From IMG/VR virus record IMGVR_UViG_3300009160_000047, positions 1 through 60,102 of that record: 60,102 nt of DNA; one strand, written 5' to 3'. Origin of the DNA: a virus. Below are positions 1 through 60,102 of this stretch, piece by piece. Below the pieces are notes generated by a model. It was not told the origin of the DNA. It was given only the letters and a program-made list of their open reading frames with translations, and made no database searches. How positions within the stretch are numbered: the first letter of the stretch is position 1; each line of letters opens with the position of its first letter. The position numbers and the translations under genes are program-made.

Positions 1-166
1 CAGCATATCCAGTAGCAGATAACAAGCCACCCGCACCGCCACCGCCACCATAACCACCACCGCCACCACCCCCGCCAGCCACGACAAGGTACTCCACCGC
101 TGTTACAGGTGAATTGATGCCGTCACGCCCGACCGAAAGAATGCCGCCAACTCTATCAAGAGACAT
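1..166 (-). CDS. Glycine-rich virion/adhesin protein, N-terminal part (runs off left edge)
   Basis: The reading frame starts at 166 and runs off the window. It encodes a short non-repetitive head, then VEYLVVAGGGG and a run dominated by Gly with Tyr, the same opening as the large glycine-rich protein at 57335-59035. Such glycine-rich domains occur in phage tail-tip and adhesin proteins. The start follows a GGGAGG-type ribosome site (aaagggaggc on the minus strand). The frame continues without a shift into the piece at 60044-60102 if the ends are joined, giving 74 residues. The true protein may be longer if a repetitive part was lost in assembly. Confidence 0.75.
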   Translation of the reverse strand, partial: MSLDRVGGILSVGRDGINSPVTAVEYLVVAGGGGGGGGYGGGGGAGGLLSATGYA

Positions 167-178
167 AGTAGCCTCCCT

Positions 179-577
179 TTACGCTATGAGTTCGTAGCTA
201 ATGCTGTAAGTGATGCCGCTGGCTGTGCCGGATGTAACAGTGATTGATGTGCCTTCCATCAGATACAAAGCTGATGTCTTGTCCACAACAATCAAAGATG
301 CACCGACAGGCACAGAAACTGTAGAAGCAATTGGGTATGCCGTACCGCTACTAGGGGCCGAGCCTTGAGCTACTGCGCCGTTGGTGTAGATGCTTACAGT
401 TGTGTTCACTGCCGCAGAACCGCTTACATTTGCCGCCACGATCTGGTTAATCTTCATCACTGTACCGCTAGAAGCGGCGTTAGGAAGAAGCACTACGGCT
501 GTAGTTGCAGATGGTGTTAGATAGGTTGTTACACCGTAAATCGTGGTTGAACTGCCAGCAATATTTGGATTTGCCAT
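179..577 (-). CDS. Small beta-rich virion protein, unknown function
   Basis: A 132-residue protein rich in Ser, Thr, Ala and Val with alternating hydrophobic pattern and no Cys, typical of an all-beta phage decoration or tail-associated protein. It has no signal peptide or membrane segment. It lies between a tail-fibre-like gene (587-1405) and the glycine-rich gene, all on the minus strand with gaps of about 10 bases, so it is probably expressed late with the adhesion apparatus. I do not recognise a named family; the structural role is inferred from composition and position. Confidence 0.7.
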   Translation of the reverse strand: MANPNIAGSSTTIYGVTTYLTPSATTAVVLLPNAASSGTVMKINQIVAANVSGSAAVNTTVSIYTNGAVAQGSAPSSGTAYPIASTVSVPVGASLIVVDKTSALYLMEGTSITVTSGTASGITYSISYELIA

Positions 578-586
578 GATGTTTCC

Positions 587-1405
587 TTAAAAGCCAAAGA
601 CGAGAGCCATTGCCACTGCTTGACCGCGAGTAGCGCCTGTTGCGGGAGCAGCTTGCCAACTTGGTAACACTCCTGCGCCATTACTTGTTAACAGATAGCC
701 TGTTGTGCCGGGGCCAATTGAGGCTTGAAAGTTACCTGTACTGGTTGTGCCTGAAAACACCACGCTGTAAGCGGTTGTAGTGGTTAGACCTGTACCGCCT
801 TGGTCTACACCAAGAGTTCCAGTAGACACCAAGTTTTTACTTGCGTCTGTAAAGACAGGCTTGCTGGCTGTAAGACCAGAGTCAAGGATGTTTCCAACAG
901 TCAGTTTAGTGCCATCAAACGTCATGTTTGCAGAAGCACCAAAAGCACCAGAGCTATTAAATTGAACCTGCGTGTTAGAGCCAGCAGCAGAACCACCGCC
1001 CACATTAACAAAGTTAGTGCCGTCCCAAGCCACGATAGCCCGTGTACCAGCCGCTACAGTTACGCCTGTTCCGGTTACACCTTGGACGGTAATTGACTGG
1101 GTACTGCTTTTGTTAATAACCACGTAGGTTTTAGACTGGGCAGGGACTGTAATTGTGCGAGTGACCGTGCCAGCAGCCGTCCACAGAATCACTGCATACT
1201 GGGAGCTATTAGCTGTTAACCCTGTACTAGCGTATGTGCCTGTGGTCAGAGTTAGCGTAATGTCTGCATCAGCAGAAATAGTCTGCGTACCAGCTACCGC
1301 AACGTCAACGATCTGAGAGATGGCGTTGTTGATTGTGTCGCCCCACTGACCAGACAGTGTGCCTGTAGCCGGGAGGGTTAGTCCGATTAGCGATGTATTT
1401 GCCAT
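587..1405 (-). CDS. Tail fibre-like protein
   Basis: 272 residues. The start MANTSLIGLTLPATGTLSGQWG and the central NTQVQFNSSGAFGASANMTFDGT stretch resemble motifs common in phage fibre and appendage proteins, and GTLGVDQGGTGLTT near residue 200 is a typical fibre-repeat motif. The protein ends in a short hydrophobic tail (AMALVFGF). It is all-beta in character and has no catalytic motif. It follows the repeat protein at 1415-2431 by 9 bases. A role in the tail or receptor-binding region is inferred from motifs and neighbours; receptor specificity cannot be read. Confidence 0.72.
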   Translation of the reverse strand: MANTSLIGLTLPATGTLSGQWGDTINNAISQIVDVAVAGTQTISADADITLTLTTGTYASTGLTANSSQYAVILWTAAGTVTRTITVPAQSKTYVVINKSSTQSITVQGVTGTGVTVAAGTRAIVAWDGTNFVNVGGGSAAGSNTQVQFNSSGAFGASANMTFDGTKLTVGNILDSGLTASKPVFTDASKNLVSTGTLGVDQGGTGLTTTTAYSVVFSGTTSTGNFQASIGPGTTGYLLTSNGAGVLPSWQAAPATGATRGQAVAMALVFGF

Positions 1406-1414
1406 CTATTGCTC

Positions 1415-2431
1415 CTACTGAGTAGAAATTTGTGTCCAACCGGGCGATTCCGTTGTATCAACAGCACCCCAGCCCGGTGTTTGCGGATTGCTGATATTTT
1501 GCCAGTTTGCGCTCTCTGTGTCATCTATTACTTCCCACAAATTACGCCCGCTGTTTGTGTCTGTAATAACCATCGTATCCGAGGTACTTACATTGTACGC
1601 AGTAGCCGCCTGTGGATTATCCGCGATAGCCGCAAGCTCTGCAATAAATTCTGTGTAATACGTTCCAACCGTTGTAGCGTCAGACGTAGCGATTGTCTCA
1701 ATGATCTCAGCCAGCCATGTAAACAACTGCTGTTCTGAGATAGCCATTGACTCGGTAATGTTACCCAAGAACGTGGCAACAGCCTCTTCAACTGTTGAGA
1801 TTGGGTTAGTCTCAGTAATAGAGACTGGGAAATTAGCCGTGGCAGACTCAGTTGTGCTTGTGGCTACAGAGTCAGATACCGTGGTTGTGTAAGCAGTAGT
1901 TGCCGTGTTTGAATCCGTCAGCGCCGCTGTTTCAGTAATATTTTTAGCAAACGTAGCCGCCACAGACTCAGTTGTAGAGGTAGCCGCAGTCTCAGTAATT
2001 GATTTGGCAAATGTTGCCGCCACCGCCTCAGTCGTTGAAGTAGCCGATGTTTCCGTAATTGATACTGGGAAGTTGGCTGTAGCCGACTCTGTGGTCGAGG
2101 TAACTGATGTTTCTGTTACCGCCCCTGCAAATGTCGCCGTAGCAGACTCGGTAGACGTAATTGCCGCCGTTTCTGTAACTGATCCCGCAAATGCAGTGAT
2201 TGCAGTTTGGCTATCAGATATAGCCGCTGTCTCAGTTATGGACGCATTAGCCGTGAACTGAACGGTCTGGGTTTCTTCAAACGGTGTTGTACCGCCCCAA
2301 AGACCAGACCCCCAAGTGTCTTGACCCCATGCCGTGGCTGTGGTGAGGGACTCGGTGACGCTGACTTCGTAGGTGGTTTCGCCACCCCAGCCAAGATCGC
2401 CCCAAGCATTATTGCCCCACCCATTAGCCAT
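1415..2431 (-). CDS. Trp-bracketed 20-residue tandem-repeat structural protein
   Basis: 338 residues. The N-terminus (1-50) holds Trp-Gly motifs (GWGNNAWGDLGWGG, DTWGSGLWGG). Residues about 64-300 are around 12 copies of a 20-residue unit with consensus SITETaaTSTTEsvAaTFAk. The C-terminus returns to Trp motifs (DTESANWQNI, TESPGWTQI). It probably forms an elongated repetitive beta or fibrous structure on the virion. Flanking genes are tail or fibre proteins in the same operon. No enzyme motif is present. The repeat is recent enough to be visible in DNA, so copy number may vary between relatives. Confidence 0.75.
   Translation of the reverse strand: MANGWGNNAWGDLGWGGETTYEVSVTESLTTATAWGQDTWGSGLWGGTTPFEETQTVQFTANASITETAAISDSQTAITAFAGSVTETAAITSTESATATFAGAVTETSVTSTTESATANFPVSITETSATSTTEAVAATFAKSITETAATSTTESVAATFAKNITETAALTDSNTATTAYTTTVSDSVATSTTESATANFPVSITETNPISTVEEAVATFLGNITESMAISEQQLFTWLAEIIETIATSDATTVGTYYTEFIAELAAIADNPQAATAYNVSTSDTMVITDTNSGRNLWEVIDDTESANWQNISNPQTPGWGAVDTTESPGWTQISTQ
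1532..2242 (-). repeat. 60-bp tandem repeat array inside the structural gene
   Basis: About twelve degenerate 60-base units encode the 20-residue ITET/STTES repeat. Adjacent units around residues 125-185 are the most alike and the outer ones have drifted, which fits unequal exchange or slippage in the middle of the array. Confidence 0.7.
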
Positions 2432-2432
2432 A

Positions 2433-2996
2433 TCAGGTCAATGTAGCAGTGTAAGTAACAGCAATTGTGTCGCCAGAAACAACAGCTTTAGAACTAGAAA
2501 AGTCTCCAGCGGAGAACAATGTTCCAGTTGTTGAGTCTTTAGTTGCGCTACCACCAATGTTGATAAAACAACCTGCAACAGTGCCAGTGCTCGTGATAGA
2601 AAACGACACCGCAGAAGATGTTGTCTTGCTACCAGCAGAAGCCGCACTGAATGATGGCGTAGGACGGTTACCTGAGTACGTAGGAGCATTGGCTAGGCCA
2701 ACCTCTAACCATGTGGCGTGTGAGGCTTGCGTATCAGCTACAACCGCTGTTCCTGTACCTTTAAGACCCATCACAACTGCGCCGCCAGCGGTGTTACCCA
2801 GCGTGGTGTCTAGCGTAAAGTTCTTACCCACTGTAGTGACAAGGTTCTCAATATCATCAGACCATTTAACAAAACCATCTACGCTATAGCAAACGGCAGT
2901 GTAGTGACCTTGAATAGACATTGTGTCTTCAGGCATTGTGTTGTATTTGGTTGTGGCTTGCACCATGTCGGTGGCAGTCATTTTGTCGATAGTCAT
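2433..2996 (-). CDS. Tail-region structural protein, unknown
   Basis: 187 residues, Ser/Thr/Gly/Ala-rich and beta-rich, with no signal peptide or transmembrane helix. The N-terminal 60 residues (MTIDKMTATDMVQATTKYN...) are less repetitive than the rest. It sits one base beyond the stop-to-start space of the repeat protein and follows the gene at 3006-3431, so it belongs to the same late tail block. The regular alternation suggests a beta-sandwich virion protein. No family name can be given with confidence. Confidence 0.7.
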   Translation of the reverse strand: MTIDKMTATDMVQATTKYNTMPEDTMSIQGHYTAVCYSVDGFVKWSDDIENLVTTVGKNFTLDTTLGNTAGGAVVMGLKGTGTAVVADTQASHATWLEVGLANAPTYSGNRPTPSFSAASAGSKTTSSAVSFSITSTGTVAGCFINIGGSATKDSTTGTLFSAGDFSSSKAVVSGDTIAVTYTATLT

Positions 2997-3005
2997 GGAA
3001 GCTCC

Positions 3006-3431
3006 TTAAGAAAGTCTAATAAGCGCGGATGTACTAGTATCCGTAGGCATTGTTACAGTGAAAGTATTGACAGAAGTTTTGTCATTACCAAAGTCAAGAA
3101 CGCAAATAGCTGGTGCAGCACCGCCAACTTTATAAATTAATGCTCCACGGGCAGTAATTGAACCTGTCCAAGCAGGTGATGAAAACGTTACGTAGGCAAT
3201 GCTACCAGTTACGGTTGTTGCATAATTTAGTGTAGCAGTAACAGCCTGCCCAGTAGCCACGTAGTTACCACCTGAAGCTTCACCTACCGAGGTATACGTT
3301 GTTGTAGTCTCATCCAACGTAGCTGAATTGGTATACAAAGCTAGCTTAAAAGAATCTGTTGCAAAGTTAATCGTGCCTGTGGTCATGGCCACACGGAGAG
3401 TATTGCAAGAGTAGTTACCAGTAAAAGCCAT
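3006..3431 (-). CDS. Tail-region structural protein, unknown
   Basis: 141 residues, beta-rich, beginning MAFTGNYSCNTLRVAMTTG. The pattern (FKLALYTNSATLDETTTTYTSVGEASGGNY) resembles small proteins found beside tail adaptor genes in environmental podophages. Its start overlaps the stop of the 218-residue adaptor-like gene (3431-4087) by one base, indicating translational coupling. A virion role is inferred from position; no catalytic signature is present. Confidence 0.72.
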   Translation of the reverse strand: MAFTGNYSCNTLRVAMTTGTINFATDSFKLALYTNSATLDETTTTYTSVGEASGGNYVATGQAVTATLNYATTVTGSIAYVTFSSPAWTGSITARGALIYKVGGAAPAICVLDFGNDKTSVNTFTVTMPTDTSTSALIRLS

Positions 3432-4087
3432 TAGGTTACCTTCTGACGGTACTGGCCAGAACGATAAGCATCCTGACGCTCCATGCCATCTCCCAAACGT
3501 TTTGCAAGGCCGAGAGCTTCTTGGTATTTGGTGTTGTACAACGCCATCATGTCAGCCTCACCCTTCATGTAGGTGTAAGCCTCGACCAATGAACCATAGA
3601 GCAATACAGAATCAAAGTTGTCACCAAGCCAGGTTGTACCCGCAGTCACAATAGACTCTGGATAGAAATAGTAGTGCAACTCAACGTTGTAGTTGGCATC
3701 TGGTGTTGGGCCAAGAATAAAAGACAATTCAGCCGCGTTAGTAGACTGAGGGCCAAACAATGCGTAGTACTTTGGAATTTCTGTATCAGTTGGTAATGGA
3801 TACGCTTGACGGATGTAGTTAACGTCTTTGTTCAACAAGTATTCGTATGTACCATCAGTATCAATAACTGCCATGGAATAGACAGCTAAAAAATCATTAG
3901 GACAGGCTAAATATTTATTGTTAGCCGACATTACACCCGTCACATTCTTACGAATGGAAGGAAATTGAACGGTGTTGTAAATACGTTGCTCAGCTTGCTG
4001 AACAAACACAGGGATCTCCGCCACGAAGTTTGACTCCGTGTTCTCCGTGTATGCCTGAATATTGGCGCTAAGCTGCGTATAGTTCAT
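3431..4087 (-). CDS. Head-tail/tail adaptor-like protein
   Basis: 218 residues. The pattern starting MNYTQLSANIQAYTENTE, then a predicted helix with FVQQAEQRIYNTVQFPSIRKN, a beta core, and a C-terminal helical part LLYGSLVEAYTYMKGEADMMALY is a widely conserved architecture in environmental podophages and myophages, usually placed next to the gp4/gp11-type adaptor. It probably forms part of the connector ring or tail tube between portal and tail. It lies downstream of the adaptor at 4982-5908 and of several small basic proteins. Confidence 0.72.
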   Translation of the reverse strand: MNYTQLSANIQAYTENTESNFVAEIPVFVQQAEQRIYNTVQFPSIRKNVTGVMSANNKYLACPNDFLAVYSMAVIDTDGTYEYLLNKDVNYIRQAYPLPTDTEIPKYYALFGPQSTNAAELSFILGPTPDANYNVELHYYFYPESIVTAGTTWLGDNFDSVLLYGSLVEAYTYMKGEADMMALYNTKYQEALGLAKRLGDGMERQDAYRSGQYRQKVT

Positions 4088-4094
4088 TTAAACC

Positions 4095-4361
4095 TCAACC
4101 CATTGGGCCGCGTGCCATTACACCTTTAGTCGCCGCGCCTGTGCCGCGAATCTTGATGCCAGAAGTCTTTGGTGCTTTGTATGGATCACGGCTGATATTG
4201 CCAACGGACATATTTACATCGTTGGCAGTAAAGCGGTTACCGCCGTCATAGCCATTATTTTTAATATCCACGCCGGCTTTACCAGTCATGGTATGGGGTG
4301 GTGCATAGACTTTAGCATCGCCAACTTCTTTGCCCATCACTTTTTTGCTGAATTTAGCCAT
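4095..4361 (-). CDS. Small basic phage protein with GTGAATKG motif
   Basis: 88 residues from the ATG at 4361 (MAKFSKKVMGKEV...); an upstream in-frame ATG at 4400 lies inside the preceding gene, and TAATATG puts the stop and start almost adjacent, so the shorter start is preferred. The protein is Lys/Gly-rich and ends IKIRGTGAATKGVMARGPMG, a tail resembling those of other small basic proteins in this cluster. Function unknown. The gene lies with several like it between coat and tail adaptor genes, suggesting a minor virion component or a DNA-contacting packaging helper. Confidence 0.65.
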   Translation of the reverse strand: MAKFSKKVMGKEVGDAKVYAPPHTMTGKAGVDIKNNGYDGGNRFTANDVNMSVGNISRDPYKAPKTSGIKIRGTGAATKGVMARGPMG

Positions 4362-4362
4362 A

Positions 4363-4551
4363 TTAACCTCGCTTTTGATTAGCAATTTTAGCCAGACCAC
4401 GACCCATTTTCTTCATGTCGGCGTTTGTTTTGCCAACAGTATGTTTCTTGGGGCCATTCTCAATCCCCACAGTGGGTCCACTGTCACCGTAATTCTTACC
4501 GACTGTCTTGCCCTGTTTAGCAACGCCGTCTGCTGATCTTGTATACGCCAT
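4363..4551 (-). CDS. Small basic phage protein with RSADGVAKQGKT motif
   Basis: 62 residues (MAYTRSADGVAKQGKTVGKN...), strongly basic and Gly-rich, without hydrophobic segments. Residues 5-16 resemble the C-terminal SASKRADG..xxGKT motif of the genes at 6159 and 6789, so the same peptide module appears at the N-terminus here. It sits 9 bases after the zinc-finger gene at 4561-4989. Function unknown; a minor structural role is inferred only from position. Confidence 0.6.
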   Translation of the reverse strand: MAYTRSADGVAKQGKTVGKNYGDSGPTVGIENGPKKHTVGKTNADMKKMGRGLAKIANQKRG

Positions 4552-4560
4552 ATTAAGCTC

Positions 4561-4989
4561 CTATGTAACTGTTACCGTAACTGTACCAAGTTCTATGGTT
4601 AAAACCAAATTATTTGGTGTTAATACTGCATCAAAAATTTGGGATCCACCAACTGGATTCCATCCCCACTGGAAAACCCGACTACCTGCTTCGGGATAAC
4701 CAAACTGATCTATACCTGTACCATTCGTATCATTGGTTTGAAGTCCACTTTGACCAGATACCAAATAGCTAACATCAGGCCTTGGCTCGCGCACAGCTTG
4801 TGGATCATTAACTGGGTACATACCCAATTGCAACTGCGGCTGATCAGGATCCCAACATTCGTGACAAACTTTAATTTTAAAAGGCTTAGTCTTAACTGTT
4901 TGCGTGCGTAATTCTTTGAGCATGTACCGCTGAGAACAACGATCACATTCTGCAATTGCATATTTACCGGACGCAAACCGATTAGGCAT
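4561..4989 (-). CDS. Zinc-ribbon-like phage protein
   Basis: 142 residues from the ATG at 4989 (MPNRFASGKYAIAECDRC). This start is preferred over the longer frame because AAGGA precedes it by 10 bases and its ATGCCTAA overlaps the stop of the adaptor gene. Two CxxC pairs (CDRC near residue 15, CHEC near 43) suggest a zinc ribbon. Residues 45-80 (CWDPDQPQLQLGMYPVNDPQAVREPRPD) are typical of small proteins placed next to the tail adaptor in environmental podophages. The C-terminus is beta-rich. The role is unknown, probably assembly or virion. Confidence 0.7.
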   Translation of the reverse strand: MPNRFASGKYAIAECDRCSQRYMLKELRTQTVKTKPFKIKVCHECWDPDQPQLQLGMYPVNDPQAVREPRPDVSYLVSGQSGLQTNDTNGTGIDQFGYPEAGSRVFQWGWNPVGGSQIFDAVLTPNNLVLTIELGTVTVTVT

Positions 4990-5908
4990 AGAACAAATTC
5001 CTTGGCACAAATCTCAAGGGTGCCGTCTCGCGGTCTTCCGACTGTGCTATGTCCCATTGCTGCTCATAATCGGCCTTTAGAGCCATTATTCTTTGCGGGT
5101 CTACGTCAGGTAGCTTCATGCTCAATTGAACGGCTAGACCGGCCACCATGCAGGGAATAAAGCGGAAAGGAATATCTTGAACAGATGTACCCGTACCCGC
5201 ATCTTGAATACGGCGCATGCGGTAATACACAAGGGTGTACTGATCGCCAGGGGAATTAGGCGTTGGCCAAATATTAATGGCAGGTATGTTCTGAATTGTC
5301 AGCGCTGCACCTGCTGTATGGCTTGCGGCAGTTGTATTGTTCTGTCCACGAGCACAATTAACTAGCTGGTTGCCAACAATATTGGGATAGCTAATTGTTT
5401 CGTTATCAATTTTGATAAAGCCAGCCGTAGATAAATTAGCAACTGAGGACACCGTAATAGATGTAGCCGTACTGTTAATTGTGCTACTTAGAGTTACTGT
5501 AGACAAATTCTCTTGGCCGGATTGGCGGTTAAACCACATCTGAATAGGGCGACCTTGAGCCAGCTTGTTAGGCAAGCTCATGTAGGTAGACTCAGAGATG
5601 CCGCTGATATTGATATCAATCTGGTTTGATGTACTGTTATTTTGGCGAATAACAGTATCCAGCAGGTTAATCGTATCAGCAGGCATAGGGTATATGGCCT
5701 GCCCTGTAACCAGCGGAATCTGTCCTTGTTCAACAGTCCAGAAATTTATGCCGCGATTTGCCCACTCAATCGTCAAAAGATTTAACGAACGGCGGGCTGT
5801 ACGAAAGTTATAGCCAGTACGAAGTTCTTGACCGCAACGCTCGAATGCCTCTTCAATGAGGTCATTCATGTCCAAATTAAAGGCAGTGGTTCCGGTAGTC
5901 TTAGCCAT
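4982..5908 (-). CDS. Head-tail adaptor / tail accessory protein (P22 gp4-like)
   Basis: 308 residues. The N-terminal helices (DLIEEAFERCGQELRTGYNFRTARRSLNLL...) and the strand-rich core followed by a C-terminal helical tail with LKADYEQQWDIAQSEDRE fit the gp4-type ring that extends the portal. Residues about 130-200 (STVTLSSTINSTATSITVSS...) form a Ser/Thr-rich inserted beta domain, a common add-on in phage ring proteins. The family reading is by eye. Its place between the small basic cluster and the second adaptor-like gene fits connector assembly after DNA packaging. Confidence 0.72.
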   Translation of the reverse strand: MAKTTGTTAFNLDMNDLIEEAFERCGQELRTGYNFRTARRSLNLLTIEWANRGINFWTVEQGQIPLVTGQAIYPMPADTINLLDTVIRQNNSTSNQIDINISGISESTYMSLPNKLAQGRPIQMWFNRQSGQENLSTVTLSSTINSTATSITVSSVANLSTAGFIKIDNETISYPNIVGNQLVNCARGQNNTTAASHTAGAALTIQNIPAINIWPTPNSPGDQYTLVYYRMRRIQDAGTGTSVQDIPFRFIPCMVAGLAVQLSMKLPDVDPQRIMALKADYEQQWDIAQSEDRETAPLRFVPRNLFYA

Positions 5909-6156
5909 TATTTTTTCGCAGTCTTAGCAGAGTTTACGAACGCTTGAGCAGTTGGCGCACCTTTGCTACCAGGTCTACGCATTTTCTCTTTAGAACCTGC
6001 GGCAATTCTTTTACGTTTTGCATTGATATTGGCATATAGTCCAACCTTTCCGCCATCGGCGTATTGAGTAAAATCCGTGTCATCTCGGCGAGGTTTTCTA
6101 GTCCCGCTGGGCATCTTAGAGGGGGAGATATCCCCCATTCCACGGCTTGCTCTCAT
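5908..6156 (-). CDS. Small basic phage protein, NINAKRKRIAAGS family
   Basis: 82 residues, Arg/Lys-rich. The core YADGGKVGLYANINAKRKRIAAGS followed by KEKMRRPGSKGAPTA is a pattern I associate with small conserved proteins in many marine and freshwater podophages. There is no membrane or catalytic motif. Its stop shares a base with the adaptor start, so it is translationally coupled. Possibly a minor virion or packaging-associated protein; function unknown. Confidence 0.68.
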   Translation of the reverse strand: MRASRGMGDISPSKMPSGTRKPRRDDTDFTQYADGGKVGLYANINAKRKRIAAGSKEKMRRPGSKGAPTAQAFVNSAKTAKK

Positions 6157-6158
6157 GG

Positions 6159-6779
6159 TTAAGCTCTTGTCTTTCCACGAATGGCAATACCATCCGCACG
6201 CTTAGAAGCAGAAGAAACCTTACCGCCAGACTTCATGCCGGTACTGCCCATGAATTTATTTTCATCTGACTTCTTTTTGATGCCGGTAAGAATGCGGTCT
6301 TGACCACGATCTGAAGCACCAGTTATGCGGCTTTTTAACTTGCCAAGCATAGAATCAAAATCAACTCCAGATTCGCGGTTGGTACGGTTCATACGATCAT
6401 ATGGAGTTTCGTACCTTGGGGCCGGCTTCTTATAACGGCTTTCTAAGCGAGCAGATTCATCACCCGTATCTGTAGTAGATTCTTTAGCTAAAGTGCGCAA
6501 AGGCATTTTTTCCTCACTGGCAGAACTACCACGGCGAGTCAAACCTTGCTGTTTGTTCATGTAATCACGCAAGCTCAAACCCGAATCTTCCAATTCTTTT
6601 TTGGAAACGCTACGAGCTTTAGCTGGAGCAGACTTAGGTGTAAATCTTGACACCGGCTCTGATTCCATATTGTCTTCAACAAACTTACGGGCGCGCGCAC
6701 GTGTTTCATCGTCAATATTGGGGTTCTCACCCTCAACAATGTCACCTTCTGCGTAGCGTTTCATCTTACGTGTTGCCAT
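6159..6779 (-). CDS. Basic, charged phage protein with SASKRADG tail
   Basis: 206 residues, highly charged (Lys, Arg, Glu, Asp), Ser-rich and probably disordered for much of its length. The last 25 residues (MKSGGKVSSASKRADGIAIRGKTRA) match the C-terminus of the next gene at 6789-7088 in the motif SSASKRADG..xxGKT. It has no hydrophobic segments. It belongs to a run of small basic genes between coat and tail adaptor. A shared terminal tag suggests a common binding partner or virion location; function unknown. Confidence 0.66.
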   Translation of the reverse strand: MATRKMKRYAEGDIVEGENPNIDDETRARARKFVEDNMESEPVSRFTPKSAPAKARSVSKKELEDSGLSLRDYMNKQQGLTRRGSSASEEKMPLRTLAKESTTDTGDESARLESRYKKPAPRYETPYDRMNRTNRESGVDFDSMLGKLKSRITGASDRGQDRILTGIKKKSDENKFMGSTGMKSGGKVSSASKRADGIAIRGKTRA

Positions 6780-6788
6780 GATATGTCC

Positions 6789-7088
6789 TTAGCACTTTCC
6801 GCCACCGTACATGGTGATCATTGCGCCTTTAGTTTTGCCTTTGGTACAGCAACCATCAGCACGTTTAGATGCAGAGCTCACTGAGCCACCTTTTTTATAT
6901 CCCATGTCGCTAATTTTCTTGCGCGCATTAGCATCAACAACATTTTGTTTTGCTTCTTCAATTGCGTCAAAGTTATAAGGCTTTGGGATACCGCGAGACT
7001 CACGCTTCATTTCAGCGCTAGCCTCACGTTCGGCTTTTCTAGATGGCATCATGTCCATCATTTCATTTAATTTTTCACGGAGTGCCAT
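6789..7088 (-). CDS. Small basic phage protein with SASKRADG tail and Cys pair
   Basis: 99 residues. The N-terminal half is helical and charged (LNEMMDMMPSRKAEREASAEMK). The C-terminus, KKGGSVSSASKRADGCCTKGKTKG and GGGKC, carries a CC pair and a terminal Cys. The SSASKRADG motif is shared with 6159-6779, and TKGKTKG with 7098-7628. Cys-rich termini could allow metal binding or crosslinking, which is inference. Function unknown. Confidence 0.66.
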   Translation of the reverse strand: MALREKLNEMMDMMPSRKAEREASAEMKRESRGIPKPYNFDAIEEAKQNVVDANARKKISDMGYKKGGSVSSASKRADGCCTKGKTKGAMITMYGGGKC

Positions 7089-7097
7089 GGTAATTCC

Positions 7098-7628
7098 TTA
7101 GCAGGTTTTGCCGCCACGTTTCATTGCAATCATTGTGCCCTTGGTTTTACCCTTGGTAGCAACGCCATTAATGCTAGGAGCAGCGGTTTTAACAGCACCC
7201 ATTTTTGAAGCAGCAATACCACCACTCTTCATTCCATTATGTGCTTTAGAAGCAGGTGCCGCAGCATGGGCCTTCAAAGAAGTAGCAATGCCACCCTTTT
7301 TCATGCCGTACTCAGCTTTTTCATGTTTAACCATGGATGCAGGCGCACCCTTTTTCTTCATGAAAGAAATTTCTTTTTTTGCCATTGCTTTAGATTCAGC
7401 CATATCGCCACCTTCTTTAAAGAGCGCCATTTTCCCGTGCTGGGTTTTTGGCTTGTTTACCTTTTGAACATCTGGACGTGTCATGCCGCCAGTACCAAAC
7501 TTCTTGCCTTTGTCAGCTTTGATGAACTCTTCACCAACGCTAGACTTAATACCAACTTTCTTAGCAAATGCAGGATTATTTGCAATTGCTGCCATAAAGT
7601 TGTGTTGTTTCTTGCTAGTTGAGGGCAC
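7098..7628 (-). CDS. Lys-rich phage protein, MPSTSKKQHNFMAA type
   Basis: 176 residues, extremely Lys/Gly/Ala-rich. The N-terminus MPSTSKKQHNFMAAIANNPAF with AKKVGIKSSVG and DKGKKF is a widespread small-phage-protein signature; here it is extended by several KKGGI/KSGGI repeats and ends TKGKTKGTMIAMKRGGKTC, matching the tail of 6789-7088. It overlaps the end of the membrane-coil gene at 7615 by 14 bases. A role in virion DNA contacts is possible from the charge, but unknown. Confidence 0.68.
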   Translation of the reverse strand: MPSTSKKQHNFMAAIANNPAFAKKVGIKSSVGEEFIKADKGKKFGTGGMTRPDVQKVNKPKTQHGKMALFKEGGDMAESKAMAKKEISFMKKKGAPASMVKHEKAEYGMKKGGIATSLKAHAAAPASKAHNGMKSGGIAASKMGAVKTAAPSINGVATKGKTKGTMIAMKRGGKTC

Positions 7629-7863
7629 TTCTATGCTCCTTCATAAAGTCATCTATCTTGCTCTCAAGTCTATCTAACCTGGCCAGCACTCGATTAATGT
7701 CATTATGTACATCTGATTTGGTTACAAACTTCTCAGCATTTTCTTCACGAGTTTTGCTCAAAAGAATACTCAAGCGCTTCACTTCATCGTGAGACGCCTT
7801 TACCCAAAACATCAACAGAGCTGATGCAAAAGAGAGTATTACATTCCAAACCATTAGTTCCAT
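7615..7863 (-). CDS. Membrane-anchored coiled-coil protein
   Basis: 82 residues: one N-terminal hydrophobic segment (WNVILSFASALLMFWV, about residues 6-21) followed by a charged helical stretch with heptad-like spacing (DEVKRLSILLSKTREE; DVHNDINRVLARLDRLESKIDDFMKEH). This N-in, coil-out layout is seen in phage inner-membrane spanin-like and other short membrane proteins. No partner outer-membrane protein lies next to it, so the lysis role is uncertain. It follows the DUF6321-like gene by one base. Confidence 0.65.
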   Translation of the reverse strand: MELMVWNVILSFASALLMFWVKASHDEVKRLSILLSKTREENAEKFVTKSDVHNDINRVLARLDRLESKIDDFMKEHRSALN

Positions 7864-7864
7864 G

Positions 7865-8110
7865 TTAGCAATTCCAAGCTCTTAAAGATTTATTGATCCG
7901 TGAGTTTGGATCGTTGGCCGTCTTTTCGCTGGTCAGCTTCTTTTTCATTCCGCTCATCCTCGCACAGAAAGAGTCTCGCCGGGAGCCTCCTTCTGGCTGG
8001 GGACGTTTCAAGTTCATACCTTGCGCTTTGGCAGAGGCTCGCCCTTTGGCGTTCAAGCCGCCCTCTGGGTTCTTGCCTTCTTTCCTCTGCCATGCTGGAC
8101 TCTTAGCCAT
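7865..8110 (-). CDS. Small basic phage protein, DUF6321-like
   Basis: 81 residues, beginning MAKSPAWQRKEGKNPEGGLNA. The motif PAW.RKEGKNPEGGLNAKGR, then RRDSFCARMSGMKKK, then a C-terminal NDPNSRINKSLRAWNC is a conserved small-protein pattern in many podophages and cyanophages. It is strongly basic with no membrane segment. Function unknown. It overlaps the 91-residue gene by 8 bases, within the late structural operon. Confidence 0.7.
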   Translation of the reverse strand: MAKSPAWQRKEGKNPEGGLNAKGRASAKAQGMNLKRPQPEGGSRRDSFCARMSGMKKKLTSEKTANDPNSRINKSLRAWNC

Positions 8111-8378
8111 AAAAAGCTACCGCAGTTACGCTTGCGCCAAGGGTAACAATTAAACTTGTTGCACACACTACACCTTCGCCGGGAAGCCAAATACTAGATG
8201 TACTGGCGGCGGCTACGGTAAAAGTAAATAATGTGGTTGTACCATCTTTAATGGCAATAGTTGTAGCGGCGGATGCGCTATACCATAAACCTTTAAATCT
8301 AGTGCGACCGTTATAGGCCGTAGTCGCAGTACTTGCTGGGCAATCTGCGCCTTTAACGTCTGTTTGCATCATAATCAA
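8103..8378 (-). CDS. Small beta-rich virion protein
   Basis: 91 residues, Ala/Thr-rich, beta-patterned (LWYSASAATTIAIKDGTTTLFTFTVAAA). It resembles single-domain capsid or tail decoration proteins in composition. The start is preceded by AAAGGAG directly after the terminator at 8386-8406, so initiation may depend on read-through or a weak promoter. Position between the coat and basic-protein genes supports a virion role; the exact role is unknown. Confidence 0.65.
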   Translation of the reverse strand: MIMMQTDVKGADCPASTATTAYNGRTRFKGLWYSASAATTIAIKDGTTTLFTFTVAAASTSSIWLPGEGVVCATSLIVTLGASVTAVAFYG

Positions 8379-8385
8379 TCTCCTT

Positions 8386-8406
8386 TAAAAACGGGGCCGA
8401 AGCCCC
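8386..8406 (-). terminator. Intrinsic terminator with UUCG loop
   Basis: On the minus strand GGGGC-TTCG-GCCCC is followed by GTTTTT. The stem is 5 bp with the very stable UUCG tetraloop. It lies after the stop of the 172-residue gene (8416) and just before the ribosome site of the next gene, so it can reduce expression of the downstream basic-protein/tail segment relative to coat. Confidence 0.85.
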
Positions 8407-8415
8407 TTGGGTTGA

Positions 8416-8934
8416 TTAAGCTGTACGAGTAAACACGTAAGCTGTTGCGCTAGAGAACATAATGGTAAAGCGACCAATGCCAGTTGCACCAGAAGCAATT
8501 GTCAGATCACCAAAACTACCAGCAGTGTCTGCGGCAGCAGTAGACAAGATACCGTTTGTAGCTACAGCAATAGTTACAGTTGATGCGCCAGCGGTGTTGT
8601 CAATGTACAAATCCAACACGGTACCAGCAGTAGCACCTAAAGCTGCACCAAGCAAAGTGCCGGTTGGCAAAGTAATGGTAGTCGCTGCGGCTGAAGTAGA
8701 GGTGATATAGCCTGTAGCAACTTGTGCTGCAGTGGCCGTTGCTGTGGCGTTAATTGCAGCAGTTGAAGAATGGTTTTCATTTCGATAAACCAAATTTGTA
8801 GTAGTCAAATTGGTTACGCTACTAGTAACGCCAAGAGTTGCCGTGGTAGTGACTGCGCCAGTATTTGCGTCAATTGAAACACTTTGGAAGCCATTCTGCG
8901 ACCGCACTGGGCCATTGAATGTGGTATTTGCCAT
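8416..8934 (-). CDS. Beta-rich virion protein (decoration/fibre-like)
   Basis: 172 residues, Ala/Thr/Ser-rich, beginning MANTTFNGPVRSQNGFQSV, an opening often seen in phage head-fibre or decoration proteins. It has no Cys, membrane segment or enzyme motif. The gene is bracketed by two terminators (9031-9060 upstream, 8386-8406 downstream), so it forms an isolated unit after the coat gene. A faint promoter-like TTGAAC/TACAGA pair may lie in the 148-base gap upstream, but I cannot assert it. Confidence 0.72.
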   Translation of the reverse strand: MANTTFNGPVRSQNGFQSVSIDANTGAVTTTATLGVTSSVTNLTTTNLVYRNENHSSTAAINATATATAAQVATGYITSTSAAATTITLPTGTLLGAALGATAGTVLDLYIDNTAGASTVTIAVATNGILSTAAADTAGSFGDLTIASGATGIGRFTIMFSSATAYVFTRTA

Positions 8935-9030
8935 GATATTTCCTTACATACAAGTTAGGCACATTGATCTGTATGTCGTCAGCCGGGACTGTTCAATGCA
9001 CCGGATAAGCCCGGGTTAAAAGCAATATAC

Positions 9031-9060
9031 AACAAAAGAAAAGGGGGCACAAGCCCCCTT
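9031..9060 (-). terminator. Intrinsic terminator after the coat gene
   Basis: On the minus strand AAGGGGGC-TTGT-GCCCCCTT forms a perfect G/C stem and is followed by TTCTTTTG. It lies 24 bases past the coat protein stop (9084), the classical place for a terminator that sets high coat production apart from downstream genes. Confidence 0.88.
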
Positions 9061-9083
9061 ATTCAAATATTTCCTAAGAAATA

Positions 9084-9992
9084 TTATGCGCCGGCAGAGC
9101 CGTACATGCCAAGTGGATCGCTCCAGCCGAAGCTGTAACGCTCACGAGACTTGTAACGAACGTTACCTGTGTCAAAGTCACCGTCCATAGACTGAGCCAA
9201 AGGCGAACGCACAAAGTGCTTCATGCCGTTAGGTACGTCTGTAGTCAGGAACCAAGCATTGGTATCAGTCAAGAAGTGGTTAATGGTAAATCCACCAGGG
9301 ATAGAACCATTGTTCTTCAATGCATTAATATCGTTGTCAGCAGTAGACACACGCAATTCAGTCTCAAGCAAGCGAGTTGCTGTGAACTGTAATGCAGGTG
9401 GAACAACCAGCTTGTTAGGCTTAGCAGCGATCAACAAGCCACGCTCATCTGTCCACAAGCTAATTTGAATAACAGCGTTTTCCAACGATGTTTCATTCAA
9501 ATCAGCAGGGGTAGATGGGACGTTGCTGTTAGTGCCGCCAGACACCAAGGGGTGTGCAGAGTTAAACAAAGAAACGCCGTCACCACCAACATAAGCACTA
9601 GAGAAACCGTTGTTCAAAACAGCGGCAGCTTTAACTTGCTTAGTGTAGGCCATAGCGCGGGCTAAAGCCTTCGTGTAACGTGCAGACAATGAGTCATACA
9701 AGTTATCTTCGATAGCCTCTTCAGTCAAGCTGAAGCCCAAAGCAATGGTTTCGTGGTTGTATCGAGCAGTCCATGCTTCCTGCGCATTGTCATAAGCAAT
9801 GGCAGAACCCTCGTTTTTAACGGGGGCAGCAGAGAAACCAGATAGTTTTGTCTCTTCTTCAAAAGAACGCTCAGAGGTTTCGGTTTCATAAATTTCTTTA
9901 TGTTCCTCACCATATTTAGCGTACTCCAAACCGAACAAAGCGTTCAAGCCAGGGAGAAGTTCTTTAAGTAGTTGTGCGCGTGAAATAGCCAT
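9084..9992 (-). CDS. Major capsid (coat) protein
   Basis: 302 residues, mixed helix/strand, without Cys. The stretch EHKEIYETETSERSFEEETKLSGFSAAPVKNEGSAIAYD, the helix FSLTEEAIEDNLYDSLSARYTKALARAMAYTKQV, SAHPLVSGGTNSNVP near the middle, and LLIAAKPNKLVVPPALQFTATRLLETE resemble the gpT-like branch of HK97-fold coat proteins. A strong terminator follows immediately and scaffold-like and decoration-like genes precede it, as expected for the coat gene. The name rests on motif and order; the fold is inferred. Confidence 0.85.
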   Translation of the reverse strand: MAISRAQLLKELLPGLNALFGLEYAKYGEEHKEIYETETSERSFEEETKLSGFSAAPVKNEGSAIAYDNAQEAWTARYNHETIALGFSLTEEAIEDNLYDSLSARYTKALARAMAYTKQVKAAAVLNNGFSSAYVGGDGVSLFNSAHPLVSGGTNSNVPSTPADLNETSLENAVIQISLWTDERGLLIAAKPNKLVVPPALQFTATRLLETELRVSTADNDINALKNNGSIPGGFTINHFLTDTNAWFLTTDVPNGMKHFVRSPLAQSMDGDFDTGNVRYKSRERYSFGWSDPLGMYGSAGA

Positions 9993-10003
9993 GATTTAGC
10001 TCC

Positions 10004-10843
10004 TTAGACCGCAGTGGCAGTGTAATAGGAATGAGTGCCAAAGTTTAATTTGACTTTCACTTCTGGATACTGGGTGAAAACAATAGTGGACGCGCTAGGA
10101 ATAGCGGTCACACTGCCGGGAACTGCAATCGCAGCATTGATGGTCACTGTTGTTGCACCAGCAGCGGCAGCCGCAGACACAAACGAACCAGTCTCAATAA
10201 TTTGACCATTAGAGGCTAAGTAAGCCACATCAGTACCAACAACCAAGGCGCTAGGTAAGCCAGAGCCAGTCAGTGTAATGGTAGTAGAAGAAGACGAACC
10301 AGTTGCAGTAGTAACAATTGCAGTCTCTTCAACCAAACCAACTGCACGCAAGGCGAAGGTGGAAGTTGTAAGAGTTGCAGAGTACAAAGCAGCAACAGCA
10401 GAATTACCAGTGTTCACACTACCAGCATTTTGGATCAAACCGAAGTTTTGACCAATTACGGCAGTTGAAGCAGAGGCAATAACTGTGGTTGCAGAGCACA
10501 CCACTACTTTAAACACTGTGTCAGGATCATCACAAATGATAGCTTGTGCATCACCAGCCAAAGTGCCAGAAGGCCAATACTGAGCAAATTGTTTCTGCTT
10601 AGTGGTAGGGTTCGTGTAAGAGCAACCCAAGAACACACCAACCAAACCACCTGCTGTAGCATCAGTAGTTGAAGTATTTTTTACAATGGTTCCGCGAACA
10701 ATGTTCACAAGATCACCATAAAAAATGTTTGAAGCATAACCATACTGGATAGGTAAATTGCGGGTAGAACCAGCAAATACCTGACCACCGATCAGGTTGA
10801 TCGGCTTTAGGCCGTAGGGGGCCGAGACGACGGGATAAGCCAT
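10004..10843 (-). CDS. Capsid decoration / auxiliary head protein
   Basis: 279 residues with opening MAYPVVSAPYGLKPINLIGGQVFAGSTRNLPI, then FYGDLVNIVRGT and a strand-rich body with a Ser/Thr-rich insertion (about residues 195-255), ending with strands (VKLNFGTHSYYTATAV). This opening is typical of the protein encoded directly before the coat gene in many environmental podophages. It has no catalytic residues and probably binds the capsid surface. Ribosome site AAAAGGAGT precedes the start. Confidence 0.72.
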   Translation of the reverse strand: MAYPVVSAPYGLKPINLIGGQVFAGSTRNLPIQYGYASNIFYGDLVNIVRGTIVKNTSTTDATAGGLVGVFLGCSYTNPTTKQKQFAQYWPSGTLAGDAQAIICDDPDTVFKVVVCSATTVIASASTAVIGQNFGLIQNAGSVNTGNSAVAALYSATLTTSTFALRAVGLVEETAIVTTATGSSSSTTITLTGSGLPSALVVGTDVAYLASNGQIIETGSFVSAAAAAGATTVTINAAIAVPGSVTAIPSASTIVFTQYPEVKVKLNFGTHSYYTATAV

Positions 10844-10862
10844 TTAAGACTCCTTTTAAAAT

Positions 10863-11312
10863 TTAAGTACCTTTGCCAAAGGTAGACGAAGACTTACGCT
10901 CTTGGAAGAGCGGCATCCGCGCATCGCTTTGACGCATGAAACTGTTGTCTACGGCATCTGTCTGAGCTTGTGTTTGATTAGCGAAGTGTTGTGTACGCTG
11001 TTGAACAAAGTCAGTAGGTGTTTTGCAAAGCAACAATCCACCGATCTCAACGTTGTCGCGGTAGCGACTATTGGGATCAGCTAACAGTTTAAATTTGGGT
11101 TGTTCCTCAAGTGCAACGGGTTCCCAACCTTCACGGAGTTTGGCCGATAGGTTACGGGGGTCTGCCGCGTTTAACGTTGAGACACGAATCCAGCGATAGT
11201 TATACCCAGGCTGCTTGTCTGGCTCAGGTAAAATTTCAGGAAGCGCCCACTGCTTAGGACGCTCTTGTACATCGCGTGTGTCAAACTCTCTTGTAAGTCT
11301 TTTTTCAGCCAT
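10863..11312 (-). CDS. Head-region protein, unknown
   Basis: 149 residues. The N-terminal part has YNYRWIRVSTLNAADPRNLSAKLREGWEPV, then DNVEIGGLLLCKTPTDFVQQR and a charged C-terminal tail. This pattern is conserved at this map position between scaffold and decoration genes in related environmental phages. No membrane segment. Start ATGGCTGA overlaps the scaffold stop by 8 bases, showing coupling. A minor head protein is likely; exact role unknown. Confidence 0.7.
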   Translation of the reverse strand: MAEKRLTREFDTRDVQERPKQWALPEILPEPDKQPGYNYRWIRVSTLNAADPRNLSAKLREGWEPVALEEQPKFKLLADPNSRYRDNVEIGGLLLCKTPTDFVQQRTQHFANQTQAQTDAVDNSFMRQSDARMPLFQERKSSSTFGKGT

Positions 11313-12267
11313 TTTGGGCCTCCACTTTCAGGAACTCTTTCACGTATTGTTCGGGAGTAATTCCTAATTTTTTAATCGTATTCAACTGGCTCTGCTTAAG
11401 CTTCACCTTATTTGGAGATGTGCTACGGGCTACCGGGGCTACTACTGTGCTAGGTTTTGGCTTAGCAGGCTCAGTTTTTGCCGTTGATTCATTTGACGTC
11501 CTTTGGAAAACCTCGGGAAATCGTTGGCGTATTGTTTTGTCCAATTCACCATAGTATTCATCCGAGCCAACTGGAACTCCAGCATCCTTTAGATCTTCGT
11601 GAACACCTAAAGCATAAGCTGTCATACCCCTATTTTTGCCAAACCAGCCGTTGCGGGTCTGCCAATCTTCAGCCTTGTTGTCGGGCTTGGGAACAGGTTG
11701 TCGTTGCTCTTGACGCGGTTGTACTTCAAATTCCTCTTCTTGTAAAGGGGGTAACTTAAAGTTTTTAATCTGCATTAACTTGTAATTGACATTCTGTAGA
11801 GACTGCTGAGCCTCAATCATTTTGTCAGTATCGCCAGAATCATATGCCTCGCGGTATGCGCGCTTGGCCATTTCCAACTCCATGTTGGCGGCATTCTGTA
11901 CAGTGGCAACGTACTCTTTCTCACCATTGGTAAGAATAGTCTTAATACGTTTATTCTCTTGCAATAAACGCTGGGCTACGTTTATAGCCTCTTGTTGCTC
12001 ACGTAACGCGGATTCTTTCTCACGGCGTTCATCGTGCCAGACCTTACGCATTTGCTTGAGTTTAGTTTTGACCTCATCGTCATACTTATCAAGCTCATCT
12101 TTTTCCAGCTCTTCAACCAGAGGCTTAGGCATTGGCTCACGGCCACGGTCCTGAGCCGGCGTATCATCCTCAATTTCAATCTCAAACTCTGGCTCTTTAG
12201 CCTCATTCTTGGATTGACCTTGGGATTCGTCTGGAAATTTAAATTCTTCTTTTTCAAATTCAGGCAT
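11305..12267 (-). CDS. Scaffolding-like protein
   Basis: 320 residues, very acidic at the N-terminus (MPEFEKEEFKFPDESQGQS, then EIEIEDDTPAQ), followed by a long charged coiled-coil region (about residues 45-175, Glu/Lys/Arg/Gln), then a basic tail (NKVKLKQSQLNTIKKLGITPEQYVKEF). The combination of acid head, coil and basic C-terminal helices beside the coat gene is characteristic of internal scaffolds. Start has AAGGAG 8 bases upstream. The assignment is by architecture and synteny. Confidence 0.78.
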   Translation of the reverse strand: MPEFEKEEFKFPDESQGQSKNEAKEPEFEIEIEDDTPAQDRGREPMPKPLVEELEKDELDKYDDEVKTKLKQMRKVWHDERREKESALREQQEAINVAQRLLQENKRIKTILTNGEKEYVATVQNAANMELEMAKRAYREAYDSGDTDKMIEAQQSLQNVNYKLMQIKNFKLPPLQEEEFEVQPRQEQRQPVPKPDNKAEDWQTRNGWFGKNRGMTAYALGVHEDLKDAGVPVGSDEYYGELDKTIRQRFPEVFQRTSNESTAKTEPAKPKPSTVVAPVARSTSPNKVKLKQSQLNTIKKLGITPEQYVKEFLKVEAQNG

Positions 12268-12278
12268 TTTGTACTCCT

Positions 12279-12707
12279 TTATTTGCGTTTAATACCACGG
12301 GGATCATCAACAGTTCCTTCTACGGAATCATCGTTAATGATACGAAATTCTCGACCATGAATCACCAAGCGGGTTCCCGCATGAGGACGCACAAGAACGA
12401 AATCGCCTTTTTGACAATACGCGCCGTTTGGAAAGCGTGCAGGGTCTTTGTAGCAATCCGGCCCCATATCAACAACAAACAAGACAGTTGTGAGTGTCTC
12501 CTCATTGCGCATGGTTTCATCTGCTTTAATTAAACCAATCTCGCTGTCTTCAAATTCTTTCTCCGCCTCTGGGATGGCGCATAGAATTCGATAGCCAGAT
12601 GGCTTAGGTAGTTGTTTGCCTTTTTCCTCTGCGGTGGCAGTAAAATTGTAGGCTCCGACAACTTGCGGGTTGTTAGCGTCTGTAGCTAACAGGATGGAAC
12701 TAGTCAT
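12279..12707 (-). CDS. GroES-like co-chaperonin (Cpn10 fold)
   Basis: 142 residues; residues about 38-135 read as a Cpn10-like beta barrel: KPSGYRILCAIPEAEKEFEDSEIGLIKADETMRN, then VVDMGPDCYKDPARF, GDFVLVRPHAGTRLVIHGREFRIINDDSVEGTVDDP. Phage GroES analogues (T4 gp31) pair with host GroEL to fold large coat proteins. It lies between portal and scaffold, as in several environmental podophages. The mobile loop (about residues 55-70) replaces the usual 20-30 residue GroES segment. Function as co-chaperonin is likely, not proven. Confidence 0.78.
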   Translation of the reverse strand: MTSSILLATDANNPQVVGAYNFTATAEEKGKQLPKPSGYRILCAIPEAEKEFEDSEIGLIKADETMRNEETLTTVLFVVDMGPDCYKDPARFPNGAYCQKGDFVLVRPHAGTRLVIHGREFRIINDDSVEGTVDDPRGIKRK

Positions 12708-12891
12708 CCATTTTCTCCATGGTTTGTTGCAGGTCTAGTGCATATCCTCGTGCGGTGAGTAGACCCTTGATCTCACCACAGAGTTTCTTGTACTCCTCAA
12801 AAGACTCCGCCCTACCTTCCGATAAGTAGTCTTTGAGTTGGGCAATCTTCTCGTCAGATTGCTTTACCAGTACTTCAATTACGTCCATCAT
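12700..12891 (-). CDS. Small helical protein between portal and co-chaperonin
   Basis: 63 residues, helical and charged: VLVKQSDEKIAQLKDYLSEGRAESFEEYKKLCGEIKGLLTARGYALDLQQTMEK. The EEYKKLCGEIKGLLTARGY motif is conserved in small phage proteins at this place in the genome. It overlaps both neighbours (ATGA with the portal stop at 12888-12891, 8 bases with 12707), so expression is coupled. Function unknown. Confidence 0.7.
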   Translation of the reverse strand: MMDVIEVLVKQSDEKIAQLKDYLSEGRAESFEEYKKLCGEIKGLLTARGYALDLQQTMEKMDD

Positions 12892-15350
12892 TCTTCCTTA
12901 GTTTGTTGAGAAGCTTGATTCATGCCGCGCTCTTGGCTTGCCTTATTTTGGTGTGTGTTTGACAGGTGAGTCAAAACTTCCACACTCTTATCCAGCAAGT
13001 GAGCCTGCTTAGTATTCTCCATTTGAGCCATAGCTCGGGCAGCTTCAATCTTCTGGCGCTGAGCTTCGATGGTCAGTTGCTCTTGTTTGAGTTGAGCATC
13101 TGTCGCATCCTTGGCCACTTTGCGTTGCTGCTCGGCCATCTTGATCTGCAACTCTTGTTGTTGCAATTGAACAAGCGGATCTTGAGTTTGTTGCTGGGCT
13201 TGCTGTTGAGCAGCCTGCTGTTGATTGCTCGCAAGTAGGCGCTGTGAAGCCTGAGCCAACAATGGCGCCAAACGTGCTTCTACTTCTGGATCCATGTTGA
13301 TATCTTCACCGGCCTCGTCTTTCTGAGGTGGCAAGCTCATACCTAGTTGCAATTCAATCTGCTTTCGGTACTCAAAGCCCAAGTGCTCATTAATGTGAGC
13401 CATCATGGCCTGCTGTAATTGCTGAGCCATTGGGTTGTTCTGGAGCAAAGACATAATCTTCGGATCTTGCATGGCCGACATGTGAACCATAATATGAGCC
13501 TGATGGTCTTGATACATAAACGCCTTGACCGGCTTCATCATCAATACATTCTGGTTCTCAGATACTGGATCTGTAGGCTTCTGGTCTTCTTCCATAGGAA
13601 CAAGCTTAGATGCATCTTTAATACCCAGCACCTCTAACATCTGACGATGCAACAAAGGCATGTTGTAGATCTGGGGTGACTGCTGAGCCAGTTGCATAAC
13701 CGCTTGGTATTGCACAATCTTTTGCGCCATGGTGGACGCATTAGGATCGCTGACAGGAATAACATAAACATCATCGTAGTCACTGCGCTTAGCTCTACGT
13801 GAGCCCTCAGTAGGTTGATATTCGTACTCTTCCGGCGTATATGCGGCAATGATATTTTTTAAGAGTTTTAACTCTTGCTTCATTGAGTAGTGAATGCGCG
13901 CCTGAACAGCGCTCATCACTTTTAACGTGCGCTCCAAAATAGCTAGCGTAGTTCCTACTGGGGCGTTAGCCGACATATCGCTAATCTGAAGATCTGCCGT
14001 ATTAGCAAAACGGCGACCCTCATCTACAATCTGGCCCAGCAAAGCCATCAATGTCTGGCTAGGTTCCTTGTATGGCAGAGGCAATAAGTTGTCGCGGATA
14101 GTTCCGCTAGGCACATCCACATCTCTCCACTCGCCTGGAGAAATAGGTGTATCGTCTCCCTTTACACGTAGGCCGCGAGCTTTAAAGCCGCCAGGTAAAT
14201 TACTTAAAGTACCAGCATCAACAAGCTGACGAATAAGAGAAGTGCCTGACTTAGCAAAAGCCCCAATGAGGTGGATGAGGCCAAAACAGTAGAAACCAAA
14301 CCCAGGAACGTAGCCGTAGTGGACATAGTGCTGGCGCTTTTGATAGGTTTCATCGTTTTCCTCCCAGTTACGGCGCACGGCCAAAACTTTGTTGGAGCCT
14401 TTTTCAACAGTTACGATGTATGGTAATTTAATACCTGTAGGCTCACCATCTTCCTCGTGCTCATAGCCTGGAAGATCTAAATCTACGCTCATCTCAAGAA
14501 GCTTATAGCGGTTATCAGTTGTGGCTCTAAAGCCCATCTTTTCCGCAATCTTCTTCTCTACTTCGTCTAGCACATTCTCTGGATCGCCCAGATCAATGTC
14601 TCGGTAAAAGCCAGCCACTTGTAAACGGCGCAGCTCATTCTCAGTTTTACGCATTACATGGGTAACACGCTCAGCCGTTTCTAAGTTACTTGCGCCATAA
14701 GGAACAACCAAGTCTTCTGCCGGCACAAACAGAGAAACCTGACGCTCCATGTGAGGATCGTAGTAGACCTTTTTAAAAGCATTACCAGACAGACCTAAGC
14801 CCCACAGCATGCGCTCATGCTCGGGACGGAACTCAGTCATTACATCGGTCAGCTGATAGTTCATGTCATCTTGGACACGAACCGCAGAAGCTTTTTTCTC
14901 GGGGGTTTCTTTGCCAATGATCTGAGTCTTGACGGGCCCAGCAGCGGGGAACGTACTCATCATTGTTTCGGCTTGGAACTTAACCAGAGCCTCGGACAAT
15001 AGGGGGTGATAAACGCCGCATGCACCTTCCCATGGCTCTGTTCTTTCCTCAATCTTCATACCCAAAAGTTCAAGACCATCTACATAGGTCTGCATCCAGT
15101 CTTTACGGCTGCCAATGTCATCATCAAAGTCACTGGCCAACTCACTGGCCAAGGTTTCCAGTGCGCTTTCGTCCAAGTACTCAGCCAAGTTAGCGTCAAA
15201 CTCATCGCCGCCTTCTAACTTCTCTGGGCCAATAGCAATCTCTAGCTCGGTTATTTCAACCTCGGGTTCCATCTCAATTTCAATCTCTGGAACATCCGCC
15301 AGGGCTTCTAATCCCAGTGGTGCTTGGTACAGTGCCTTATCTATAGCCAT
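12888..15350 (-). CDS. Portal protein (P22-like)
   Basis: 820 residues, long for a portal. Acidic N-terminus (residues 20-65), then a mixed core with ERTEPWEGACGVYHPLLSEALVKFQAE, WGLGLSGNAFKKVYYD, PAEDLVVPYGASNLETAERVTHVM and a stretch with GNFKARGLRVKGDDTPISPGEW, matching the P22-type portal signature. The C-terminus (about 690-810) is Gln-rich coiled coil (QQQAAQQQAQQQ, ELQIKMAEQQRKVA), like the barrel helix of P22 gp1. It follows TerL with an 8-base gap. Strong call from size, motifs and order. Confidence 0.9.
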   Translation of the reverse strand: MAIDKALYQAPLGLEALADVPEIEIEMEPEVEITELEIAIGPEKLEGGDEFDANLAEYLDESALETLASELASDFDDDIGSRKDWMQTYVDGLELLGMKIEERTEPWEGACGVYHPLLSEALVKFQAETMMSTFPAAGPVKTQIIGKETPEKKASAVRVQDDMNYQLTDVMTEFRPEHERMLWGLGLSGNAFKKVYYDPHMERQVSLFVPAEDLVVPYGASNLETAERVTHVMRKTENELRRLQVAGFYRDIDLGDPENVLDEVEKKIAEKMGFRATTDNRYKLLEMSVDLDLPGYEHEEDGEPTGIKLPYIVTVEKGSNKVLAVRRNWEENDETYQKRQHYVHYGYVPGFGFYCFGLIHLIGAFAKSGTSLIRQLVDAGTLSNLPGGFKARGLRVKGDDTPISPGEWRDVDVPSGTIRDNLLPLPYKEPSQTLMALLGQIVDEGRRFANTADLQISDMSANAPVGTTLAILERTLKVMSAVQARIHYSMKQELKLLKNIIAAYTPEEYEYQPTEGSRRAKRSDYDDVYVIPVSDPNASTMAQKIVQYQAVMQLAQQSPQIYNMPLLHRQMLEVLGIKDASKLVPMEEDQKPTDPVSENQNVLMMKPVKAFMYQDHQAHIMVHMSAMQDPKIMSLLQNNPMAQQLQQAMMAHINEHLGFEYRKQIELQLGMSLPPQKDEAGEDINMDPEVEARLAPLLAQASQRLLASNQQQAAQQQAQQQTQDPLVQLQQQELQIKMAEQQRKVAKDATDAQLKQEQLTIEAQRQKIEAARAMAQMENTKQAHLLDKSVEVLTHLSNTHQNKASQERGMNQASQQTKEE

Positions 15351-15358
15351 ATGTTTCC

Positions 15359-16864
15359 TTAATAATATGCAACTTTTCGGCGGTAAACCTGCTCATCTTC
15401 TTCATCAGTGTTTAACCTCAAAAAACCGCCCTGTCTAAAACGAATTAAAGCCTGTGTGCTTGAGTCTACCAAGTCATCGTGAGCCGCATTAGGAAAAGAC
15501 GCCATCTGCTCAATCAATTCATGCGCCCACCGAGTATCCGGAGCCCATACTTTACCCGACCTAAAGAGATCCGTCACGGAATTTATACGCACAAACTTAT
15601 CATTTCCACGAACCGGTGTGTATTCCTGTACAGGTACGCCCATTCTCCTCATCTCAAAGATTAACGGGGATCCAGCCGCTTTAGCTTCAATGATACAAGT
15701 GTCCGGCTCCCAAATGTTGTACATCTCAAAAGCTTTTTCCTTGAGTTCCGGAAACTCTAGCCTCTCTTGGTACGCTTCCAGCAAAATGACGTTCACATTT
15801 TTAGGATCTTCGTCCATGTGGAACACACCCCACACCGTACAAGCCGAATAGTCGCTTCTTTCCGACTTGGTAAACGCAGTATCCCAGCTCTGAATTACGT
15901 ATTCACATGACGGCGGTCTATCTCTCTCCCAAATCTTCCACCATTCTCTCTTTACTAAAGCTCCTTCTTCGCCAGTTGGTTTTTGTTGGTACTGGGCGTT
16001 CCACTTGGATACTGGTAATTCCTCTTTCAAGGCTTCTAATTCGTCAATAGACCAGAATTCAGGCCATAAGGGGTTACCACTAGGCATAATTGCGGGTAAT
16101 TCAATCAATTCCCACTCCTCACCTTTCTCCCTTTTAAGCGCATCTTGTAATACTCGCCCCGTTAAATCGGCTTCTCCCCAGCGAGTCATCACAATCACAA
16201 TAGCGCCGCCTGGTTGAAGACGCTGTCTAGGTCCCGAGGTGTACCACTCATACACTTTCTGGTAAATTTCCGGATTACCAGAAGCCGCCGCAGCCTCTTG
16301 TTCCGAGTGCGGATCGTCAATGATCAACAAATCGGCACCTTTACCAGTCACAGTACCCCCTACACCAATAGCAAAGTACTCTCCATTCTTATTCGTAGCC
16401 CAGCGACCCGCAGCTTTACTGTCCTGACGTAACTTAACCCCTGGAAACACACTCGCATATTGTTCCGAGTCCACTAAGTTCCTGACCTTACGTCCAAAAC
16501 CAACCGCTAGATCAGCCGTGTTAGAGCACTGGATTACTTTCTTGGCGGGGTTCTTGCCTAAAAACCAGCTAGGCAATAAATAGCTAGCAAACTCAGACTT
16601 AGTATGTCTCGGCGGCATGTTAATAATCACCCGCTTCATCTCACCTTTAGCAATAGCCTCAAACTTCTTAGCCATCAAAGCATGGTGACGACCATGCACA
16701 AAGCCCGGCCACATCATCTTTACGTACTCCATAAAGCTAACCTGAGCTTTCTCCCTCTCTATAGCCGCTTGATAAACCTTTACCTCATCAATCAGCTTTT
16801 CATACATAGCCGGATCTAGCTTATCTAACAGCCTTTCTAAGTCTTCTGCGGTATTGGCTATCAT
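15359..16864 (-). CDS. Terminase large subunit (TerL)
   Basis: 501 residues. The ATPase half shows a Walker A-like MPPRHTKSE (about 83-91), a Walker B LLIIDDPHSE (179-188) and VMTRW (225-229). The nuclease half shows the acidic residues expected for an RNase-H-like nuclease: VIQSWDTAF (D328), IIEAKAAGS (E393), and HDDLVDSSTQAL near 470. It drives DNA packaging with TerS and portal and cuts the concatemer. The start overlaps the stop of the wHTH gene (ATGA). The length is typical for the family. Packaging type is not evident from sequence. Confidence 0.92.
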   Translation of the reverse strand: MIANTAEDLERLLDKLDPAMYEKLIDEVKVYQAAIEREKAQVSFMEYVKMMWPGFVHGRHHALMAKKFEAIAKGEMKRVIINMPPRHTKSEFASYLLPSWFLGKNPAKKVIQCSNTADLAVGFGRKVRNLVDSEQYASVFPGVKLRQDSKAAGRWATNKNGEYFAIGVGGTVTGKGADLLIIDDPHSEQEAAAASGNPEIYQKVYEWYTSGPRQRLQPGGAIVIVMTRWGEADLTGRVLQDALKREKGEEWELIELPAIMPSGNPLWPEFWSIDELEALKEELPVSKWNAQYQQKPTGEEGALVKREWWKIWERDRPPSCEYVIQSWDTAFTKSERSDYSACTVWGVFHMDEDPKNVNVILLEAYQERLEFPELKEKAFEMYNIWEPDTCIIEAKAAGSPLIFEMRRMGVPVQEYTPVRGNDKFVRINSVTDLFRSGKVWAPDTRWAHELIEQMASFPNAAHDDLVDSSTQALIRFRQGGFLRLNTDEEDEQVYRRKVAYY

Positions 16865-17154
16865 TCAATATCCCTAAAGTTAATGTACACAGGACGAATA
16901 CTGCGCCGGCCAGCTACTCTCTTTACTACTCCTAACTTAACCAATCTATCCACAATATCCTTGGTATTCCCGATACCTGTTTTCCCACGCACATCCGCAA
17001 TCTGCCGCAAAGTCGGCGAACACCCATACTTCTTCCACCACTCATCCACAATGATAAAAACATCCTTCTGAACCGGACTCATATCCTTCTCCATACACTC
17101 GTCATAACTCATCTCCCGCCGTCTTATCATGCCTCTGTTAATCATTATTTCCAT
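16861..17154 (-). CDS. LexA-like winged-helix DNA-binding protein (no peptidase)
   Basis: 97 residues. Residues about 25-90, MSPVQKDVFIIVDEWWKKY then GCSPTLRQIADVRGKTGIGNTKDIVDRLVKLGVVKRVAGRRSIRP, follow the LexA DNA-binding domain pattern (recognition helix in the S-TLRQIA region, wing at RRSIRP). The C-terminal autopeptidase of LexA is absent, so it is a stand-alone binder. It lies between TerS and TerL, coupled to TerL by ATGA; an unusual place for a regulator. It could control late genes or act in packaging. Starts at 17154, 17142 or 17130 are possible. Confidence 0.75.
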   Translation of the reverse strand: MEIMINRGMIRRREMSYDECMEKDMSPVQKDVFIIVDEWWKKYGCSPTLRQIADVRGKTGIGNTKDIVDRLVKLGVVKRVAGRRSIRPVYINFRDIE

Positions 17155-17171
17155 ATACTGCCTATTTTTTA

Positions 17172-17210
17172 AGCAATGGTAACGCTTACCATTGGGGTGG
17201 GTTAACCCTA
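17172..17210 (+). repeat. Dispersed palindromic repeat, copy A
   Basis: One of three copies (others at 35131-35167 and 45671-45708). It carries an 8-bp dyad AATGGTAA-cgc-TTACCATT followed by GGGGTGGGTTAACCCTA, which contains a second dyad. Copy A lies 18 bases upstream of the LexA-like gene in the terminase cluster, so it could be an operator. See findings. Confidence 0.85.
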
Positions 17211-17245
17211 TGTTTTCTAGTTTTCAAAATATATATACCCCACCC

Positions 17246-17986
17246 CTATTTTGCTTGGAATGATGACGGGGGGTCTTTCCAAAAATCATCATCTGGGTCG
17301 CTCTCTGGGAAAGAAGTACCCCCATCCGGTTTTTCTTCTGACACTTCGAGTGGAATACTATGTAGGTGAGAGGGGGGACTCCTACTTGGCAAATCGGGGG
17401 GTGGGGGGTCAGCCTGGGCAGCAGGCGCATCCGCCAACGGGGCGGGCTCCAACTCAGCCAATAGAGAGTCGGCATCTTTTACAGTTACATCCGTTACAGT
17501 TCCATGCACTAATGTTCTAAGCTTGTCCAATAGCTGAGCCCGTGCGTCCGTGCTCGATGTGATGTGCTCTACCACCTTACGTTCTGTAAAGGCCGAAACT
17601 TCCGTAACAGTCCCGAGCACCTTAGCCGCCGCCGTGATCTGACCGGCTTTGCTCTCCGGATCTGTGATCACCTTGACTAAGGAATGAATGACGAGGGAGC
17701 GCAAGTGTTCGGGCGTATGATATGCCTTCGCACTTTCAGCCAGTCGGATAGCTTCTATCTCCCGAGCTATTCCCGCATGCTTTTTAAGATCACTTGCCGC
17801 ATTGCCGGCGGTCTTCGCTCTTTTGGTCGTTACGTTATAGGCCTGTCTATAACTACCGGCTCCGGTTTCCCCTTGGGCGACCAAACGGGCAAAGGTTTTC
17901 TGTTTGTGTGTGAGCTTTCCCTTTACACCTAGTATTTGGTCTATTGGGACTTGCTCTAATGCCTCTCTTACTTGAGCCCTTTTCAT
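17246..17986 (-). CDS. Terminase small subunit (TerS-like)
   Basis: 246 residues. An N-terminal helix-turn-helix-like part (LTHKQKTFARLVAQGETGAGSYRQAYNVT with AKTAGNAASDLKKHAGIAREIEAIRL, residues 25-85) is the pattern of phage small terminases that recognise the packaging site. A helical middle follows and the C-terminus (180-246) is Pro/Asp-rich and disordered-looking. It is the first gene of the late block; the start has GGAG 11 bases upstream. Neighbour of TerL through the wHTH gene supports the call. Confidence 0.82.
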   Translation of the reverse strand: MKRAQVREALEQVPIDQILGVKGKLTHKQKTFARLVAQGETGAGSYRQAYNVTTKRAKTAGNAASDLKKHAGIAREIEAIRLAESAKAYHTPEHLRSLVIHSLVKVITDPESKAGQITAAAKVLGTVTEVSAFTERKVVEHITSSTDARAQLLDKLRTLVHGTVTDVTVKDADSLLAELEPAPLADAPAAQADPPPPDLPSRSPPSHLHSIPLEVSEEKPDGGTSFPESDPDDDFWKDPPSSFQAK

Positions 17987-18018
17987 ACTGTTTCGCTCCG
18001 CTTTATTGAATGCCGCCC

Positions 18019-18047
18019 ATCATACAGAACAAAGCCGGAACTGTCAC
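18019..18047 (-). promoter_or_regulatory. Putative late promoter (minus strand)
   Basis: On the minus strand GTGACA (18047-18042), 17 bases, then TATGAT (18024-18019), each 5 of 6 to sigma70 consensus. The predicted start is about 25 bases before the terminase small subunit ATG, so it would drive the long late block. The -35 box is within the dyad TGTCACCAATGCGACA (18042-18057). Confidence 0.7.
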
Positions 18048-18057
18048 CAATGCGACA
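18042..18057. promoter_or_regulatory. Dyad over the late -35 box
   Basis: TGTCACCAATGCGACA, an imperfect dyad (TGTC...GACA) overlapping the -35 of the late promoter. It resembles the longer elements at 18130-18151 and 21543-21564. Likely repressor site; the binding protein is unknown. Confidence 0.55.
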
Positions 18058-18129
18058 ACCTGGCGGGTAATTATATGGTATGCGAGCCGGTTTTGCCTCT
18101 GAAAATTGATTGATTCCCCATGCTGCAGC

Positions 18130-18151
18130 CTGTCGCCAATGTGACTGACAG
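18130..18151. promoter_or_regulatory. CTGTC/GACAG operator-like element, copy 1
   Basis: A 22-base element starting CTGTCGC and ending GTGACTGACAG, just upstream of the early -35 box. The copy at 21543-21564 matches it at 19 of 22 positions. Half-sites also occur at the ncRNA promoter (35110-35127). Placed between divergent promoters, it is a likely control point of the early/late switch. Confidence 0.6.
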
Positions 18152-18156
18152 ACCTA

Positions 18157-18186
18157 TTGACAACTGTCAGCATTGCCTTCTGTAGT
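18157..18186 (+). promoter_or_regulatory. Putative early promoter (plus strand)
   Basis: TTGACA (18157-18162), 18 bases, TGTAGT (18181-18186). A perfect 12-base palindrome TGACAACTGTCA (18158-18169) covers the -35 box, suggesting repression. It drives the plus-strand early genes from 18218, about 32 bases downstream. Confidence 0.6.
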
Positions 18187-18217
18187 ACCCCATTAACGAA
18201 ACAAAGGAAACCGCCAC

Positions 18218-18796
18218 ATGAAAGAATCAGCACTTATTAGACAAGCCCGCCGAGAACTGGCGCAGTGCGAGAAGGATATAAACGCCGGCATCCACAGAGA
18301 GATAAATGGTGCCGAACTGAGCCGCCGCCGAGCTTTAATTGCACACGAAAAAACCCGCCCGCTTTACCTTATCGCTTGCTCCGGCTCGAAGCTGGACAAG
18401 CCCGCCAAAGCCCGAGATTTGTATCAGGGACAAGCTTTTAAATTTGCCATGGAAGCCGCCGCCCGAGCCGGTGCCGATGTTTTGATTCTCTCCGCCCTGC
18501 ATGGTGCCGTTGATCCGGACGCCGTCCTAAACCCCTATAACGTCACACTGTCAGACATGACCCAAGCCGACCGCCAAGCTTGGGCGCAACGCACCGCCGC
18601 CGAGCTTGAGCCGTATCAGGGACGAGCCGTCACAGTGCTAGCCGGTGCCAACTATGCAGCCGCTTGCACAGACCTAGACGCCGCCTATCCGCTCGCCGGC
18701 CTCGGGATCGGTCAGCAGCTTGCCGTTTTAAAGAATTACAAAAAGAAGCCGGAGCCTGCCGGACAGATTCAACAATTAGCCCTTGAACTTAATTGA
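18218..18796 (+). CDS. DUF6884-like protein
   Basis: 192 residues; residues about 48-150 carry LYLIACSGSKLDKPAKARDLYQGQAFKFA, then AGADVLILSALHGAVDPDAVLNPYNVTL and MTQADRQAWAQR. This layout (ACSGSKL, LYQGQAF, LSALHGAVDPD) matches the DUF6884-type proteins found in phages and prophages, whose biochemical role is unknown to me. First gene of the early operon; AAAGGAAA lies upstream of the start. GCC-rich codon use like the rest of this block. Confidence 0.72.
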   Translation: MKESALIRQARRELAQCEKDINAGIHREINGAELSRRRALIAHEKTRPLYLIACSGSKLDKPAKARDLYQGQAFKFAMEAAARAGADVLILSALHGAVDPDAVLNPYNVTLSDMTQADRQAWAQRTAAELEPYQGRAVTVLAGANYAAACTDLDAAYPLAGLGIGQQLAVLKNYKKKPEPAGQIQQLALELN

Positions 18797-18807
18797 AAGA
18801 AACCACC

Positions 18808-18990
18808 ATGACAAACAATGAAATCATTCTCTCTATGTACCGGAACCATTACGCCACTTGGGAAATTCTCGCTCACATGATGATTAGAGAAGTAAGACGC
18901 CCCGAGGCTATTCGAACCATTACAAAAGCCCTCCGCCTAAAGCCGGACGAAGTGACCGCCATGCTCGATTCATTCGAAAACAACATTTAA
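18808..18990 (+). CDS. Small helical protein, unknown
   Basis: 60 residues from the ATG at 18808 (MTNNEIILSMYRNHYATWEILAHMMIREVRRPEAIRTI...). A TTG 15 bases upstream overlaps the previous stop, but the ATG fits the ACCATG start context shared by its neighbours. Residues 32-58 look like a helix-turn-helix (EAIRTITKALRLKPDEVTAMLDSF). Function unknown; member of the short early-gene run. Confidence 0.6.
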   Translation: MTNNEIILSMYRNHYATWEILAHMMIREVRRPEAIRTITKALRLKPDEVTAMLDSFENNI

Positions 18991-18999
18991 GGAAAAACC

Positions 19000-19146
19000 A
19001 TGCAATCAAATATTTTCAACATCAAAGACAACTTGCGCCACTTTGGGTTTCATTACGTCCTATGGGCGGAAGGCCTAAGCATTCGAACCCTTTACAACTT
19101 ATGGATTGCCGCCGGAATGATCCGCCACGAATCAAAAACCAACTGA
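19000..19146 (+). CDS. Small protein, possible helix-turn-helix, unknown
   Basis: A 48-residue frame (MQSNIFNIKDNLRHFGFHYV...LSIRTLYNLWIAAGMIRH). It starts at ACCATG nine bases after the previous stop and ends before another ACCATG start, so it fills the gap exactly. The segment AEGLSIRTLYNLWIAAGMI may form a helix-turn-helix. The frame is open and uses the GCC-type codons of the neighbours. Confidence 0.55.
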   Translation: MQSNIFNIKDNLRHFGFHYVLWAEGLSIRTLYNLWIAAGMIRHESKTN

Positions 19147-19156
19147 AAGAACCACC

Positions 19157-19345
19157 ATGAAAAACCTCCCGAAATCACTCCACACAATCACCGCTTGGGT
19201 GAATGTCGCCCGCTTTTTAGCAAAGCAAAACGGACTCTCACCCAATAACGCCGCTCATGCAGCCGCTCACGTTTTGAGACTGGATGAAATGACCGACACC
19301 CACGAATTAAGAGCCGCCGTAATTAAACAACTTGAAAGAGCCTAA
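19157..19345 (+). CDS. Small alpha-helical protein, unknown
   Basis: 62 residues, Ala-rich helices (LHTITAWVNVARFLAKQNGLSPNNAAHAAAHVLRLDEM). No motif that I recognise. It is one of a set of short early frames with the ACCATG start context and spacing of 3 to 11 bases, so probably a real gene of an early host-takeover operon. Confidence 0.55.
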   Translation: MKNLPKSLHTITAWVNVARFLAKQNGLSPNNAAHAAAHVLRLDEMTDTHELRAAVIKQLERA

Positions 19346-19348
19346 ACC

Positions 19349-19687
19349 ATGACCTCCCTCAGAGACTTAAACCAAATGATCAACGCCGAAATTTTCACAC
19401 CCGACGACCTGACTTATGCCGTTGACACCCTCGCAGACATTCGAGCCCAAATAGCCGAACTGAAAGCCCGTGAAGACACCTTCAAAGCCGTATTGATCGC
19501 CGCCGGACATGCCGCCGTTGACGGAACCGCTCACAGAGCCGCCGTGATCCAAGAACAAAGAACATCGACCGACTGGCAAGCAATTGCCACCAAGTTAAAC
19601 GCAAGCCGCCAACTGATCACCGCCCACACATCGACCGGTGAGCCCTTCTACAAAATCAGACTTTCAGCCCGAAAGGTTTCAGCATGA
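19349..19687 (+). CDS. Conserved-type early protein, unknown
   Basis: 112 residues. A helical N-terminus (DLTYAVDTLADIRAQIAELKAREDTFKAVLIAAGHAAVDG) leads into strands VIQEQRTSTDWQAIATKLNASRQLITAHTSTGEPFYKIRLSA. This helix-then-TDWxAIA...LITAHTST layout is a recurring phage-protein pattern without an assigned role known to me. The stop overlaps the next start (ATGA). Confidence 0.6.
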   Translation: MTSLRDLNQMINAEIFTPDDLTYAVDTLADIRAQIAELKAREDTFKAVLIAAGHAAVDGTAHRAAVIQEQRTSTDWQAIATKLNASRQLITAHTSTGEPFYKIRLSARKVSA

Positions 19688-19863
19688 AAATCACGATCCA
19701 AGTAAAAACAATTTATGGCAATCGGGTAATTTATCCAAAGGATGAAACCGCCCAAGCATTCGCCAAAATTGCCGGCACTAAAACCCTCACTCTCGAAGCC
19801 CTGCGCCTAATCCAAGGCCTAGGCTATGAAATCACCGAACACAAAGAAAGCTTCAAATTATGA
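19684..19863 (+). CDS. Small early protein, unknown
   Basis: A 59-residue frame (MKITIQVKTIYGNRVIYP...) coupled upstream by ATGA and downstream by a TTATGA overlap with the next start. It looks like a small alpha/beta protein with strands ITIQVKTIYGNRVIYP and a helix around TLTLEALRLIQGLGYEI. No family recognised. The tight coupling on both sides supports it as real. Confidence 0.6.
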   Translation: MKITIQVKTIYGNRVIYPKDETAQAFAKIAGTKTLTLEALRLIQGLGYEITEHKESFKL

Positions 19864-20249
19864 AAACCCTCGACCTTAATTTTTACACCGACCCCGCTCA
19901 CGGATGGCTTGAAGTGAAACGCTCGCACCTTATCGCCCTCGGGATTGAAGAGCAAATTAGCCGTTATTCATACGAACACGGCGCAAGGGTCTACCTTGAA
20001 GAAGACAACGACATGAGCCGCTTTATGGAAGCAGCAGCCGCCGCCGGATGGACAATTAAAACCGCCGACTTTCACAATGACGCCGAAAGCTTTATCAGGC
20101 TTTTAAAAGGTTACCAATCGACCGCCGCCAGCCGCCAATCTATCGCCGCTTTTTACGATAACAACCCTAATTTAACCCTCGCCGATTTGTCCCGCTTTAC
20201 CGGTCAATCGGTGCCCACCCTCAAGAAATTTTTAATGGAGCGCAAATAA
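19860..20249 (+). CDS. Unknown early protein with possible C-terminal HTH
   Basis: 129 residues (MKTLDLNFYTDPAHGWLEVKR...). The central part is acidic and mixed (HGARVYLEEDNDMSRFMEAAAAAGWTIKT). The C-terminal 35 residues (SIAAFYDNNPNLTLADLSRFTGQ then SVPTLKKFLMERK) fit a helix-turn-helix. It is coupled to the next gene by a TAATG overlap. Possibly a regulatory or DNA-binding protein; function unknown. Confidence 0.6.
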   Translation: MKTLDLNFYTDPAHGWLEVKRSHLIALGIEEQISRYSYEHGARVYLEEDNDMSRFMEAAAAAGWTIKTADFHNDAESFIRLLKGYQSTAASRQSIAAFYDNNPNLTLADLSRFTGQSVPTLKKFLMERK

Positions 20250-20992
20250 TGAACCCCTTAGGATATATCGCTTATGAGGGAAAGAGCCTCATTGATAAGA
20301 GCCCAATTGTCGTTATCGTGACCGCCCTCAATAGCAGCGCAAACAGTAAAACCGGAAATATGGTACAGACCTTTATTATCCGGTCGGACGTTGACCCAGT
20401 GACCGCCGCCCAAACAGGGCAAGATTTTGCAATCTGCGGAGCTTGCCGGCACCGCCCCAAGGCCGCAAAAATTACCGGTGAGCCGCCGTGTTATGTGAAC
20501 AAGGGACACGCCCCTTTACAGGTCTTTAAAGCATACAAAAGGGGAAGGTATACCAAAGCCACACCGGCGCAAATTAAAGCCGCCCTATCCGGTCGGATTG
20601 TGCGCCTAGGCACCTACGGAGACCCCTTCGCCGCACCAGTGGCAATGTGGGAAGAAATCATTAAAGACGCCGCCGGACACACCGGCTACACCCACCAATG
20701 GAAGCGCACCGGTTTTGACGTTGACCGGTGGAAAAAATTAGTAATGGCAAGCGCAGACAATTTAGACGATGCAGCCTTCGCCAACTTAAACGGAATGCGA
20801 GCCTTTAGGGTTTCAATTGGAAACGACCGACAAGCCGCCGAGACGATTTGTCCCGCCAGTTCAGAAGCCGGAAAGAAAACCACCTGCGCCAATTGCCAAT
20901 TGTGCGCCGGCACCACCAAAGCCGCCCGAGACATTGTGATTCAAGATCACGCCGCCGGTTATCGCAAACGCATAGAAATAATGAAAGCTTGA
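20249..20992 (+). CDS. Conserved Cys-containing phage protein, unknown
   Basis: 247 residues with AICGACRHRP and CYVNKGHAPL (Cys cluster near residues 65-90), a GRIVRLGTYGDPFAAPVAMWEEIIKDAAGHTGYTHQW block (about 116-151) and a C-terminal Cys cluster CPASSEAGKKTTCANCQLCAG (about 202-222). This is a known type of phage protein without assigned function, in which the Cys groups probably bind metal. It sits in the early operon with ATG overlapping the previous stop. Confidence 0.7.
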   Translation: MNPLGYIAYEGKSLIDKSPIVVIVTALNSSANSKTGNMVQTFIIRSDVDPVTAAQTGQDFAICGACRHRPKAAKITGEPPCYVNKGHAPLQVFKAYKRGRYTKATPAQIKAALSGRIVRLGTYGDPFAAPVAMWEEIIKDAAGHTGYTHQWKRTGFDVDRWKKLVMASADNLDDAAFANLNGMRAFRVSIGNDRQAAETICPASSEAGKKTTCANCQLCAGTTKAARDIVIQDHAAGYRKRIEIMKA

Positions 20993-20995
20993 ACC

Positions 20996-21223
20996 ATGCA
21001 AAAACTAATGAAAGCAAAATTCGCCGGTATTTGTTCCCGCACTGGAGCCCGAATCAATAAAGGGGATGAAATCATTTTCGACACCTACACCCGAACCGCC
21101 TACATCACAAACGAAGACGACACGCCCCGCATAAACTCAATTCGCTTTGGGGATAAAACTTTTTACCGGAACGCAAAAGGCCGGTGTATTGACGCACCAT
21201 GTTGCGGCTGCTGCACTATTTGA
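20996..21223 (+). CDS. Small zinc-finger-like protein, unknown
   Basis: 75 residues (MQKLMKAKFAGICSRTGARINKGDEIIFD...) with a C-terminal Cys-rich tail (GRCIDAPCCGCCTI). An internal ATG at 21008 is another possible start. The Cys cluster could bind zinc. It is a short early gene with the ACCATG context. Confidence 0.55.
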   Translation: MQKLMKAKFAGICSRTGARINKGDEIIFDTYTRTAYITNEDDTPRINSIRFGDKTFYRNAKGRCIDAPCCGCCTI

Positions 21224-21252
21224 AAACCAGGTTTTACCAGGTTATTTAACAC

Positions 21253-21390
21253 ATGAAAAAACACACAAAAAACCGAGACGAAAGAATTATGCGGCGGGCA
21301 CAATCCGCCCTTGATTTTCTTTCCGTTTTACTCATTGCCGGCGCATTGACTGTCGGAGCCCTTAAATATTTTGACGTTCTAACACCATGA
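21253..21390 (+). CDS. Small single-span membrane protein
   Basis: A 45-residue frame: a basic N-terminus (MKKHTKNRDERIMRRAQSAL) and one hydrophobic helix (DFLSVLLIAGALTVGALKYF). The short basic head and single span suggest an inner-membrane protein of N-in topology. It ends in an ATGA overlap with the next gene. Role unknown, possibly host-membrane modulation. Confidence 0.55.
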   Translation: MKKHTKNRDERIMRRAQSALDFLSVLLIAGALTVGALKYFDVLTP

Positions 21391-21557
21391 AACACACTGA
21401 AAACGATTACATCAAAGCCGGCTTTAGATTTGAGAAGGGGCAAACCCCCGCCGAAAACCTGCGAGCCATGATTGAGATGGAAACAATAGACGACCGGTCG
21501 GAAGCCCGCCGCCTAATCGAACAAGGCCGGCACGAAGCCCGCCTGTCGCATAAGTGA
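21387..21557 (+). CDS. Small early protein, unknown
   Basis: A 56-residue frame (MKHTENDYIKAGFRFEKGQT...), charged and helical, coupled to the membrane protein by ATGA. Its 3' end overlaps the operator-like element at 21543-21564. No motif recognised. Confidence 0.5.
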   Translation: MKHTENDYIKAGFRFEKGQTPAENLRAMIEMETIDDRSEARRLIEQGRHEARLSHK

Positions 21558-21564
21558 CTGACAG
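21543..21564. promoter_or_regulatory. CTGTC/GACAG operator-like element, copy 2
   Basis: Nineteen of 22 positions match the element at 18130-18151. It ends at a gene stop and is followed by a hairpin (21564-21580), so it may control the downstream early genes starting at 21621. Confidence 0.55.
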
Positions 21565-21580
21565 GGGCACATGGTGCCCC
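21564..21580 (+). other. Stable hairpin GGGGCAC-ATG-GTGCCCC
   Basis: A perfect 7-bp stem with a 3-base loop between the operator-like element and the gene at 21621. It has no U-tract, so it is more likely a processing or stability element than an intrinsic terminator. Confidence 0.55.
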
Positions 21581-21620
21581 GACAATTCAAAAACTTCAAC
21601 AACCCAAGAAGGGAAAAACC

Positions 21621-22154
21621 ATGCTCGAAACTGTAGAAAAACAAGCCCCCACCACCACAGGAGGAGGCAAAAAAATACAACTAAAAAACCTCAAGCATTC
21701 CGATTTCGCCAGTCAGGAAACGTATTGCTTCGAGGCTAGCGTATACATTGACGGAAAGAAAGCAGGCACTGTATCAAACCAAGGATGTGGAGGTTGCCAC
21801 TCATACCACCCCAACACCCTGTACCAACTGCTAAAGGCGGAGGCGGATAAATTACCACCGCATGAGTGGAGGCTTAATGAGGAGGTGCTAACGATCCAAC
21901 CCGATGCAGACACCATCATCAGCGAATTAGTAACCGAAGCCCTTGCAATCAAAGACCTAAAGTCCGGCATGAGGAGGCGCATTCTATTCATTGGTGAGAA
22001 CGGCGAAGTCTTTGAAACCCAAGCAATGACGGCGGCGGCACTTGCCGTTCAATTAGTACGAAAAGACCTGTACGAAAAACTCAAAACGAAAACGATTCTC
22101 AATCTCTTACCTTTCCCCGAAGCTTTATCAATTTACATCAAAGGAGAAAAATAA
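21621..22154 (+). CDS. Conserved early protein, unknown
   Basis: 177 residues. The N-terminal half (KIQLKNLKHSDFASQETYCFEASVYIDGKKAGTVSNQGCGGCHSYHP) is a pattern seen in phage proteins of unknown role; GCGGCH is a possible metal site. The rest is helical and charged. It starts after GAAGGG at ACCATG. The GCC-heavy codon bias of the preceding block weakens from here. Confidence 0.6.
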   Translation: MLETVEKQAPTTTGGGKKIQLKNLKHSDFASQETYCFEASVYIDGKKAGTVSNQGCGGCHSYHPNTLYQLLKAEADKLPPHEWRLNEEVLTIQPDADTIISELVTEALAIKDLKSGMRRRILFIGENGEVFETQAMTAAALAVQLVRKDLYEKLKTKTILNLLPFPEALSIYIKGEK

Positions 22155-22531
22155 TGGGCTTTACTTCAAAATGTTGTGCCAAGACAAATTTACCGGTTTT
22201 AAATCAATACAAGGGACACCCCGAATTTAGTGAGGTGGTCGCCCTGCTGCCCGATGGTCGGATCATCAAAGGATCTTATGACGGCTATTGCAGGGTAGAT
22301 GGGGAGGACGTGAAAGAAACGCCCGAGGGCAAGTGGATATGGGAGAAGGTTAAATTTGTCCTAGCCCCGCACTACAACGGCGAAACCTACAACGAACTAC
22401 CCAAGTCACATGATGAACTCGCACAGGGTCACTTCATGGCTGACGAATTCTTAGACCACTGTAGACAGGTGGGCTCATTTAAAAATCGTGCCGCTTATGT
22501 GCGGGCTTTCAAAAAATACGCAAACTGGTAA
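22154..22531 (+). CDS. Early protein, unknown
   Basis: 125 residues (MGFTSKCCAKTNLPVLNQYKG...), with a Cys pair near the start, a strand-rich middle (EVVALLPDGRIIKGSYDGYCRVDG) and a helical acidic end with HCRQVGSFKNRAAYVRAFKKYANW. The ATG overlaps the previous stop (TAATG). No family assigned. Confidence 0.6.
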   Translation: MGFTSKCCAKTNLPVLNQYKGHPEFSEVVALLPDGRIIKGSYDGYCRVDGEDVKETPEGKWIWEKVKFVLAPHYNGETYNELPKSHDELAQGHFMADEFLDHCRQVGSFKNRAAYVRAFKKYANW

Positions 22532-22544
22532 AAGGAAAACTATC

Positions 22545-23057
22545 ATGCCAAACTGGTGCTCAAACTCTCTCAAACTTACTGCAGCAACCGACAGTAACCG
22601 CAAGCTTCTAGATGAGCTGGAAAAGCAATTCGACAGTAGCGACAAGGCCGTAATTTTCGACATGATCAAACCCACACCCTTACACCTGCTCGAAGGGCAA
22701 GGTTGGTACGACTGGCGAATAAAAAACTGGGGCACAAAATGGGACGCAACAATCATCTCAGCATTTCGCAAAGACGATACGGCATTCCTTTATTTTGAGA
22801 CGGCATGGGCTCCCCCAATTGAGATCTATAAGGTGCTTGAGGAGGAGGGATTCAAAGTGGAGGCAACCTATGTAGAGCAGGGTATGGCATACGCCGGCTA
22901 CTATAAAGACGGCACAGATTTTACAGACGACAAACCCAAGTTCCTGCAAAACCTGTATGACGAAGAAACGGATACCTTTAACGAAGATCCCGCCGATATG
23001 GAGGCTTACTTCAGAGAGGCCGGATTTGAACATTCACCATCAACATACGGAGGCTGA
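22545..23057 (+). CDS. Api92-like ferredoxin-fold protein
   Basis: 170 residues starting MPNWCSNSLKLTAATDSNRKLL. A longer open frame exists, but AAAGGAAAA precedes the ATG at 22545. MPNWCSN is the opening signature of Api92-like ferredoxin-fold proteins common in phages and plasmids, with a later WGTKWDATIISAFRKDDTAFLYFETAWAPPIE stretch. Function in phage unknown. It lies in the early operon with a good ribosome site. Confidence 0.7.
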   Translation: MPNWCSNSLKLTAATDSNRKLLDELEKQFDSSDKAVIFDMIKPTPLHLLEGQGWYDWRIKNWGTKWDATIISAFRKDDTAFLYFETAWAPPIEIYKVLEEEGFKVEATYVEQGMAYAGYYKDGTDFTDDKPKFLQNLYDEETDTFNEDPADMEAYFREAGFEHSPSTYGG

Positions 23058-23058
23058 C

Positions 23059-23277
23059 ATGAAAACATCAGAACGCTTTGCCGTCAACGAATGGCTCTCA
23101 GAATACCCAAGCGATACGACCTTTGACGTGATCATGGACTTAATCCGTGATGATGATGAGTCGGTTATTCCTTGGGAATTAGTCGAACACTATCCTGCAG
23201 CAGACCTCATAGAAGTTATTTACAACACAAAAATTCACTTTGAAACAGTAACCAAATCAACCACTGAGGATAAATGA
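23059..23277 (+). CDS. Small acidic protein, unknown
   Basis: 72 residues from the ATG at 23059 (MKTSERFAVNEWLSEYPSDTTFDVIMDLIRDDDESVIPWE). GGAGG lies upstream; the longer frame overlaps the previous gene and is less likely. Acidic with two helices; no motif recognised. Confidence 0.6.
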   Translation: MKTSERFAVNEWLSEYPSDTTFDVIMDLIRDDDESVIPWELVEHYPAADLIEVIYNTKIHFETVTKSTTEDK

Positions 23278-23278
23278 A

Positions 23279-23479
23279 ATGACTGCAATGACTAAAACAC
23301 AGATGGTAAACGCCTGTGCTGATTACGAAACGGATTGGTTCTTTGATAGAGAACCCGAGGAGCAAAGGGAGGTGTTCCGACACATCCAAGTGCATGGGTT
23401 TGCAGGGTTCGCCAATTTCACTGACAACAATTTGTTTGCATCTTGCGTGGACAAGGGCACATTCTTAATGGAGGAATGA
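23279..23479 (+). CDS. Small protein, unknown
   Basis: 66 residues (MTAMTKTQMVNACADYETDWFFDREPEEQ...), acidic with aromatic residues. Start two bases past the previous stop, with AGGA upstream. Function unknown. Confidence 0.55.
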   Translation: MTAMTKTQMVNACADYETDWFFDREPEEQREVFRHIQVHGFAGFANFTDNNLFASCVDKGTFLMEE

Positions 23480-23480
23480 A

Positions 23481-23675
23481 ATGACCACAGAATGGACGCA
23501 CGACCCTTGGCATGACAAATACTTTAGGCCGGATCCAAAGTATTACTACGAGCCCCAGACTGAAGCTGAACGCATGGCTTACATAAAGAAATGGGATAAG
23601 TTCAAGCCGACCACAGGCGAAGAGTGGTGCCTAAAAAACAACTACGAAGTTTGGAAAAGGAAGCAAGCAAAATGA
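23481..23675 (+). CDS. Small Trp/Tyr-rich protein, unknown
   Basis: 64 residues (MTTEWTHDPWHDKYFRPDPKYYYEPQ...) with many aromatic residues, beginning one base after the previous stop. It ends in an ATGA overlap with the next frame. No family recognised. Confidence 0.52.
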   Translation: MTTEWTHDPWHDKYFRPDPKYYYEPQTEAERMAYIKKWDKFKPTTGEEWCLKNNYEVWKRKQAK

Positions 23676-23854
23676 AAACTTATACAGGCACAGTTGTCTA
23701 CAGTATTTTTCACGATGTAACAGTTACAGTTCCTGACGATGCAGACAGGGATGATATTGAGTTTGCAATACTTGAATATTTTGATCAACATGATCTAAAG
23801 AGCAAACCTGAAGATACACACGCAAACGTATTTGATGTTGAGGAGGAAGTATGA
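23672..23854 (+). CDS. Small beta/alpha protein, unknown
   Basis: 60 residues from the ATG at 23672 (MKTYTGTVVYSIFHDVTVTVPDDADRDD...), overlapping the previous stop by ATGA. The longer frame starts inside the preceding gene and is not used. A strand pair is followed by an acidic helix; unknown. Confidence 0.55.
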   Translation: MKTYTGTVVYSIFHDVTVTVPDDADRDDIEFAILEYFDQHDLKSKPEDTHANVFDVEEEV

Positions 23855-24000
23855 AAGTCAAAGAACTAATAGCACAACTGCAAGAGTGCAACCCCGAACT
23901 TGAAGTCTACAGTTGGAATGATCACGAAATACACGAAATTTATTATGTTGATGGCGGCATGGATGAGTGGGTTCATCTTAACTTGGGAGAAAGACAATGA
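23851..24000 (+). CDS. Small early protein, unknown
   Basis: A 49-residue frame (MKVKELIAQLQECNPELEVYSW...). The MKVKELIAQLQECNPELEV opening is a common phage small-protein motif. ATGA overlaps the previous stop; a GGAGG ribosome site precedes the start. Confidence 0.55.
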   Translation: MKVKELIAQLQECNPELEVYSWNDHEIHEIYYVDGGMDEWVHLNLGERQ

Positions 24001-24176
24001 AAACTTACAAAGTAACTACCAAGCTGACAACGTACTTTTATGAGCACGTTGAGGCTGAGAATGAAGATGAAGCGTATGCCATAGCCAAGAACATGGATGC
24101 AGGGGGATTTATCCCTGTCGATCAGGGTGTTGGAGGCGATTGGTCTATTGACAAAGTTTATGAGGTAACACTATGA
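23997..24176 (+). CDS. Small early protein, unknown
   Basis: A 59-residue frame (MKTYKVTTKLTTYFYEHVEAEN...) that overlaps the next start (ATGA at 24173). The layout of a strand pair followed by an acidic helix resembles the gene at 23672, and both begin MKTY, so the two may be distant paralogues. Confidence 0.5.
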   Translation: MKTYKVTTKLTTYFYEHVEAENEDEAYAIAKNMDAGGFIPVDQGVGGDWSIDKVYEVTL

Positions 24177-24388
24177 AACCATGGCACCAATATACTGAAG
24201 AGGGGATTGCCGGACTGGCTGCCGAAGCATTGAATGTAGCGGTCGCCCACATCCAAGACAGACTGGGTGTGGACACCGGCGACTTTGCCGGCTTGTACTT
24301 CTCAGGCACCCGAGAGGAAGCAATGGAGGCGGTACTCAAGCAGTACATAGAGCAAGAGATCCATTGGAATCAGGAGCTCACAACATGA
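24173..24388 (+). CDS. Small helical protein, unknown
   Basis: 71 residues (MKPWHQYTEEGIAGLAAEALNVAVAHIQDRLGVDTGDFAG...). Helical, acidic, with no recognised domain. Coupled on both sides by ATGA (24173 and 24385), so it is co-translated with the methyltransferase gene that follows. Confidence 0.55.
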   Translation: MKPWHQYTEEGIAGLAAEALNVAVAHIQDRLGVDTGDFAGLYFSGTREEAMEAVLKQYIEQEIHWNQELTT

Positions 24389-25005
24389 AGGTTCTAGTAG
24401 CCTGTGAATACTCAGGTGTGGTGCGTGATGCCTTTACCAAGGCCGGACACGATGCCACATCCTGCGATCTGCTGCCGTCTGAATCCCCACATGGAAAGCA
24501 TTTCCAAGGGGATGTGATGGAGATCCTGGAAAAAGATTGGGATCTTTTAATTGCCCATCCACCATGCACTTACCTGTGCGTGTCAGGCATTCATTGGAAC
24601 AATAAACGACCCGAGAGAGCAGCTCAAACCGAAGAGGCTTTGAAATTTGTGGAGGCTTTGCTCAATGCCGACATTCCAAAGATCTGTCTTGAGAATCCCA
24701 TCGGCGTGATATCCACCCGCATCCGCAAGCCCACCCAAATCATTCAGCCGTATCAATACGGACATGATGCGAGCAAGCAAACCTGTCTCTGGCTGAAAAA
24801 TTTACCACCCCTGCAGCCAACCCAGTTTGTTGAGCCACGCATTGTGACCACACCCAGTGGAAAAAAAGCCAATAGATGGGGCAACCAGTGCGACAACTAC
24901 GGCCATGACAGTCTGCCGCCTAGCGCAGATCGATGGAAGATTAGAAGTGCAACATACCAAGGCATTGCCGATGCCATGGTGAACCAATGGGGAGGCTTAG
25001 CATGA
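24385..25005 (+). CDS. Cytosine-C5 methyltransferase-like protein
   Basis: 206 residues starting MKVLVACEYSGVVRDAF at 24385; the longer frame is inside the previous gene. Residues 1-20 read as the SAM-binding motif (VACEYSG, AGHDATSCDLLPS). Residues 54-64 contain LLIAHPPCTYL with Cys61, the position of the catalytic PC motif, and ENPIGVI follows at about 105. The C-terminal half (HDASKQTCLWLKNLPPLQP) lacks a clear target-recognition domain, so specificity is unknown. It may protect phage DNA from restriction. Short family members of this type are common in phages. Confidence 0.75.
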   Translation: MKVLVACEYSGVVRDAFTKAGHDATSCDLLPSESPHGKHFQGDVMEILEKDWDLLIAHPPCTYLCVSGIHWNNKRPERAAQTEEALKFVEALLNADIPKICLENPIGVISTRIRKPTQIIQPYQYGHDASKQTCLWLKNLPPLQPTQFVEPRIVTTPSGKKANRWGNQCDNYGHDSLPPSADRWKIRSATYQGIADAMVNQWGGLA

Positions 25006-25136
25006 TTCAATACATCTTCATACTGACGGAGGAGGGCGACTTTGTAGCCGCCTATACCACCCGAGAGAAGGCCGAGCTGGAAGCCCTAGAATCACGGCTC
25101 CTCAACTGGCACATCATCGAAGCAAGGTTACGCTAG
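25002..25136 (+). CDS. Small protein, unknown
   Basis: A 44-residue frame (MIQYIFILTEEGDFVAAYTTREKAELE...) coupled to the methyltransferase by ATGA. Last plus-strand gene of the early block; its end overlaps the end of the convergent primase-like gene by 23 bases. Function unknown. Confidence 0.5.
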   Translation: MIQYIFILTEEGDFVAAYTTREKAELEALESRLLNWHIIEARLR

Positions 25137-25950
25137 TGCCCATCGCTTTGATCAGGGACTGACCCGCTCGGAACAGTCCCACTCTTAGATGAGTATCGTT
25201 AAAGTCCTCGCCAACGACATCACTCATCCAGTAAGGCCAACCAATCTCTTTGGCTACTCTCTCACCAGTCCCACTCTCATCATTGTCTGTCACAAGGAAC
25301 CCGCTCTCTAGTGAGGAGGCGACCTTCTTCATATTCCCTGCGCTGAAGCAAACATGGATGTTGTACCTGCGCTTATAGGACTTTAGGACATGACGCACAG
25401 ACAAGGCCGTAGCGTAACCCTCGCAAAGAATGTGCAAGCCCTTGTTATCGAAGCAAAACTCTGCATCTGAGGTGCGCTGCCCAAACAAAAACTTCTTGCC
25501 GCCGGCCTCATCGATGACCTGACAACCCACCAATCTACCTGCGACACGCATTGGGATTAGTAAATAGTGGAGGCCATTGAGGACATAGATATTGCCTTCC
25601 TCTTCCTCAAAACCCTTGGCTTTTAGATATGGGTGGCGACCATAACCTGACTGCTTGAGCATGACCGCCGCCTTGGTAGCCGCTTCTCTTTGCATGAGGA
25701 GGCGATCATCATCTGCCTTGCGAGCAAGCTTGACGAACTTGTCTGAGTTGGTATTGTTACCATCGCTCTTCCATACGGACACCTCTACATCAGTAGCATG
25801 GTTCTGCACATAGCCGTGATCACCCATGAACTTGACGGCACCATTTCTTTTGCGTGGTTTATCCTGAGTTGGATATCTTTTCCACACCCCGACTGGCGGG
25901 TAATGATCGAGGAGGATGCCGTGTGCAGCACAAAAGTTTAGGAAGTCCAT
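25114..25950 (-). CDS. TOPRIM primase-like protein
   Basis: 278 residues. The C-terminal half has a TOPRIM layout: LHILCEGYATALSV (E177), FLVTDNDESGTGE (D222, D224) and DFND near 250, typical of primase/TOPRIM DNA enzymes. The N-terminal half (MDFLNFCAAHGILLDHYPPVGVWKRYP) may bind template but lacks a recognised zinc finger. No helicase domain is fused; the separate SF2 helicase at 25950 overlaps by one base (TAATG). Probably primes lagging strands for replication by host polymerase. Confidence 0.78.
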   Translation of the reverse strand: MDFLNFCAAHGILLDHYPPVGVWKRYPTQDKPRKRNGAVKFMGDHGYVQNHATDVEVSVWKSDGNNTNSDKFVKLARKADDDRLLMQREAATKAAVMLKQSGYGRHPYLKAKGFEEEEGNIYVLNGLHYLLIPMRVAGRLVGCQVIDEAGGKKFLFGQRTSDAEFCFDNKGLHILCEGYATALSVRHVLKSYKRRYNIHVCFSAGNMKKVASSLESGFLVTDNDESGTGERVAKEIGWPYWMSDVVGEDFNDTHLRVGLFRAGQSLIKAMGTSVTLLR

Positions 25951-27437
25951 TAACGCTTACCTCTCTTGATCGCCCGAATGTAAGCCCGCTTCTTTGCTTC
26001 CACAAACTTAGTTACTTCCATGCTTGGCATGCTGACGTTGTCGCTCAGGTTCATAGGCCAAACCCCAAACTTATCTTTGTAAGTATGAGCCGCCCAACCT
26101 GGGGACTTGCCTTCGTTGGCTACAAACCATTGGAGTTGTGACCACCACACCTGTTTGTTGGCGCGCGACATCATTGCTAGCTCTTCCATTTCTCCTGGAA
26201 GCACAGACAAAACATTCTTTCTCTCTTTGACAAAGCCGCAATGCGAGCAGGACTCTGCATGCCGAGGCATATAGGCCTGACACTTGGGGCACTTAGCCTC
26301 CTGCTTTTCCTTCTCTGTCGGTTCCTTTTTTGCCTTCTCTTTGCCCTCGTCTAATGAATGAACGCCGTTCTCATAGACATCCTCCCAGTCCTCACGAAAA
26401 CGGAGGTAATTACCTGAATGATCAAGCCACACGGCATAAGGCTTATCGTCTGGGTTTGCCTGATTGCTTCGCATGACACGACCCATCTGCTGAATATGGG
26501 AAGACAAAGACTTGCTGAATGGGCGGGCTGATACGCCGATCATTACGTCAGGCACATCAAAACCTTTGGTCAGGATATCCGTGGCAATCAGGCCATGAAT
26601 CTCTGTATCAGGCTTGGCAAAGTCCTCGATGACCTGCTTCTTAAACTCGTCATCATCTTTGTAGCTGATCGAGATAAAGTTATAACCCTGCTCTGCGAAC
26701 TTACGCATAAGATCGGTGCCATGGTTTACGCCTGAGCAAAAGACAATCGTTTTGCGTGGGCGGTTAAAGATCTGATGTGTAAGCTTGATCCACTCTGTAA
26801 CGATGTCGCCTGTGATCTTCATGCCTCGATCAGTGGCTTCCTTCTGTGACCATTCACCGGCTACTTTCTTTGCGCCAGTCATGTCAATCTCTTTGGCAAC
26901 GAACACCTTCAGTGGAACCAACACACCCCGATCGACCAAATGTTTGGTGGTAACTGAGGAGACTACGTGATCATAGACCCGACCCAGTCCCTTGGTGAAA
27001 GGGGTGGCGGTCAGGCCAATGACCTTCACATCAGGATTGTTCTTGATGAACTCGATTGTTTGATCTCTGGTCTGGTGGCATTCATCCACGATCAAAAGCT
27101 GAAGGCCAGGAAAATCTCCACGCTTCTCTAACGTCTGGGCAGAGCAGACCTGAATGCTTTCGTAAGGTCTAAACCTCCAATGACCTGACTGTAATACGCC
27201 ATGCTCGATGCTGTATTTTTCAAGACGCTGACTGGTTTGATCGCACAGAACGATACGATCCAAGATCATTGCCGCCTTGTTACCCTTCTCTTTTGTGGCA
27301 CGTAGTAGCTCGATGGCCATCTCTGTTTTGCCTGCGCCTGTGGGTGCGTAAAGTATTTGACTACGTAGTCCTGCTGCAAATCCTTTGCGAAGACTATCCA
27401 AGATATGGGACTGGTAGTCCCTGAGTATTAGTGACAT
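25950..27437 (-). CDS. SF2 DEAD/DEAH-type helicase
   Basis: 495 residues from the ATG at 27437 (MSLILRDYQSHILDSLRKGF; GAGGAAT upstream). Motif I APTGAGKTEMA (31-41), motif II DECH (118-121), motif III GLTATPF, later SARPFSKSLSSHIQQMGRVMRS (motif VI) and a C-terminal zinc-ribbon CPKCQAYMPRHAESCSHCGF. The family acts on DNA, RNA or both; in a replication cluster it probably unwinds DNA. Stop and start of 25950 overlap. Confidence 0.88.
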   Translation of the reverse strand: MSLILRDYQSHILDSLRKGFAAGLRSQILYAPTGAGKTEMAIELLRATKEKGNKAAMILDRIVLCDQTSQRLEKYSIEHGVLQSGHWRFRPYESIQVCSAQTLEKRGDFPGLQLLIVDECHQTRDQTIEFIKNNPDVKVIGLTATPFTKGLGRVYDHVVSSVTTKHLVDRGVLVPLKVFVAKEIDMTGAKKVAGEWSQKEATDRGMKITGDIVTEWIKLTHQIFNRPRKTIVFCSGVNHGTDLMRKFAEQGYNFISISYKDDDEFKKQVIEDFAKPDTEIHGLIATDILTKGFDVPDVMIGVSARPFSKSLSSHIQQMGRVMRSNQANPDDKPYAVWLDHSGNYLRFREDWEDVYENGVHSLDEGKEKAKKEPTEKEKQEAKCPKCQAYMPRHAESCSHCGFVKERKNVLSVLPGEMEELAMMSRANKQVWWSQLQWFVANEGKSPGWAAHTYKDKFGVWPMNLSDNVSMPSMEVTKFVEAKKRAYIRAIKRGKR

Positions 27438-27483
27438 AAGAATTCCTCTACTGGGACACAAGCCCCCCAGCTTGGGCTATGGA

Positions 27484-28314
27484 TTACTTGGCTTTCAATT
27501 GCTTCTGCAAATAGACCACTTGCTTTTTAAGCTGAGCGTTCTCTGCTTGGAATTGATCACGGCTAATCTTCACAGAGTTCAGCTCAATCGTTAGTTGCCA
27601 GACCTCCTCTCGAAGCTCGGCAATTATTCTGCCGGCAAGATCAGGATCTGCTGAACCTTTGACGGCCAACTGATCGGATAGCTTCTCATTCTCTTGAACC
27701 AAGAAGTCGATAGCTTCCTGTTGCTTGCCGTCATCCACAGGTGTAGCAGGAGTAGCAGGTGTAGCAACGTCAAATGTTTTGACTGGCTTCTCAGGCTTGG
27801 TCACGCGAGTCTTAACTTCACCATCTTTGTTTACAAACTTAACCTTCTCGGGCACCTTACCTACACGCAACTTTGCCACCGTTACATGGGACACATCGCA
27901 GATCCGGCCAATCTCACGATTGCTCCACTCACTCCATTCAAAGTCTTCGATCAACTCTTTGGCATTGTTAAGCTTGTCTTGCAAAGTAGGGGGCAGACCG
28001 TGCAGATTGTTTGCAATCTTGCTGTACAGAATGGCATCACGCAATAAGCCATTGGTAACTTTGCACTTGATAGATGCTTTGCCAATCTTGCGTGTGGCGT
28101 GATAGCGGTGAAAGCCATCGGCTAACCAGTACTCTTTGCCATCAAAGAATGCGGTGACTGGACTGTATTCCACATCATCCTTCATCTTCTCAAAGATATC
28201 TTCGACATGACTCTCGTCAATCTTCAGTCGTGATTGTGTGCCGCCGCTAATGTTCAGCGCATCAAGAGACAAAGTCTTTACTGTAAATACCAGTTTGCTT
28301 GGGTCGTAATTCAT
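27484..28314 (-). CDS. ParB/sulfiredoxin-fold protein
   Basis: 276 residues. N-terminal ParB-like fold with YWLADGFHRYHATRK (about 62-76), then an HTH-like SNREIGRICDVSHVTVAKLRVGK (about 130-152), and a C-terminal coiled coil (about 205-276). This is the phage ParB-like type: a nuclease or DNA-binding partner rather than a true partition protein. No ParA is encoded. It sits between the helicase and small genes in the replication operon. Possible ligand: the dispersed repeat. Confidence 0.78.
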   Translation of the reverse strand: MNYDPSKLVFTVKTLSLDALNISGGTQSRLKIDESHVEDIFEKMKDDVEYSPVTAFFDGKEYWLADGFHRYHATRKIGKASIKCKVTNGLLRDAILYSKIANNLHGLPPTLQDKLNNAKELIEDFEWSEWSNREIGRICDVSHVTVAKLRVGKVPEKVKFVNKDGEVKTRVTKPEKPVKTFDVATPATPATPVDDGKQQEAIDFLVQENEKLSDQLAVKGSADPDLAGRIIAELREEVWQLTIELNSVKISRDQFQAENAQLKKQVVYLQKQLKAK

Positions 28315-28484
28315 TTATTTTCCTTGTTAGATATGTAGCCAAGATAGAAATATCTCCACTTGGTTTGTATATTGGATGATTTGTATCGGGTTTTAGCCCA
28401 CTCGTAGCTTAGGCCTCGCAACGCCAAGATCTCTTCGAATCTTTGGCGTATCTCTTCGACTTGATTCTTGGGCTTTAGCGACAT
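28311..28484 (-). CDS. Small protein, unknown
   Basis: 57 residues from the ATG at 28484 (MSLKPKNQVEEIRQRFEEILALRGLSYEWAKTRY...). The start ATGTCGCTAA overlaps the stop of the preceding 56-residue gene, so translation is coupled; a longer frame is not favoured. Helical, basic; unknown role. It overlaps the ParB-like gene start by ATGA. Confidence 0.6.
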   Translation of the reverse strand: MSLKPKNQVEEIRQRFEEILALRGLSYEWAKTRYKSSNIQTKWRYFYLGYISNKENK

Positions 28485-28645
28485 AAGACCAAGCCCACAA
28501 CTAAGCCTATGAAAAAAGTGATCCACGGAATCATTATGGTGTCGGTGTCAGCCTCGATCTTGTTCGGACCCTCTATCCATTCGAAGTAGTCCTGGGGAAA
28601 TGCTTCCTGCATGGTGCGTGGAAAGCGGCGTTCTGTATCGTTCAT
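28475..28645 (-). CDS. Small C-terminally anchored membrane protein
   Basis: A 56-residue frame (MNDTERRFPRTMQEAFPQDY...). Its C-terminal 20 residues (IPWITFFIGLVVGLVLCR) form a single membrane span, a tail-anchored layout. Start has AAAGGAG 7 bases upstream. The promoter at 28675-28702 precedes it, so it is the first gene of the ParB/helicase/primase operon. Role unknown; it might position the replication machinery at the membrane. Confidence 0.6.
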   Translation of the reverse strand: MNDTERRFPRTMQEAFPQDYFEWIEGPNKIEADTDTIMIPWITFFIGLVVGLVLCR

Positions 28646-28674
28646 CTTTTCTCCTTTGTAAATAGGTGCAACTA

Positions 28675-28702
28675 ATTATACATAATGTTATCTCGTTTGC
28701 AA
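28675..28702 (-). promoter_or_regulatory. Putative promoter of the replication operon
   Basis: On the minus strand TTGCAA (28702-28697), 16 bases, TATAAT (28680-28675), with the perfect -10 box about 30 bases before the ATG at 28645. AT-rich surroundings (TTAATTAATT) support it. Confidence 0.6.
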
Positions 28703-28741
28703 CCCACCAATTAATTAATTCTTTTTGGCAAAGCACTTCGC

Positions 28742-29245
28742 TCACGCTACCCCTTTCAATAGTTCTTGCAGTTGTTTCAATTTCTGTGCACTGGTGGAGT
28801 TCTCTTGGATCTCTGCCTCGATCTCAAGTGCCACGTTCTCTAGCTCTGTGGCCATCGCCTTCATCTGTGCAGCCAACCCGTTGGCTTTCTCTGAAAGGCT
28901 GATCAATCTGTCCAAGTTGGATTGCTTGATCTGAGTTACTGGTTTGCTTGTAGCCATGGTTTTTTCCTTTGTTTCTTCTATAAATTTGTCGAATGTTGTT
29001 GTCTCTTTTACTTCTATGCGGATAAAAGATCCGCGCTCAGGCTCTTGGATAAGGCCTTGTCGTTTCAATGTGTCCAAGCAACCAATGATTGCCTTGGAGT
29101 CCCGCATGCTGTAGCCCAGTCTGCTTATCTCTGCAATGATCTGAGTAGAAGTCCATGCCTCAGATACAGGCACTGCTTCGTAGACCTTCTTGACTGGCGC
29201 ATTCAAGACGTTAAACATCTGCTTAAACCTAGTCTGACTTATCAT
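28742..29245 (-). CDS. Winged-helix-like protein with coiled-coil tail
   Basis: 167 residues. An N-terminal wHTH-like part (MISQTRFKQMFNVLNAPVKKVYEAV, TSTQIIAEISRLGYSMRDSKAIIGCLDTLKRQGLI, wing RGSFIRIEV) leads to a long coiled coil (LDRLISLSEKANGLAAQMKAMATELENVALEIEAEIQ). It may be a small DNA-binding regulator. It overlaps the glycosyltransferase stop by 17 bases, the last gene of the minus accessory operon. Confidence 0.65.
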   Translation of the reverse strand: MISQTRFKQMFNVLNAPVKKVYEAVPVSEAWTSTQIIAEISRLGYSMRDSKAIIGCLDTLKRQGLIQEPERGSFIRIEVKETTTFDKFIEETKEKTMATSKPVTQIKQSNLDRLISLSEKANGLAAQMKAMATELENVALEIEAEIQENSTSAQKLKQLQELLKGVA

Positions 29246-30866
29246 TTTTCATCTCCTTTATTTCTAAGTCTTGTTCAGCTCTTTCAAGTAAATATTTCCT
29301 CCAATCTTCGTGTTCTAAAACTTTTTGTATTTGTTCTCGGCTCCACAGGAACATGTGCCTATCCTCAAAACCATCTAAGACTTTGAACAACGTATCTTCA
29401 GGGAAGTTATATGGACTGGCGAATAAATCCATGTACCTGAACGAACCTGCTGAAATATCGTGATTCTCAAATGGCTTCTCTGGACGCTTCATGTGGCTAG
29501 TTGTAAACAGGTACTTGATACCTGACTCCACAAAGTTGGTAAGCACCTTGTAGGTTTCCACGTAGGGCATATGGAACAGAAAATCCCGACACAACATCAG
29601 GTCTGCCATGGGGTACTTGTCCTCTACCAAATTGGTATAGACAAACTTCATCTTTGGATTGTCTTTGTACTTCTCTTTAAGCTCTTCTATTAGAGCTTGC
29701 ACAATATCAGCACCAACATAATCTATGTCGGACTGCTCCAAGACCTTGGCCATCCAGTTCAGGTCGCCGCATGGCGCATCGAATACAGACTTAATCTCAA
29801 ACTGCTCGAACAACTTGGGCAATTCCTGACGCAATCGTTCTGTATGTTTCAGCGTAGATGACGGCCCACTAACTGTTTCACCAGAGCCCCAACCCTTCTT
29901 CTCAAAGATCTTTGTGAACTTTTCTTCCATGGTCTGCTGCTTATCCCAGTACAACCTTGATGCCCGACCCTTGGCTTTCTTATTAAAGTAGTCCACACCT
30001 GAGAAATCAATGTAGTCCTGAACAGATCTGACTGATCCCAACCCATAGATACCCATGTCTTTGCCATGGATCAAAGCCTCCAGTCTGTCTGTCGCACGTT
30101 GCTGCATGGTTGCCCAGTGCTCAGCACGTTTTGTAGTGACTTCCTTATCCCAATGTCTAGGACGTTCGCCGCCTTTTGATTTGGCATAAAGATGGTAGAT
30201 GGGCATGTCAGGCACATGGAAAATATCCCAACCATGCGTATACGCGCGCAACGCTATAGCTTGCTCTTCGCCATTGAAGTACATATAAGGATCGTATGGA
30301 ATCTCATATACAAACTTGCCTAGCGTGAACAGGCAACCTGCGCCTACGTGAACTCCAGGAATGATGTCGGTTGTGTCTACTGGAGAAGCAACAAACTTCA
30401 GCTTGGAATTCTTTGGATCAAAATCATCCGCAATAATGTGAACCGATGTGCCACGGAAGATGTGCTTGGTAACAATTCCATTCTCACGCTCGTATGAGTT
30501 TGGGTAACTGGACACAATGAACTTCGGGCTAATCTCGGCGCACTTCTCAGCCGCTTTGATGAATCTCTCATCCCAGTCCTGCTCAAATATCATGTGTGCA
30601 TCGATCTGGAAAAACCAATCCTCATCGTTGTACATGGACATGCAGACTGATCTCGCCCAACAGGCACCACGGGATTCGTGTGGGTTAACACCAAGGTAGC
30701 GCACATTCTTATGGTCAGGCGTGATCTTGATGCGCTTACCCAGTTCGCTCTGCTCCACCACTCCAAAGAATAAATCGTTTGGATATTTGGATTTCTTGAT
30801 GGCATCATTTATTGTGTGCCCCAATAGCACATCAGAGTAGGAGGCAATGCTTACAAAGATGCTCAT
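29229..30866 (-). CDS. GT60-like glycosyltransferase fused to SAM methyltransferase
   Basis: 545 residues. The N-terminal part (1-260) begins MSIFVSIASYSDVLLGHTINDA and holds ESRGACWARSVCMSMYNDEDWFFQIDAHM (DAH at 89-91) and GVHVGAGCLF, then PYDPYMYFNGEEQAIALRAYTHGWDIF: the pattern of GlcNAc-type (GT60) glycosyltransferases. The C-terminal part (340-500) is a Rossmann SAM methyltransferase with VFDAPCGDLNWM (361-372) and GADIV. The fusion joins sugar transfer and methylation. The acceptor is unknown; phage DNA, virion or host glycan are all possible. No nucleotide-sugar gene lies nearby. Confidence 0.75.
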   Translation of the reverse strand: MSIFVSIASYSDVLLGHTINDAIKKSKYPNDLFFGVVEQSELGKRIKITPDHKNVRYLGVNPHESRGACWARSVCMSMYNDEDWFFQIDAHMIFEQDWDERFIKAAEKCAEISPKFIVSSYPNSYERENGIVTKHIFRGTSVHIIADDFDPKNSKLKFVASPVDTTDIIPGVHVGAGCLFTLGKFVYEIPYDPYMYFNGEEQAIALRAYTHGWDIFHVPDMPIYHLYAKSKGGERPRHWDKEVTTKRAEHWATMQQRATDRLEALIHGKDMGIYGLGSVRSVQDYIDFSGVDYFNKKAKGRASRLYWDKQQTMEEKFTKIFEKKGWGSGETVSGPSSTLKHTERLRQELPKLFEQFEIKSVFDAPCGDLNWMAKVLEQSDIDYVGADIVQALIEELKEKYKDNPKMKFVYTNLVEDKYPMADLMLCRDFLFHMPYVETYKVLTNFVESGIKYLFTTSHMKRPEKPFENHDISAGSFRYMDLFASPYNFPEDTLFKVLDGFEDRHMFLWSREQIQKVLEHEDWRKYLLERAEQDLEIKEMKNDKSD

Positions 30867-31063
30867 TTCTTAAGGCTCCGCACATAGGCGGCAAAGCTTG
30901 CCGTTGTATCTCCGCCGTTTTTCATGGCGTCAAACTCTTTAGCCACCTCCTCAAGGGTGTCGTTGCGGATCTTGTTAGAGATGGGATTAAGCTGTTTCTG
31001 AATCATCTGACGCTTGCGCCATCCCAAGGCTTTTTCCCATACGTTTAGTTGTGCTTCGCTCAT
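30863..31063 (-). CDS. Small charged protein, unknown
   Basis: 66 residues from the ATG at 31063 (MSEAQLNVWEKALGWRKRQMIQKQLNPISNKIRND...), with a Shine-Dalgarno GGAAAAAA-type site upstream. Its stop overlaps the glycosyltransferase start (ATGA). The region 30987-31063 is also read in another frame by the gene at 30987-31214. Helical, basic N-terminus; unknown. Confidence 0.55.
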   Translation of the reverse strand: MSEAQLNVWEKALGWRKRQMIQKQLNPISNKIRNDTLEEVAKEFDAMKNGGDTTASFAAYVRSLKK

Positions 31064-31214
31064 TTTTTTCCTTTCGATATTCCAACACTTCATTAAGTAA
31101 CTTCTCCATTTGATCTGCTGCCATCAAATGAAATGGAGTGATTGGTTTGTGGCTAGCAATTGAACGCATCATGGCAATAGTTGTCCTTGCCGTGGTTTCA
31201 CTCAGCTTTGCCAT
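30987..31214 (-). CDS. Small helical protein, overlapped by the next gene
   Basis: 75 residues (MAKLSETTARTTIAMMRSIASHKPITPFHLMAADQMEKLLNEVLEYRKEK). Its last 25 residues overlap the start of 30863-31063 by 77 bases, unusually long for this compact block. One of the two starts may be wrong, or both genes may be read. The N-terminal two-thirds has a plausible helical composition. Function unknown. Confidence 0.5.
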   Translation of the reverse strand: MAKLSETTARTTIAMMRSIASHKPITPFHLMAADQMEKLLNEVLEYRKEKNERSTTKRMGKSLGMAQASDDSETA

Positions 31215-31452
31215 CAGTCTTCTCCTTCAGGCGTATTCTTAGTATGCGGTTCTCTTGCAAAGCATCCTCTAGCATGCGGAGGTGCTCTTGGTGGCGGTCT
31301 TCCATAACTTTGACCAGCTTCTGGAAGTCGTTGTCCCACTGGCTCATCTTGGCCGACAGAATCTTGGCGTGGTACCAAACATACTCATTGGTAATGCCTT
31401 CGACAGTAACGCTGTCTTTAATTTCATATTGTTTTAATGCTTCTGGAATCAT
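31198..31452 (-). CDS. Small helical/coiled-coil protein, unknown
   Basis: 84 residues, with a central helical region (AKILSAKMSQWDNDFQKLVKVMEDRHQEHLRMLEDALQENRILRIRLKEK). It overlaps neighbours by 17 bases downstream and ATGA upstream. No enzyme motif. Confidence 0.58.
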   Translation of the reverse strand: MIPEALKQYEIKDSVTVEGITNEYVWYHAKILSAKMSQWDNDFQKLVKVMEDRHQEHLRMLEDALQENRILRIRLKEKTDGKAE

Positions 31453-31625
31453 GGTTTCTCCTTAGTTTCTTCAATCACAACAGGGCCGTTAAACATAGCC
31501 ATGCCCAACTGTCCAAGCATGACCGACTTCAATCGTTCTCGATCTTCTTCTGGAAACTCAGAGGCAACGTCATCCATGATTTTCAGAATGTCTTGTGCCA
31601 TTTTTTGTGGTGTGATGATGCTCAT
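31449..31625 (-). CDS. Small helical protein, unknown
   Basis: A 58-residue frame (MSIITPQKMAQDILKIMDDVASEF...LGMAMFNGPVVIEETKEKP). It is coupled to both neighbours by ATGA overlaps (31625 with the upstream stop, 31449-31452 downstream), which is the usual sign of a real gene in this operon. Confidence 0.58.
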   Translation of the reverse strand: MSIITPQKMAQDILKIMDDVASEFPEEDRERLKSVMLGQLGMAMFNGPVVIEETKEKP

Positions 31626-31948
31626 GTGTTCATCTCCAGTGTGTTAATTTGGTCAATAATCCATTGGCAATCTTTGCGCAAGCCTTCAAAGAGCGGCGTG
31701 TCTTCCTTCTGAATCTTGCCCTGTGCGTTGTACATTTCAAAAAGATCATCGTAAACGTCTTTAAGTTTGATGTGAACCTTGATAGATACCTCCGTCTCTA
31801 GATCCCAAATCACTTTCAAAGTCTCAATAACCTCTGAGAAATCCTCTTCGGATTGGTTCGATGCGTAGAAATAAAACTTAAAGTTTCCTTCCGAGTCAAT
31901 TACTCCTGTTTGAGGTATCTCATCTATCTCAAATTCAATTGGCTTCAT
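31622..31948 (-). CDS. Acidic protein, unknown
   Basis: 108 residues (MKPIEFEIDEIPQTGVIDSEGNFKFYFYASNQSEEDFSEVIETLKVIWDLE...), acidic with a strand-then-helix layout. Overlaps the next gene start by ATGA. It belongs to the short accessory genes of the minus operon; no family recognised. Confidence 0.58.
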   Translation of the reverse strand: MKPIEFEIDEIPQTGVIDSEGNFKFYFYASNQSEEDFSEVIETLKVIWDLETEVSIKVHIKLKDVYDDLFEMYNAQGKIQKEDTPLFEGLRKDCQWIIDQINTLEMNT

Positions 31949-32187
31949 GTATTTTTCTCCTTGAGTTTGGCTTCCGCCCTGTATACGACATCTTCCATTG
32001 ACTTTGCTTCGCCCAAAATTGTTTTAACTTCTGCGCCTGTCAAGTCCCTCCATTCACGCTGCTCATATAGCGGCACCTCTTTCCACCAACCACCCTCATG
32101 GTTTGGCCAGTCCTGTTTGGTATGTGTTATCACTGGATGTTTTTCATCACCATCACATATATACAGCCATGCTTTTGGTTCGTTCAT
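31945..32187 (-). CDS. Small protein, conserved opening, unknown
   Basis: 80 residues: MNEPKAWLYICDGDEKHPVITHTKQDWPNHEGGWWKEVPLYE, a type of opening common in short phage proteins. The C-terminus AEAKLKEKNT matches that of 32363-32518, including the GGAG and ATACATG that follow. Confidence 0.6.
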   Translation of the reverse strand: MNEPKAWLYICDGDEKHPVITHTKQDWPNHEGGWWKEVPLYEQREWRDLTGAEVKTILGEAKSMEDVVYRAEAKLKEKNT

Positions 32188-32366
32188 GGCTTCTCCTTAA
32201 AGTCATCGATAGCCGTACAGCCACGCTCCATACAGGCGGGCTCAAGGTCAGGTATGTGCTTGTCAATTACGTCAGCTATCTTGGTACGCAACAGGGCACT
32301 CGCGTGAAACAGCACGGCGATATTCATCAGCTCCTCAACAAGCGGTTTTGATTGTGAGTATTTCAT
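32184..32366 (-). CDS. Small helical protein, unknown
   Basis: 60 residues (MKYSQSKPLVEELMNIAVLFHASALLRTKIADVIDKHIPDLEPACMERGC...), coupled by ATGA on both sides. Helical; unknown function. Confidence 0.52.
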   Translation of the reverse strand: MKYSQSKPLVEELMNIAVLFHASALLRTKIADVIDKHIPDLEPACMERGCTAIDDFKEKP

Positions 32367-32518
32367 GTATTTTTCTCCTTTAGTTTTGCTTCGATGGCTC
32401 TATAAAAATGACCCCAACCATCCATTGACTCAATCCACTGTTGCCACAACTGGTGCTGCTCCTCCTCTGTCAGGCCTCTCCAAGGGCGCACGTAGTCTTG
32501 AATGTCATCGTCATCCAT
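32363..32518 (-). CDS. Small Trp-rich protein, unknown
   Basis: A 51-residue frame (MDDDDIQDYVRPWRGLTEEEQHQLWQQW...). It ends RAIEAKLKEKNT, nearly identical to the end of 31945-32187. Each of these two gene ends also serves as the ribosome site for the next gene, which suggests duplicated gene-end cassettes. Confidence 0.55.
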   Translation of the reverse strand: MDDDDIQDYVRPWRGLTEEEQHQLWQQWIESMDGWGHFYRAIEAKLKEKNT

Positions 32519-32526
32519 AGTTGCTC

Positions 32527-33132
32527 CTAATAAAAACGCCCGAAATTAGGCTCTTTGTTGTATTTGTTGACGTAGTCTTCCCACGATACTGCAAAGTCTT
32601 CGCACGTAAACAAACTAATAAGTTGCTTGTAACCCAGGTAGTTTTGTGCATGCCCGTACTGGGTCTTGTCCACCATTGCTACGTAGTGCTCAGCAGTTGG
32701 AAGACCAAATGCATGCAAAGTTCTCACGGCAATTTTTAATGTGCCTTGTGATCCCGCTAAATCATCCACCAAAAGCAACGGCTTGCCAGTCACTCTGCCT
32801 TCGGTGAAATTCATCAGGCCGTATACCTTGCGTGATTTCTTAACCGACAACATAGGCTCACCAAGTACAGCCGACATCGCAAGCCCAAGCGGAACACCGG
32901 CATCCTCACAGGCAACGATCTGCACGTTTTTATCCGGCAGACCTTGAACCAGTAACTCGCCCGCAGTTAACAAAAACTTGGGATCGAACAGGCATCTGCG
33001 CAAATAGAACTGCCACCTATAACTCATGTTCGGGGCTTTCGCAGGAATGTCTGGAAGATGCGGCGGCACCCTGTAAATTCCCCTGTGGTCAATCTCTGAA
33101 CGCAAGTACTCCAGCTTCTCAAGATTTGTCAT
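32527..33132 (-). CDS. Phosphoribosyltransferase (type I)
   Basis: 201 residues with the PRPP-binding loop LLLVDDLAGSQGT (119-131, the VDDLxxxGGT-like type I motif), preceded by IVACEDAGVPLG (72-83) as in orotate-type or purine PRTases. It has no fused domain. Phage PRTases often serve salvage or modification of bases. It is in the minus accessory operon above the glycosyltransferase-methyltransferase gene, which could be functionally linked; substrate unknown. Confidence 0.78.
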   Translation of the reverse strand: MTNLEKLEYLRSEIDHRGIYRVPPHLPDIPAKAPNMSYRWQFYLRRCLFDPKFLLTAGELLVQGLPDKNVQIVACEDAGVPLGLAMSAVLGEPMLSVKKSRKVYGLMNFTEGRVTGKPLLLVDDLAGSQGTLKIAVRTLHAFGLPTAEHYVAMVDKTQYGHAQNYLGYKQLISLFTCEDFAVSWEDYVNKYNKEPNFGRFY

Positions 33133-33400
33133 TTTTTTCCATGCTGATAATGAACTCTTGCATATGAATCAGCGCATGGTTATAGGCAATTTGATACATT
33201 GGATTAGGATCCTCTGAATCAAACAAAGCATCGATGGTGTCAAGCGTTGCTTTACGGTAATGCTGCAGGACTAACTTGGCAAAACGTCCAAGGTGTTCGG
33301 TTAACTCATGGTCTTCCTGAGTGGACGGACTATAGGCTTCATCGTCTTTGACATAAAACCCAGACTGTTTAGCCAGTTCAATGATTTTATCTTGAGTCAT
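33119..33400 (-). CDS. Small acidic helical protein, unknown
   Basis: 93 residues (MTQDKIIELAKQSGFYVKDDEAYSPSTQEDHELTEHLGRFAKLVLQHYRK...). MTQDKIIELAKQSGF is a recurrent opening of small phage proteins. Overlaps the PRTase start by 14 bases and the previous gene by ATGA. Confidence 0.58.
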   Translation of the reverse strand: MTQDKIIELAKQSGFYVKDDEAYSPSTQEDHELTEHLGRFAKLVLQHYRKATLDTIDALFDSEDPNPMYQIAYNHALIHMQEFIISMEKNDKS

Positions 33401-33600
33401 TCTTGCCTCGCATCCATCATGGCGTCTGCATACTGATAGGCCACAATAGCCGCATCGTTTATGTTGTACGACTCGGCCTCGTTCATCTCTTGAATTGCCA
33501 TTGGTAAAGCCTTGGCCGCAAAGTAGTCACGCAAGGTCATGCCTATATCGAATTCGTCATGACTCATAGCGTTAGTCGGGAAGGCTGGAATTGTTTTCAT
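33397..33600 (-). CDS. Small protein with GMTLRDYFAAKAL motif
   Basis: 67 residues: MKTIPAFPTNAMSHDEFDIGMTLRDYFAAKALPMAIQEM. The GMTLRDYFAAKAL motif is widespread in short phage proteins of unknown function. ATGA overlaps on both sides. Confidence 0.62.
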   Translation of the reverse strand: MKTIPAFPTNAMSHDEFDIGMTLRDYFAAKALPMAIQEMNEAESYNINDAAIVAYQYADAMMDARQE

Positions 33601-33833
33601 GCGTTCTCCTTTATGGCTTTGGCCAAGACATCAATCGATACAGAAATGTTATTGATTGCATCTGCAATGCTCTCTAAACCTTCTCTATGTACCTCTGCAA
33701 TTTCTTGCATACCTTCTTTATGCACAACACCAAGGGCTTCAATTGCACCCATAGAAGTCATTGCATCACCATTGCCTAAATAACAGGCAGCTTTAATAAT
33801 TGCATCAGCAATTTGGTTTCTATCTTCATTCAT
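33597..33833 (-). CDS. Small helical protein, unknown
   Basis: 78 residues, all-helical in look (NQIADAIIKAACYLGNGDAMTSMGAIEALGVVHKEGMQEIAEVHREG). No motif known. Coupled downstream by ATGA; a 21-base gap separates it from the gene upstream (33855). Confidence 0.52.
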   Translation of the reverse strand: MNEDRNQIADAIIKAACYLGNGDAMTSMGAIEALGVVHKEGMQEIAEVHREGLESIADAINNISVSIDVLAKAIKENA

Positions 33834-33854
33834 AGTGGACTTTCTTCATGGTTA

Positions 33855-34154
33855 TCAGGGTTGAACTTGGGCACTTTTGTACCCTTGTCTTTTGGATTTG
33901 GAAATGGTGGAAACGGCCATGTCATCTACGTTCTCCGGTCTAGGACAATCTTCTGGCGGCACAACCACGCACCACACAGCTGCATACTGTTTTCTCGGAA
34001 CAGCTTCCCATCTATCAATGTAGGCATCAGGCATAGCGCGTATGATCTTTTTAATGTTCGCCTTATCACGCTTCACCGCCCACACGATCTGCTCTAACGT
34101 CATTCCATCACTGTTCGTTCTGAGTAATGCTCTAATCTCTTGCGTACAGTTCAT
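33855..34154 (-). CDS. Winged-helix-like small protein
   Basis: 99 residues. The N-terminus (MNCTQEIRALLRTNSDGMTLEQIVWAVKRDKANIKKIIRAMPDAYIDRWEA) reads as a helix-turn-helix with wing (KQYAAVWCVV). A DNA-binding regulator is possible but unproven. Second gene of the minus accessory operon. Confidence 0.62.
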   Translation of the reverse strand: MNCTQEIRALLRTNSDGMTLEQIVWAVKRDKANIKKIIRAMPDAYIDRWEAVPRKQYAAVWCVVVPPEDCPRPENVDDMAVSTISKSKRQGYKSAQVQP

Positions 34155-34390
34155 TGACGTCTCATATCTTCTTTAAATACCGCCAGTGCTTCGTTCTGGA
34201 TATCACGCACAACATAGTCAGCCAGGAAGCCAATCATCTCTATGTCCTTGTGCGTTACAGAAACAAGTTCCATTGACTCAGCATAGTCTGGCTCAATCTT
34301 TAATCCATTCTCAGCAGAACCAATCTCAGCCGGCAAGTAATCCAGCGTACAGTCAAGCTCCACATCAGCTCTCGTAAATATATATCTCAT
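34151..34390 (-). CDS. Small acidic protein, first gene of accessory operon
   Basis: 79 residues from the ATG at 34390 (MRYIFTRADVELDCTLDYLPAEIGS...). The longer frame begins upstream of the likely start; GGAG 5-7 bases before this ATG supports the choice. Acidic; no motif. The promoter at 34417-34444 lies 27 bases upstream. Confidence 0.65.
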   Translation of the reverse strand: MRYIFTRADVELDCTLDYLPAEIGSAENGLKIEPDYAESMELVSVTHKDIEMIGFLADYVVRDIQNEALAVFKEDMRRQ

Positions 34391-34416
34391 AATATCTCCT
34401 TGAAGTTGGGATGTGT

Positions 34417-34444
34417 ATATTACTGCAAAAAAGTACACTGTCAA
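34417..34444 (-). promoter_or_regulatory. Promoter of the minus accessory operon
   Basis: Minus strand TTGACA (34444-34439), 16 bases, TAATAT (34422-34417). The perfect -35 sits directly after the T-tract of the terminator at 34447-34477, so the operon is insulated from the ncRNA upstream and started anew. Confidence 0.7.
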
Positions 34445-34446
34445 CA

Positions 34447-34477
34447 GGTATAAGAAAATAAATGTAGGTGCTACATT
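34447..34477 (-). terminator. Intrinsic terminator of the ncRNA
   Basis: Minus strand AATGTAG-CAC-CTACATT (7-bp stem, 34477-34461) then TATTTTCTTAT. It marks the 3' end of the structured RNA near 34450. Confidence 0.8.
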
Positions 34478-35080
34478 CTTGGTGGACTGCTAGGCTCTGT
34501 GGACATGGTTCTGCCTAGGGGAGAGGCGTTCTCCCTTTGGCATACTTCCACATTCTCGGAGCCACTGGCTGAGTATCTTGTGGGCTGATCTTCTTCTAAG
34601 TCCAATCAGCATCGAGCACTTTGCACAACTTAGTTGTGTCTAGCATGGCCGCTCGAACCTTCGCTGTAAGCCGCAGGACTTGAACCCACGGGCAACAAAG
34701 GCAATTCCCCCATATGCGCTTGCAACTTCTTTGCGCAATTTCACAACAGATAAGAACGTCGTAGGATTGGTGGACTGCGGTCTACGCCTTGCGGCCTCCA
34801 ACGCTTCCCTCATGCCAATCCAAAACCCGATAGAGTTCTGTCGCTAGTTGTCGTAGGAGGAGAGACTGGGACTGCTCACATGTAGCAGTGTTTTTCAAAA
34901 CATTTCGTCCACTCAGGAGTTGCCGGCGCTAACCCGACAAACAATCCCAGTCTCAAAAACAAAAAAGCCGTTTACAACTGCGTCCGGTCGGAGCCTTGCT
35001 TAATATCTCTCCCCACAGAAAGCATTAAGTAAAGCGGAACGCATGTGTAAACGGCCTCAATCATTGCCTCCGACAGCAAC
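34450..35080 (-). ncRNA. Candidate large structured phage ncRNA (GOLLD/ROOL-like class)
   Basis: About 630 nt on the minus strand without a credible gene, bounded by a promoter (35116-35087) and a terminator (34477-34447). Stems seen on the minus strand: GTCGGAG/CTCCGAC (35074-35068 with 34993-34987) crosses GCCGTTTAC/GTAAACGGC (35055-35047 with 34975-34967), which would be a pseudoknot; GAGACTGGGA/TCCCAGTCTC (10 bp, 34954-34945 with 34871-34862) closes a domain with at least three inner hairpins; GGATTGG/CCAATCC (34821-34815 with 34770-34764) encloses GCC-GCAA-GGC; further hairpins CACAAC/GTTGTG (34638-34624), GCTGAT/ATCAGC, GGGAGA/TCTCCC and CTAGGC/GCCTAG. TCCTACGAC and AGTCCACCAA each occur twice. 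The size, intergenic place in a phage and lack of coding resemble known ornate RNAs GOLLD and ROOL, but no consensus match has been tested. Confidence 0.8.
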
Positions 35081-35086
35081 AACGTG

Positions 35087-35116
35087 TTTATATCACAGAA
35101 TAAATTTACCTGTCAA
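35087..35116 (-). promoter_or_regulatory. Promoter of the ncRNA with dyad
   Basis: Minus strand TTGACA (35116-35111), 18 bases, TATAAA (35092-35087). A dyad CTGTCA-ACTAGG-TGACAG (35110-35127) overlaps the -35 box, related to the half-sites at the early and late promoters. Confidence 0.75.
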
Positions 35117-35130
35117 CTAGGTGACAGTAT

Positions 35131-35167
35131 TAGGGTTTACCCACCCAAATGGTAATATTACCATTGC
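35131..35167 (-). repeat. Dispersed palindromic repeat, copy C
   Basis: Shares with copies A and B the core GCAATGGTAA...CCATT.GGGTGGGT.AACCCT. Here the first dyad is the perfect 16-base palindrome ATGGTAATATTACCAT (35149-35164). It lies between the PAPS-reductase-like stop and the ncRNA promoter. Confidence 0.85.
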
Positions 35168-35169
35168 TA

Positions 35170-35973
35170 TTAGTCCCCGCAAAAGCAGGCAATACCCTCC
35201 TCAGTGGAGGCAAACATATCCATTTGCTCCGTGGCAAATTTCATCATCTGCGAATAGCTAGGGCGATCACTACGGAATGTGCCGCCTATGGCATGCTCCT
35301 GCTTTGCCCACCACAGGGCTCGATCTGGGTTATCCCGAATGATGCTAAGCACTTGGTTGGGGCCCTTAAGAAAGCACAGGTCACAGTTGCCAAGGTTGGT
35401 AACACCAGACTGGAACTTAAGCCCCAGGTCAAATGAGTTGGCCTTCCAAAATTCTTGTACATCGAGCTGGCTAAAGTTTGCATCAATCAAGGGGGTGCGG
35501 TTACCCTGCCTAAGCTTGGCAGCTCTGCGCTTTTCATCCGCCCTGATCCCAAGCATCTGCTCAAACTCTTCTACGCCCCTAGACAACATGTATTTCTGGA
35601 TGGGAATAACCTTTAGATCAGACGTACAAAAGCGCGCAACAGGGTTGGGCAGGTAGCTACGCTTGTTAATCAGGGCTGAGAACGGCTCACCATCCCGACT
35701 GGCTGTCTCGTAGTCCACCTCTTTCCAGCGATCCTTGGTCAGTTCAGCCGGCTGATATTCAAGCCAATGGATCTTGACGTTCCAGGCCTTTGCGCAATCA
35801 TTAACGAACTTAAGTGTGGCCTCATCCTCCTTACCAGTGTTGGCAAAGCAAACAATAGCTTCCTCGGGCAAGCTCATGTCGTGAGCCTCCAAGACCTTAT
35901 AAAGCATGAAGGCGGAGGTACGGCCACCCGAAAAGGATATGACCGTGGGCTCATCTATGTGGAAGGGATTCAT
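35170..35973 (-). CDS. PAPS-reductase/adenine nucleotide hydrolase-like protein
   Basis: 267 residues. The PP-loop TVISFSGGRTSAFML (about 10-24) is typical of PAPS reductase-type and DndC-like enzymes. CDLC (about residues 198-201) and ACFCGD at the C-terminus could bind a metal or a cluster. These enzymes transfer or activate sulfur or adenylyl groups; DndC-type members act in DNA phosphorothioation, but no DndD/E or cysteine desulfurase genes are present, so a true phosphorothioate system is not supported. It follows the VRR-NUC gene across a terminator (35986-36011). Confidence 0.75.
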   Translation of the reverse strand: MNPFHIDEPTVISFSGGRTSAFMLYKVLEAHDMSLPEEAIVCFANTGKEDEATLKFVNDCAKAWNVKIHWLEYQPAELTKDRWKEVDYETASRDGEPFSALINKRSYLPNPVARFCTSDLKVIPIQKYMLSRGVEEFEQMLGIRADEKRRAAKLRQGNRTPLIDANFSQLDVQEFWKANSFDLGLKFQSGVTNLGNCDLCFLKGPNQVLSIIRDNPDRALWWAKQEHAIGGTFRSDRPSYSQMMKFATEQMDMFASTEEGIACFCGD

Positions 35974-35985
35974 TTTGCACCTTTG

Positions 35986-36011
35986 AAAAAAGCGGGAGCC
36001 TCAGCCCCCGC
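35986..36011 (-). terminator. Intrinsic terminator between nuclease and PAPS-reductase-like gene
   Basis: Minus strand GCGGGGGC-TGAG-GCTCCCGC followed by TTTTTTC. It lies 13 bases before the PAPS-reductase-like start, so expression of that gene depends on read-through or a hidden promoter, a layout that permits attenuation. Confidence 0.8.
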
Positions 36012-36072
36012 AAACTCAAACCCAACAAAGGAAAGCAAACACGGCAACTGCAATCACCGTGAAACTATCCTA

Positions 36073-36357
36073 TCAGAGTTTGTTTAAAAAAACAATTGCT
36101 TCATCAACCGAATTAACAATAACCAAGGGCCCACCAGTCCACTCCATGAAGAACTTCTCCTCCGCGTCAGTCAACTTCCTAGCCGATGGAACCTTATTTC
36201 CATCCTTGACTTCCATCAAAATAGTCCTCCCTTGATAACCCACAAGCAAGTCAGGCAGTCCTCCGCCTTGGGTTACCACACGGACAGTAGCGCCGGCCTT
36301 ACGGAGGGCGCTCACTATCTCATTTTGATTGTCATCTATTCGGGCTGCGTATCTCAT
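36073..36357 (-). CDS. VRR-NUC nuclease, probably leaderless
   Basis: 94 residues from the ATG at 36357 (MRYAARIDDNQNEIVSALRKAGATVR). GGGLPDLLVGYQGRTILMEVKDG (D36, E49, K51) is the PD-(D/E)XK motif of stand-alone VRR-NUC nucleases, which act as small structure-specific nucleases in phages. The promoter's -10 ends 7 bases before the ATG and no ribosome site is visible, so the mRNA may be leaderless. Confidence 0.82.
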   Translation of the reverse strand: MRYAARIDDNQNEIVSALRKAGATVRVVTQGGGLPDLLVGYQGRTILMEVKDGNKVPSARKLTDAEEKFFMEWTGGPLVIVNSVDEAIVFLNKL

Positions 36358-36364
36358 GAAAAAT

Positions 36365-36394
36365 ATTATAACAGGTAGTTGTTGACACTTGCAA
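36365..36394 (-). promoter_or_regulatory. Promoter of the VRR-NUC gene
   Basis: Minus strand TTGCAA (36394-36389), 18 bases, TATAAT (36370-36365). The predicted start coincides with the ATG at 36357. It overlaps the divergent plus promoter. Confidence 0.6.
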
Positions 36395-36409
36395 TATGTG
36401 TGGTATATT
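36382..36409 (+). promoter_or_regulatory. Promoter of the recombination operon
   Basis: Plus strand TTGACA (36382-36387), 16 bases, TATATT (36404-36409), 28 bases before the start at 36437. The overlap with the minus promoter suggests mutually exclusive transcription. Confidence 0.7.
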
Positions 36410-36436
36410 TCTTTTCCCAAAACAAAAGGAAAGCAA

Positions 36437-36682
36437 ATGATCCAAGATCGTAGACTGCAAATTGACATAGAAGGCGGGAAAGACTTAGCTTCAAAAATTG
36501 TTGAGCTCGTGCAAAACAGAGACGATGATTTTGGCACCGCTATATCAGGCATGGCCATAGCCTATGCAACTCTTTGTGTAGCCGAAGGTATAAAGCTGCA
36601 CGACTGCATGGAATTAGTTATGACCATTTACAAAAACACCAAAGTAATTGATCAGGATGGTAATGATGTTGACCTGTCCTGA
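36437..36682 (+). CDS. Small acidic helical protein, unknown
   Basis: 81 residues from the ATG at 36437 (MIQDRRLQIDIEGGKDLASKIVELVQN...); AAAGGAAA upstream fits this start. Helical and acidic. First gene of the recombination operon. No enzyme motif; unknown. Confidence 0.6.
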   Translation: MIQDRRLQIDIEGGKDLASKIVELVQNRDDDFGTAISGMAIAYATLCVAEGIKLHDCMELVMTIYKNTKVIDQDGNDVDLS

Positions 36683-36872
36683 TTGCGGCATACCAAACCC
36701 AGACGACTGGCACACCTGCGTACAGTATGAGAACAACCAGAAGGTAGAAAAACAAATCAAACTGTTGCAGATGCAAGTTGAAAATCTACATGAACGAATG
36801 TCAGGCGTGGAGCAAATGATTCAGGCCTACGGGAAAGAACTACTGTTTCGAGCACCTTGGAAAGAACAATGA
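36663..36872 (+). CDS. Zinc-finger/coiled-coil small protein
   Basis: About 69 residues, starting at the ATG at 36663 or 36666 (AGGA 5 bases upstream). The N-terminal CPDCGIPNPDDWHTC is a compact zinc-binding segment, followed by a coiled coil (QKVEKQIKLLQMQVENLHERMSGVEQMI). It overlaps the previous gene and the next start. Could be a DNA-binding accessory. Confidence 0.6.
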   Translation: MMLTCPDCGIPNPDDWHTCVQYENNQKVEKQIKLLQMQVENLHERMSGVEQMIQAYGKELLFRAPWKEQ

Positions 36873-37780
36873 AACTCACTAACAAATTTAATCTGCCTCA
36901 GACGTTTGTCAATGTAATCCAACGACCTACGTACTCAAAAGGTAAAGCACACATCTCTGCTACAGAGATCATTAACTCGCCACGTATTGTCCAGTTGAAA
37001 AAGAAACACTGGGAAGAGATCGAGCAAGACGCAAGCGAGATGGTGTGGTCACTGTTCGGCTCTGCTGTACACAACATCTTGGAACACGGCAAGGACGATC
37101 ATCACATTGTTGAAGAGCGTCTGCACCTGGAGTTTGATGGTTGGAAGATTTCCGGCGCCATCGATCTACAGGAAGTAGAACCAAACGGCACAATCTCAAT
37201 CAGCGATTACAAAGTTACCGGTGCGTGGGCTGTAATGAATGAGAAGGAAGATTGGCACCGCCAGCTCAACATCTATGCGTGGATGGTAGAGAAGGTCAAG
37301 AAGGTACCAGTCGGTAAGCTTCAGATCATTGCGATCATTCGTGACTGGTCTGCCCGTGATGCCAGCACCAAGGAAGGTTATCCACAATCACCAGTGGCCA
37401 CAATTGATATCCCACTCTGGTCATTCGAAGACCGTGAGGCTTATGTTTCCCTGCGCATCGATGACCATGGCGCGGCACTCTTTGAGATGGAAACAGACGG
37501 CGAGATAACTGACTGCACATCTGAAGAGATGTGGGAAAAGAAAACAACGTATGCATTGAAGAAAAATGCAAATGTTCGAGCAACCAGTGTTCATCCAACA
37601 CTGGTGGAAGCAGAAGATGCACTGGCGAAAGCTGTCGGTGCAGCAAAGAAGAACGAATCCTTTTCAATAGAGATTCGCCAAGGAGAAAGAACGCGATGCA
37701 AAGGCTATTGCCAAGTGTCGCAGTTCTGCAAACAGTATCAAACTTACTTAACCAAAGAGGAAGAAAATGTCAGTTCATAA
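36869..37780 (+). CDS. PD-(D/E)XK nuclease (Cas4/RecB-like exonuclease)
   Basis: 303 residues from the ATG at 36869 (MKLTNKFNLPQTFVNVIQRP). GSAVHNILEHG (His), then KISGAIDLQEV (D) and ISDYKVTGAW (D-x-K) match the PDDEXK_1-type exonuclease core. CKGYCQVSQFC near the C-terminus has three Cys, less than the four of iron-sulfur Cas4/AddB members, so the cluster is uncertain. It precedes the ERF annealing gene, the usual pair in phage recombination. Confidence 0.82.
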   Translation: MKLTNKFNLPQTFVNVIQRPTYSKGKAHISATEIINSPRIVQLKKKHWEEIEQDASEMVWSLFGSAVHNILEHGKDDHHIVEERLHLEFDGWKISGAIDLQEVEPNGTISISDYKVTGAWAVMNEKEDWHRQLNIYAWMVEKVKKVPVGKLQIIAIIRDWSARDASTKEGYPQSPVATIDIPLWSFEDREAYVSLRIDDHGAALFEMETDGEITDCTSEEMWEKKTTYALKKNANVRATSVHPTLVEAEDALAKAVGAAKKNESFSIEIRQGERTRCKGYCQVSQFCKQYQTYLTKEEENVSS

Positions 37781-38477
37781 AAAGCTAATGCAAGCTCGGA
37801 TTAAACTCCAAGCTACAGAGATGAAGAAGTCAGGCCTGAATAAGTTCGCCGGCTACTCATATTTTGAATTGGGAGACTTTGTTCCACCCATCCAAAAGAT
37901 CTTTAATGATCTTGGCCTATGCGGCGTGGTGTCGTTCAGCACCGAGTACGCACAGCTATGCATTACAGACGTAGAAGACGGCACAGTCATTGTGATCACC
38001 TCACCCATGGCAGAGGCCAATCTGAAGGGCGCACACCCCATCCAAAACCTAGGCGCTGTCGAGAGTTACCAACGCCGTTACCTTTGGATGACTGCCATGG
38101 AGATAGTCGAGCATGACGTTATCGACTCTGCTCCTGCGGCTGAACCAAAGCCCGCACCTAAGCCAGAGCCTAAGCCTGAGCCTAAGCCTGAGCCTAAGCC
38201 CGCACCCAAGCCGCCGGTTAAGATGCAAGGTGGCGAAGGTCCTTGGCAACTAAAGGTAACCACCGAACCAGGCGCAGAAGTAGGCGACTGGATTGGGATC
38301 GTAGTGGACGCTGCCCGCCATGGTCTTGCTCAGGCGGGATCGGAGAAGGACGTAATGGATCTATTCAAAATTAACCGAGGTATCTTTGACAAGCTCAAAG
38401 AGTTCTCAGTCGATGACCACGCCAATTTAATGGCAGATTTCAAAACCAAAAAAGACACACTGAAAGGAAACGTGTAA
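37767..38477 (+). CDS. ERF-type single-strand annealing protein
   Basis: 236 residues. KFAGYSYFELGDFVPPIQKIFNDLGL (about 24-49) and GAVESYQRRYLWMTAMEIVEHD (about 93-114) are the ERF/Sak-type signatures. A KPEPKPEPK-type linker (residues 126-149) precedes a C-terminal helical domain. ERF anneals single strands in RecA-independent recombination. Overlaps the upstream nuclease gene by 14 bases. Confidence 0.85.
   Translation: MSVHKKLMQARIKLQATEMKKSGLNKFAGYSYFELGDFVPPIQKIFNDLGLCGVVSFSTEYAQLCITDVEDGTVIVITSPMAEANLKGAHPIQNLGAVESYQRRYLWMTAMEIVEHDVIDSAPAAEPKPAPKPEPKPEPKPEPKPAPKPPVKMQGGEGPWQLKVTTEPGAEVGDWIGIVVDAARHGLAQAGSEKDVMDLFKINRGIFDKLKEFSVDDHANLMADFKTKKDTLKGNV
38142..38214 (+). repeat. 12-base tandem repeat coding a Lys-Pro-Glu-Pro linker
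   Basis: Repeated CCTAAGCCTGAG units in the ERF gene encode (KPEP)n, a flexible linker. Such a tract can expand or contract. Confidence 0.75.
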
Positions 38478-38764
38478 TGGCTACTTATCCAAACAAAGGC
38501 AAACTGTCTGTCAATTCATACAAGACAAAAGACAATCAGCCAGACCACAAGGGCGAGATCGTAATGCTACGTAGCACCCTGAAAGAGCTTATGGAAGAGC
38601 ATGATGGCGACGAGATTGTTATCAAGCTGTCAGGCTACAACGCAGATGGCCAGTACGGCGCATGGATCAAGCTGTCTTGGAATAACTTCAAGCCGGCAGA
38701 CCCTGCTTCGCCACGTAAGCCTGTGCAGGAAGCCCCATTAAAAGACGAGGACATTCCGTTCTAA
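38477..38764 (+). CDS. SSB-like protein with DEDIPF tip
   Basis: 95 residues. It begins MATYPNKGKLSVNSYK and ends KDEDIPF, the acidic tip by which SSB recruits partners (DDDIPF in E. coli). The body has strand-rich runs (KGEIVMLRS, DEIVIKLSGYNADGQYGAWIKLSW) but I cannot confirm an OB fold. Its start overlaps the ERF stop (TAATG), consistent with a ssDNA role in recombination. Confidence 0.68.
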   Translation: MATYPNKGKLSVNSYKTKDNQPDHKGEIVMLRSTLKELMEEHDGDEIVIKLSGYNADGQYGAWIKLSWNNFKPADPASPRKPVQEAPLKDEDIPF

Positions 38765-38766
38765 TC

Positions 38767-39186
38767 ATGGAAACGATTCAATACGAAGCCGTTAAGGTTG
38801 CATTGAAGCAGGACAGGACAGGCTTTATGCTGACCATGTCCATCCACCCTGACGAGATCCCTGAGAAGTTAATCAGGGATTTCGTTGGTGCCCGCTATCA
38901 GGTTGTCATGGTACGCCTGAATGGTGACGAACAACCCATGAACCGTGGTGAGGAATATGGGATTGACCCAGTCAAGCTGGCCGCTATGCTCTGTAAAGAT
39001 AAGTACTTTCACCGCTTCTTAGTTGAGTCTGGTGAGGTCTTTGATCTAGGAGAAGAGCCGGCCACAGAGTGGTTGCGTGAAAAACTTCTTGTTCAATCTC
39101 GCTCTGAGATCCGCGAGAGCCCACAAAAAGCTCGACTACTTTTACAAATCAATGAGACTTATAAAGCATGGAAACAAAACGCCTAA
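38767..39186 (+). CDS. Conserved phage protein, unknown
   Basis: 139 residues: METIQYEAVKVALKQDRTGFMLTMSIHPDEIPEKLIRDFVGARYQVVMVRLNGDEQP. This opening is a common pattern in small phage proteins next to ERF/SSB genes. The rest is helical (ESPQKARLLLQINETYKAWKQ). It may take part in recombination; no known role. Confidence 0.68.
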   Translation: METIQYEAVKVALKQDRTGFMLTMSIHPDEIPEKLIRDFVGARYQVVMVRLNGDEQPMNRGEEYGIDPVKLAAMLCKDKYFHRFLVESGEVFDLGEEPATEWLREKLLVQSRSEIRESPQKARLLLQINETYKAWKQNA

Positions 39187-39485
39187 TCCCATATTCAGTC
39201 CATCTGCCCGAGCCTATCTACAAGAAGCTTAAAGCAGCCGCCGGCGAACGCAAGGCCTCCTCACTTGTCCGTGATGCCATCACGATGATTGTTGAGGGTG
39301 GCCCTCTGTACGCCAGCGGCTACAACAAAGCCGTTCAAGACGCTGTCAATATTGTCAAGGCAGACAAGGCTACATCTGGCATGATCATCGGTGGCAAGGA
39401 AGTGACAGCAGTCCTTGTCAATAAGATGCTCAAGCTACAAATGAAGGAGAAGTCTAGTGGCACGAAAAAATCCAGAGGGAATTGA
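39168..39485 (+). CDS. Ribbon-helix-helix-like DNA-binding protein
   Basis: 105 residues. The N-terminus RLIPYSVHLPEPIYKKLKAAAGERKASSLVRDAITMIVE (about 5-43) has a strand (YSVHLP) then two helices, the ribbon-helix-helix layout. It could repress this or another promoter. It overlaps the previous gene by 19 bases and the next by 29. Confidence 0.65.
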   Translation: METKRLIPYSVHLPEPIYKKLKAAAGERKASSLVRDAITMIVEGGPLYASGYNKAVQDAVNIVKADKATSGMIIGGKEVTAVLVNKMLKLQMKEKSSGTKKSRGN

Positions 39486-39654
39486 AGCCCTGCGCCCCAA
39501 GATCAAACCGCCTTCTATAGATGAGCTAACTCTGTTGGACTTCTATGCCGCCTACACAATCACCCTAGCCGGTAAGGGTGACGATCAGCAAGTGGCCAAG
39601 GAAGCATTTGATCTGGCAGAAGCCATGTTAAAAGAGAGAGCTATACGCCTATGA
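39457..39654 (+). CDS. Small helical protein, GTG start, unknown
   Basis: 65 residues starting with GTG at 39457; AAGGAG lies 6 bases upstream. Helical C-terminus (FYAAYTITLAGKGDDQQVAKEAFDLAEAMLKER). Role unknown; last but one gene of the recombination operon. Confidence 0.6.
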   Translation: MARKNPEGIEALRPKIKPPSIDELTLLDFYAAYTITLAGKGDDQQVAKEAFDLAEAMLKERAIRL

Positions 39655-39923
39655 ACAACACACTGACGGCCAAACATAGGGATCATCTAGCCAATGTAAA
39701 GTCTTTGCCTTGCTCTGTCTGTGATCAACCAGGCCCTAGTGATGCCCACCATGTAAAGCAGGGCTTGCAGTACACCTGCGTAGCCCTGTGTAAAGACTGC
39801 CATCAGGGCAGCTTCATGGGATGGCACGGCCAGAAGCGGGCGTGGGCTATTAGAAAGATGGACGAGATCGATGCACTCAACGTCACCATTGAGCGCCTCT
39901 TAAATCTGAGCCGTTTCTCTTAG
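39651..39923 (+). CDS. HNH-type zinc nuclease-like protein
   Basis: 90 residues: CSVCDQPGPSDAHHVKQ (CxxC, then HH), CKDCHQGSFMGWHGQKR. The pattern fits small phage HNH-like nucleases (Ref/DUF968/NinG-like class). They cut joints or ends in recombination. Its end overlaps the giant ejection gene on the other strand by 24 bases. Confidence 0.72.
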   Translation: MNNTLTAKHRDHLANVKSLPCSVCDQPGPSDAHHVKQGLQYTCVALCKDCHQGSFMGWHGQKRAWAIRKMDEIDALNVTIERLLNLSRFS

Positions 39924-42900
39924 CTTCTTAAGATTAATTCCCTTAAGCATCTTCTCTTCAGAGTCTCGCAACTGTTTGATGCGGGACTCTTTTACATCTG
40001 AAGGCAGATTAGAGTTGGTGATCATACTAATCGATTTACGGATCGTACTCAGCTGAGTATTGATCGTATTGACCATCGGCGCCAATCCCAAGCGGGCACG
40101 AACCTTCTCATCCTTGATGTAATCTTTGATGTCTTCAGGGTTGCGCTGCTTCAGATCTGTCAGCGTATTAGCCGCACGATCAACCTCTTCCTTCAAAGCA
40201 AAGAAGTCTTTCTTCAAGCCAGACTCATACTCTTTGGTAATAAATCCACTGGCATTAGGAATCGTGGCCAACGCATCCTGCATCGAGATCGATGGACGTG
40301 GCGTATTGGGGCTGGTGATGTTCCACAGGAAAGGGTTGGTTGCATACAACACCAAGCCACCGGCAGAGCCAAACATTCCACGAATAAAATGATCGACTGC
40401 AATCGGAGAAACTAAGTTTGATCGACCCAAGACCTTGGCCAACTCGGATGTACTATCCTCAAACTGGCGTTCCAACTCTTTCTTTTTCTGGTATGTACCA
40501 ATCAAAGGTTTCTGCTGGAAGAAGTCATAGTTAATTCCAATTTCTACCAAAGGCTTGATAGCCTGTGGGACTGGCGTAGGACTCAGAACAGAAGAGGCTA
40601 ACAAAGACTTCAATGACGCACGGAACTTGGCACCATCAGAGTAGCCCTTGTCTGTCAGGATCATGTAGGTGTGCTCAGCCACAACCTTGGGCAAGGCATA
40701 CAGATCGGCGCGCAGAGGGATAGACATACCAGTGCCAGGAATCATCAACAGACGATCACGGGTAGGCGTAGGCTTCTTCAGATAGTCCTCATCATCGCCG
40801 TTCATCATTGCGTACAGAACTGACAAGGTAAAGACCGAAGCCGTAGTGTTAAACAAAACCTTATAAGCCGCATCACGCTGGGTAGGTGATGTACCTACCC
40901 CCGTTATGGTGCGGTACGCCACATTCTGAGCCGTAAGGTATGCGTTAAAGAACGGAATTACTTGGCCGGCAAGGTTCAACATCTTGCTACTACCACGGCG
41001 GCGCACGTTAAAGATCTCGAACGCTTTCTCAAGAGCCTCTGCTTGGGATAGGCCTTGATCTCTAGCGGCGGTATAGGTAGCCTGACGCACAGCATTATCA
41101 GAAGCCATGGCAAAGTGGCCAAGCTTATCTTTAACCTTACCCCACAAACCCTTTGCCGGCTTCAAGCCTGCGGCAATCTCAGTATCAAGGCGAACCATGG
41201 CCGAACTAAAGTCACGCACACCCACAACACCAAAGTTCTTCAGCTCTTCGTGAGCCGTACTCTTGCCGCGTAAGGTCTGGATGAATTCTTTAACGGCGCG
41301 GAAAGGAATGGTTAATGCAAACTGAGGCTTTAAGCCGGATGAGAACATCGCAGCAAACGAATCCTGCGGCACCTGAGACACGGCGAATAAAGGATTCAAG
41401 ACCACGGAGTTACGCAATATGTCGGATAGCTTGGCTGCCCAACGGATGGTAGGAATGGAGACAGACTCCAAGCCCTGGAAGGCCTGCATGAACATGGGGT
41501 CAGCCATGTCATAGTAGCTCTCTTGCCCATCTTTCCAGACACGAACAACGTTATCACCGTCCTTCATGCTCTCTACTTTCTTGGCCAGTCCAACAGACTC
41601 AGCCGTAGTAGCAAGGGACAAGGCAGAACGATTGCGCACGGAACGATTGACGGCGTATTGCGTCCAACGAACCATGTTGTCAAAGATGTCGTTAACAGGC
41701 TTGGCAGATCCTTTTAGGCGGCGCTCTTTAGCCTGCACCTGCAAGCTACGCATGAACTCTTTGGGACCCTTACCCTCTTCAAGCTGATCCTCACGATAGA
41801 ATGGTACATAGTCTGCGTTGCTCAGAAGGAACTCTGCTTCCTCCTCAGTCCACAATCCAGACTCAACCAGTTTATCAACAGCGTTGCCACGGATGCCGTT
41901 CCAGATCTTCACAGCATCATTCAGCTCAGGCATCAGCTCAAACTGAGTCATGCCTCCACGGATCTGAGCGTCATCCATATGGATGTACTTTTCCTTCTGC
42001 CGCATATTGGAGGCCTTCTCGCTAAGAGCGCTGGCCTTGACGGGATTACCCTTGGCACGCTCCTCGGCGGCGGCATCACGAAGCTCTTGAACCTGAGCCT
42101 CTAATTGATTGTTGAACTCAATTAAAGACTTTGTGCGCTTAGCCTCAAAAGCCGTATGGGCGGCAAGCTCGATCTGAGCTTTGTCCAATCCATACTTGGC
42201 ACCAATCTCATCCAGCTTCTGCGACAAGGTAATGATGTTGTTCTTATCCTCAACACCCTCCCACTTGTGCAACTCTTTGTTGTACTTGATGTCGCCCATC
42301 CGCAAGAACAGATTGGCAATAGCATCAGAGTGGAACGTCTGGCTCAAACTTGTGTTCAACAATAAGCCAATCTTTTCCTCTTGACCTATCGAACTGGCCA
42401 TGATTTCACGGCGAATCTGGTTGTTCAGCGCGGCATCGCTAGAGAAAGCCCATGTCTGAATCTGATCAGAGAAGCGGCGGAATCCATCACGGGCAGCTTC
42501 AGCCGTAGCCTTTGGATTGTCCTTAGCGTTATCCCATGACTGCTTAATCTTCTCTGCATAACCTGGCTCTGGTGGCTTAACGTCACGACCCATACCGGAG
42601 AGAATCTCCATGGCCTGCTGACCCACAGAAGTTGGGGTACCAGCCCCCTTGAATAAAGACTGTTGGAATGGCGCTTGAGGTTTAGATGGTTTGGCCGGAG
42701 CTTTAGGCTTAGGTGCTCCTAGTTGAACACCTTGCGCCTTCATGGCCGTATCAATATCTTTAACATCAATGTCAAGAATTTCATTGGTAGTCTTCATCAG
42801 ACGATCAAGCGCAGACTCAAACTCTGGACTGATACCAAGCATTCTGCGAACAACTTCTACAATCTTGTCGAATGCAGTCTTATCGCCAACCTTAATCGTA

Positions 42901-45900
42901 GACAGCCACTTTTGGAAGTCTCTATCTTCTAAGCCCCAAGCCAACAACTCATCTGGGCTTTCAAGGTTGTTTGTTTGATCCTTGTAGACCTTCATCATGG
43001 ACTCAGGCAAAGTCTTGTTTTTAACTTGCTTGTTAAATTCAGCAACAACAGTTCTAAAAAGACTGTTAAGTTCTTTGACCGCAGGATGTGTGGCTGGCAG
43101 AAAATGGTTCTGCAAACGTGTTGCCGTATGCATGAACTCATGCAGCACAGTCTCATAATTCATGCCCGATGGGTAGCCTAGCTGATTGTCTAAAACAGGT
43201 ACACCATTCAGATCAATCCTGATTTGCGTACCCTTGGCATCTTTACCCGCTAAAAATGAAGCAACGCCTTGAGCTCTATAAAGTTTTTTGCTACGACTAT
43301 CGCCGCCTTGAACTTCAAATGTAAATTCAACGCCTTGCTTCTCAAGAGCCCGAACAACATTCAAAGCCTTCTGAGCAAAGTATTTCTCCGCATCATTGCG
43401 AGCGTTTCTGACAGTCCACTGACCCATCTCTATAAATGACTTACCAGTAAGCTCATCTTGAATGCGCCGCGCCTCAGGGGTCACGACAATATTTGATGGG
43501 CCCTTGTTGGCTGAGTAAAGAAACTCTTCCCTTGGGGCAAACTCAACATTCTTAGCCAACACAAAGCGGCCTATCTGAATGGCGTCGTCGGCGGCTACCA
43601 CGGGCCGCTTGGTTGCTCGGTCATAGAAGTATGAATGACGCAACGGATCAAAGCTAACCTGTGACCATGACTTATCTTTCAATAAGCGCTGAACCATTGC
43701 ATATGCTTCTTTAGGTGTAATGTTGACCCAGTTACCTTCCATCGTTTGCTGGGGTGATTTGTTACCTTGGGGCGTTACATTGCCTTCCTTGCTAATCGTC
43801 GGCTCAGCCTGAGTGGCCACCTTCATGGCAGCCTTTTCATTACGGATAGAAAACTTTACATTCTGTATACGGGCAACACTGGAATAACTGATGGGTGATT
43901 TAGGATTATTTTCTGGATGGATGGCAACAACACTGCCCGTCATGCCAAGAGCTTTAGAACGGTCAAGCGCTTTAATATCCATACGCAAACCAACCGGCGT
44001 ACCATCAGCAATTGGCGCATTTATTTTAGGTAGCTGGTTAGACTGCAGCACTTCCTTCATGTCAGCCGTAGCCATGGGTGGCTCAGGGTTTGGAATCGTT
44101 TCAATAGGCATGTAAGCATCTACATACTCATCATATTGTTTTTTGGTAATACGGCCCGCTTGTAATTCACGGGCAGCCAACACAACTTGTTGATTGCGGT
44201 TTTCTTTTAGTTTAAAGCCTTCTGGAGGCTTAAGCTCAGGCGGAGCTTTGCTCCCTGCTGGTTTGGCAGTCGTTTCGGCAGGTGTCTGCTTTTGAGGCTT
44301 CTCTTCTTTTACTTCTTTTGTTCCCGCTGTCTCTTTACCTCCTCCAGCAGTTCCAGTCTCTCCTTCGGTGGAAGTTTCTCCAGCAGCTTGATCAATTCTT
44401 GCTTGTTCATCTATAGCCTCCTGTATCAGAATGTTAATTTCTTCGGTAGACAAATATCTATCAATAAGTCTCAGCACCTCATCATGTCGCAAGTTGGCCT
44501 GCTGAATAATCTGCTGACTCTGGAACGGCATGTTCTGGTTCGTGCGCAACAAATTACGGATGTACTCAGTTGCTTGGTACTCCCTATCTGAAGCGCCCAC
44601 CGCATCTTCTCTCGCACTAATTTGAGCACCAAGATGAAGATTAGGGGGTAGGAATTCATTAAGCAAGCCATCGGCAACAATGTCGTCTAAGCTGGCACCA
44701 CCAGTATTGCTGATCAGCTTCTTGTCTGCATCACTGTCCTTATCGCCAAACTCGGATAGCTCAGCCGGATCAAGACGGCCAGCCAAGATCCTGCGCAGGT
44801 TCGTACCGCTACGCTTTGCATGGAAGATCTGACTGCGGATCTCTTTCTCTTGTTCTTTAAGAGCTTTAATAGTTGCGCGGTCTTCTTCTTTAGTCTCTTG
44901 ATCTATTGGAGCCTTAGCCTTCTGACCAGGAATATTCTCATACGCCACAGGGCCAGGTGGGGGCTCTAAGTCCTCCTCAACTGGAGGTACTTCTTCTTCA
45001 GTTTTGGCTTCTTGCTTAACAGCCTCAACCAATCCCTCTTGCTCCAAAATCTTACGCTTGGCAAGTTCATTGGCCAAAGGGTCTGGACTATAGACAGTGT
45101 TTTGAATCTCTTTGATACGCTTTTTCTTAGCCGTCTCTGCCGCCTTAATCTCATCAGCCTGACGCTTACGAGTGGCACCAAGCATTTCCTGATTGGTTGT
45201 GGCAGGACTTGCAAAGCCAGCCATCTTACTCATAGCAGTAGGCTTAGCAGGCGTGATCTCAGCCGGCGCCTCTTCAATAACCTGTGGTTGTTGCTCAGCA
45301 AACTGATCCAGCAGGCGCTGCTTCATAATCTGATTGGCAACAGGATCATTGCTGTAGACAGTATTATTGATCTCTTTGATCTGATCTTGGATCTGCTTTT
45401 GGCGAGCTTTCTCAGCCGCAGCCTGTTCACGTTGTTGCTGTTTAACGGCGGCTTGCTGATCGGCACGAACCTGACCCATCATCTGCAAGTTACCACCGGC
45501 AGGCGTAGCAAAGCCCTGCATAGAGCGAGCACGCTCCTGAGCATCAGCCATGCGTTGCTCTTCTGCCATCTGCTGCGCCAAGCGTCTTTGCTCATCGGCT
45601 TGGATCGCTTCTTCTCTCATCGCCAAAGCACGATTAGCATCCATCCCTTGCGGAGGTGCTGAAAAAATAGGCAATGGTAATGTTTCCATTGGGGTGGGTA
45701 AACCCTTAGATTCATCGATTGGTTGTGGTATCGCAGGCTTACCAGCTAAACCTCTAGCCGCAGCACCACCAAGACCGCCAATTGTTGCGGCACCAGCAAA
45801 TGCTTCTTTGTATTCTCTATAAGCATCTTCCGTATCAAGCGGTAAGCCGGCCTGATAGCGCTCAGCCATCTGCTCCAAAACCTCGGTAGGAGCTTCAGCA

Positions 45901-46628
45901 ATAACACCCAAAGTAGCACCAGTCGTAATTCGACCTGGCAACGATTGACCAGTACGCTTGGCCAACTCAGCTAACGCTTCACTGCCAAGAATCTTATTGG
46001 GGAACTTGCCCAATCCTGTAAGAAACTTATCAGCAAAGAAACCAATAGGAGCCGTGGCCGCAGCTACAGCCGCCGCTTTTCCTGGTGCTAACGTCTCACC
46101 GGTAGCGCCCTCTGTAGCTTGACGGCGCATGAACTGGCCAAACTGTTGGGTGCCATATGTACCAATACCAGCAAGCAAACCACCTAGTGGCGATGTGAAT
46201 GGGGTTACAGCAGCCGCAGCGGCCAGTGGCACAGCCATGCTTGGGGCATTCGAAAGGATCTGCTCGGAGATATAAGACGGTAGCTTCTTCAGGACTTCAA
46301 TAGCCCCGTCTTTGCCGTAAGTCTTTTCTAGCTCTTCGTAAGTGATGGCTTGAATAGGCTTTTGCTGTTGCTCTTGCGCACGAATGGCTGCGGCTTGGCG
46401 GCCTGCCTCTTCCTTCTGACCCAGAGCGGCTCGGCCACCCAACTCAATACCGGCCAAGCTTTCGGGGATCTGTTCTAAGCCAGTCTGTAAAGCCTGCTTG
46501 GAGCGCTCCATAAAACCTGGCGCTGGCTTCTTAAGAATGTCGGTTTCAATTGCATTGATGATGTCCTCTTGGGACATGCTGTCAGGAAAGTTAACCTGAC
46601 CAACACCCGGCACATTGACAATAGGCAT
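39900..46628 (-). CDS. Giant polyvalent ejection protein (2242 residues) with HExxH and LPD38-like domain
   Basis: Begins MPIVNVPGVGQVNFPDSMSQEDI, an opening common in internal virion proteins. The next 750 residues are charged coiled coil with Gln/Ala-rich parts. HEFMH at 1163-1167 is an HExxH metallopeptidase motif in YETVLHEFMHTATRLQ. About residues 1580-2000 include LNPLFAVSQVPQDSFAAMF, NVRRRGSSKMLNLAGQVIPFFNAYLTAQN and a hydrophobic run LFNTTASVFTLSVLYAMMNGDD, the pattern of large polyvalent protein-associated domain 38. It probably enters the host with the DNA, carrying protease and membrane parts. Confidence 0.78.
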   Translation of the reverse strand: MPIVNVPGVGQVNFPDSMSQEDIINAIETDILKKPAPGFMERSKQALQTGLEQIPESLAGIELGGRAALGQKEEAGRQAAAIRAQEQQQKPIQAITYEELEKTYGKDGAIEVLKKLPSYISEQILSNAPSMAVPLAAAAAVTPFTSPLGGLLAGIGTYGTQQFGQFMRRQATEGATGETLAPGKAAAVAAATAPIGFFADKFLTGLGKFPNKILGSEALAELAKRTGQSLPGRITTGATLGVIAEAPTEVLEQMAERYQAGLPLDTEDAYREYKEAFAGAATIGGLGGAAARGLAGKPAIPQPIDESKGLPTPMETLPLPIFSAPPQGMDANRALAMREEAIQADEQRRLAQQMAEEQRMADAQERARSMQGFATPAGGNLQMMGQVRADQQAAVKQQQREQAAAEKARQKQIQDQIKEINNTVYSNDPVANQIMKQRLLDQFAEQQPQVIEEAPAEITPAKPTAMSKMAGFASPATTNQEMLGATRKRQADEIKAAETAKKKRIKEIQNTVYSPDPLANELAKRKILEQEGLVEAVKQEAKTEEEVPPVEEDLEPPPGPVAYENIPGQKAKAPIDQETKEEDRATIKALKEQEKEIRSQIFHAKRSGTNLRRILAGRLDPAELSEFGDKDSDADKKLISNTGGASLDDIVADGLLNEFLPPNLHLGAQISAREDAVGASDREYQATEYIRNLLRTNQNMPFQSQQIIQQANLRHDEVLRLIDRYLSTEEINILIQEAIDEQARIDQAAGETSTEGETGTAGGGKETAGTKEVKEEKPQKQTPAETTAKPAGSKAPPELKPPEGFKLKENRNQQVVLAARELQAGRITKKQYDEYVDAYMPIETIPNPEPPMATADMKEVLQSNQLPKINAPIADGTPVGLRMDIKALDRSKALGMTGSVVAIHPENNPKSPISYSSVARIQNVKFSIRNEKAAMKVATQAEPTISKEGNVTPQGNKSPQQTMEGNWVNITPKEAYAMVQRLLKDKSWSQVSFDPLRHSYFYDRATKRPVVAADDAIQIGRFVLAKNVEFAPREEFLYSANKGPSNIVVTPEARRIQDELTGKSFIEMGQWTVRNARNDAEKYFAQKALNVVRALEKQGVEFTFEVQGGDSRSKKLYRAQGVASFLAGKDAKGTQIRIDLNGVPVLDNQLGYPSGMNYETVLHEFMHTATRLQNHFLPATHPAVKELNSLFRTVVAEFNKQVKNKTLPESMMKVYKDQTNNLESPDELLAWGLEDRDFQKWLSTIKVGDKTAFDKIVEVVRRMLGISPEFESALDRLMKTTNEILDIDVKDIDTAMKAQGVQLGAPKPKAPAKPSKPQAPFQQSLFKGAGTPTSVGQQAMEILSGMGRDVKPPEPGYAEKIKQSWDNAKDNPKATAEAARDGFRRFSDQIQTWAFSSDAALNNQIRREIMASSIGQEEKIGLLLNTSLSQTFHSDAIANLFLRMGDIKYNKELHKWEGVEDKNNIITLSQKLDEIGAKYGLDKAQIELAAHTAFEAKRTKSLIEFNNQLEAQVQELRDAAAEERAKGNPVKASALSEKASNMRQKEKYIHMDDAQIRGGMTQFELMPELNDAVKIWNGIRGNAVDKLVESGLWTEEEAEFLLSNADYVPFYREDQLEEGKGPKEFMRSLQVQAKERRLKGSAKPVNDIFDNMVRWTQYAVNRSVRNRSALSLATTAESVGLAKKVESMKDGDNVVRVWKDGQESYYDMADPMFMQAFQGLESVSIPTIRWAAKLSDILRNSVVLNPLFAVSQVPQDSFAAMFSSGLKPQFALTIPFRAVKEFIQTLRGKSTAHEELKNFGVVGVRDFSSAMVRLDTEIAAGLKPAKGLWGKVKDKLGHFAMASDNAVRQATYTAARDQGLSQAEALEKAFEIFNVRRRGSSKMLNLAGQVIPFFNAYLTAQNVAYRTITGVGTSPTQRDAAYKVLFNTTASVFTLSVLYAMMNGDDEDYLKKPTPTRDRLLMIPGTGMSIPLRADLYALPKVVAEHTYMILTDKGYSDGAKFRASLKSLLASSVLSPTPVPQAIKPLVEIGINYDFFQQKPLIGTYQKKKELERQFEDSTSELAKVLGRSNLVSPIAVDHFIRGMFGSAGGLVLYATNPFLWNITSPNTPRPSISMQDALATIPNASGFITKEYESGLKKDFFALKEEVDRAANTLTDLKQRNPEDIKDYIKDEKVRARLGLAPMVNTINTQLSTIRKSISMITNSNLPSDVKESRIKQLRDSEEKMLKGINLKKLRETAQI
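45671..45708 (+). repeat. Dispersed palindromic repeat, copy B (inside the ejection gene)
   Basis: Shares with copies A and C the sequence GCAATGGTAA, CCATTGGGGTGGGT and AACCCT. It lies in the coding region of the giant protein at about residues 307-320, an in-frame part of GLPTPMETLPLP. The first dyad is imperfect (TG in the loop, one mismatch). See findings. Confidence 0.8.
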
Positions 46629-46636
46629 GGCAATCC

Positions 46637-48658
46637 TTAACGCAGTGTTTTTGTACTAGGATCATAAGTCAAAACGCCACTTGAACCACCTGTTTCCGCA
46701 ACATCATAGCCAAGCTTTTTCATAAGCGACTGATAGCGACGACCTTGAGTGGTATTACCCATTAAAGTCTGGTTAATTAATTTCTGACGTTCAGCGGCAA
46801 TTTCTGCTGCAGATTTACCAATAGACTCAAGCGCGGCCAACTTACCAGATGCATCAATAGATTTTCCAATCTGCGCTTCAATTCCGGCGGCAAGTTTCTC
46901 CATGCCCTCACGCTCAGATGCTTGTTGGCGGGCAGAGCTAACCTTAAGTGATTCGGCTTTTGACTCCTTCTTCTGCGCAAGATCGGCTGTATGCATCTTG
47001 TCATAAAGTTCCGCACGAGTAAGACCCAGCATGCCTTGCTGTAAAGCACGATCATCAGCAGATGCTTGTTTCTGTCCCGCCAAGTAAGCGGCAATACCTT
47101 GTCCTGCACCCTGACCAATGTTTGCACCGGCATAACGAGATGTACCGCCCATCATGCCAAGACCAGCTTGCAAGAGAGCCAAATATTTATTCTGCTCTTT
47201 GTCTTTAGCAAGCTCTCCTCTGCGGTCTTTAAGATACGCAGCATACTCACCAATGAAGTTACCCATTGGATCAACACTCGCAGGTGCTTCAGGTGCGGCA
47301 GGCTGTCCTTCTGGAACCGCCTCGGTAGACATTGGCTCCATGGGTGGACGATTCTTCAAACGCTGGATCTCTTGCTGAACATCAGCAGGAGACATGGCAG
47401 GAGCTACTGGCTTTCCACCTTGAGGAGCGGTGCCAAGCGTCATAGGCATCTTACGGCGCCTCTCCAACTCAGCATCTTCACCTTCATTCAGATCGCCAGA
47501 ACGTAGCAAGGCAGGCAAGCCAACACCCATGCCACCAATACCAGGACGTAACTTACTTGCACCTTGCTTTAGATATTCCATGAAAGATAATGGCTTAGCC
47601 GCCTCTGCTGCCGCCGCTGGTGCCGCAGGTGGCACCTTAGAGAATGCATCACGCGCCTGCTCCATACGCAACTTGCGGCGCATAAAGTCAGCAACCTCTT
47701 CCTTGGACATATTAAAGATGTCAGCAATACCGCCACCATCAAAGTGAACCTCACCACCACCAGCCATGTCAGCAGAGTACTTCTGCGTCTCACGTGGCAA
47801 CTTAGCCGGATCAGCTCCAGCCATCAGCCATTTGTCAGTATTACCAGGACCCCAGTTGTAAGCAATAGCCGCCAACTTGGTGTCACCATACTTGTTCATC
47901 ATCTTTCCAAAGTACTCACGACCCACGCGGGCTAAGTCATCAGCATCACCTTCTTTGGCAGGACGAATTCCATAGCCAGGATCACGAGCCGTTCCAGGCA
48001 TGACCTGCATCTCACCCTGAGCACCCTTAGGAGAAGTCAACAAGTTACCTTGTTTGTCAAAGCGGCGACCGCCACTCTCTTTCATCATGATCTTGTTAAT
48101 CAGATCACCATCTGGAGTACCCTCTTTGGTAAGCTGGGTAATGCCTTCGCTACGGGTCTGCTTGGGTTGATCGCCAACCTTAGAAGAAACCTCACGCTTG
48201 GTTTGCATTGCTTTAGAAATGCCAACTGGCAAAGCACCAAGACCTGCCATCTCTTCGTATTCACTATTAGAAGCAAGACGGCGGCGCAACATATCAAACA
48301 ATTGCTGCTCATCTTTGCTCATGTCAAGGCCATCATCCTCTTCTTCTTCATCGGCATAGCCACCATCGGCAAAAGCAACAATGCCGCCGGGCGCATAAGA
48401 CTCTTCAGGAAGGTTGGAAGGCAAGCCTTGTAAGCCAGTGGCCATCTCAGCCTGATCTAAGACTTCTTGGGCAATAGGCGGCTGCCCTTGTTGCATGCCA
48501 CCCATCAAGGCTTTGCTCTTTTGCAGCTCCTGCGTCTTCTGCTGAATAAGAGGGATGCCGATGTAAGCGGGAACAGTACCATTCTGCACGCCGGCAGTCA
48601 GCATATCAATTGAATATGCGTTTGGATTAGCAATAATTTTCTGTGCAATACCGTTCAT
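46637..48658 (-). CDS. Ejection protein with lytic transglycosylase domain
   Basis: 673 residues. Residues about 185-290 form an SLT-type transglycosylase: LINKIMMKESGGRRFDKQGN (catalytic Glu 194), PKGAQGEMQVMPGTARDPGYGI, KYGDTKLAAIAYNWGPGN. It would cleave peptidoglycan during DNA entry. N-terminal and C-terminal parts are Gln/Ala/Met-rich and helical. It lies between the giant ejection protein and the Gln-rich protein, the usual cluster of internal virion proteins. Confidence 0.85.
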   Translation of the reverse strand: MNGIAQKIIANPNAYSIDMLTAGVQNGTVPAYIGIPLIQQKTQELQKSKALMGGMQQGQPPIAQEVLDQAEMATGLQGLPSNLPEESYAPGGIVAFADGGYADEEEEDDGLDMSKDEQQLFDMLRRRLASNSEYEEMAGLGALPVGISKAMQTKREVSSKVGDQPKQTRSEGITQLTKEGTPDGDLINKIMMKESGGRRFDKQGNLLTSPKGAQGEMQVMPGTARDPGYGIRPAKEGDADDLARVGREYFGKMMNKYGDTKLAAIAYNWGPGNTDKWLMAGADPAKLPRETQKYSADMAGGGEVHFDGGGIADIFNMSKEEVADFMRRKLRMEQARDAFSKVPPAAPAAAAEAAKPLSFMEYLKQGASKLRPGIGGMGVGLPALLRSGDLNEGEDAELERRRKMPMTLGTAPQGGKPVAPAMSPADVQQEIQRLKNRPPMEPMSTEAVPEGQPAAPEAPASVDPMGNFIGEYAAYLKDRRGELAKDKEQNKYLALLQAGLGMMGGTSRYAGANIGQGAGQGIAAYLAGQKQASADDRALQQGMLGLTRAELYDKMHTADLAQKKESKAESLKVSSARQQASEREGMEKLAAGIEAQIGKSIDASGKLAALESIGKSAAEIAAERQKLINQTLMGNTTQGRRYQSLMKKLGYDVAETGGSSGVLTYDPSTKTLR

Positions 48659-49896
48659 TTTGCCCCCGCAGTCAAAGCGTTACGCAAACCAAGGGAGTCA
48701 ATGCCTCGGCCTTTTTGCTCTTTAATAGCTCCACCTTTTTTCTTCATCAACCCGTAAGCACCGGCGGCGGCAGTACCCAGACCTGCAATCTGTGAAGTCA
48801 TACTAGGCGCAGCTTGGTACTGAGTAGTAGTCATACCAGGCACAGCGTAACCACGCAACAAAGCGTTGTACTGGTTGTAAGCCTGCATAGGAGCCTGCTG
48901 CTGGTTGGCGTAGTTCTGGATAGCCTGATTGATGATCTGCTGTTCCTGAGCCTGTTGCTGGCCACCAACTTGTTGTTGCAATCCAAGGATGCCTTGCTGT
49001 GCAGCTAACTGCTGATTACCAATATTGGCCAAACCAGCACCAGCTTGACCTGCCATGCCATAACCCTGTTGGGCTGTATTTAAACCTTGAAGGCCAAGGC
49101 CGGCGCCATATTGCATATTCTGCAAGGCACCTTGATACGCGGCCTGCTGTCCTTGTAACTGGTTGTTGTTCATCAAAGACTGTAGAGAACGATTGGCTTC
49201 AGCATTTTCAAGAGCTTGACGGCTACCACCAAAAGCACCGGACTTAGTTGCTTGTGCTTGTCGTTGTGTTCTAGCTATGTCAGCTTGACGTTGTGCAGCT
49301 TGATTCTGCACATCAACTACATTCTGCATGTAAGGCGACATAAAAGCACCAACGGCATTGCTTGCATCGTATGTGCCGGTGGTAGGGTTGTAGACGTTAC
49401 TTGTAGCGCCTAAGTAATCTCTGCCCATACCCTGTGCTTGCTGCGCAGTTCCAAGAGCGCCCATACCGCCCATTCCAGTTAAACCAGTTGCTTGGTTGTA
49501 CTGACCAGGCATCTGCAAGTTAGCAGCGTTGTACTGAACTTGTTGTTGCAACGGACTGAAGCCGGCTACATAATTTCTTGGATCAGTGCTATACGGTTTG
49601 AACGCATCAGTTTTAACGCCCGTAACATTCTTTACCGGTTGGCCAGCTTCATTAAGCATGGGCTTACCAGTATCTGGATCCATCGCGGCTTTTGTATTAA
49701 ACAGCTCTTCCATGGAGCCAGCAAGCACAGTCTCTACTTGAGGACGAAGCCAGTCAGGAATGTTAGATGTGTTGGTCGTTGAGGATGTTGGGCCACCACC
49801 ACCGCCGCCATAGATTATGCGACCGCCTTCTTTTCGGGTTACGGAATCACCAAGGGGCTCACCCATGGCATAGAGTTGTCTGCGTGAATAGCTCAT
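48655..49896 (-). CDS. Gln-rich internal virion/ejection protein
   Basis: 413 residues, extremely Gln/Ala/Gly-rich with long helical arrays (QNQAAQRQADIARTQRQAQATKSG, QAAYQGALQNMQYG, QQGILGLQQQVGGQQQAQEQQIINQAIQ). The N-terminus (MSYSRRQLYAMGEPLGDSV) resembles openings of ejection proteins. The C-terminus ends in basic motifs (MKKKGGAIKEQKGRGIDSLGL). Overlaps the transglycosylase gene by ATGA. It probably forms part of the ejection complex. Confidence 0.72.
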   Translation of the reverse strand: MSYSRRQLYAMGEPLGDSVTRKEGGRIIYGGGGGGPTSSTTNTSNIPDWLRPQVETVLAGSMEELFNTKAAMDPDTGKPMLNEAGQPVKNVTGVKTDAFKPYSTDPRNYVAGFSPLQQQVQYNAANLQMPGQYNQATGLTGMGGMGALGTAQQAQGMGRDYLGATSNVYNPTTGTYDASNAVGAFMSPYMQNVVDVQNQAAQRQADIARTQRQAQATKSGAFGGSRQALENAEANRSLQSLMNNNQLQGQQAAYQGALQNMQYGAGLGLQGLNTAQQGYGMAGQAGAGLANIGNQQLAAQQGILGLQQQVGGQQQAQEQQIINQAIQNYANQQQAPMQAYNQYNALLRGYAVPGMTTTQYQAAPSMTSQIAGLGTAAAGAYGLMKKKGGAIKEQKGRGIDSLGLRNALTAGAK

Positions 49897-50324
49897 ATTA
49901 GTACCTCAACAAGGGTATTTCTGGGTTCAAAGTTATAGCGTTTCCAGAGGCGAACGATTGCATCACGTCCATACCCCTGTATTTTCGTTGCACCGCGCAG
50001 TTTTAACAAGGCTTTAAACTGGTCAAAAGTATCTTGACTAGAAATAAGTTTACCGCCAATAGCCGTCACAAATGCTACCCGATGCATGGGGTAGTTGATA
50101 AACGAGATTGTAGTAGCGCCCTGTATTTCGCCCTCTTCGCTTACTGCTACAACAAGCAGCCAAGCGCCATTAGTAAGAAAGCTTTGAATGTGATCAGCCG
50201 TGTAGTCATGGGCCCAATCAGGGAAGTCACCACCTTTTGTCATGGCTTCTTCAATGAACGGCTTTACCATAGGCCAAACTTGCTGGACATAATTAGTTTC
50301 AACATGGCGAATTTTTAAGCTCAT
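49893..50324 (-). CDS. GNAT-like protein
   Basis: 143 residues (MSLKIRHVETNYVQQVWPMVKPFIEEAMTKGGDFPDW...). A GNAT-like alternation (WLLVVAVSEEGEIQGATTISFIN, VAFVTAIGG, IQGYGRDAIVRLWKRYNF) is visible. The position, coupled to the Gln-rich gene by ATGA, recalls internal acetyltransferase-like proteins of podophages. The acetyl-CoA loop is not clear, so activity is uncertain. Confidence 0.65.
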   Translation of the reverse strand: MSLKIRHVETNYVQQVWPMVKPFIEEAMTKGGDFPDWAHDYTADHIQSFLTNGAWLLVVAVSEEGEIQGATTISFINYPMHRVAFVTAIGGKLISSQDTFDQFKALLKLRGATKIQGYGRDAIVRLWKRYNFEPRNTLVEVLI

Positions 50325-51769
50325 TTAGGCAGTTTCTTAATTAGGTCAAAAATACCGTTAGACATGGCAAGTTGTTTTTGCTGCACTGTTTGCGGTGCTT
50401 GCGCCTTTTGTGGCTGCTGTACATCGGTAAAGCTAAACGGAGTTTGTATAGGTGGATTTTTACCGTACACACTAAAAGGTGTATTTAGTCCTGTTGTGCG
50501 TCCGTAGTACGCATTCTCCAAATCTGTTGGTGTTAATCCAACCGCACGCATTTCTCTTAGCACTGCATTCATATCCGCGCCTTTTGGCGAACCATCAGGA
50601 TATGTTTGCGCCATTTGCCTATCAGCCATGTCACGCAAGTTTTGATTAAGTGCATCAATACCTTGGCGACTTGAAGCATAGTTGTAACCGGCAGATGTAG
50701 GAACATCTTGTCCGTAATTACTTACATTGAACATTGTCAATGGGTTAGCGTAGTTCTGATACTGCGAACGATATATACCTGTCCTAGGAACTGGCGTGCT
50801 TGTAGGCGGCGGCGTGCTTGTAGGGGGCGGTGTACGCCGTATAGTAATCGTAGGACGTGGAGTAAACGTAGGAGGATCAGTCCACCATGTTGGCGGCTCT
50901 TCCGTAGGTGGCTCCGTTGGGGGTTCTTCGGTTGGAGGATCAGTTGGCGGCTCTTCAGACCACGTATCGGTTGGCGGGTCAGTTGGAGGTTCTCCAGTCC
51001 TTGTTTCAGTTTCAGTTTCAGTCTCAGTCTCAGTTTCAGTTTCAGTTTCGGTACTAGTGTCAGTTGGATCAGTCCAAGGCGGGTCAGTAAATGGAGTAAA
51101 ACTAAATGTATCAGTTACTACATCTGTTTGTGTTGGACGTTCAGCAGTTATGATAATTTCAGAAACAAATTCAGATTCAGTTTCGGTTTCCCAGTCAGTT
51201 ATCAGAATGTTCTGAGTACTAATTAAATTGGTACCCCAATCAACAGGCGTTGCTGATGGACGCTCTCCAGTAATAATTATTTCAGAAATATCATCAGTAT
51301 TGCCTTCAGTCGTCCAATCTGTTATTAGGATGTTCTCAGTGCTTACTAAATCGTTGCCCCAGTCAAAAGTAACTTCTGGAGGGCGGTCTGTCGTAATAAT
51401 AATTTCAGGTATGTTGTCGTCATCACCACCCCGCCAGTCGCCCCCCGGGTCATCGCCCCAGCCGCCGCCACCCTCTAATGAAATAGATGAAAAATCATCG
51501 TCACCCATTTCAAACTGAGGCAATCCTGTAATGGGATTAATTGTTCCTGATCCACCCATGCGTTTAAGCATGCGTGCTTCTTGCGGATTAATGTGAGCAA
51601 GTATGGTATCGCCATTTTGCCCAAACCTAGCTAAGTCTCTTATCTCGCCTTTATCAAACCCAGTGATGCGGCCACCAGTGCCGTACCTAACTACAGGTTC
51701 GCCAGAGCCTAAATTGGTTTCGTCCTGACTCTCAAGGGTTTGCCCGAATGCTATCCCGCCATTTGCCAT
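50321..51769 (-). CDS. Repeat-rich virion protein (41-residue repeats, Thr-Glu and Pro-Thr tracts)
   Basis: 482 residues from the ATG at 51769 (AAGGAG 8 bases upstream; the longer frame begins inside the previous gene). The N-terminus has RITGFDKGEIRDLARFGQNGDTILAHINPQEARMLKRMGGSGTINPITGLPQFE, a motif seen in phage internal proteins. A 41-residue unit (EIII, T, DRP, DWG, NIL, ITDW) occurs twice plus a partial third. A TETETE run and PPT/EEPPTDPPT tract (about 240-335) follow. The C-terminus is ordinary. Elongated or disordered virion part is inferred. Confidence 0.72.
   Translation of the reverse strand: MANGGIAFGQTLESQDETNLGSGEPVVRYGTGGRITGFDKGEIRDLARFGQNGDTILAHINPQEARMLKRMGGSGTINPITGLPQFEMGDDDFSSISLEGGGGWGDDPGGDWRGGDDDNIPEIIITTDRPPEVTFDWGNDLVSTENILITDWTTEGNTDDISEIIITGERPSATPVDWGTNLISTQNILITDWETETESEFVSEIIITAERPTQTDVVTDTFSFTPFTDPPWTDPTDTSTETETETETETETETETRTGEPPTDPPTDTWSEEPPTDPPTEEPPTEPPTEEPPTWWTDPPTFTPRPTITIRRTPPPTSTPPPTSTPVPRTGIYRSQYQNYANPLTMFNVSNYGQDVPTSAGYNYASSRQGIDALNQNLRDMADRQMAQTYPDGSPKGADMNAVLREMRAVGLTPTDLENAYYGRTTGLNTPFSVYGKNPPIQTPFSFTDVQQPQKAQAPQTVQQKQLAMSNGIFDLIKKLPK
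51001..51055 (-). repeat. Hexamer microsatellite-like tract
   Basis: About eight near-identical hexamers (tttcag/tctcag) in the 482-residue protein gene encode a Thr-Glu run. Such a tract is prone to slippage, though hexamer changes stay in frame. Confidence 0.7.
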
Positions 51770-51779
51770 GCTATTCTCC

Positions 51780-52793
51780 TTATGCGGGTAAATACTTACG
51801 TGGCTGGATTTGTCGGCCTTGCTTTGAATTGCCAGTACGGGCATTGCGTACTTTGTTCATCATGGAATAAAGCTGCTTAGCACCCGCATCAGTCGAGCCA
51901 TTACCCAAATGAGAAACAACATCGGCTGGCTCAACGAATTCTCCATCAGCTAAACGTGCCGGTTGCTTACCACCAATGGTAGCGGGAATGTCGTCAGACA
52001 TGCCATCGCCAGGACCTTTAAGCATGCGGCCACCATCAGAGTAGCTACCCAAACCTGCAATACCGCCGCCGCTTGCGTAGCTGTATGGCTGATATGCGCC
52101 AGGATCAAATCTATATTGGCTAAGCGCTCCGCTGTACGGCTTCTTTTTAGGCATGCCGCCACGCAACTGATCGGACACCATACCAATACCAGCAATTCCA
52201 GCACCGCCAGCAAGAAGTTGTTGCTTAGGAGTCAAGCTATTAAACCACTCCTTGGCACTACCCATCATGCTTGGACTACCTTTTGCTGCTGCTTGAGACA
52301 TAGCACCAGACGGCGCGCTAAGACCCATTTGACTTGTAGCTGGGCCACCAGCCACCTCAAATCCAGGCATTGTTCCAGCTTTAGCTAATCCGGAAATACC
52401 AGTAGACGCAGAAGGTGCCGCTGAAGAAATAGAGTAATCCACTGGACCCATGTACCCAGGAATCGTGCTAGCACTAAGACCAGGCGTTGCAGAACCAGCA
52501 GTAGCCGCTAAACTTTGAGTACCCGCAGAAGTGGCCGCAGGGGCCGCTCCAGGCATGGCGCCACTAGACGCAGAGCCGGCACTACCAAACATGGCGCCGC
52601 CGGCACCACCCATCAGGCCGCCAATTAAAGCGCCCTGTAATGGGTCTTTGCCTTGTAAAATTGACGAACCACCACCCACAGCAGCGCCGGTCATCATGGC
52701 CTCTAACAGAGCCGCCTCGCCAACACCCCCACCAATGTAGAGATTACGTGTGCCATCACGTCTGTAGCCGTTGAATTTATTGGGGATAAGCAT
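51780..52793 (-). CDS. Ala/Gly-rich virion protein with KGPGDGMSDDIPATIGG motif
   Basis: 337 residues. The C-terminal 100 hold LKGPGDGMSDDIPATIGGKQPARLADGEFV and PADVVSHLGNGSTDAGAKQLYSMMNKVRNARTG, a motif frequent in phage internal or tail-associated proteins. The first 230 are Ala/Gly/Ser-rich with hydrophobic stretches (ALIGGLMGGAGGAMFGSAG) that could cross a membrane during entry. It probably belongs to the ejection set. Confidence 0.72.
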   Translation of the reverse strand: MLIPNKFNGYRRDGTRNLYIGGGVGEAALLEAMMTGAAVGGGSSILQGKDPLQGALIGGLMGGAGGAMFGSAGSASSGAMPGAAPAATSAGTQSLAATAGSATPGLSASTIPGYMGPVDYSISSAAPSASTGISGLAKAGTMPGFEVAGGPATSQMGLSAPSGAMSQAAAKGSPSMMGSAKEWFNSLTPKQQLLAGGAGIAGIGMVSDQLRGGMPKKKPYSGALSQYRFDPGAYQPYSYASGGGIAGLGSYSDGGRMLKGPGDGMSDDIPATIGGKQPARLADGEFVEPADVVSHLGNGSTDAGAKQLYSMMNKVRNARTGNSKQGRQIQPRKYLPA

Positions 52794-52826
52794 GGGTAAG
52801 GTGCTCCTTGAATTATGTGGATATTA

Positions 52827-53489
52827 TCATGTTGGTAACGCAGACACAAATGAAAGTGTAGCAATGGCTGATGGGACTGCTGGTCGCGTGGGGCTTGCAC
52901 TAGCGGGGTATTGCTCAATAGAAACACCCGTGTCAGTCGTTCTCCACACTATCTCAACATAGTCAGTCGCATTTAAACTTACAAAATAATTAAGCGCTGC
53001 AATAATGTGATAGGGATCACCAACGGATTTTCTTGGGGCCAAACCAAAACGGCTGTTTGAGTTGGCCACGTTTGTGTTATTGACTCGAAACCAAATGTCC
53101 ACATCTTGAGTGGCGTTTGTAGTGTTTGTCAGTTGAATAGAAAACTGCAAGTTGTAAAGTCCGGCATTGGCTACAGTAATTCTGCTATTGCTAGCTACAG
53201 TTACACCATTTGAAAAATCTGTGGTGTTAAATGTGACTGGGTAGGCAACAGTTGTGCTGACAGCCACTTGGTCTGTGGAATCTTGAAATGCTCCGTAAGG
53301 TAAGCGTATTCCAGCGCCACCAGTAGATGTGACCAACTGAGCCAACAAGTTATCCAGCCGATTGAAGTACAAACGCAAAACGTTATTTAGCTGATCAATA
53401 TACTGCTGGCTATATTCCCTTGTTGCCAATGGCAAACTAGGAGCCGCAATCCTGCTAAGCTCTGTTTCGGATGTAATGATGTAGCTCAT
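52827..53489 (-). CDS. Beta-sandwich virion protein
   Basis: 220 residues. After a helical N-terminus, GAFQDSTDQVAVSTTVAYPVTFNTTDFSNGVTVASNSRITVANAGLYNLQFSIQL (about 85-140) is a jelly-roll-like (C1q/TNF-type) pattern common in phage structural genes. No catalytic motif. It overlaps the stop of the gp10-like gene by 4 bases, so is probably a tail-needle or spike component. Confidence 0.72.
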   Translation of the reverse strand: MSYIITSETELSRIAAPSLPLATREYSQQYIDQLNNVLRLYFNRLDNLLAQLVTSTGGAGIRLPYGAFQDSTDQVAVSTTVAYPVTFNTTDFSNGVTVASNSRITVANAGLYNLQFSIQLTNTTNATQDVDIWFRVNNTNVANSNSRFGLAPRKSVGDPYHIIAALNYFVSLNATDYVEIVWRTTDTGVSIEQYPASASPTRPAVPSAIATLSFVSALPT

Positions 53490-55591
53490 CGTCTACCGTC
53501 CGGCCTAATATCAATACGAGTTGCACCAAGTTGCCATTGAGTTCCAAGTTGGTTAGAGCCTACTTTTAAAATCATTTGACGGCCACGCACGCGGGTATAG
53601 ACCTGACCCGTAAAACCTTCAGTAATTGTGTATGAAGCACCAGTTAATTTATCCACATTAGCTGCTACAGGCGTACCTGTTCCTGAACCCGAGTTGACCA
53701 TAGGGTACAAAGTCATCGTAAGTTGTGGTGTTGGGCTTGCGTCAGAACCTGAGAAAGTCAAGTCTGGCAACATACGCCAGATAAAACCAAAGTTGTTACC
53801 GTCACCAATATCGAACTCAGACGAAGAAATATAAGCATCAATTGCAACTGGCGTACCTGTTCCGTTGTCATCGTTACCGTATTCTTGATTAACAATATTA
53901 CCTGTTGTAGCTGTTAATGGGTTTGCAGCAATAGGGTAATCCCTTAGACCAGAATCTAGCCAAGCCGTGCGATTCATTGTGCCGTAGTACCAAGTATTTT
54001 CAAGGTAGTTGTACACCACATACTTATCAATCGCTGTGGCATTTGCAGAGCAATAGAAGAACCAGACTTCATTGAAGCCTTCATTGGTACTGGCAAAACA
54101 TTGCTGGTTTTGCCCCAAGTTAATGTCTTGATAAACATATTTACGCAGGTCGCAGTTCAACGTGTTAACTCGGCCATCGTAGGAATAGAACTTATCTGTT
54201 CCCATCCAGTACACCACGCCAGAAGCCTGTGCAATAGAGTTTTGGCTCAAAATAGAAATGTTGTCACCCAAGAGTTGGACACCCCAGACGTATGGGGGTC
54301 CAAGGTATTGCAAGGAATATAGCGTGGAGTCAGTCCAAACTACAATCTCCTGACGGGTCTGGATGGCCGTAATGATTTCTGAGCCGTGTGATAAGCGCAC
54401 ACTACCCGCTTGGTTAGTAGCAGAAGGCGTCCAATCAACAACAGATTCTTGGTCAGACCAACGAATTAACATTGGGTCTTGCGTAGTAGGTGTATCAGAA
54501 TTTTGATCGTTTGTACCAAAAGCAAACACAAAGCGACTCACATCAGACACATACAGGAAGTTCTGCATTAATGGCACATCAGAAGCCCCGTACATAGACG
54601 TAACGGGAATGGCATTAGGTAGGATATAGTGAGTACCTGACTGAGTTCCAGAGGTATTAATAGCCGAGCCGCCAGCAGTTAAAGACAGGTTAAATGATGT
54701 TCCACCAGTGCCTTTAACGTAGTACGTAGTTCCCGTAATCAAGCCTGTAGGAAGTGCGGATGGATAACCCGTGTTTGTTAATTTTACTGGGGTGTTTTCC
54801 ATCAAACTAATGGAAGAAGTTACCACCGCAGGCGTAGCAATAGTTACTGTAAATGTAGCTGGCGACAAGCCAAAAGCAGCGTTCCAATAATAAAGCGGGC
54901 TACCACGGTATCCAAGAATCAAATCTTGGCCAAAGTTATTCTGGTTCCACAGGCGCAAACCTGATGTAGATGTAGCACCATAACCCCAAGTACCAGCACC
55001 CCAAGCACCCGCACCCCAGCCAGTTAGCGGGACTTCTGCGGATAAACCAGTGTTAATTTGATACACGGCACGAACCGTTGTACCTCCGCCCGTTGCGCCA
55101 GATGTGGCAGCAGATGAGGCTGTGATGTTGTATGAATCAGAATCAATTACAGTAAGCTGATATTCATTATTAAGATTTAGCCCACCCACTGTGGCCACGT
55201 TGCTAAATGTTACAAAGTCTCCAGTTACTGCCCCATGAGCTACATCAACGACTAAAACCGTTGTACTTGTATTGGTGGTGGTAAATGGATTGCTTAATAC
55301 TGCAGCATCACGGATTGGCGTAATGTCGTAATAGTTACCGCCGTTTTCCAGATAAAACTTTAGATTTGTACCTACACCAAGCAGGTTAAGGTTGGCTAGC
55401 GTAATCCAGTTCCACAAAGAACGGCAGGTTCCCAAAAAACTAGAGATTGAAATGCGCGCCCAGCCACCAATCTTTTCAGGTGTGCCTTGACGAAAACGTA
55501 CCTTATCGGATTGATACCAGCCACCCTCATTGGTATAACGAGTATTTTCACGGTTGACGCCCGGCTTAAACAGAACTTTTTGTAATGGCAT
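53486..55591 (-). CDS. P22 gp10-like tail/stabilisation protein
   Basis: 701 residues. Begins MPLQKVLFKPGVNRENTRYTNEGGWYQSDKVRFRQGTPEKIGGWARIS, the opening seen in gp10-type stabilisation proteins. A beta-propeller-like repeated body follows (GYRGSPLYYWN, NFLYVSDVSRFVFAFG, IVVWTDSTLYSLQYLG), with two Ser/Thr-rich inserted domains (about 100-175 and 245-310). It seals the connector below the portal after packaging. Strong match by motif and order. Confidence 0.82.
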   Translation of the reverse strand: MPLQKVLFKPGVNRENTRYTNEGGWYQSDKVRFRQGTPEKIGGWARISISSFLGTCRSLWNWITLANLNLLGVGTNLKFYLENGGNYYDITPIRDAAVLSNPFTTTNTSTTVLVVDVAHGAVTGDFVTFSNVATVGGLNLNNEYQLTVIDSDSYNITASSAATSGATGGGTTVRAVYQINTGLSAEVPLTGWGAGAWGAGTWGYGATSTSGLRLWNQNNFGQDLILGYRGSPLYYWNAAFGLSPATFTVTIATPAVVTSSISLMENTPVKLTNTGYPSALPTGLITGTTYYVKGTGGTSFNLSLTAGGSAINTSGTQSGTHYILPNAIPVTSMYGASDVPLMQNFLYVSDVSRFVFAFGTNDQNSDTPTTQDPMLIRWSDQESVVDWTPSATNQAGSVRLSHGSEIITAIQTRQEIVVWTDSTLYSLQYLGPPYVWGVQLLGDNISILSQNSIAQASGVVYWMGTDKFYSYDGRVNTLNCDLRKYVYQDINLGQNQQCFASTNEGFNEVWFFYCSANATAIDKYVVYNYLENTWYYGTMNRTAWLDSGLRDYPIAANPLTATTGNIVNQEYGNDDNGTGTPVAIDAYISSSEFDIGDGNNFGFIWRMLPDLTFSGSDASPTPQLTMTLYPMVNSGSGTGTPVAANVDKLTGASYTITEGFTGQVYTRVRGRQMILKVGSNQLGTQWQLGATRIDIRPDGRR

Positions 55592-55594
55592 CGG

Positions 55595-56038
55595 TTAATC
55601 CAACAAAGCGCACTCAGCCGTGCGGCGTTTTAACAAGCCTGGCAGTACCTTACCGCCACCCTTAGTCCAGAGCATCAGTTGTTCTTTTGCCCCTTCCCAA
55701 TCATTGGCATTGATTTTCCTCTTTAACGTGGAAGTCTGCAAGCGTCCTGTGCCCAAGTTATAACAAAAATCCACAATGGCATTGCACTTACGAACGTCAG
55801 TAATCAGGCCGGGGCAGTTACGCAGAACACCGGGTAAATACGTATGCTCAAGCTCAATCATTAAAAGCGCCCTTGCCGTGGGTTCATCCATTGGGGCATC
55901 TTCTAAAGTTACCTTGCGCTTGTCTGCGTAGTAGGTAGAACCATAGCCGATGGTAGCCACGCCCGCCGGACATAAATACGGCTTGGCGCGGTAGCCCTCA
56001 AACTGACGGCACAGAGCAGCGGCTAACTCTAGGTTCAT
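55595..56038 (-). CDS. Endolysin, GH24 phage lysozyme
   Basis: 147 residues with catalytic spacing E14-8aa-C23-5aa-T29 in FEGYRAKPYLCPAGVATIGYG. The Asp of the classic E-D-T triad is Cys, a variant known in GH24 (E-x8-(D/C)-x5-T). Later CNAIVDFCYNLGTGRLQTSTLKRKIN and GLLKRRTAECALL agree with the family. No signal or SAR segment is seen at the N-terminus, so a holin is needed. It overlaps the membrane gene by ATGA. Confidence 0.9.
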   Translation of the reverse strand: MNLELAAALCRQFEGYRAKPYLCPAGVATIGYGSTYYADKRKVTLEDAPMDEPTARALLMIELEHTYLPGVLRNCPGLITDVRKCNAIVDFCYNLGTGRLQTSTLKRKINANDWEGAKEQLMLWTKGGGKVLPGLLKRRTAECALLD

Positions 56039-56529
56039 ATGCCGCGCTGTTTGAGAGTTCTATCGAGGAACCAATAGTTAATAGTCCCAGACAACAGGGC
56101 CGAGAAGTCAGGTGTCATCATGGTTTTAAACACTTCTACGGCTGGCGCTCCGGCAAGCCATGCGTTCCATGCAAACCAAACATGAATGAACGACCAGACA
56201 AACAGCACCCAATACGTTACTACTGGGCGTACAGAAGCTGACAGACTAGCCACCCAGCCGCCTGCGGCTTTGACCATCTCAGCTTGCTGGGTGATGGCGT
56301 TGTTAAAGGCGTCCATCACTCCAACGTCCATTGCAGCTTCCCGTTGAGCGCCAATCTCAGCCAGCTTTTGCTGACCACGAAGCGTCTCAAGTTCACACTG
56401 GCGGGCAAACATAGCAAGCTCATGCTGGCGCTCATTCTTTTTGTCAAAGAACTTTAAGACTTCAGGAGCCATGCGGAACAAGCCGCCAAACACTGAACCC
56501 AGAATACCGCCACTTAATATGTCTAACAT
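56035..56529 (-). CDS. Membrane protein, GTA-holin-like
   Basis: 164 residues. The N-terminal helix (MLDILSGGILGSVFGGLFRM) is amphipathic; a coiled middle follows (QHELAMFARQCELETLRGQQKLAEI); then SASVRPVVTYWVLFVWSFIHVWFAWNAWLAG gives one or two spans, and a last helix to the end. The S.RP..TY motif and layout resemble the three-span gene-transfer-agent holin family. It overlaps the lysozyme (ATGA) and the upstream small holin-like gene. Confidence 0.72.
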   Translation of the reverse strand: MLDILSGGILGSVFGGLFRMAPEVLKFFDKKNERQHELAMFARQCELETLRGQQKLAEIGAQREAAMDVGVMDAFNNAITQQAEMVKAAGGWVASLSASVRPVVTYWVLFVWSFIHVWFAWNAWLAGAPAVEVFKTMMTPDFSALLSGTINYWFLDRTLKQRGI

Positions 56530-56804
56530 TTGTGATCCTTTTTCTCTTCATTTTGCATCAGTTTGATACCAGACAGGAACCCAATCATGCCGCCGATAAG
56601 AGTAGAAAAAGCGGGTGAAATCATCTTGAATATCTCTGCGTTGTCCACTTCTTTGGCCCAAAGGCCAAGCATAAAGCTGATTACCATAGCCAAAACAGAG
56701 ATGCACAGGGTGGTGCTTACCATCAGCGTGACCCACAAGGTCAGCTTGTCTTTGGTGTCCATTGACACTCTCTTCACTGGTCTGGGTATCGGCTTTCTGG
56801 TCAT
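56523..56804 (-). CDS. Small two-span membrane protein (holin-like)
   Basis: 93 residues: basic N-terminus, one span (TLWVTLMVSTTLCISVLAMVISFMLGLWA, about 22-50), a short loop, and a second span (MISPAFSTLIGGMIGFLSGIKLM, about 61-83), with a charged tail. This class II-like layout fits a holin or antiholin. It overlaps the coil gene by ATGA and the next membrane gene by 7 bases. Confidence 0.72.
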   Translation of the reverse strand: MTRKPIPRPVKRVSMDTKDKLTLWVTLMVSTTLCISVLAMVISFMLGLWAKEVDNAEIFKMISPAFSTLIGGMIGFLSGIKLMQNEEKKDHKC

Positions 56805-57040
56805 ACATAAATATCCAGCTTACGGTTAGTAAAAATCTCAAGGCTAAGTTGGTTGCGTTCCGCCTTCTTTACGTACAACTCAAACTCAAGATCGTCAATT
56901 TTGTCTTTCACTTTTTTCATCTTCAAAGCCTGCGCGTATTCTTCTTCAAGCCGCTGCGCCCTGCGTTCAAGCGCATCTGTCTTAGTTGGGTCGCCTCCCG
57001 GCTGAACCATTGGATACCACTTGTGTATGGGCGGAATCAT
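56801..57040 (-). CDS. Coiled-coil protein of the lysis cassette
   Basis: 79 residues, a long charged helix (DALERRAQRLEEEYAQALKMKKVKDKIDDLEFELYVKKAERNQLSLEI) after a short Pro-rich start, without a membrane span. It sits between the secreted protein and the holin-like gene, coupled by ATGA. It might be a cytoplasmic partner of lysis proteins; function unknown. Confidence 0.62.
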   Translation of the reverse strand: MIPPIHKWYPMVQPGGDPTKTDALERRAQRLEEEYAQALKMKKVKDKIDDLEFELYVKKAERNQLSLEIFTNRKLDIYV

Positions 57041-57327
57041 TTCTTTTCACGTTCAAGTGCATCTTTATATCCATGAACAACTTTGTTACGTAGCCATGTG
57101 GAATCTGCTGTACCTGCCCACTCTGCTAAATTGTTCCAGATCACCATGTATTCTGTTGACTTGCAATGGCTGGCATTCTGATCGAGCCACGCCATCATTT
57201 CTCTGTGCCGTATGGTTGGATCGTGAACGGTGTAGGCTATTCCATAAAACTCGCGCACATGACAGCCACTCTTGGCTACGGCTCCAACTAGCCCCAACAG
57301 CAACAGTAGCAGGAGGAGCCAGCGCAT
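57037..57327 (-). CDS. Secreted lysis-cassette protein (possible spanin)
   Basis: 96 residues. A signal-peptide-like N-terminus (MRWLLLLLLLLGLVGAVA) with AVA at the cleavage point and KSGC just after; the lipobox is not canonical. The rest (CHVREFYGIAYTVHDPTIRHREMMAWLDQNASHCKSTEYMVIWNNLAEWAGTADSTW) is a conserved-type small phage protein in lysis or virion clusters with two Cys. It may be periplasmic; spanin role is only a possibility. Confidence 0.65.
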   Translation of the reverse strand: MRWLLLLLLLLGLVGAVAKSGCHVREFYGIAYTVHDPTIRHREMMAWLDQNASHCKSTEYMVIWNNLAEWAGTADSTWLRNKVVHGYKDALEREKK

Positions 57328-57334
57328 ACATTGG

Positions 57335-59035
57335 TTAGCTCCACTTGATGATTACGATGCCAGAGCCGCCATTAGAGCCTTTATTTCCACCGCCAGAACC
57401 TGCAGGGGCTCCGCCTCCGCCCCCACCTCCGCCAGTGTTAGCTTGACCTGCGGTACTTGTACCTTTGAAACCGGGGCTTCCAACACCGGAATCACCATTT
57501 CCACCACCGCCAGAACCGCCAGTAGATGGGCTTCCATCGGAACGAGCGCCACCACCACCGCCACCTGCGTAAGTTGTAGAAGTTCCAGTGATAGATGAGG
57601 CTGTACCAGCGCCTCCGTTACCACCAGATTGACCCGAACCAGCCGTGCCTGCGGCGCTTGCGCCGCCTCCACCACCACCACCTCGGTTGCCCCCTGCGCC
57701 ACCAGCATTACCTTGCCCTGATGGAGAAGCCGTGCCACCAGCATTTCCAGCACCATTTGATCCACCGCCAGAACCGCCACTTGCGGGTGGGTATGTATTT
57801 GCACCGCCAGTACCGCCAGAACCTCCGGCTCCGCCTCCTGTTGAGGTAATAGAACTAAAAACAGAGTTACTACCACTTGTAGCCGCAACAAAGCCAATAT
57901 CGCTTGGGTTAGCCCCAAAACCACCAGCACCAACCGTTACTGTATATGTTGTACCCGCAGTTACTGAAAATCCTGTAGCTGTAAGGAAACCACCCGCACC
58001 ACCACCACCAGAAGTGAAATCCGTTGTAGTTGAAGAGTTTGCACCACCGCCGCCACCACCAGCAACGACTAAGTATTGAACCTGAGTTGCACCAGCAGGG
58101 GCTGTCCATGTGTTAGACGAAAAAAATACGATTGTGTTTGCACTTGTAATAAAGTCAGTTGGCGTTGTTGGAGCCAATGTGCCTGAAGATGTAAACGTAT
58201 GAACGACATTACCAGCGGCATAGGTTACTGTGCCACCAGTGAAATATTGAATTGAGCCGGGGTAGCGAAGAATGACAATTCCTGAACCGCCTGCGCCTGA
58301 GTTTGATGCTGTGGCTGAACCGCTTCCACCACCACCACCAGTGTTTGCAGTTCCAGCAGTACCGGGGTTTGCGGCAGAACCCCCACCGCCTACACCGCCC
58401 GCTCCGCCACCACTACCTACGCCAGCACCTCCTCCACCGCCACCATAGGTAGTTACAGTGCCAGAAATTGCACTTGCAATGCCAGCCCCACCATTGCCGC
58501 CAATATTAGTATATGGATTTACTAATCCAACTGTTCCTGCTCCACCACCACCACTACCTGCACTACTTCCGTTTCCAGTATTGTTACCTCCAGCATTACC
58601 TTGACCAGAAGTGCCTGCGCCGCCTGATGTACCATCATCACCACCACCACCGCCAGAACCGCCGGGGCCACCATCAGTGTTATAAGCGCCGCCATAACCA
58701 CCACCCAAAGCAACAATACGGCCTGTGTATGCACCTGATGTTGTTGAATCAAAAACTGAATTAAACCCAACAGTTCCGTTTACGTTAGACCCGCCAGAAG
58801 CCGCCGCACCGCCACCACCAACAGTAACAAAGTAAGAAGTTCCAGATGTAATACCCGCATAACCAGCAAGTACGCCACCCGCTCCACCACCACCGCCGTG
58901 CCAGCGTGATCCGCCACTTCCACCACCAGCAACAATCAAATACTCAACAACAGACGGAGGAACGCCCGTCCAATTCAGGTTTTTGACCGCCTGACTGACT
59001 TGACTCAGTGTCCACATTCCGCTGTATTGAGGCAT
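57335..59035 (-). CDS. Glycine-rich adhesin-like protein (two tandem Gly-rich domains)
   Basis: 566 residues. The first 25 residues (MPQYSGMWTLSQVSQAVKN) form the attachment head. Residues about 29-285 and 318-566 are two similar modules, each starting VEYLIVAGGG/VQYLVVAGGG and ending GSGIVILRYP/GSGIVIIKW, dominated by Gly with Ala, Ser, Thr, Tyr. These resemble glycine-rich receptor-binding parts (polyglycine-type). It precedes the lysis cassette, a common site of host-recognition genes. Confidence 0.78.
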   Translation of the reverse strand: MPQYSGMWTLSQVSQAVKNLNWTGVPPSVVEYLIVAGGGSGGSRWHGGGGGAGGVLAGYAGITSGTSYFVTVGGGGAAASGGSNVNGTVGFNSVFDSTTSGAYTGRIVALGGGYGGAYNTDGGPGGSGGGGGDDGTSGGAGTSGQGNAGGNNTGNGSSAGSGGGGAGTVGLVNPYTNIGGNGGAGIASAISGTVTTYGGGGGGAGVGSGGGAGGVGGGGSAANPGTAGTANTGGGGGSGSATASNSGAGGSGIVILRYPGSIQYFTGGTVTYAAGNVVHTFTSSGTLAPTTPTDFITSANTIVFFSSNTWTAPAGATQVQYLVVAGGGGGGANSSTTTDFTSGGGGAGGFLTATGFSVTAGTTYTVTVGAGGFGANPSDIGFVAATSGSNSVFSSITSTGGGAGGSGGTGGANTYPPASGGSGGGSNGAGNAGGTASPSGQGNAGGAGGNRGGGGGGGASAAGTAGSGQSGGNGGAGTASSITGTSTTYAGGGGGGARSDGSPSTGGSGGGGNGDSGVGSPGFKGTSTAGQANTGGGGGGGGAPAGSGGGNKGSNGGSGIVIIKWS

Positions 59036-59047
59036 CTCTTGCTCCGA

Positions 59048-59407
59048 TTAAACTGTTGGTGCTACAAACTCAACCCAAGAAGTTGTGGGTTCATCCCATG
59101 TAAACATCTTACCTTCTATAACGGGCATAGCTGTAGGTGCGCCCCACTGACAAGTGTTTTCGTTCAACAACCAAGACGCATAGGGCTTGGGAGGAATAAA
59201 TGCATCACGAACTGAATCGTAGCTATAGCCCAAACCTGCGTAGTTAAAACGGAGAGGTCTGCCCTCTGGATGCTGTCCACCCTGTGTACGATATGAGGTT
59301 TGCACCCACTCGCTAGGATCGCCCCAGTGTCCCAAAGCTAAGGTTTCTGCATCAATCACAATTACTTGATCTACGATGCCGTTAGTTATATGTGCGTAGT
59401 GCGCCAT
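59048..59407 (-). CDS. Conserved phage protein with NYAGLGYSYD motif
   Basis: 119 residues: MAHYAHITNGIVDQVIVIDAETL, WVQTSYRTQGGQHPEGRPLRFNYAGLGYSYD and FIPPKPYASWLLNENTCQWGAPTAMP. This pattern is widespread near tail genes of environmental phages, sometimes as a fibre-assembly-like protein. The ribosome site GAAAGGA is inside the end of the HNH gene, giving a 26-base overlap. Confidence 0.72.
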   Translation of the reverse strand: MAHYAHITNGIVDQVIVIDAETLALGHWGDPSEWVQTSYRTQGGQHPEGRPLRFNYAGLGYSYDSVRDAFIPPKPYASWLLNENTCQWGAPTAMPVIEGKMFTWDEPTTSWVEFVAPTV

Positions 59408-60044
59408 TTTCAGTCCTTTCGGTGATTAAAGAATATTTCCATTCCGCCATTGTTTTGGCGTTTTTACTGGAGTTGCAAAATAAACATAATGGTTGCAGAT
59501 TTCCGATGCTGTGTCTACCACCACGAGCAACAGGAATGATATGGTCAATTGTTACATTCTCCATAGTGCCGCAGTGAGCGCATGGTGATGCGTACAAACG
59601 GATCAATTCTTTTTCAGTTACCTGAAAGATGCCATTGCCACGCAACTTTGCCCTGCGTTTGTGCGACTTCTCTGCCATCTTGGGCAAATGATTAAGCCGA
59701 TGCTTTTCTAGTATTGCTTTGATCGCCTCTGGGTTTGCTAAACGCCATGCTTTTTTGACAGCCAAATGATGCTCAATGTTTTTAGAATACTGCCGTCTAC
59801 CAGCTTCACGGACTTTCTCAGGGTTATTCTTACGCCACTTCTTTAAGTGTTCGTACTGTTCCGCCTGATGTGCTTTTTGGTAAGCCGCCCGTTTCACTTT
59901 GACAGTCGCTTTGTTGTCAATGTAATACTGTTTTCTTTGCGTTAATTGGCACTGTTTACACGAAGACGCATACCTATCCCTGTCCTTGTAGAACAAGTCC
60001 ACTGATTTCTCAGTTTGGCATTTGGTACAGGTCTTAGTGTTCAT
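59382..60044 (-). CDS. HNH endonuclease with N-terminal zinc finger
   Basis: 220 residues. N-terminal CTKCQTEKSV with CKQCQ at about 33; a basic middle; then CAHCGTMENVTIDHIIPVARGGRHSIGNLQPLCLFCNSSKN (about 153-192) with DHIIP and two CxxC: the HNH fold. It is a free-standing homing-type endonuclease inserted between glycine-rich genes. The start overlaps the stop of the glycine-rich gene (TAATG). Confidence 0.88.
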   Translation of the reverse strand: MNTKTCTKCQTEKSVDLFYKDRDRYASSCKQCQLTQRKQYYIDNKATVKVKRAAYQKAHQAEQYEHLKKWRKNNPEKVREAGRRQYSKNIEHHLAVKKAWRLANPEAIKAILEKHRLNHLPKMAEKSHKRRAKLRGNGIFQVTEKELIRLYASPCAHCGTMENVTIDHIIPVARGGRHSIGNLQPLCLFCNSSKNAKTMAEWKYSLITERTENGALRTYN

Positions 60045-60102
60045 TAGAAAATGATTGAACCTGAAGATGTGAATGTGTAAATCTGATAGCCGTCAGAATA
60101 AC
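60044..60102 (-). CDS. Glycine-rich protein, C-terminal part (runs off right edge)
   Basis: The last 18 codons and a stop of a gene whose upstream part is missing. The end SDGYQIYTFTSSGSIIF is the typical closing strand of glycine-rich phage tail proteins. Fifty-nine bases remain here and 166 at the left edge, a multiple of three together, so they join in frame. Confidence 0.7.
   Translation of the reverse strand, partial: YSDGYQIYTFTSSGSIIF

Follow-up and report, generated by a model that had tools for sequence, protein, structure and literature searches.

A phage-encoded GT60 glycosyltransferase fused to a methyltransferase, and its possible role in the glycosylation of virion proteins

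The genome of a freshwater-type phage contains a gene in which a sugar transferase and a methyltransferase are joined in a single protein, and this raises the question of what such a protein modifies. The window, meaning the whole stretch of DNA analysed here, is a virus contig of 60,102 bases; its terminase, portal, major head, lysozyme and DNA-ejection-type genes identify it as a tailed phage. The fusion gene stands among small unknown genes and DNA-metabolism genes. Its open reading frame has an ATG start and is intact, while the plus strand across the same positions is full of stops. The ORFs on either side overlap its start and its stop by a few bases each, so that it looks like a single gene in a closely packed transcript. 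Fused copies are present in other viral contigs, two of them identical (L001 and L002, 100%) and one at 93% identity with differing neighbour genes (L003), and a divergent copy of 537 aa is found in L012, with 49% identity in the glycosyltransferase and 60% in the methyltransferase. The ORF is therefore not an assembly artefact and is confirmed as a real gene. The features discussed below are located in Table 1.

Table 1. Positions in the window of the fusion gene, its domains and motifs, and related features.
Feature	Position	Strand	Basis
GT60-methyltransferase fusion gene, 545 aa	29229..30866	-	ORF reading and profile searches
GT60 (PF11397) glycosyltransferase domain, residues 1-302; predicted GT-A fold nearest polypeptide GalNAc-transferases	29961..30866	-	
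DxH motif D89-A90-H91, in place of the DxD in GT27/GT60; expected metal/UDP-sugar site	30594..30602	-	rule: PMC7185993
G199-E200-E201, invariant in relatives; candidate xED element of GT-A enzymes	30264..30272	-	
H225, invariant in relatives; candidate C-terminal metal-binding His of GT-A enzymes	30192..30194	-	
Class I SAM-dependent methyltransferase domain, residues 313-515; C-terminal helix continues to 545	29322..29930	-	
SAM-binding motif I, D363-APCGDLN-W371	29754..29780	-	18-sequence alignment
Segment absent from the syntenic glycosyltransferase-only phage L006	29260..29973	-	DNA alignment
Portal/GroES-like gap; place of the GT60 gene in eight related-phage loci	12708..12887	.	
Candidate acceptor, 507-aa tail-module protein with Thr/Glu- and Pro/Thr-rich linker	50321..51844	-	
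Densest mucin-like tract of the tail-module protein, residues 312-351, PPTEEPPTWWTDPPTFTPRPTITIRRTPPPTSTPPPTSTP	50792..50911	-	

The first half of the protein matches PF11397, 'Glycosyltransferase (GlcNAc)', over residues 52-292 (E 3.2e-53, with 182 bits where the curated cut-off is 21) and phrog_24687 (glycosyltransferase) over residues 2-299 (E 1.6e-41). The second half matches phrog_3382 (methyltransferase) over residues 318-493 (E 3.3e-43). An AlphaFold2 model built from a 39-sequence alignment also has two domains, with a mean pLDDT of 91. A preliminary description of this locus had divided the 545 residues between a glycosyltransferase part and a methyltransferase part, and both the division and the domain boundary agree with these results. 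The DAH motif that it placed at residues 89-91 is likewise present. D89 and H91 are invariant among the aligned relatives, as are E200, E201 and H225, and all five may have catalytic roles. Replacement of DxD by DxH is common to families GT27 and GT60 (PMC7185993). The best solved Foldseek match of the fusion model is GalNAc-T2. In VIA-align comparisons, residues 1-300 align with polypeptide GalNAc-transferases at Z 20-23, the nearest fold over the whole domain being that of GalNAc-T2 of GT27 (Z 23.3, 3.0 Å, 265 residues, 16% identity), and the best entries outside the GalNAc-T family reach Z 16.9 (chondroitin polymerase and others, all at or below 17). The predicted domain thus has a GT-A fold close to that of GT27. 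By every feature testable, these being profile, DxH motif and fold, the enzyme is a member of GT60. The polypeptide GalNAc-transferases of GT27 have a C-terminal lectin domain; the C-terminal half of the phage enzyme is instead a class I methyltransferase.

The GT60 enzyme of T. cruzi that has been characterised acts on mucin threonine, to which it adds alpha-GlcNAc; it requires Mn2+ and uses the peptide KPPTTTTTTTTKPP (PMC3769586). Its family has been named GT60, and a second member, Skp1 Gnt1, acts on a hydroxyproline of Skp1 (PMC6939170). The phage enzyme resembles both the T. cruzi UDP-GlcNAc:polypeptide alpha-GlcNAc-transferase and Skp1 Gnt1 in family profile and DxH motif, but it is encoded by a phage, is fused to a methyltransferase and has a tail protein as its likely, predicted acceptor. 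A Skp1-like pathway with a prolyl hydroxylase was rejected, as no 2OG-Fe(II) oxygenase was found among the scanned window proteins. Two neighbours in other GT60 loci do match 2OG-Fe(II) oxygenases.

The second domain combines a Rossmann-like fold with SAM motif I (invariant DxxCGD) and is a class I SAM-dependent methyltransferase. Residues D363, C366, G367, D368, N370 and W371 are invariant in 18 aligned sequences, and the domain modelled alone has a pLDDT of 90. Pfam Methyltransf_25 scores below its own cut-off on this half. The nearest solved folds are those of small-molecule and phosphobase methyltransferases, and the fold search among solved structures names no substrate. Relatives of the domain in cyanophage ACG-2014f stand among glycosyltransferases, nucleotide-sugar epimerases and an aminotransferase, and in mycobacteriophage Ariel a relative belongs to the capsid-glycosyltransferase cluster, where it adjoins three glycosyltransferases and a kinase. 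From this gene context the methyl acceptor may be a sugar, so that the earlier idea of one protein building a methylated sugar is supported as a possibility. The window also contains a DNA-methyltransferase-like gene (24364-25005, phrog_757) and a PAPS-reductase-like gene (35170-35973, phrog_424).

Relatives of the glycosyltransferase were found in at least 487 candidate viral contigs, 80 of which were read. In many viral contigs the glycosyltransferase is alone, including L005 and L006, where it occupies the syntenic slot of the window. In the DNA alignment of L006 to the window, the glycosyltransferase matches from 30784 to 29974, there is no counterpart for 29973-29260, and the match resumes at 29259. 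Compared with L005, the glycosyltransferase segment is 76% identical and the flanks are 89-94% identical, which makes it seem that the whole cassette has been exchanged. The preliminary description had held that separate genes in relatives would count against the fusion. This is half the case: in sister phages the same place holds a glycosyltransferase gene on its own, and elsewhere the fusion is intact down to about 50% identity.

The same fusion is found in nine of the 49 bacterial loci found, from Telmatospirillum, two Gallionellales (Gallionella), Sterolibacterium, Azonexus and four Magnetococcales. The bacterial proteins are encoded by single ORFs of 516-620 aa with the same domain order, but they have only about 30-35% identity to the phage protein and a separate fusion origin, and three are beside giant adhesin-like genes. 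A structure search also found (E 5e-24) the Catovirus CTV1 protein A0A1V0S9B9, annotated as a 'Glycosyltransferase and methyltransferase domain protein'. This protein of 781 aa, likened here by its annotation, has both domains by name, but is 20% identical and comes from a giant virus of a eukaryote. The earlier view of the fusion as unusual therefore needs qualifying; the domain pair also exists outside this phage, and the fusion by itself is no novelty.

On the methyltransferase tree, the domains of the phage fusions cluster with stand-alone methyltransferases from viral contigs (L013-L015), apart from those of the bacterial fusions, which make up a group of their own; a single clade of all fused methyltransferases is rejected (p-AU 0.001). 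The fused label requires three changes on the glycosyltransferase tree, and the fused phage glycosyltransferase domains as a single clade are rejected as well (p-AU 0.0001). The pair has therefore been joined at least twice, and within phages either a swap placed the methyltransferase on a second glycosyltransferase or it was lost on more than one occasion. The independent fusion in bacteria suggests that the two enzymatic steps belong together. Other bacterial GT60 domains are fused to different methyltransferase-like domains (L038, L053, L081), to PqqD (L058) or to radical SAM-SPASM (L060), partners that fit the modification of peptides or its decoration. At the Azonexus locus (L038:3393-7024) the end of a giant adhesin-like gene is followed by the GT60-methyltransferase fusion and then by a second GT60 with a different methyltransferase-like domain.

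The placement of GT60 genes in other phages indicates the type of target. In eight loci (L029, L083, L084, L087, L088, L094, L097 and L103), from phages with terminase, portal and head proteins homologous to those of the window, the gene is between the portal gene and a GroES-like/head-assembly gene. In L098-L101, L112 and L118 it is beside tail genes or long Pro/Thr-rich genes. These positions near portal and head or tail genes point to a virion protein as the target, and protein rather than DNA is the likely substrate. The preliminary description had left DNA protection and virion decoration as options, and of these the evidence favours the virion. In mycobacteriophages Che8, Corndog and Myrna, phage glycosyltransferases modify virion proteins (PMC12363180), which is akin to the role proposed here; these are different phages from that of the window and the likeness lies in virion glycosylation. 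In jumbo phage XacN1 (L030:5992-9709) the GT60 gene is directly followed by an annotated carbamoyltransferase gene, and in jumbo phage RAS14 (L032:4995-8812) by its positional equivalent, of similar length.

The best candidate for an acceptor in the window is the 507-aa tail-module protein, 20 kb from the fusion gene, in which the Pro/Thr-rich region extends upstream of the densest tract. The gene beside GT60 in L112 encodes Pro/Thr-rich repeats, TLPPVTISATTELPTLPPTLPP, and Pro/Thr-rich repeat genes are also beside GT60 in viral loci L099-L101, L105/L106, L113 and L118 and in bacterial loci L035, L039, L050, L057, L071, L081 and L082. In bacterial L035 and L039 the fusion gene is next to an adhesin-like gene that contains APTEAPTE repeats. 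A long tail-fibre-like protein with a short GPPGPSGPAGPSG run is found near the Magnetococcales fusions L043:3869-6832 and L065:4677-7592, that of L043 having a chaperone-like C-terminal end. Collagen-like acceptors were discarded, just one locus (L138) having a collagen-like run.

Over whole records, with GT60 status assigned by a PF11397 search, a Pro/Thr tract scoring at least 0.55 is present in 9 of 11 GT60-positive records, which represent about 8 lineages. It is present in 2 of 13 capsid-matched GT60-negative records (p 0.0018) and 2 of 10 tail-matched ones (p 0.007), or 4 of 23 when pooled, and these negative records may be fragments. The p value is 0.011 with one record per lineage and 0.046 in the most stringent form, when, in addition, only records with a tract not known beforehand are kept, the acceptor hypothesis having arisen from some of the loci tested. 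At a threshold of 0.5 the capsid-matched contrast is gone (p 0.16). Two GT60-positive records have no strong tract (G036, 0.45; G049, 0.40), and strong tracts occur in GT60-negative L161, L224, G009, G014, G056 and G064. Adjacency was also assessed. In viral loci at threshold 0.5 the tract is found in 8 of 148 GT60 neighbours versus 1 of 711 other ORFs (p 5e-6; 4e-6 and 2e-5 at 0.55 and 0.6), and in bacteria p is 0.01 at 0.6 and 0.2 at 0.5. After dereplication at 60%, with representatives picked by name order and some ending before the tract, no adjacency is significant (p 0.075 at best). The adjacency of tract genes to GT60 is therefore a hint.

Individual genomes allow a natural comparison. 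GT60-negative G054 encodes an orthologue of the window's tail protein whose linker consists of Gly/Glu/Asp repeats (GEGVGESVSGDF and Asp-rich) and is not of the Pro/Thr kind; at the same linker position GT60-positive G039 and G038 have PPTEEPPT and TPPPTLPPKTPPPTLPP. G040 (L091) shares only GT60 with the window proteins in the comparison, and it too has a TTPTTTVPPTTAPVTT protein. The tail-protein family alone was ruled out as a sign of GT60, since PF11397 was found in none of 32 records of that family, by a search that picks up 21 of 24 records in a set made up mainly of known positives.

The reading that we favour, although it falls a little short of an even chance, is that of a two-step glycan enzyme acting on a virion protein, with mucin-type O-glycosylation of the tail protein capped by methylation. 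Family, fold, conserved motifs, fusion history, the presence or absence of the domains at the locus and the co-occurrence with the tract are shown by the analysis; the donor, the acceptor and the chemistry we infer as follows. The metal-dependent GT-A domain would transfer a sugar to Thr or Ser of the Pro/Thr-rich, probably disordered linker, for which the tail-module protein is the best acceptor candidate in this phage. The sugar would most likely be an N-acetylhexosamine from the UDP-sugar pool of the host; no sugar-nucleotide gene was found in the window. The fused methyltransferase would then O-methylate the newly added sugar as a cap. This cap would be optional, given that in sister phages the locus has only the glycosyltransferase. 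A tail component would in this way acquire a mucin-like coat of methylated sugar, and the coat could make the linker stiffer, protect it or mask it. The 20-kb distance between the enzyme gene and the tail gene and the lack of a sugar-nucleotide gene count against this reading.

The enzyme could instead act in the same way on a head or other structural protein, not the Pro/Thr tail linker. This would fit the eight loci with GT60 between portal and head-assembly genes, several of which have nearby a head protein 85-88% identical to that of the window, as well as the relative of the methyltransferase that follows the major capsid gene in Ariel and the glycosylation of capsid and tail-tube proteins in mycobacteriophages (PMC12363180). 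Head proteins with 87-97% identity are, however, common among GT60-negative phages, with PF11397 in 0 of 20 larger records, and GT60 goes more closely with the Pro/Thr tract of tail proteins, making a head acceptor unlikely. Modification of the host, through a surface polysaccharide or a host protein, might alter phage receptors or exclude superinfection. Stand-alone relatives of the methyltransferase in sugar gene clusters, the giant adhesins by some fused bacterial versions and the position of the fusion gene outside the structural modules of the window are all consistent with such a role. It is nevertheless rather improbable, as the genes beside the fusion include no recognisable membrane or lipid-carrier partner, the fold and the characterised members of GT60 speak for polypeptide substrates, and GT60 lies inside the structural modules of related phages.

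The two halves may also be merely co-expressed, the glycosyltransferase modifying a protein and the methyltransferase acting on that protein or on some other small molecule. The locus can do without the methyltransferase, whose nearest solved folds belong to small-molecule and phosphobase enzymes, and PqqD and radical SAM-SPASM are among the other peptide-modifying domains to which GT60 is fused. Against this, relatives of the same methyltransferase stand in sugar-building clusters and there have been at least two independent fusions with GT60, so that co-expression alone has a low probability. Least probable is glycosylation and methylation of bases in phage DNA for the evasion of host restriction. 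Phage sugar transferases can act on DNA, and the carbamoyltransferase gene or its equivalent after GT60 in XacN1 and RAS14 might suit such a pathway. DNA glucosyltransferases of the T4 type have a GT-B fold, however, and residues 1-300 align end to end with GT-A enzymes, the fold being that of a polypeptide GalNAc-transferase. No hydroxymethylase, thymidylate-synthase-like or base-hypermodification genes were found among the scanned window proteins, and the phosphoribosyltransferase gene is not conserved with the fusion. That gene, several small ORFs upstream, had been taken as a possible partner, but it is absent from the whole record of about 40 kb of G039, which has a 93%-identical fusion, and from GT60-bearing G036 and G038, and it is rejected as a component of the system. 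No single partner stands out among the genes beside GT60 in phages, which are of mixed kinds.

Mucin-type O-glycosylation is regarded as a trait of eukaryotes. It can be proposed, tentatively and with less confidence than the reading favoured for this phage, that phages and bacteria use GT60 for mucin-type O-glycosylation of the Thr/Pro-rich linkers of tail proteins and giant adhesins, with a methyl cap added by a repeatedly fused methyltransferase. In the literature searched, with subscription papers mostly outside it, no paper was found that joins GT60 with bacteriophages, nor one that brings together at least five of the six subjects phage, O-glycosylation, mucin-like, threonine-rich, tail fiber and virion. 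A prokaryotic and phage GT60 tied to mucin-like tracts, with recurrent methyltransferase fusion, is as far as this literature goes new. If the proposal is true, hundreds of viral contigs, on the count of candidates given above, carry a virion-decoration system with an acceptor that can often be predicted from the phage's own genome, and a methylated sugar is the specific chemical signature to be expected from the fused methyltransferase.

Some minor sequence features accompany these loci. GT60 is fused to a PqqD-type peptide-recognition domain in a Halieaceae locus (L058:7986-9227) and to a radical SAM-SPASM domain in a deltaproteobacterial one (L060:7995-9863), and glycosylated RiPP-like peptides are possible products of both. 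The 30-base word GAAGCCAAACTCAAGGAGAAAAATACATGA is present on the minus strand of the window at 31945-31974 and 32362-32392, where it ends two different small ORFs, and it recurs in L002, L004, L005, L007, L008, L012 and L105. It holds a Shine-Dalgarno-like AAGGAG and the start of the next gene, and it may act as a boundary that allows small genes to be shuffled. The ORF at 33855-34154 has a C-terminal tail ending in SKRQGYKSAQVQP (window 33843-33936) that is common at the DNA level to the ends of glycosyltransferase-only genes, those of L004 and L007 matching at 78-82% over 94 bases.

What the first reader, a model, noticed from the sequence alone, without database searches (positions are those of the whole stretch)
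34450..35080. Large structured ncRNA with its own promoter and terminator, GOLLD/ROOL-like
A 630-base gene-free stretch in a compact phage has a sigma70 promoter, a terminator, several 6-10 bp stems, an apparent pseudoknot (GTCGGAG/CTCCGAC crossing GCCGTTTAC/GTAAACGGC), a GNRA-capped hairpin and duplicated TCCTACGAC and AGTCCACCAA. Large ornate RNAs of this size are known from phages (GOLLD, first seen in lake-derived sequences, and ROOL). Membership is inference; it may be a new family. A GTGGGTTCAAGTCC piece near 34690 looks like a tRNA T-arm but is not part of a complete tRNA.
Basis: partly seen in the sequence, partly recalled or inferred. Interest (0 to 1): 0.9.

Follow-up and report, generated by a model that had tools for sequence, protein, structure and literature searches.

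The report
New modular family of phage RNAs
A bacteriophage from an environmental sample carries a gene for a large folded RNA, about 630 letters long, that belongs to no known RNA family; dozens of related phages carry it too, and it holds a short stretch that is an exact copy of the DNA at its own far end, a kind of self-reference we found described for no known RNA.

Summary
In detail: window 34455-35116, read on the MINUS strand, encodes a large structured RNA. Relatives prove it real. It has three modules. K (34956-35086) is a 5' domain in which a hairpin loop kisses the loop of a terminator-like hairpin plus U-run. D2 (34862-34954) is a widespread phage RNA element. D3 (34480-34845) has 53 homologous loci and compensatory changes in 34 of 53 predicted pairs. 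Rfam 15 (GOLLD, ROOL included) gives no match. So it is not GOLLD or ROOL but a new family, with one K per phage record. Two features are unusual. (1) The K kissing sequence is hypervariable yet stays complementary. (2) A variable 6-11 nt segment inside D3 (V) is repeated exactly just after the RNA's 3' CACCA boundary (V'), in concert across relatives (25/30 against 1.6 expected), with no consistent complementary partner nearby; other body types in the same slot also show it. A small HNH nuclease gene directly follows the RNA in 14/53 loci. Best reading: K limits transcription near the promoter, and the long RNA acts at its own 3' boundary, V probably pairing with the DNA template at V'. Structure and homology are shown; function is inferred.

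The parts
35087..35116 (-). sigma70-type promoter of the RNA: TTGACA, 18 nt, TATAAA
   Evidence: sequence; -10 boxes at the same distance from H1 in relatives
34956..35086 (-). K module: 5' domain with H1 hairpin, kissing interaction, long H2 hairpin and U-run
   Evidence: 31-sequence alignment A2; 94.5% of cells paired, 27 of 38 pairs with double-sided changes, 0/500 shuffles; CM R1 score 111 bits
35063..35080 (-). H1 hairpin whose loop (35068-35074, GUCGGAG) kisses
34987..34993 (-). kissing partner CUCCGAC inside the H2 loop
   Evidence: all 217 kissing cells paired, 6 of 7 pairs with compensatory changes; in 34 kiss-blind CM hits 7.35 nt own against 4.71 cross-paired
34961..35055 (-). H2 terminator-like hairpin (GCCGUUUAC / GUAAACGGC) directly followed by U6
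   Evidence: 4-8 U after the stem in 31 of 31 sequences
34862..34954 (-). D2 element: long stem enclosing a hairpin with loop GUUAGCG and a hairpin CAC-UGCUACAU-GUG
34480..34845 (-). D3 body, ending at CACCA
   Evidence: 53 homologous loci; alignment A1 of 30; 34 of 53 predicted pairs with compensatory changes
34837..34845 (-). D3 helix P1, 5' strand (pairs 34742-34750)
   Evidence: covariation
34815..34821 (-). D3 helix P2, 5' strand GGAUUGG (pairs CCAAUCC 34764-34770)
   Evidence: covariation
34671..34691 (-). T-arm-like hairpin; its loop is variable in relatives, so not a tRNA part
34550..34556 (-). V: variable segment AGAAUGU after GGCUCC
34473..34479 (-). V': exact copy of V right after the 3' CACCA boundary
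34461..34477 (-). 3' hairpin AAUGUAG-CAC-CUACAUU followed by an A+T-rich tail, possible weak terminator
   Evidence: sequence; not detected by the terminator scan
34417..34444 (-). promoter-like site of the next gene (34151-34390)

Best explanation
What it is (shown, about 0.97 sure): a phage-encoded, promoter-driven structured RNA of about 630 nt on the minus strand, one K unit per phage record, belonging to a new modular family: K, optional D2, then one of several structured bodies (here D3), ending at a CACCA-type boundary. How it works (inferred): K folds first. Its H1-H2 kissing pair and terminator-like hairpin with U-run make a promoter-proximal gate, so that much transcription would stop after about 125 nt and the long RNA forms only by read-through. 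The long RNA then acts at its own 3' boundary, where the downstream gene (often a small HNH nuclease) starts. V equals V' and no consistent complement of V lies in the RNA, so the one partner that changes automatically with V' is the template DNA strand there (or an antisense transcript). V is therefore most likely a short guide that lets the RNA pair with DNA at V' (an R-loop in the manner of ColE1 RNA II), marking or controlling that site. The confidence given is for this mechanism, not for the existence of the RNA family.
For: Structure: folding z-score, covariation in K, D2 and D3. Gate: -10 box then K in most D3 loci; U-run directly after H2 in 31 of 31; one sense-strand K per record in the 16 of 20 viral records that have a match. 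Self-reference: V = V' with mean common word 6.69 nt against 4.47 +/- 0.21 when flanks are swapped between loci; 25 of 30 loci against 1.6 expected, the largest excess among the recurrent repeats and complements ranked in that scan; V occurs exactly twice within 800 nt, 66-80 nt apart, in 22 of 23 loci, its complement absent in 21 of 23. It holds where no gene follows at once (query, L014, L220, L233, L246) and in other bodies (L153, L089, L034, L131, L168, L158, L070; L042). L148 and L242 share the same downstream gene yet both copies differ in step.
Against: No transcript data. Termination at K is inferred from sequence only. No R-loop evidence, and GC skew shows no switch here. V is short (6-11 nt) for stable DNA pairing. 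In many loci V' overlaps a ribosome-binding region, so translation control could be involved. K and V act in different modules, and one mechanism need not join them.
Confidence: 0.38

Rival explanations
1. Cis-acting leader that controls translation or transcription of the first downstream gene only: the long leader folds so that the region around V' (often the ribosome-binding site) is exposed or hidden, and V is a mimic or decoy that binds the same factor.
For: An ORF starts 10-26 nt after CACCA in many D3 loci, and in the HNH cases listed 10-14 nt after it. K alone sits directly before genes in other phages.
Against: V = V' also holds where no gene follows at once (query, L014, L220, L233, L246). 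The match runs beyond Shine-Dalgarno-like letters, and V' is not purine-rich in all loci (CTGATA, TCGGTGG). No consistent internal complement of V was found.
Confidence: 0.27
2. RNA-guided DNA-acting element: the RNA works with the small HNH nuclease encoded right after it, V being the guide, like OMEGA or HEARO systems but unrelated in sequence.
For: All eight tested proteins match Pfam HNH. Of 17 HNH-family hits in 2.48 Mb, those beside D3 (12; L096 and L227) sit right at its end, and the three outside the D3 set follow K or K-body units (L081, L161, L042).
Against: Most loci, the query included, have no HNH gene next to D3. Free-standing HNH genes are common in phages and may be hitch-hikers. 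No empty site was found: all 8 relatives of the downstream gene come from contigs that carry D3. The loci were fetched because they hold these RNAs or their neighbours, which biases the count.
Confidence: 0.15
3. Trans-acting RNA-only assembly working like GOLLD or ROOL (for example a multimeric cage), with the kissing module as a building contact.
For: Size, ornate structure, phage origin, kissing loops. ROOL assembles through kissing contacts and GOLLD also forms a cage (PMC12286853).
Against: No CM match; no tRNAs near. The kissing partners lie within one module with short spacing and fit intramolecular pairing. The cage model does not explain V = V'.
Confidence: 0.12
4. A new self-processing or splicing RNA in which V and V' mark two equivalent sites and the piece of about 77 nt between them is removed.
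For: Nearly constant V-V' spacing; conserved CNCC letters before both; HNH neighbours recall intron-borne nucleases.
Against: No group I or II match in Rfam. No complement of V to serve as an internal guide. K has its own promoter, so no gene is interrupted.
Confidence: 0.06

Closest known systems
GOLLD RNA
   Same: Large, ornate, phage-encoded, a conserved and a less conserved part, unknown function
   Different: No CM match; no tRNAs near; here the constant part is the 5' module and the rest varies; self-repeat V = V'
ROOL RNA
   Same: Similar length, pseudoknots, phage origin
   Different: No CM match; other secondary structure; no tRNA island
isrK and c4/P4-type phage RNAs
   Same: Short RNA ended by a terminator near the promoter with a longer read-through transcript, RNA-RNA pairing in the leader (IsrK: PMC4825925 abstract; c4/P4 from own knowledge)
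   Different: No sequence match; long structured body; hypervariable kissing pair within one module
ColE1 RNA II (primer RNA)
   Same: Structured RNA of about 550 nt from a fixed promoter, an internal segment pairs the template DNA near its 3' boundary (own knowledge)
   Different: No homology; no shown origin; V is variable and co-evolves with V'
HEARO / OMEGA RNAs (IscB, IsrB)
   Same: Structured RNA beside an HNH gene; part of the RNA matches flanking DNA (own knowledge)
   Different: No CM match; HNH proteins of 112-187 aa match only HNH families in Pfam; guide-like segment is internal
HK022 put RNA
   Same: Promoter-proximal phage RNA hairpins
   Different: Two sites per genome there (own knowledge), one K per record here; K ends in a U-run

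Membership tests
GOLLD | Match to the Rfam covariance model | tested here: not met
   No hit up to E = 10 in the window, none in homologues
GOLLD | Often near tRNA genes | tested here: not met
   ARAGORN finds 0 in the window
GOLLD | 14-mer cage | not testable with these tools
   needs cryo-EM
ROOL | Match to the Rfam covariance model | tested here: not met
ROOL | Cage of RNA copies held by kissing loops | not testable with these tools
   K has a kissing pair, but it fits intramolecular pairing
isrK / c4 RNAs | Match to Rfam models | tested here: not met
isrK / c4 RNAs | Short terminated isoform and long read-through isoform | tested here: inconclusive
   terminator-like hairpin and U-run in 31 of 31; no transcript data
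HEARO / OMEGA | RNA model match and a RuvC/HNH effector | tested here: not met
   no Rfam hit; proteins match only HNH families in Pfam
Group I / II introns | Match to Rfam intron models | tested here: not met
tRNA / tmRNA | Complete cloverleaf or tmRNA | tested here: not met
   T-arm-like loop varies in relatives
ColE1-type primer RNA | RNA pairs template DNA and primes replication | not tested
   V = V' fits, no hybrid or origin data; no GC-skew switch

The most novel reading that the evidence does not exclude
A new kind of self-referential RNA: a large structured phage RNA carries an internal, freely varying guide of 6-11 nt whose only built-in complement is the DNA template at the RNA's own 3' boundary, and uses it, sometimes with a small HNH nuclease, to act on that DNA. 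It would be an RNA-guided DNA system unrelated to CRISPR, OMEGA, bridge RNAs or mobile introns.
Probability: 0.2. Interest if true: 0.97.

Novelty: new variant of a known kind. Interest (0 to 1): 0.85.

Why it matters
Few very large structured RNA classes are known in bacteria and phages, and most have no function assigned. This family is absent from Rfam 15, occurs in many environmental phages (some of its modules also in Burkholderiales and other Pseudomonadota genomes), and comes with two co-evolving sequence pairs that give direct experimental handles: the kissing pair in K, and the identical pair V/V'. The second is a pattern I know from no described RNA class, and it can be tested with a handful of point changes.

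Tried and rejected
Plus-strand RNA: weaker fold, neighbouring genes are minus, relatives align on minus. GOLLD/ROOL, group I/II, tRNA/tmRNA, RNase P-like letters (GAGGAAAGUCC in L225, L230, L258): no Rfam match (L225 searched; L230 and L258 not searched). Internal complement of V: searched by alignment column and within 800 nt, none consistent. Empty sites lacking D3: the downstream gene is found only in contigs with D3. GC-skew switch as sign of an origin: none. Isolated phages: only short matches, all in two Manatee Spring phage records. D3 core pattern hits L083, L085, L086 show no further D3 similarity, look coding and were discarded. Literature searches gave no description of such an RNA. 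A genome-order search could not be started from a locus handle. A first hairpin-flank test on D2 used the wrong register and was redone.

Full report
Observation. The gap between 34151-34390(-) and 35170-35973(-) holds no credible gene. The minus strand folds better than all 20 shuffles (z -3.98).

Homologues. A scan with the neighbouring PAPS-reductase protein gave 80 phage loci. blastn of the RNA found weak matches in several, which led to three separable modules. K: a 5' hairpin (H1) whose loop pairs with a segment inside the loop of a long hairpin (H2) that ends in a U-run. D2: a stem with GUUAGCG and UGCUNNAU hairpins. D3: a body of about 370 nt. A D3 pattern scan of IMG/VR gave 52 loci, and 53 are kept with those already held; a few are near copies, 31 remain below 90% identity. 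In genome contigs D2 occurs in Comamonas, Pseudorhodoferax, Bordetella trematum, other beta-proteobacterial MAGs and Vreelandella; two rumen MAG contigs named as Gram-positives carry the same sequence as Vreelandella and look like contaminants or misbinned DNA. K itself is found in two of the MAG genomes.

Covariation. K: 31 sequences, 94.5% of cells paired, 27 of 38 pairs changed on both sides, covariation score 0.443 against 0.214 shuffled and 0.08-0.10 slid. That set was chosen partly for its kissing complementarity, so a covariance model without the kissing pair was used to find K blindly. In 34 hits outside the training set the kissing match is 7.35 nt against 4.71 +/- 0.24 when sequences are cross-paired; some of these 34 had also been seen by the earlier descriptor, but the model did not use the kiss. 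The kissing sequence differs even among the query's closest relatives (query, L229 and L254 GTCGGAG; L244 CGTCGTAGC; L247 GTAGGAA; L248 GTAGTGA; L256 GTTGCGA). D3: 34 of 53 RNAalifold pairs have compensatory changes. D2: outer stem 8.61 against 5.14 nt, inner pair complementary in 109 of 109 (AT 98, GC 9, TA 2), hairpin flanks 0.93 against 0.54.

Organisation. Promoter then K lies directly before D3 in most loci; D2 sits between them only in the query's clade and L233. The same K or K-D2 leader carries other bodies in other phages: 'B-B' (L070, L145, L141), 'B-C' (L116, L147, L181, L190), 'B-D' (L168, L158, L146, L009), 'B-E' (L153, L034, L089, L042), and a D3 relative (L131, L161). These body classes were made by eye and blastn, not by models. 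Full viral records carry one sense-strand K each (16 of 20 have a match). K alone precedes genes in others (L040, L043, L011, L044, L081).

V = V'. After GGCUCC inside D3 lies a variable 6-11 nt word that returns exactly after the 3' CACCA, mostly 75-79 nt on. Mean shared word 6.69 nt against 4.47 +/- 0.21, maximum 5.17 in 500 shuffles. In a scan of recurrent 6-mer direct repeats and complements from -250 to +60 around D3, this pair had the largest excess, 25 of 30 loci against 1.6; the best helix signal in the same scan was 21 against 1.8. In 22 of 23 loci tested the word occurs exactly twice within 800 nt; its complement is absent in 21 of 23 and has no constant place. Bodies B-B, B-D, B-E and L131 show the same, L042 with a 10-nt word. 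L148 and L242 share the same HNH gene but differ in V, both copies changed together, so the pair evolves in place. Since V' brings its own complement in the DNA template strand, pairing of V with DNA (or an antisense RNA) needs only two sites to change in step; a third, unlinked RNA would need three. This is an inference, not a demonstration.

Neighbour genes. In 14 of 53 D3 loci the next gene is a small HNH protein (12; L096 and L227, as their reading frames fell outside the position limits); all eight tested match PF01844 with E 2e-8 to 6e-12. Of the 17 hits of that family in 2.48 Mb of fetched sequence, the three outside the D3 set (L081, L161, L042) also follow K or K-body units. The set of loci is biased towards these RNAs, but the position right at the RNA end is not explained by that.

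Known families. No Rfam 15 family matches the RNA (the few weak hits lie elsewhere). GOLLD and ROOL features were checked against Kretsch et al. 2025 (PMC12286853). Literature searches found no description.

Verdict. Shown: a real, conserved, modular structured RNA family of phages, new to Rfam, with a covarying kissing module and an exact self-repeat at its 3' boundary. Inferred: promoter-proximal gating by K, and action at V' through V, most likely on DNA. Unknown: transcript sizes, partner proteins, and whether copies assemble.

Noticed in passing
window 35148-35165: Perfect 18-bp palindrome AATGGTAATATTACCATT just upstream of the K promoter; a 36-bp stretch including it (about 35132-35167) recurs at 45671-45706 (92%). 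It could be an operator of a phage repressor.
   Followed up: no
L087, L091-L095, L102, L114 and others: D2 alone is often close behind a promoter, or lies right before a start codon, in many phages: a separate, undescribed 5' leader element.
   Followed up: partly
L014:8880-9560; also L103, L122, L138, L209: Arrays of alternating structured units (CATGGGGATTG...CAGTCCCCAGCCGTGTTGG type) with one or two D2 copies, suggesting RNAs well over 1 kb.
   Followed up: no
L145, L183: Different RNA bodies precede the same tiny ORF (MAKTQH / MAKIQH, stop) and, in L145, a hairpin with T-run, like a leader-peptide attenuator.
   Followed up: no
L217 (MW202426.1) and L216 (MW202484.1): Deposited Manatee Spring phage genomes carry K (and D3 in L217) under or beside predicted 'hypothetical proteins' (UOF76796, UOF76797, UOF77725), which may be mis-annotations of the RNA.
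   Followed up: partly
L081:2054-2122 and L123:588-655: Rfam int-alpA RNA (RF02996) occurs in two of these phage loci.
   Followed up: no
window 39900-46628(-): A single ORF of 2242 aa in the phage, function not examined.
   Followed up: no
L225, L230, L258 in D3: A shortened D3 subdomain reads GAGGAAAGUCCG, like the RNase P signature; L225 has no RNase P model match.
   Followed up: partly
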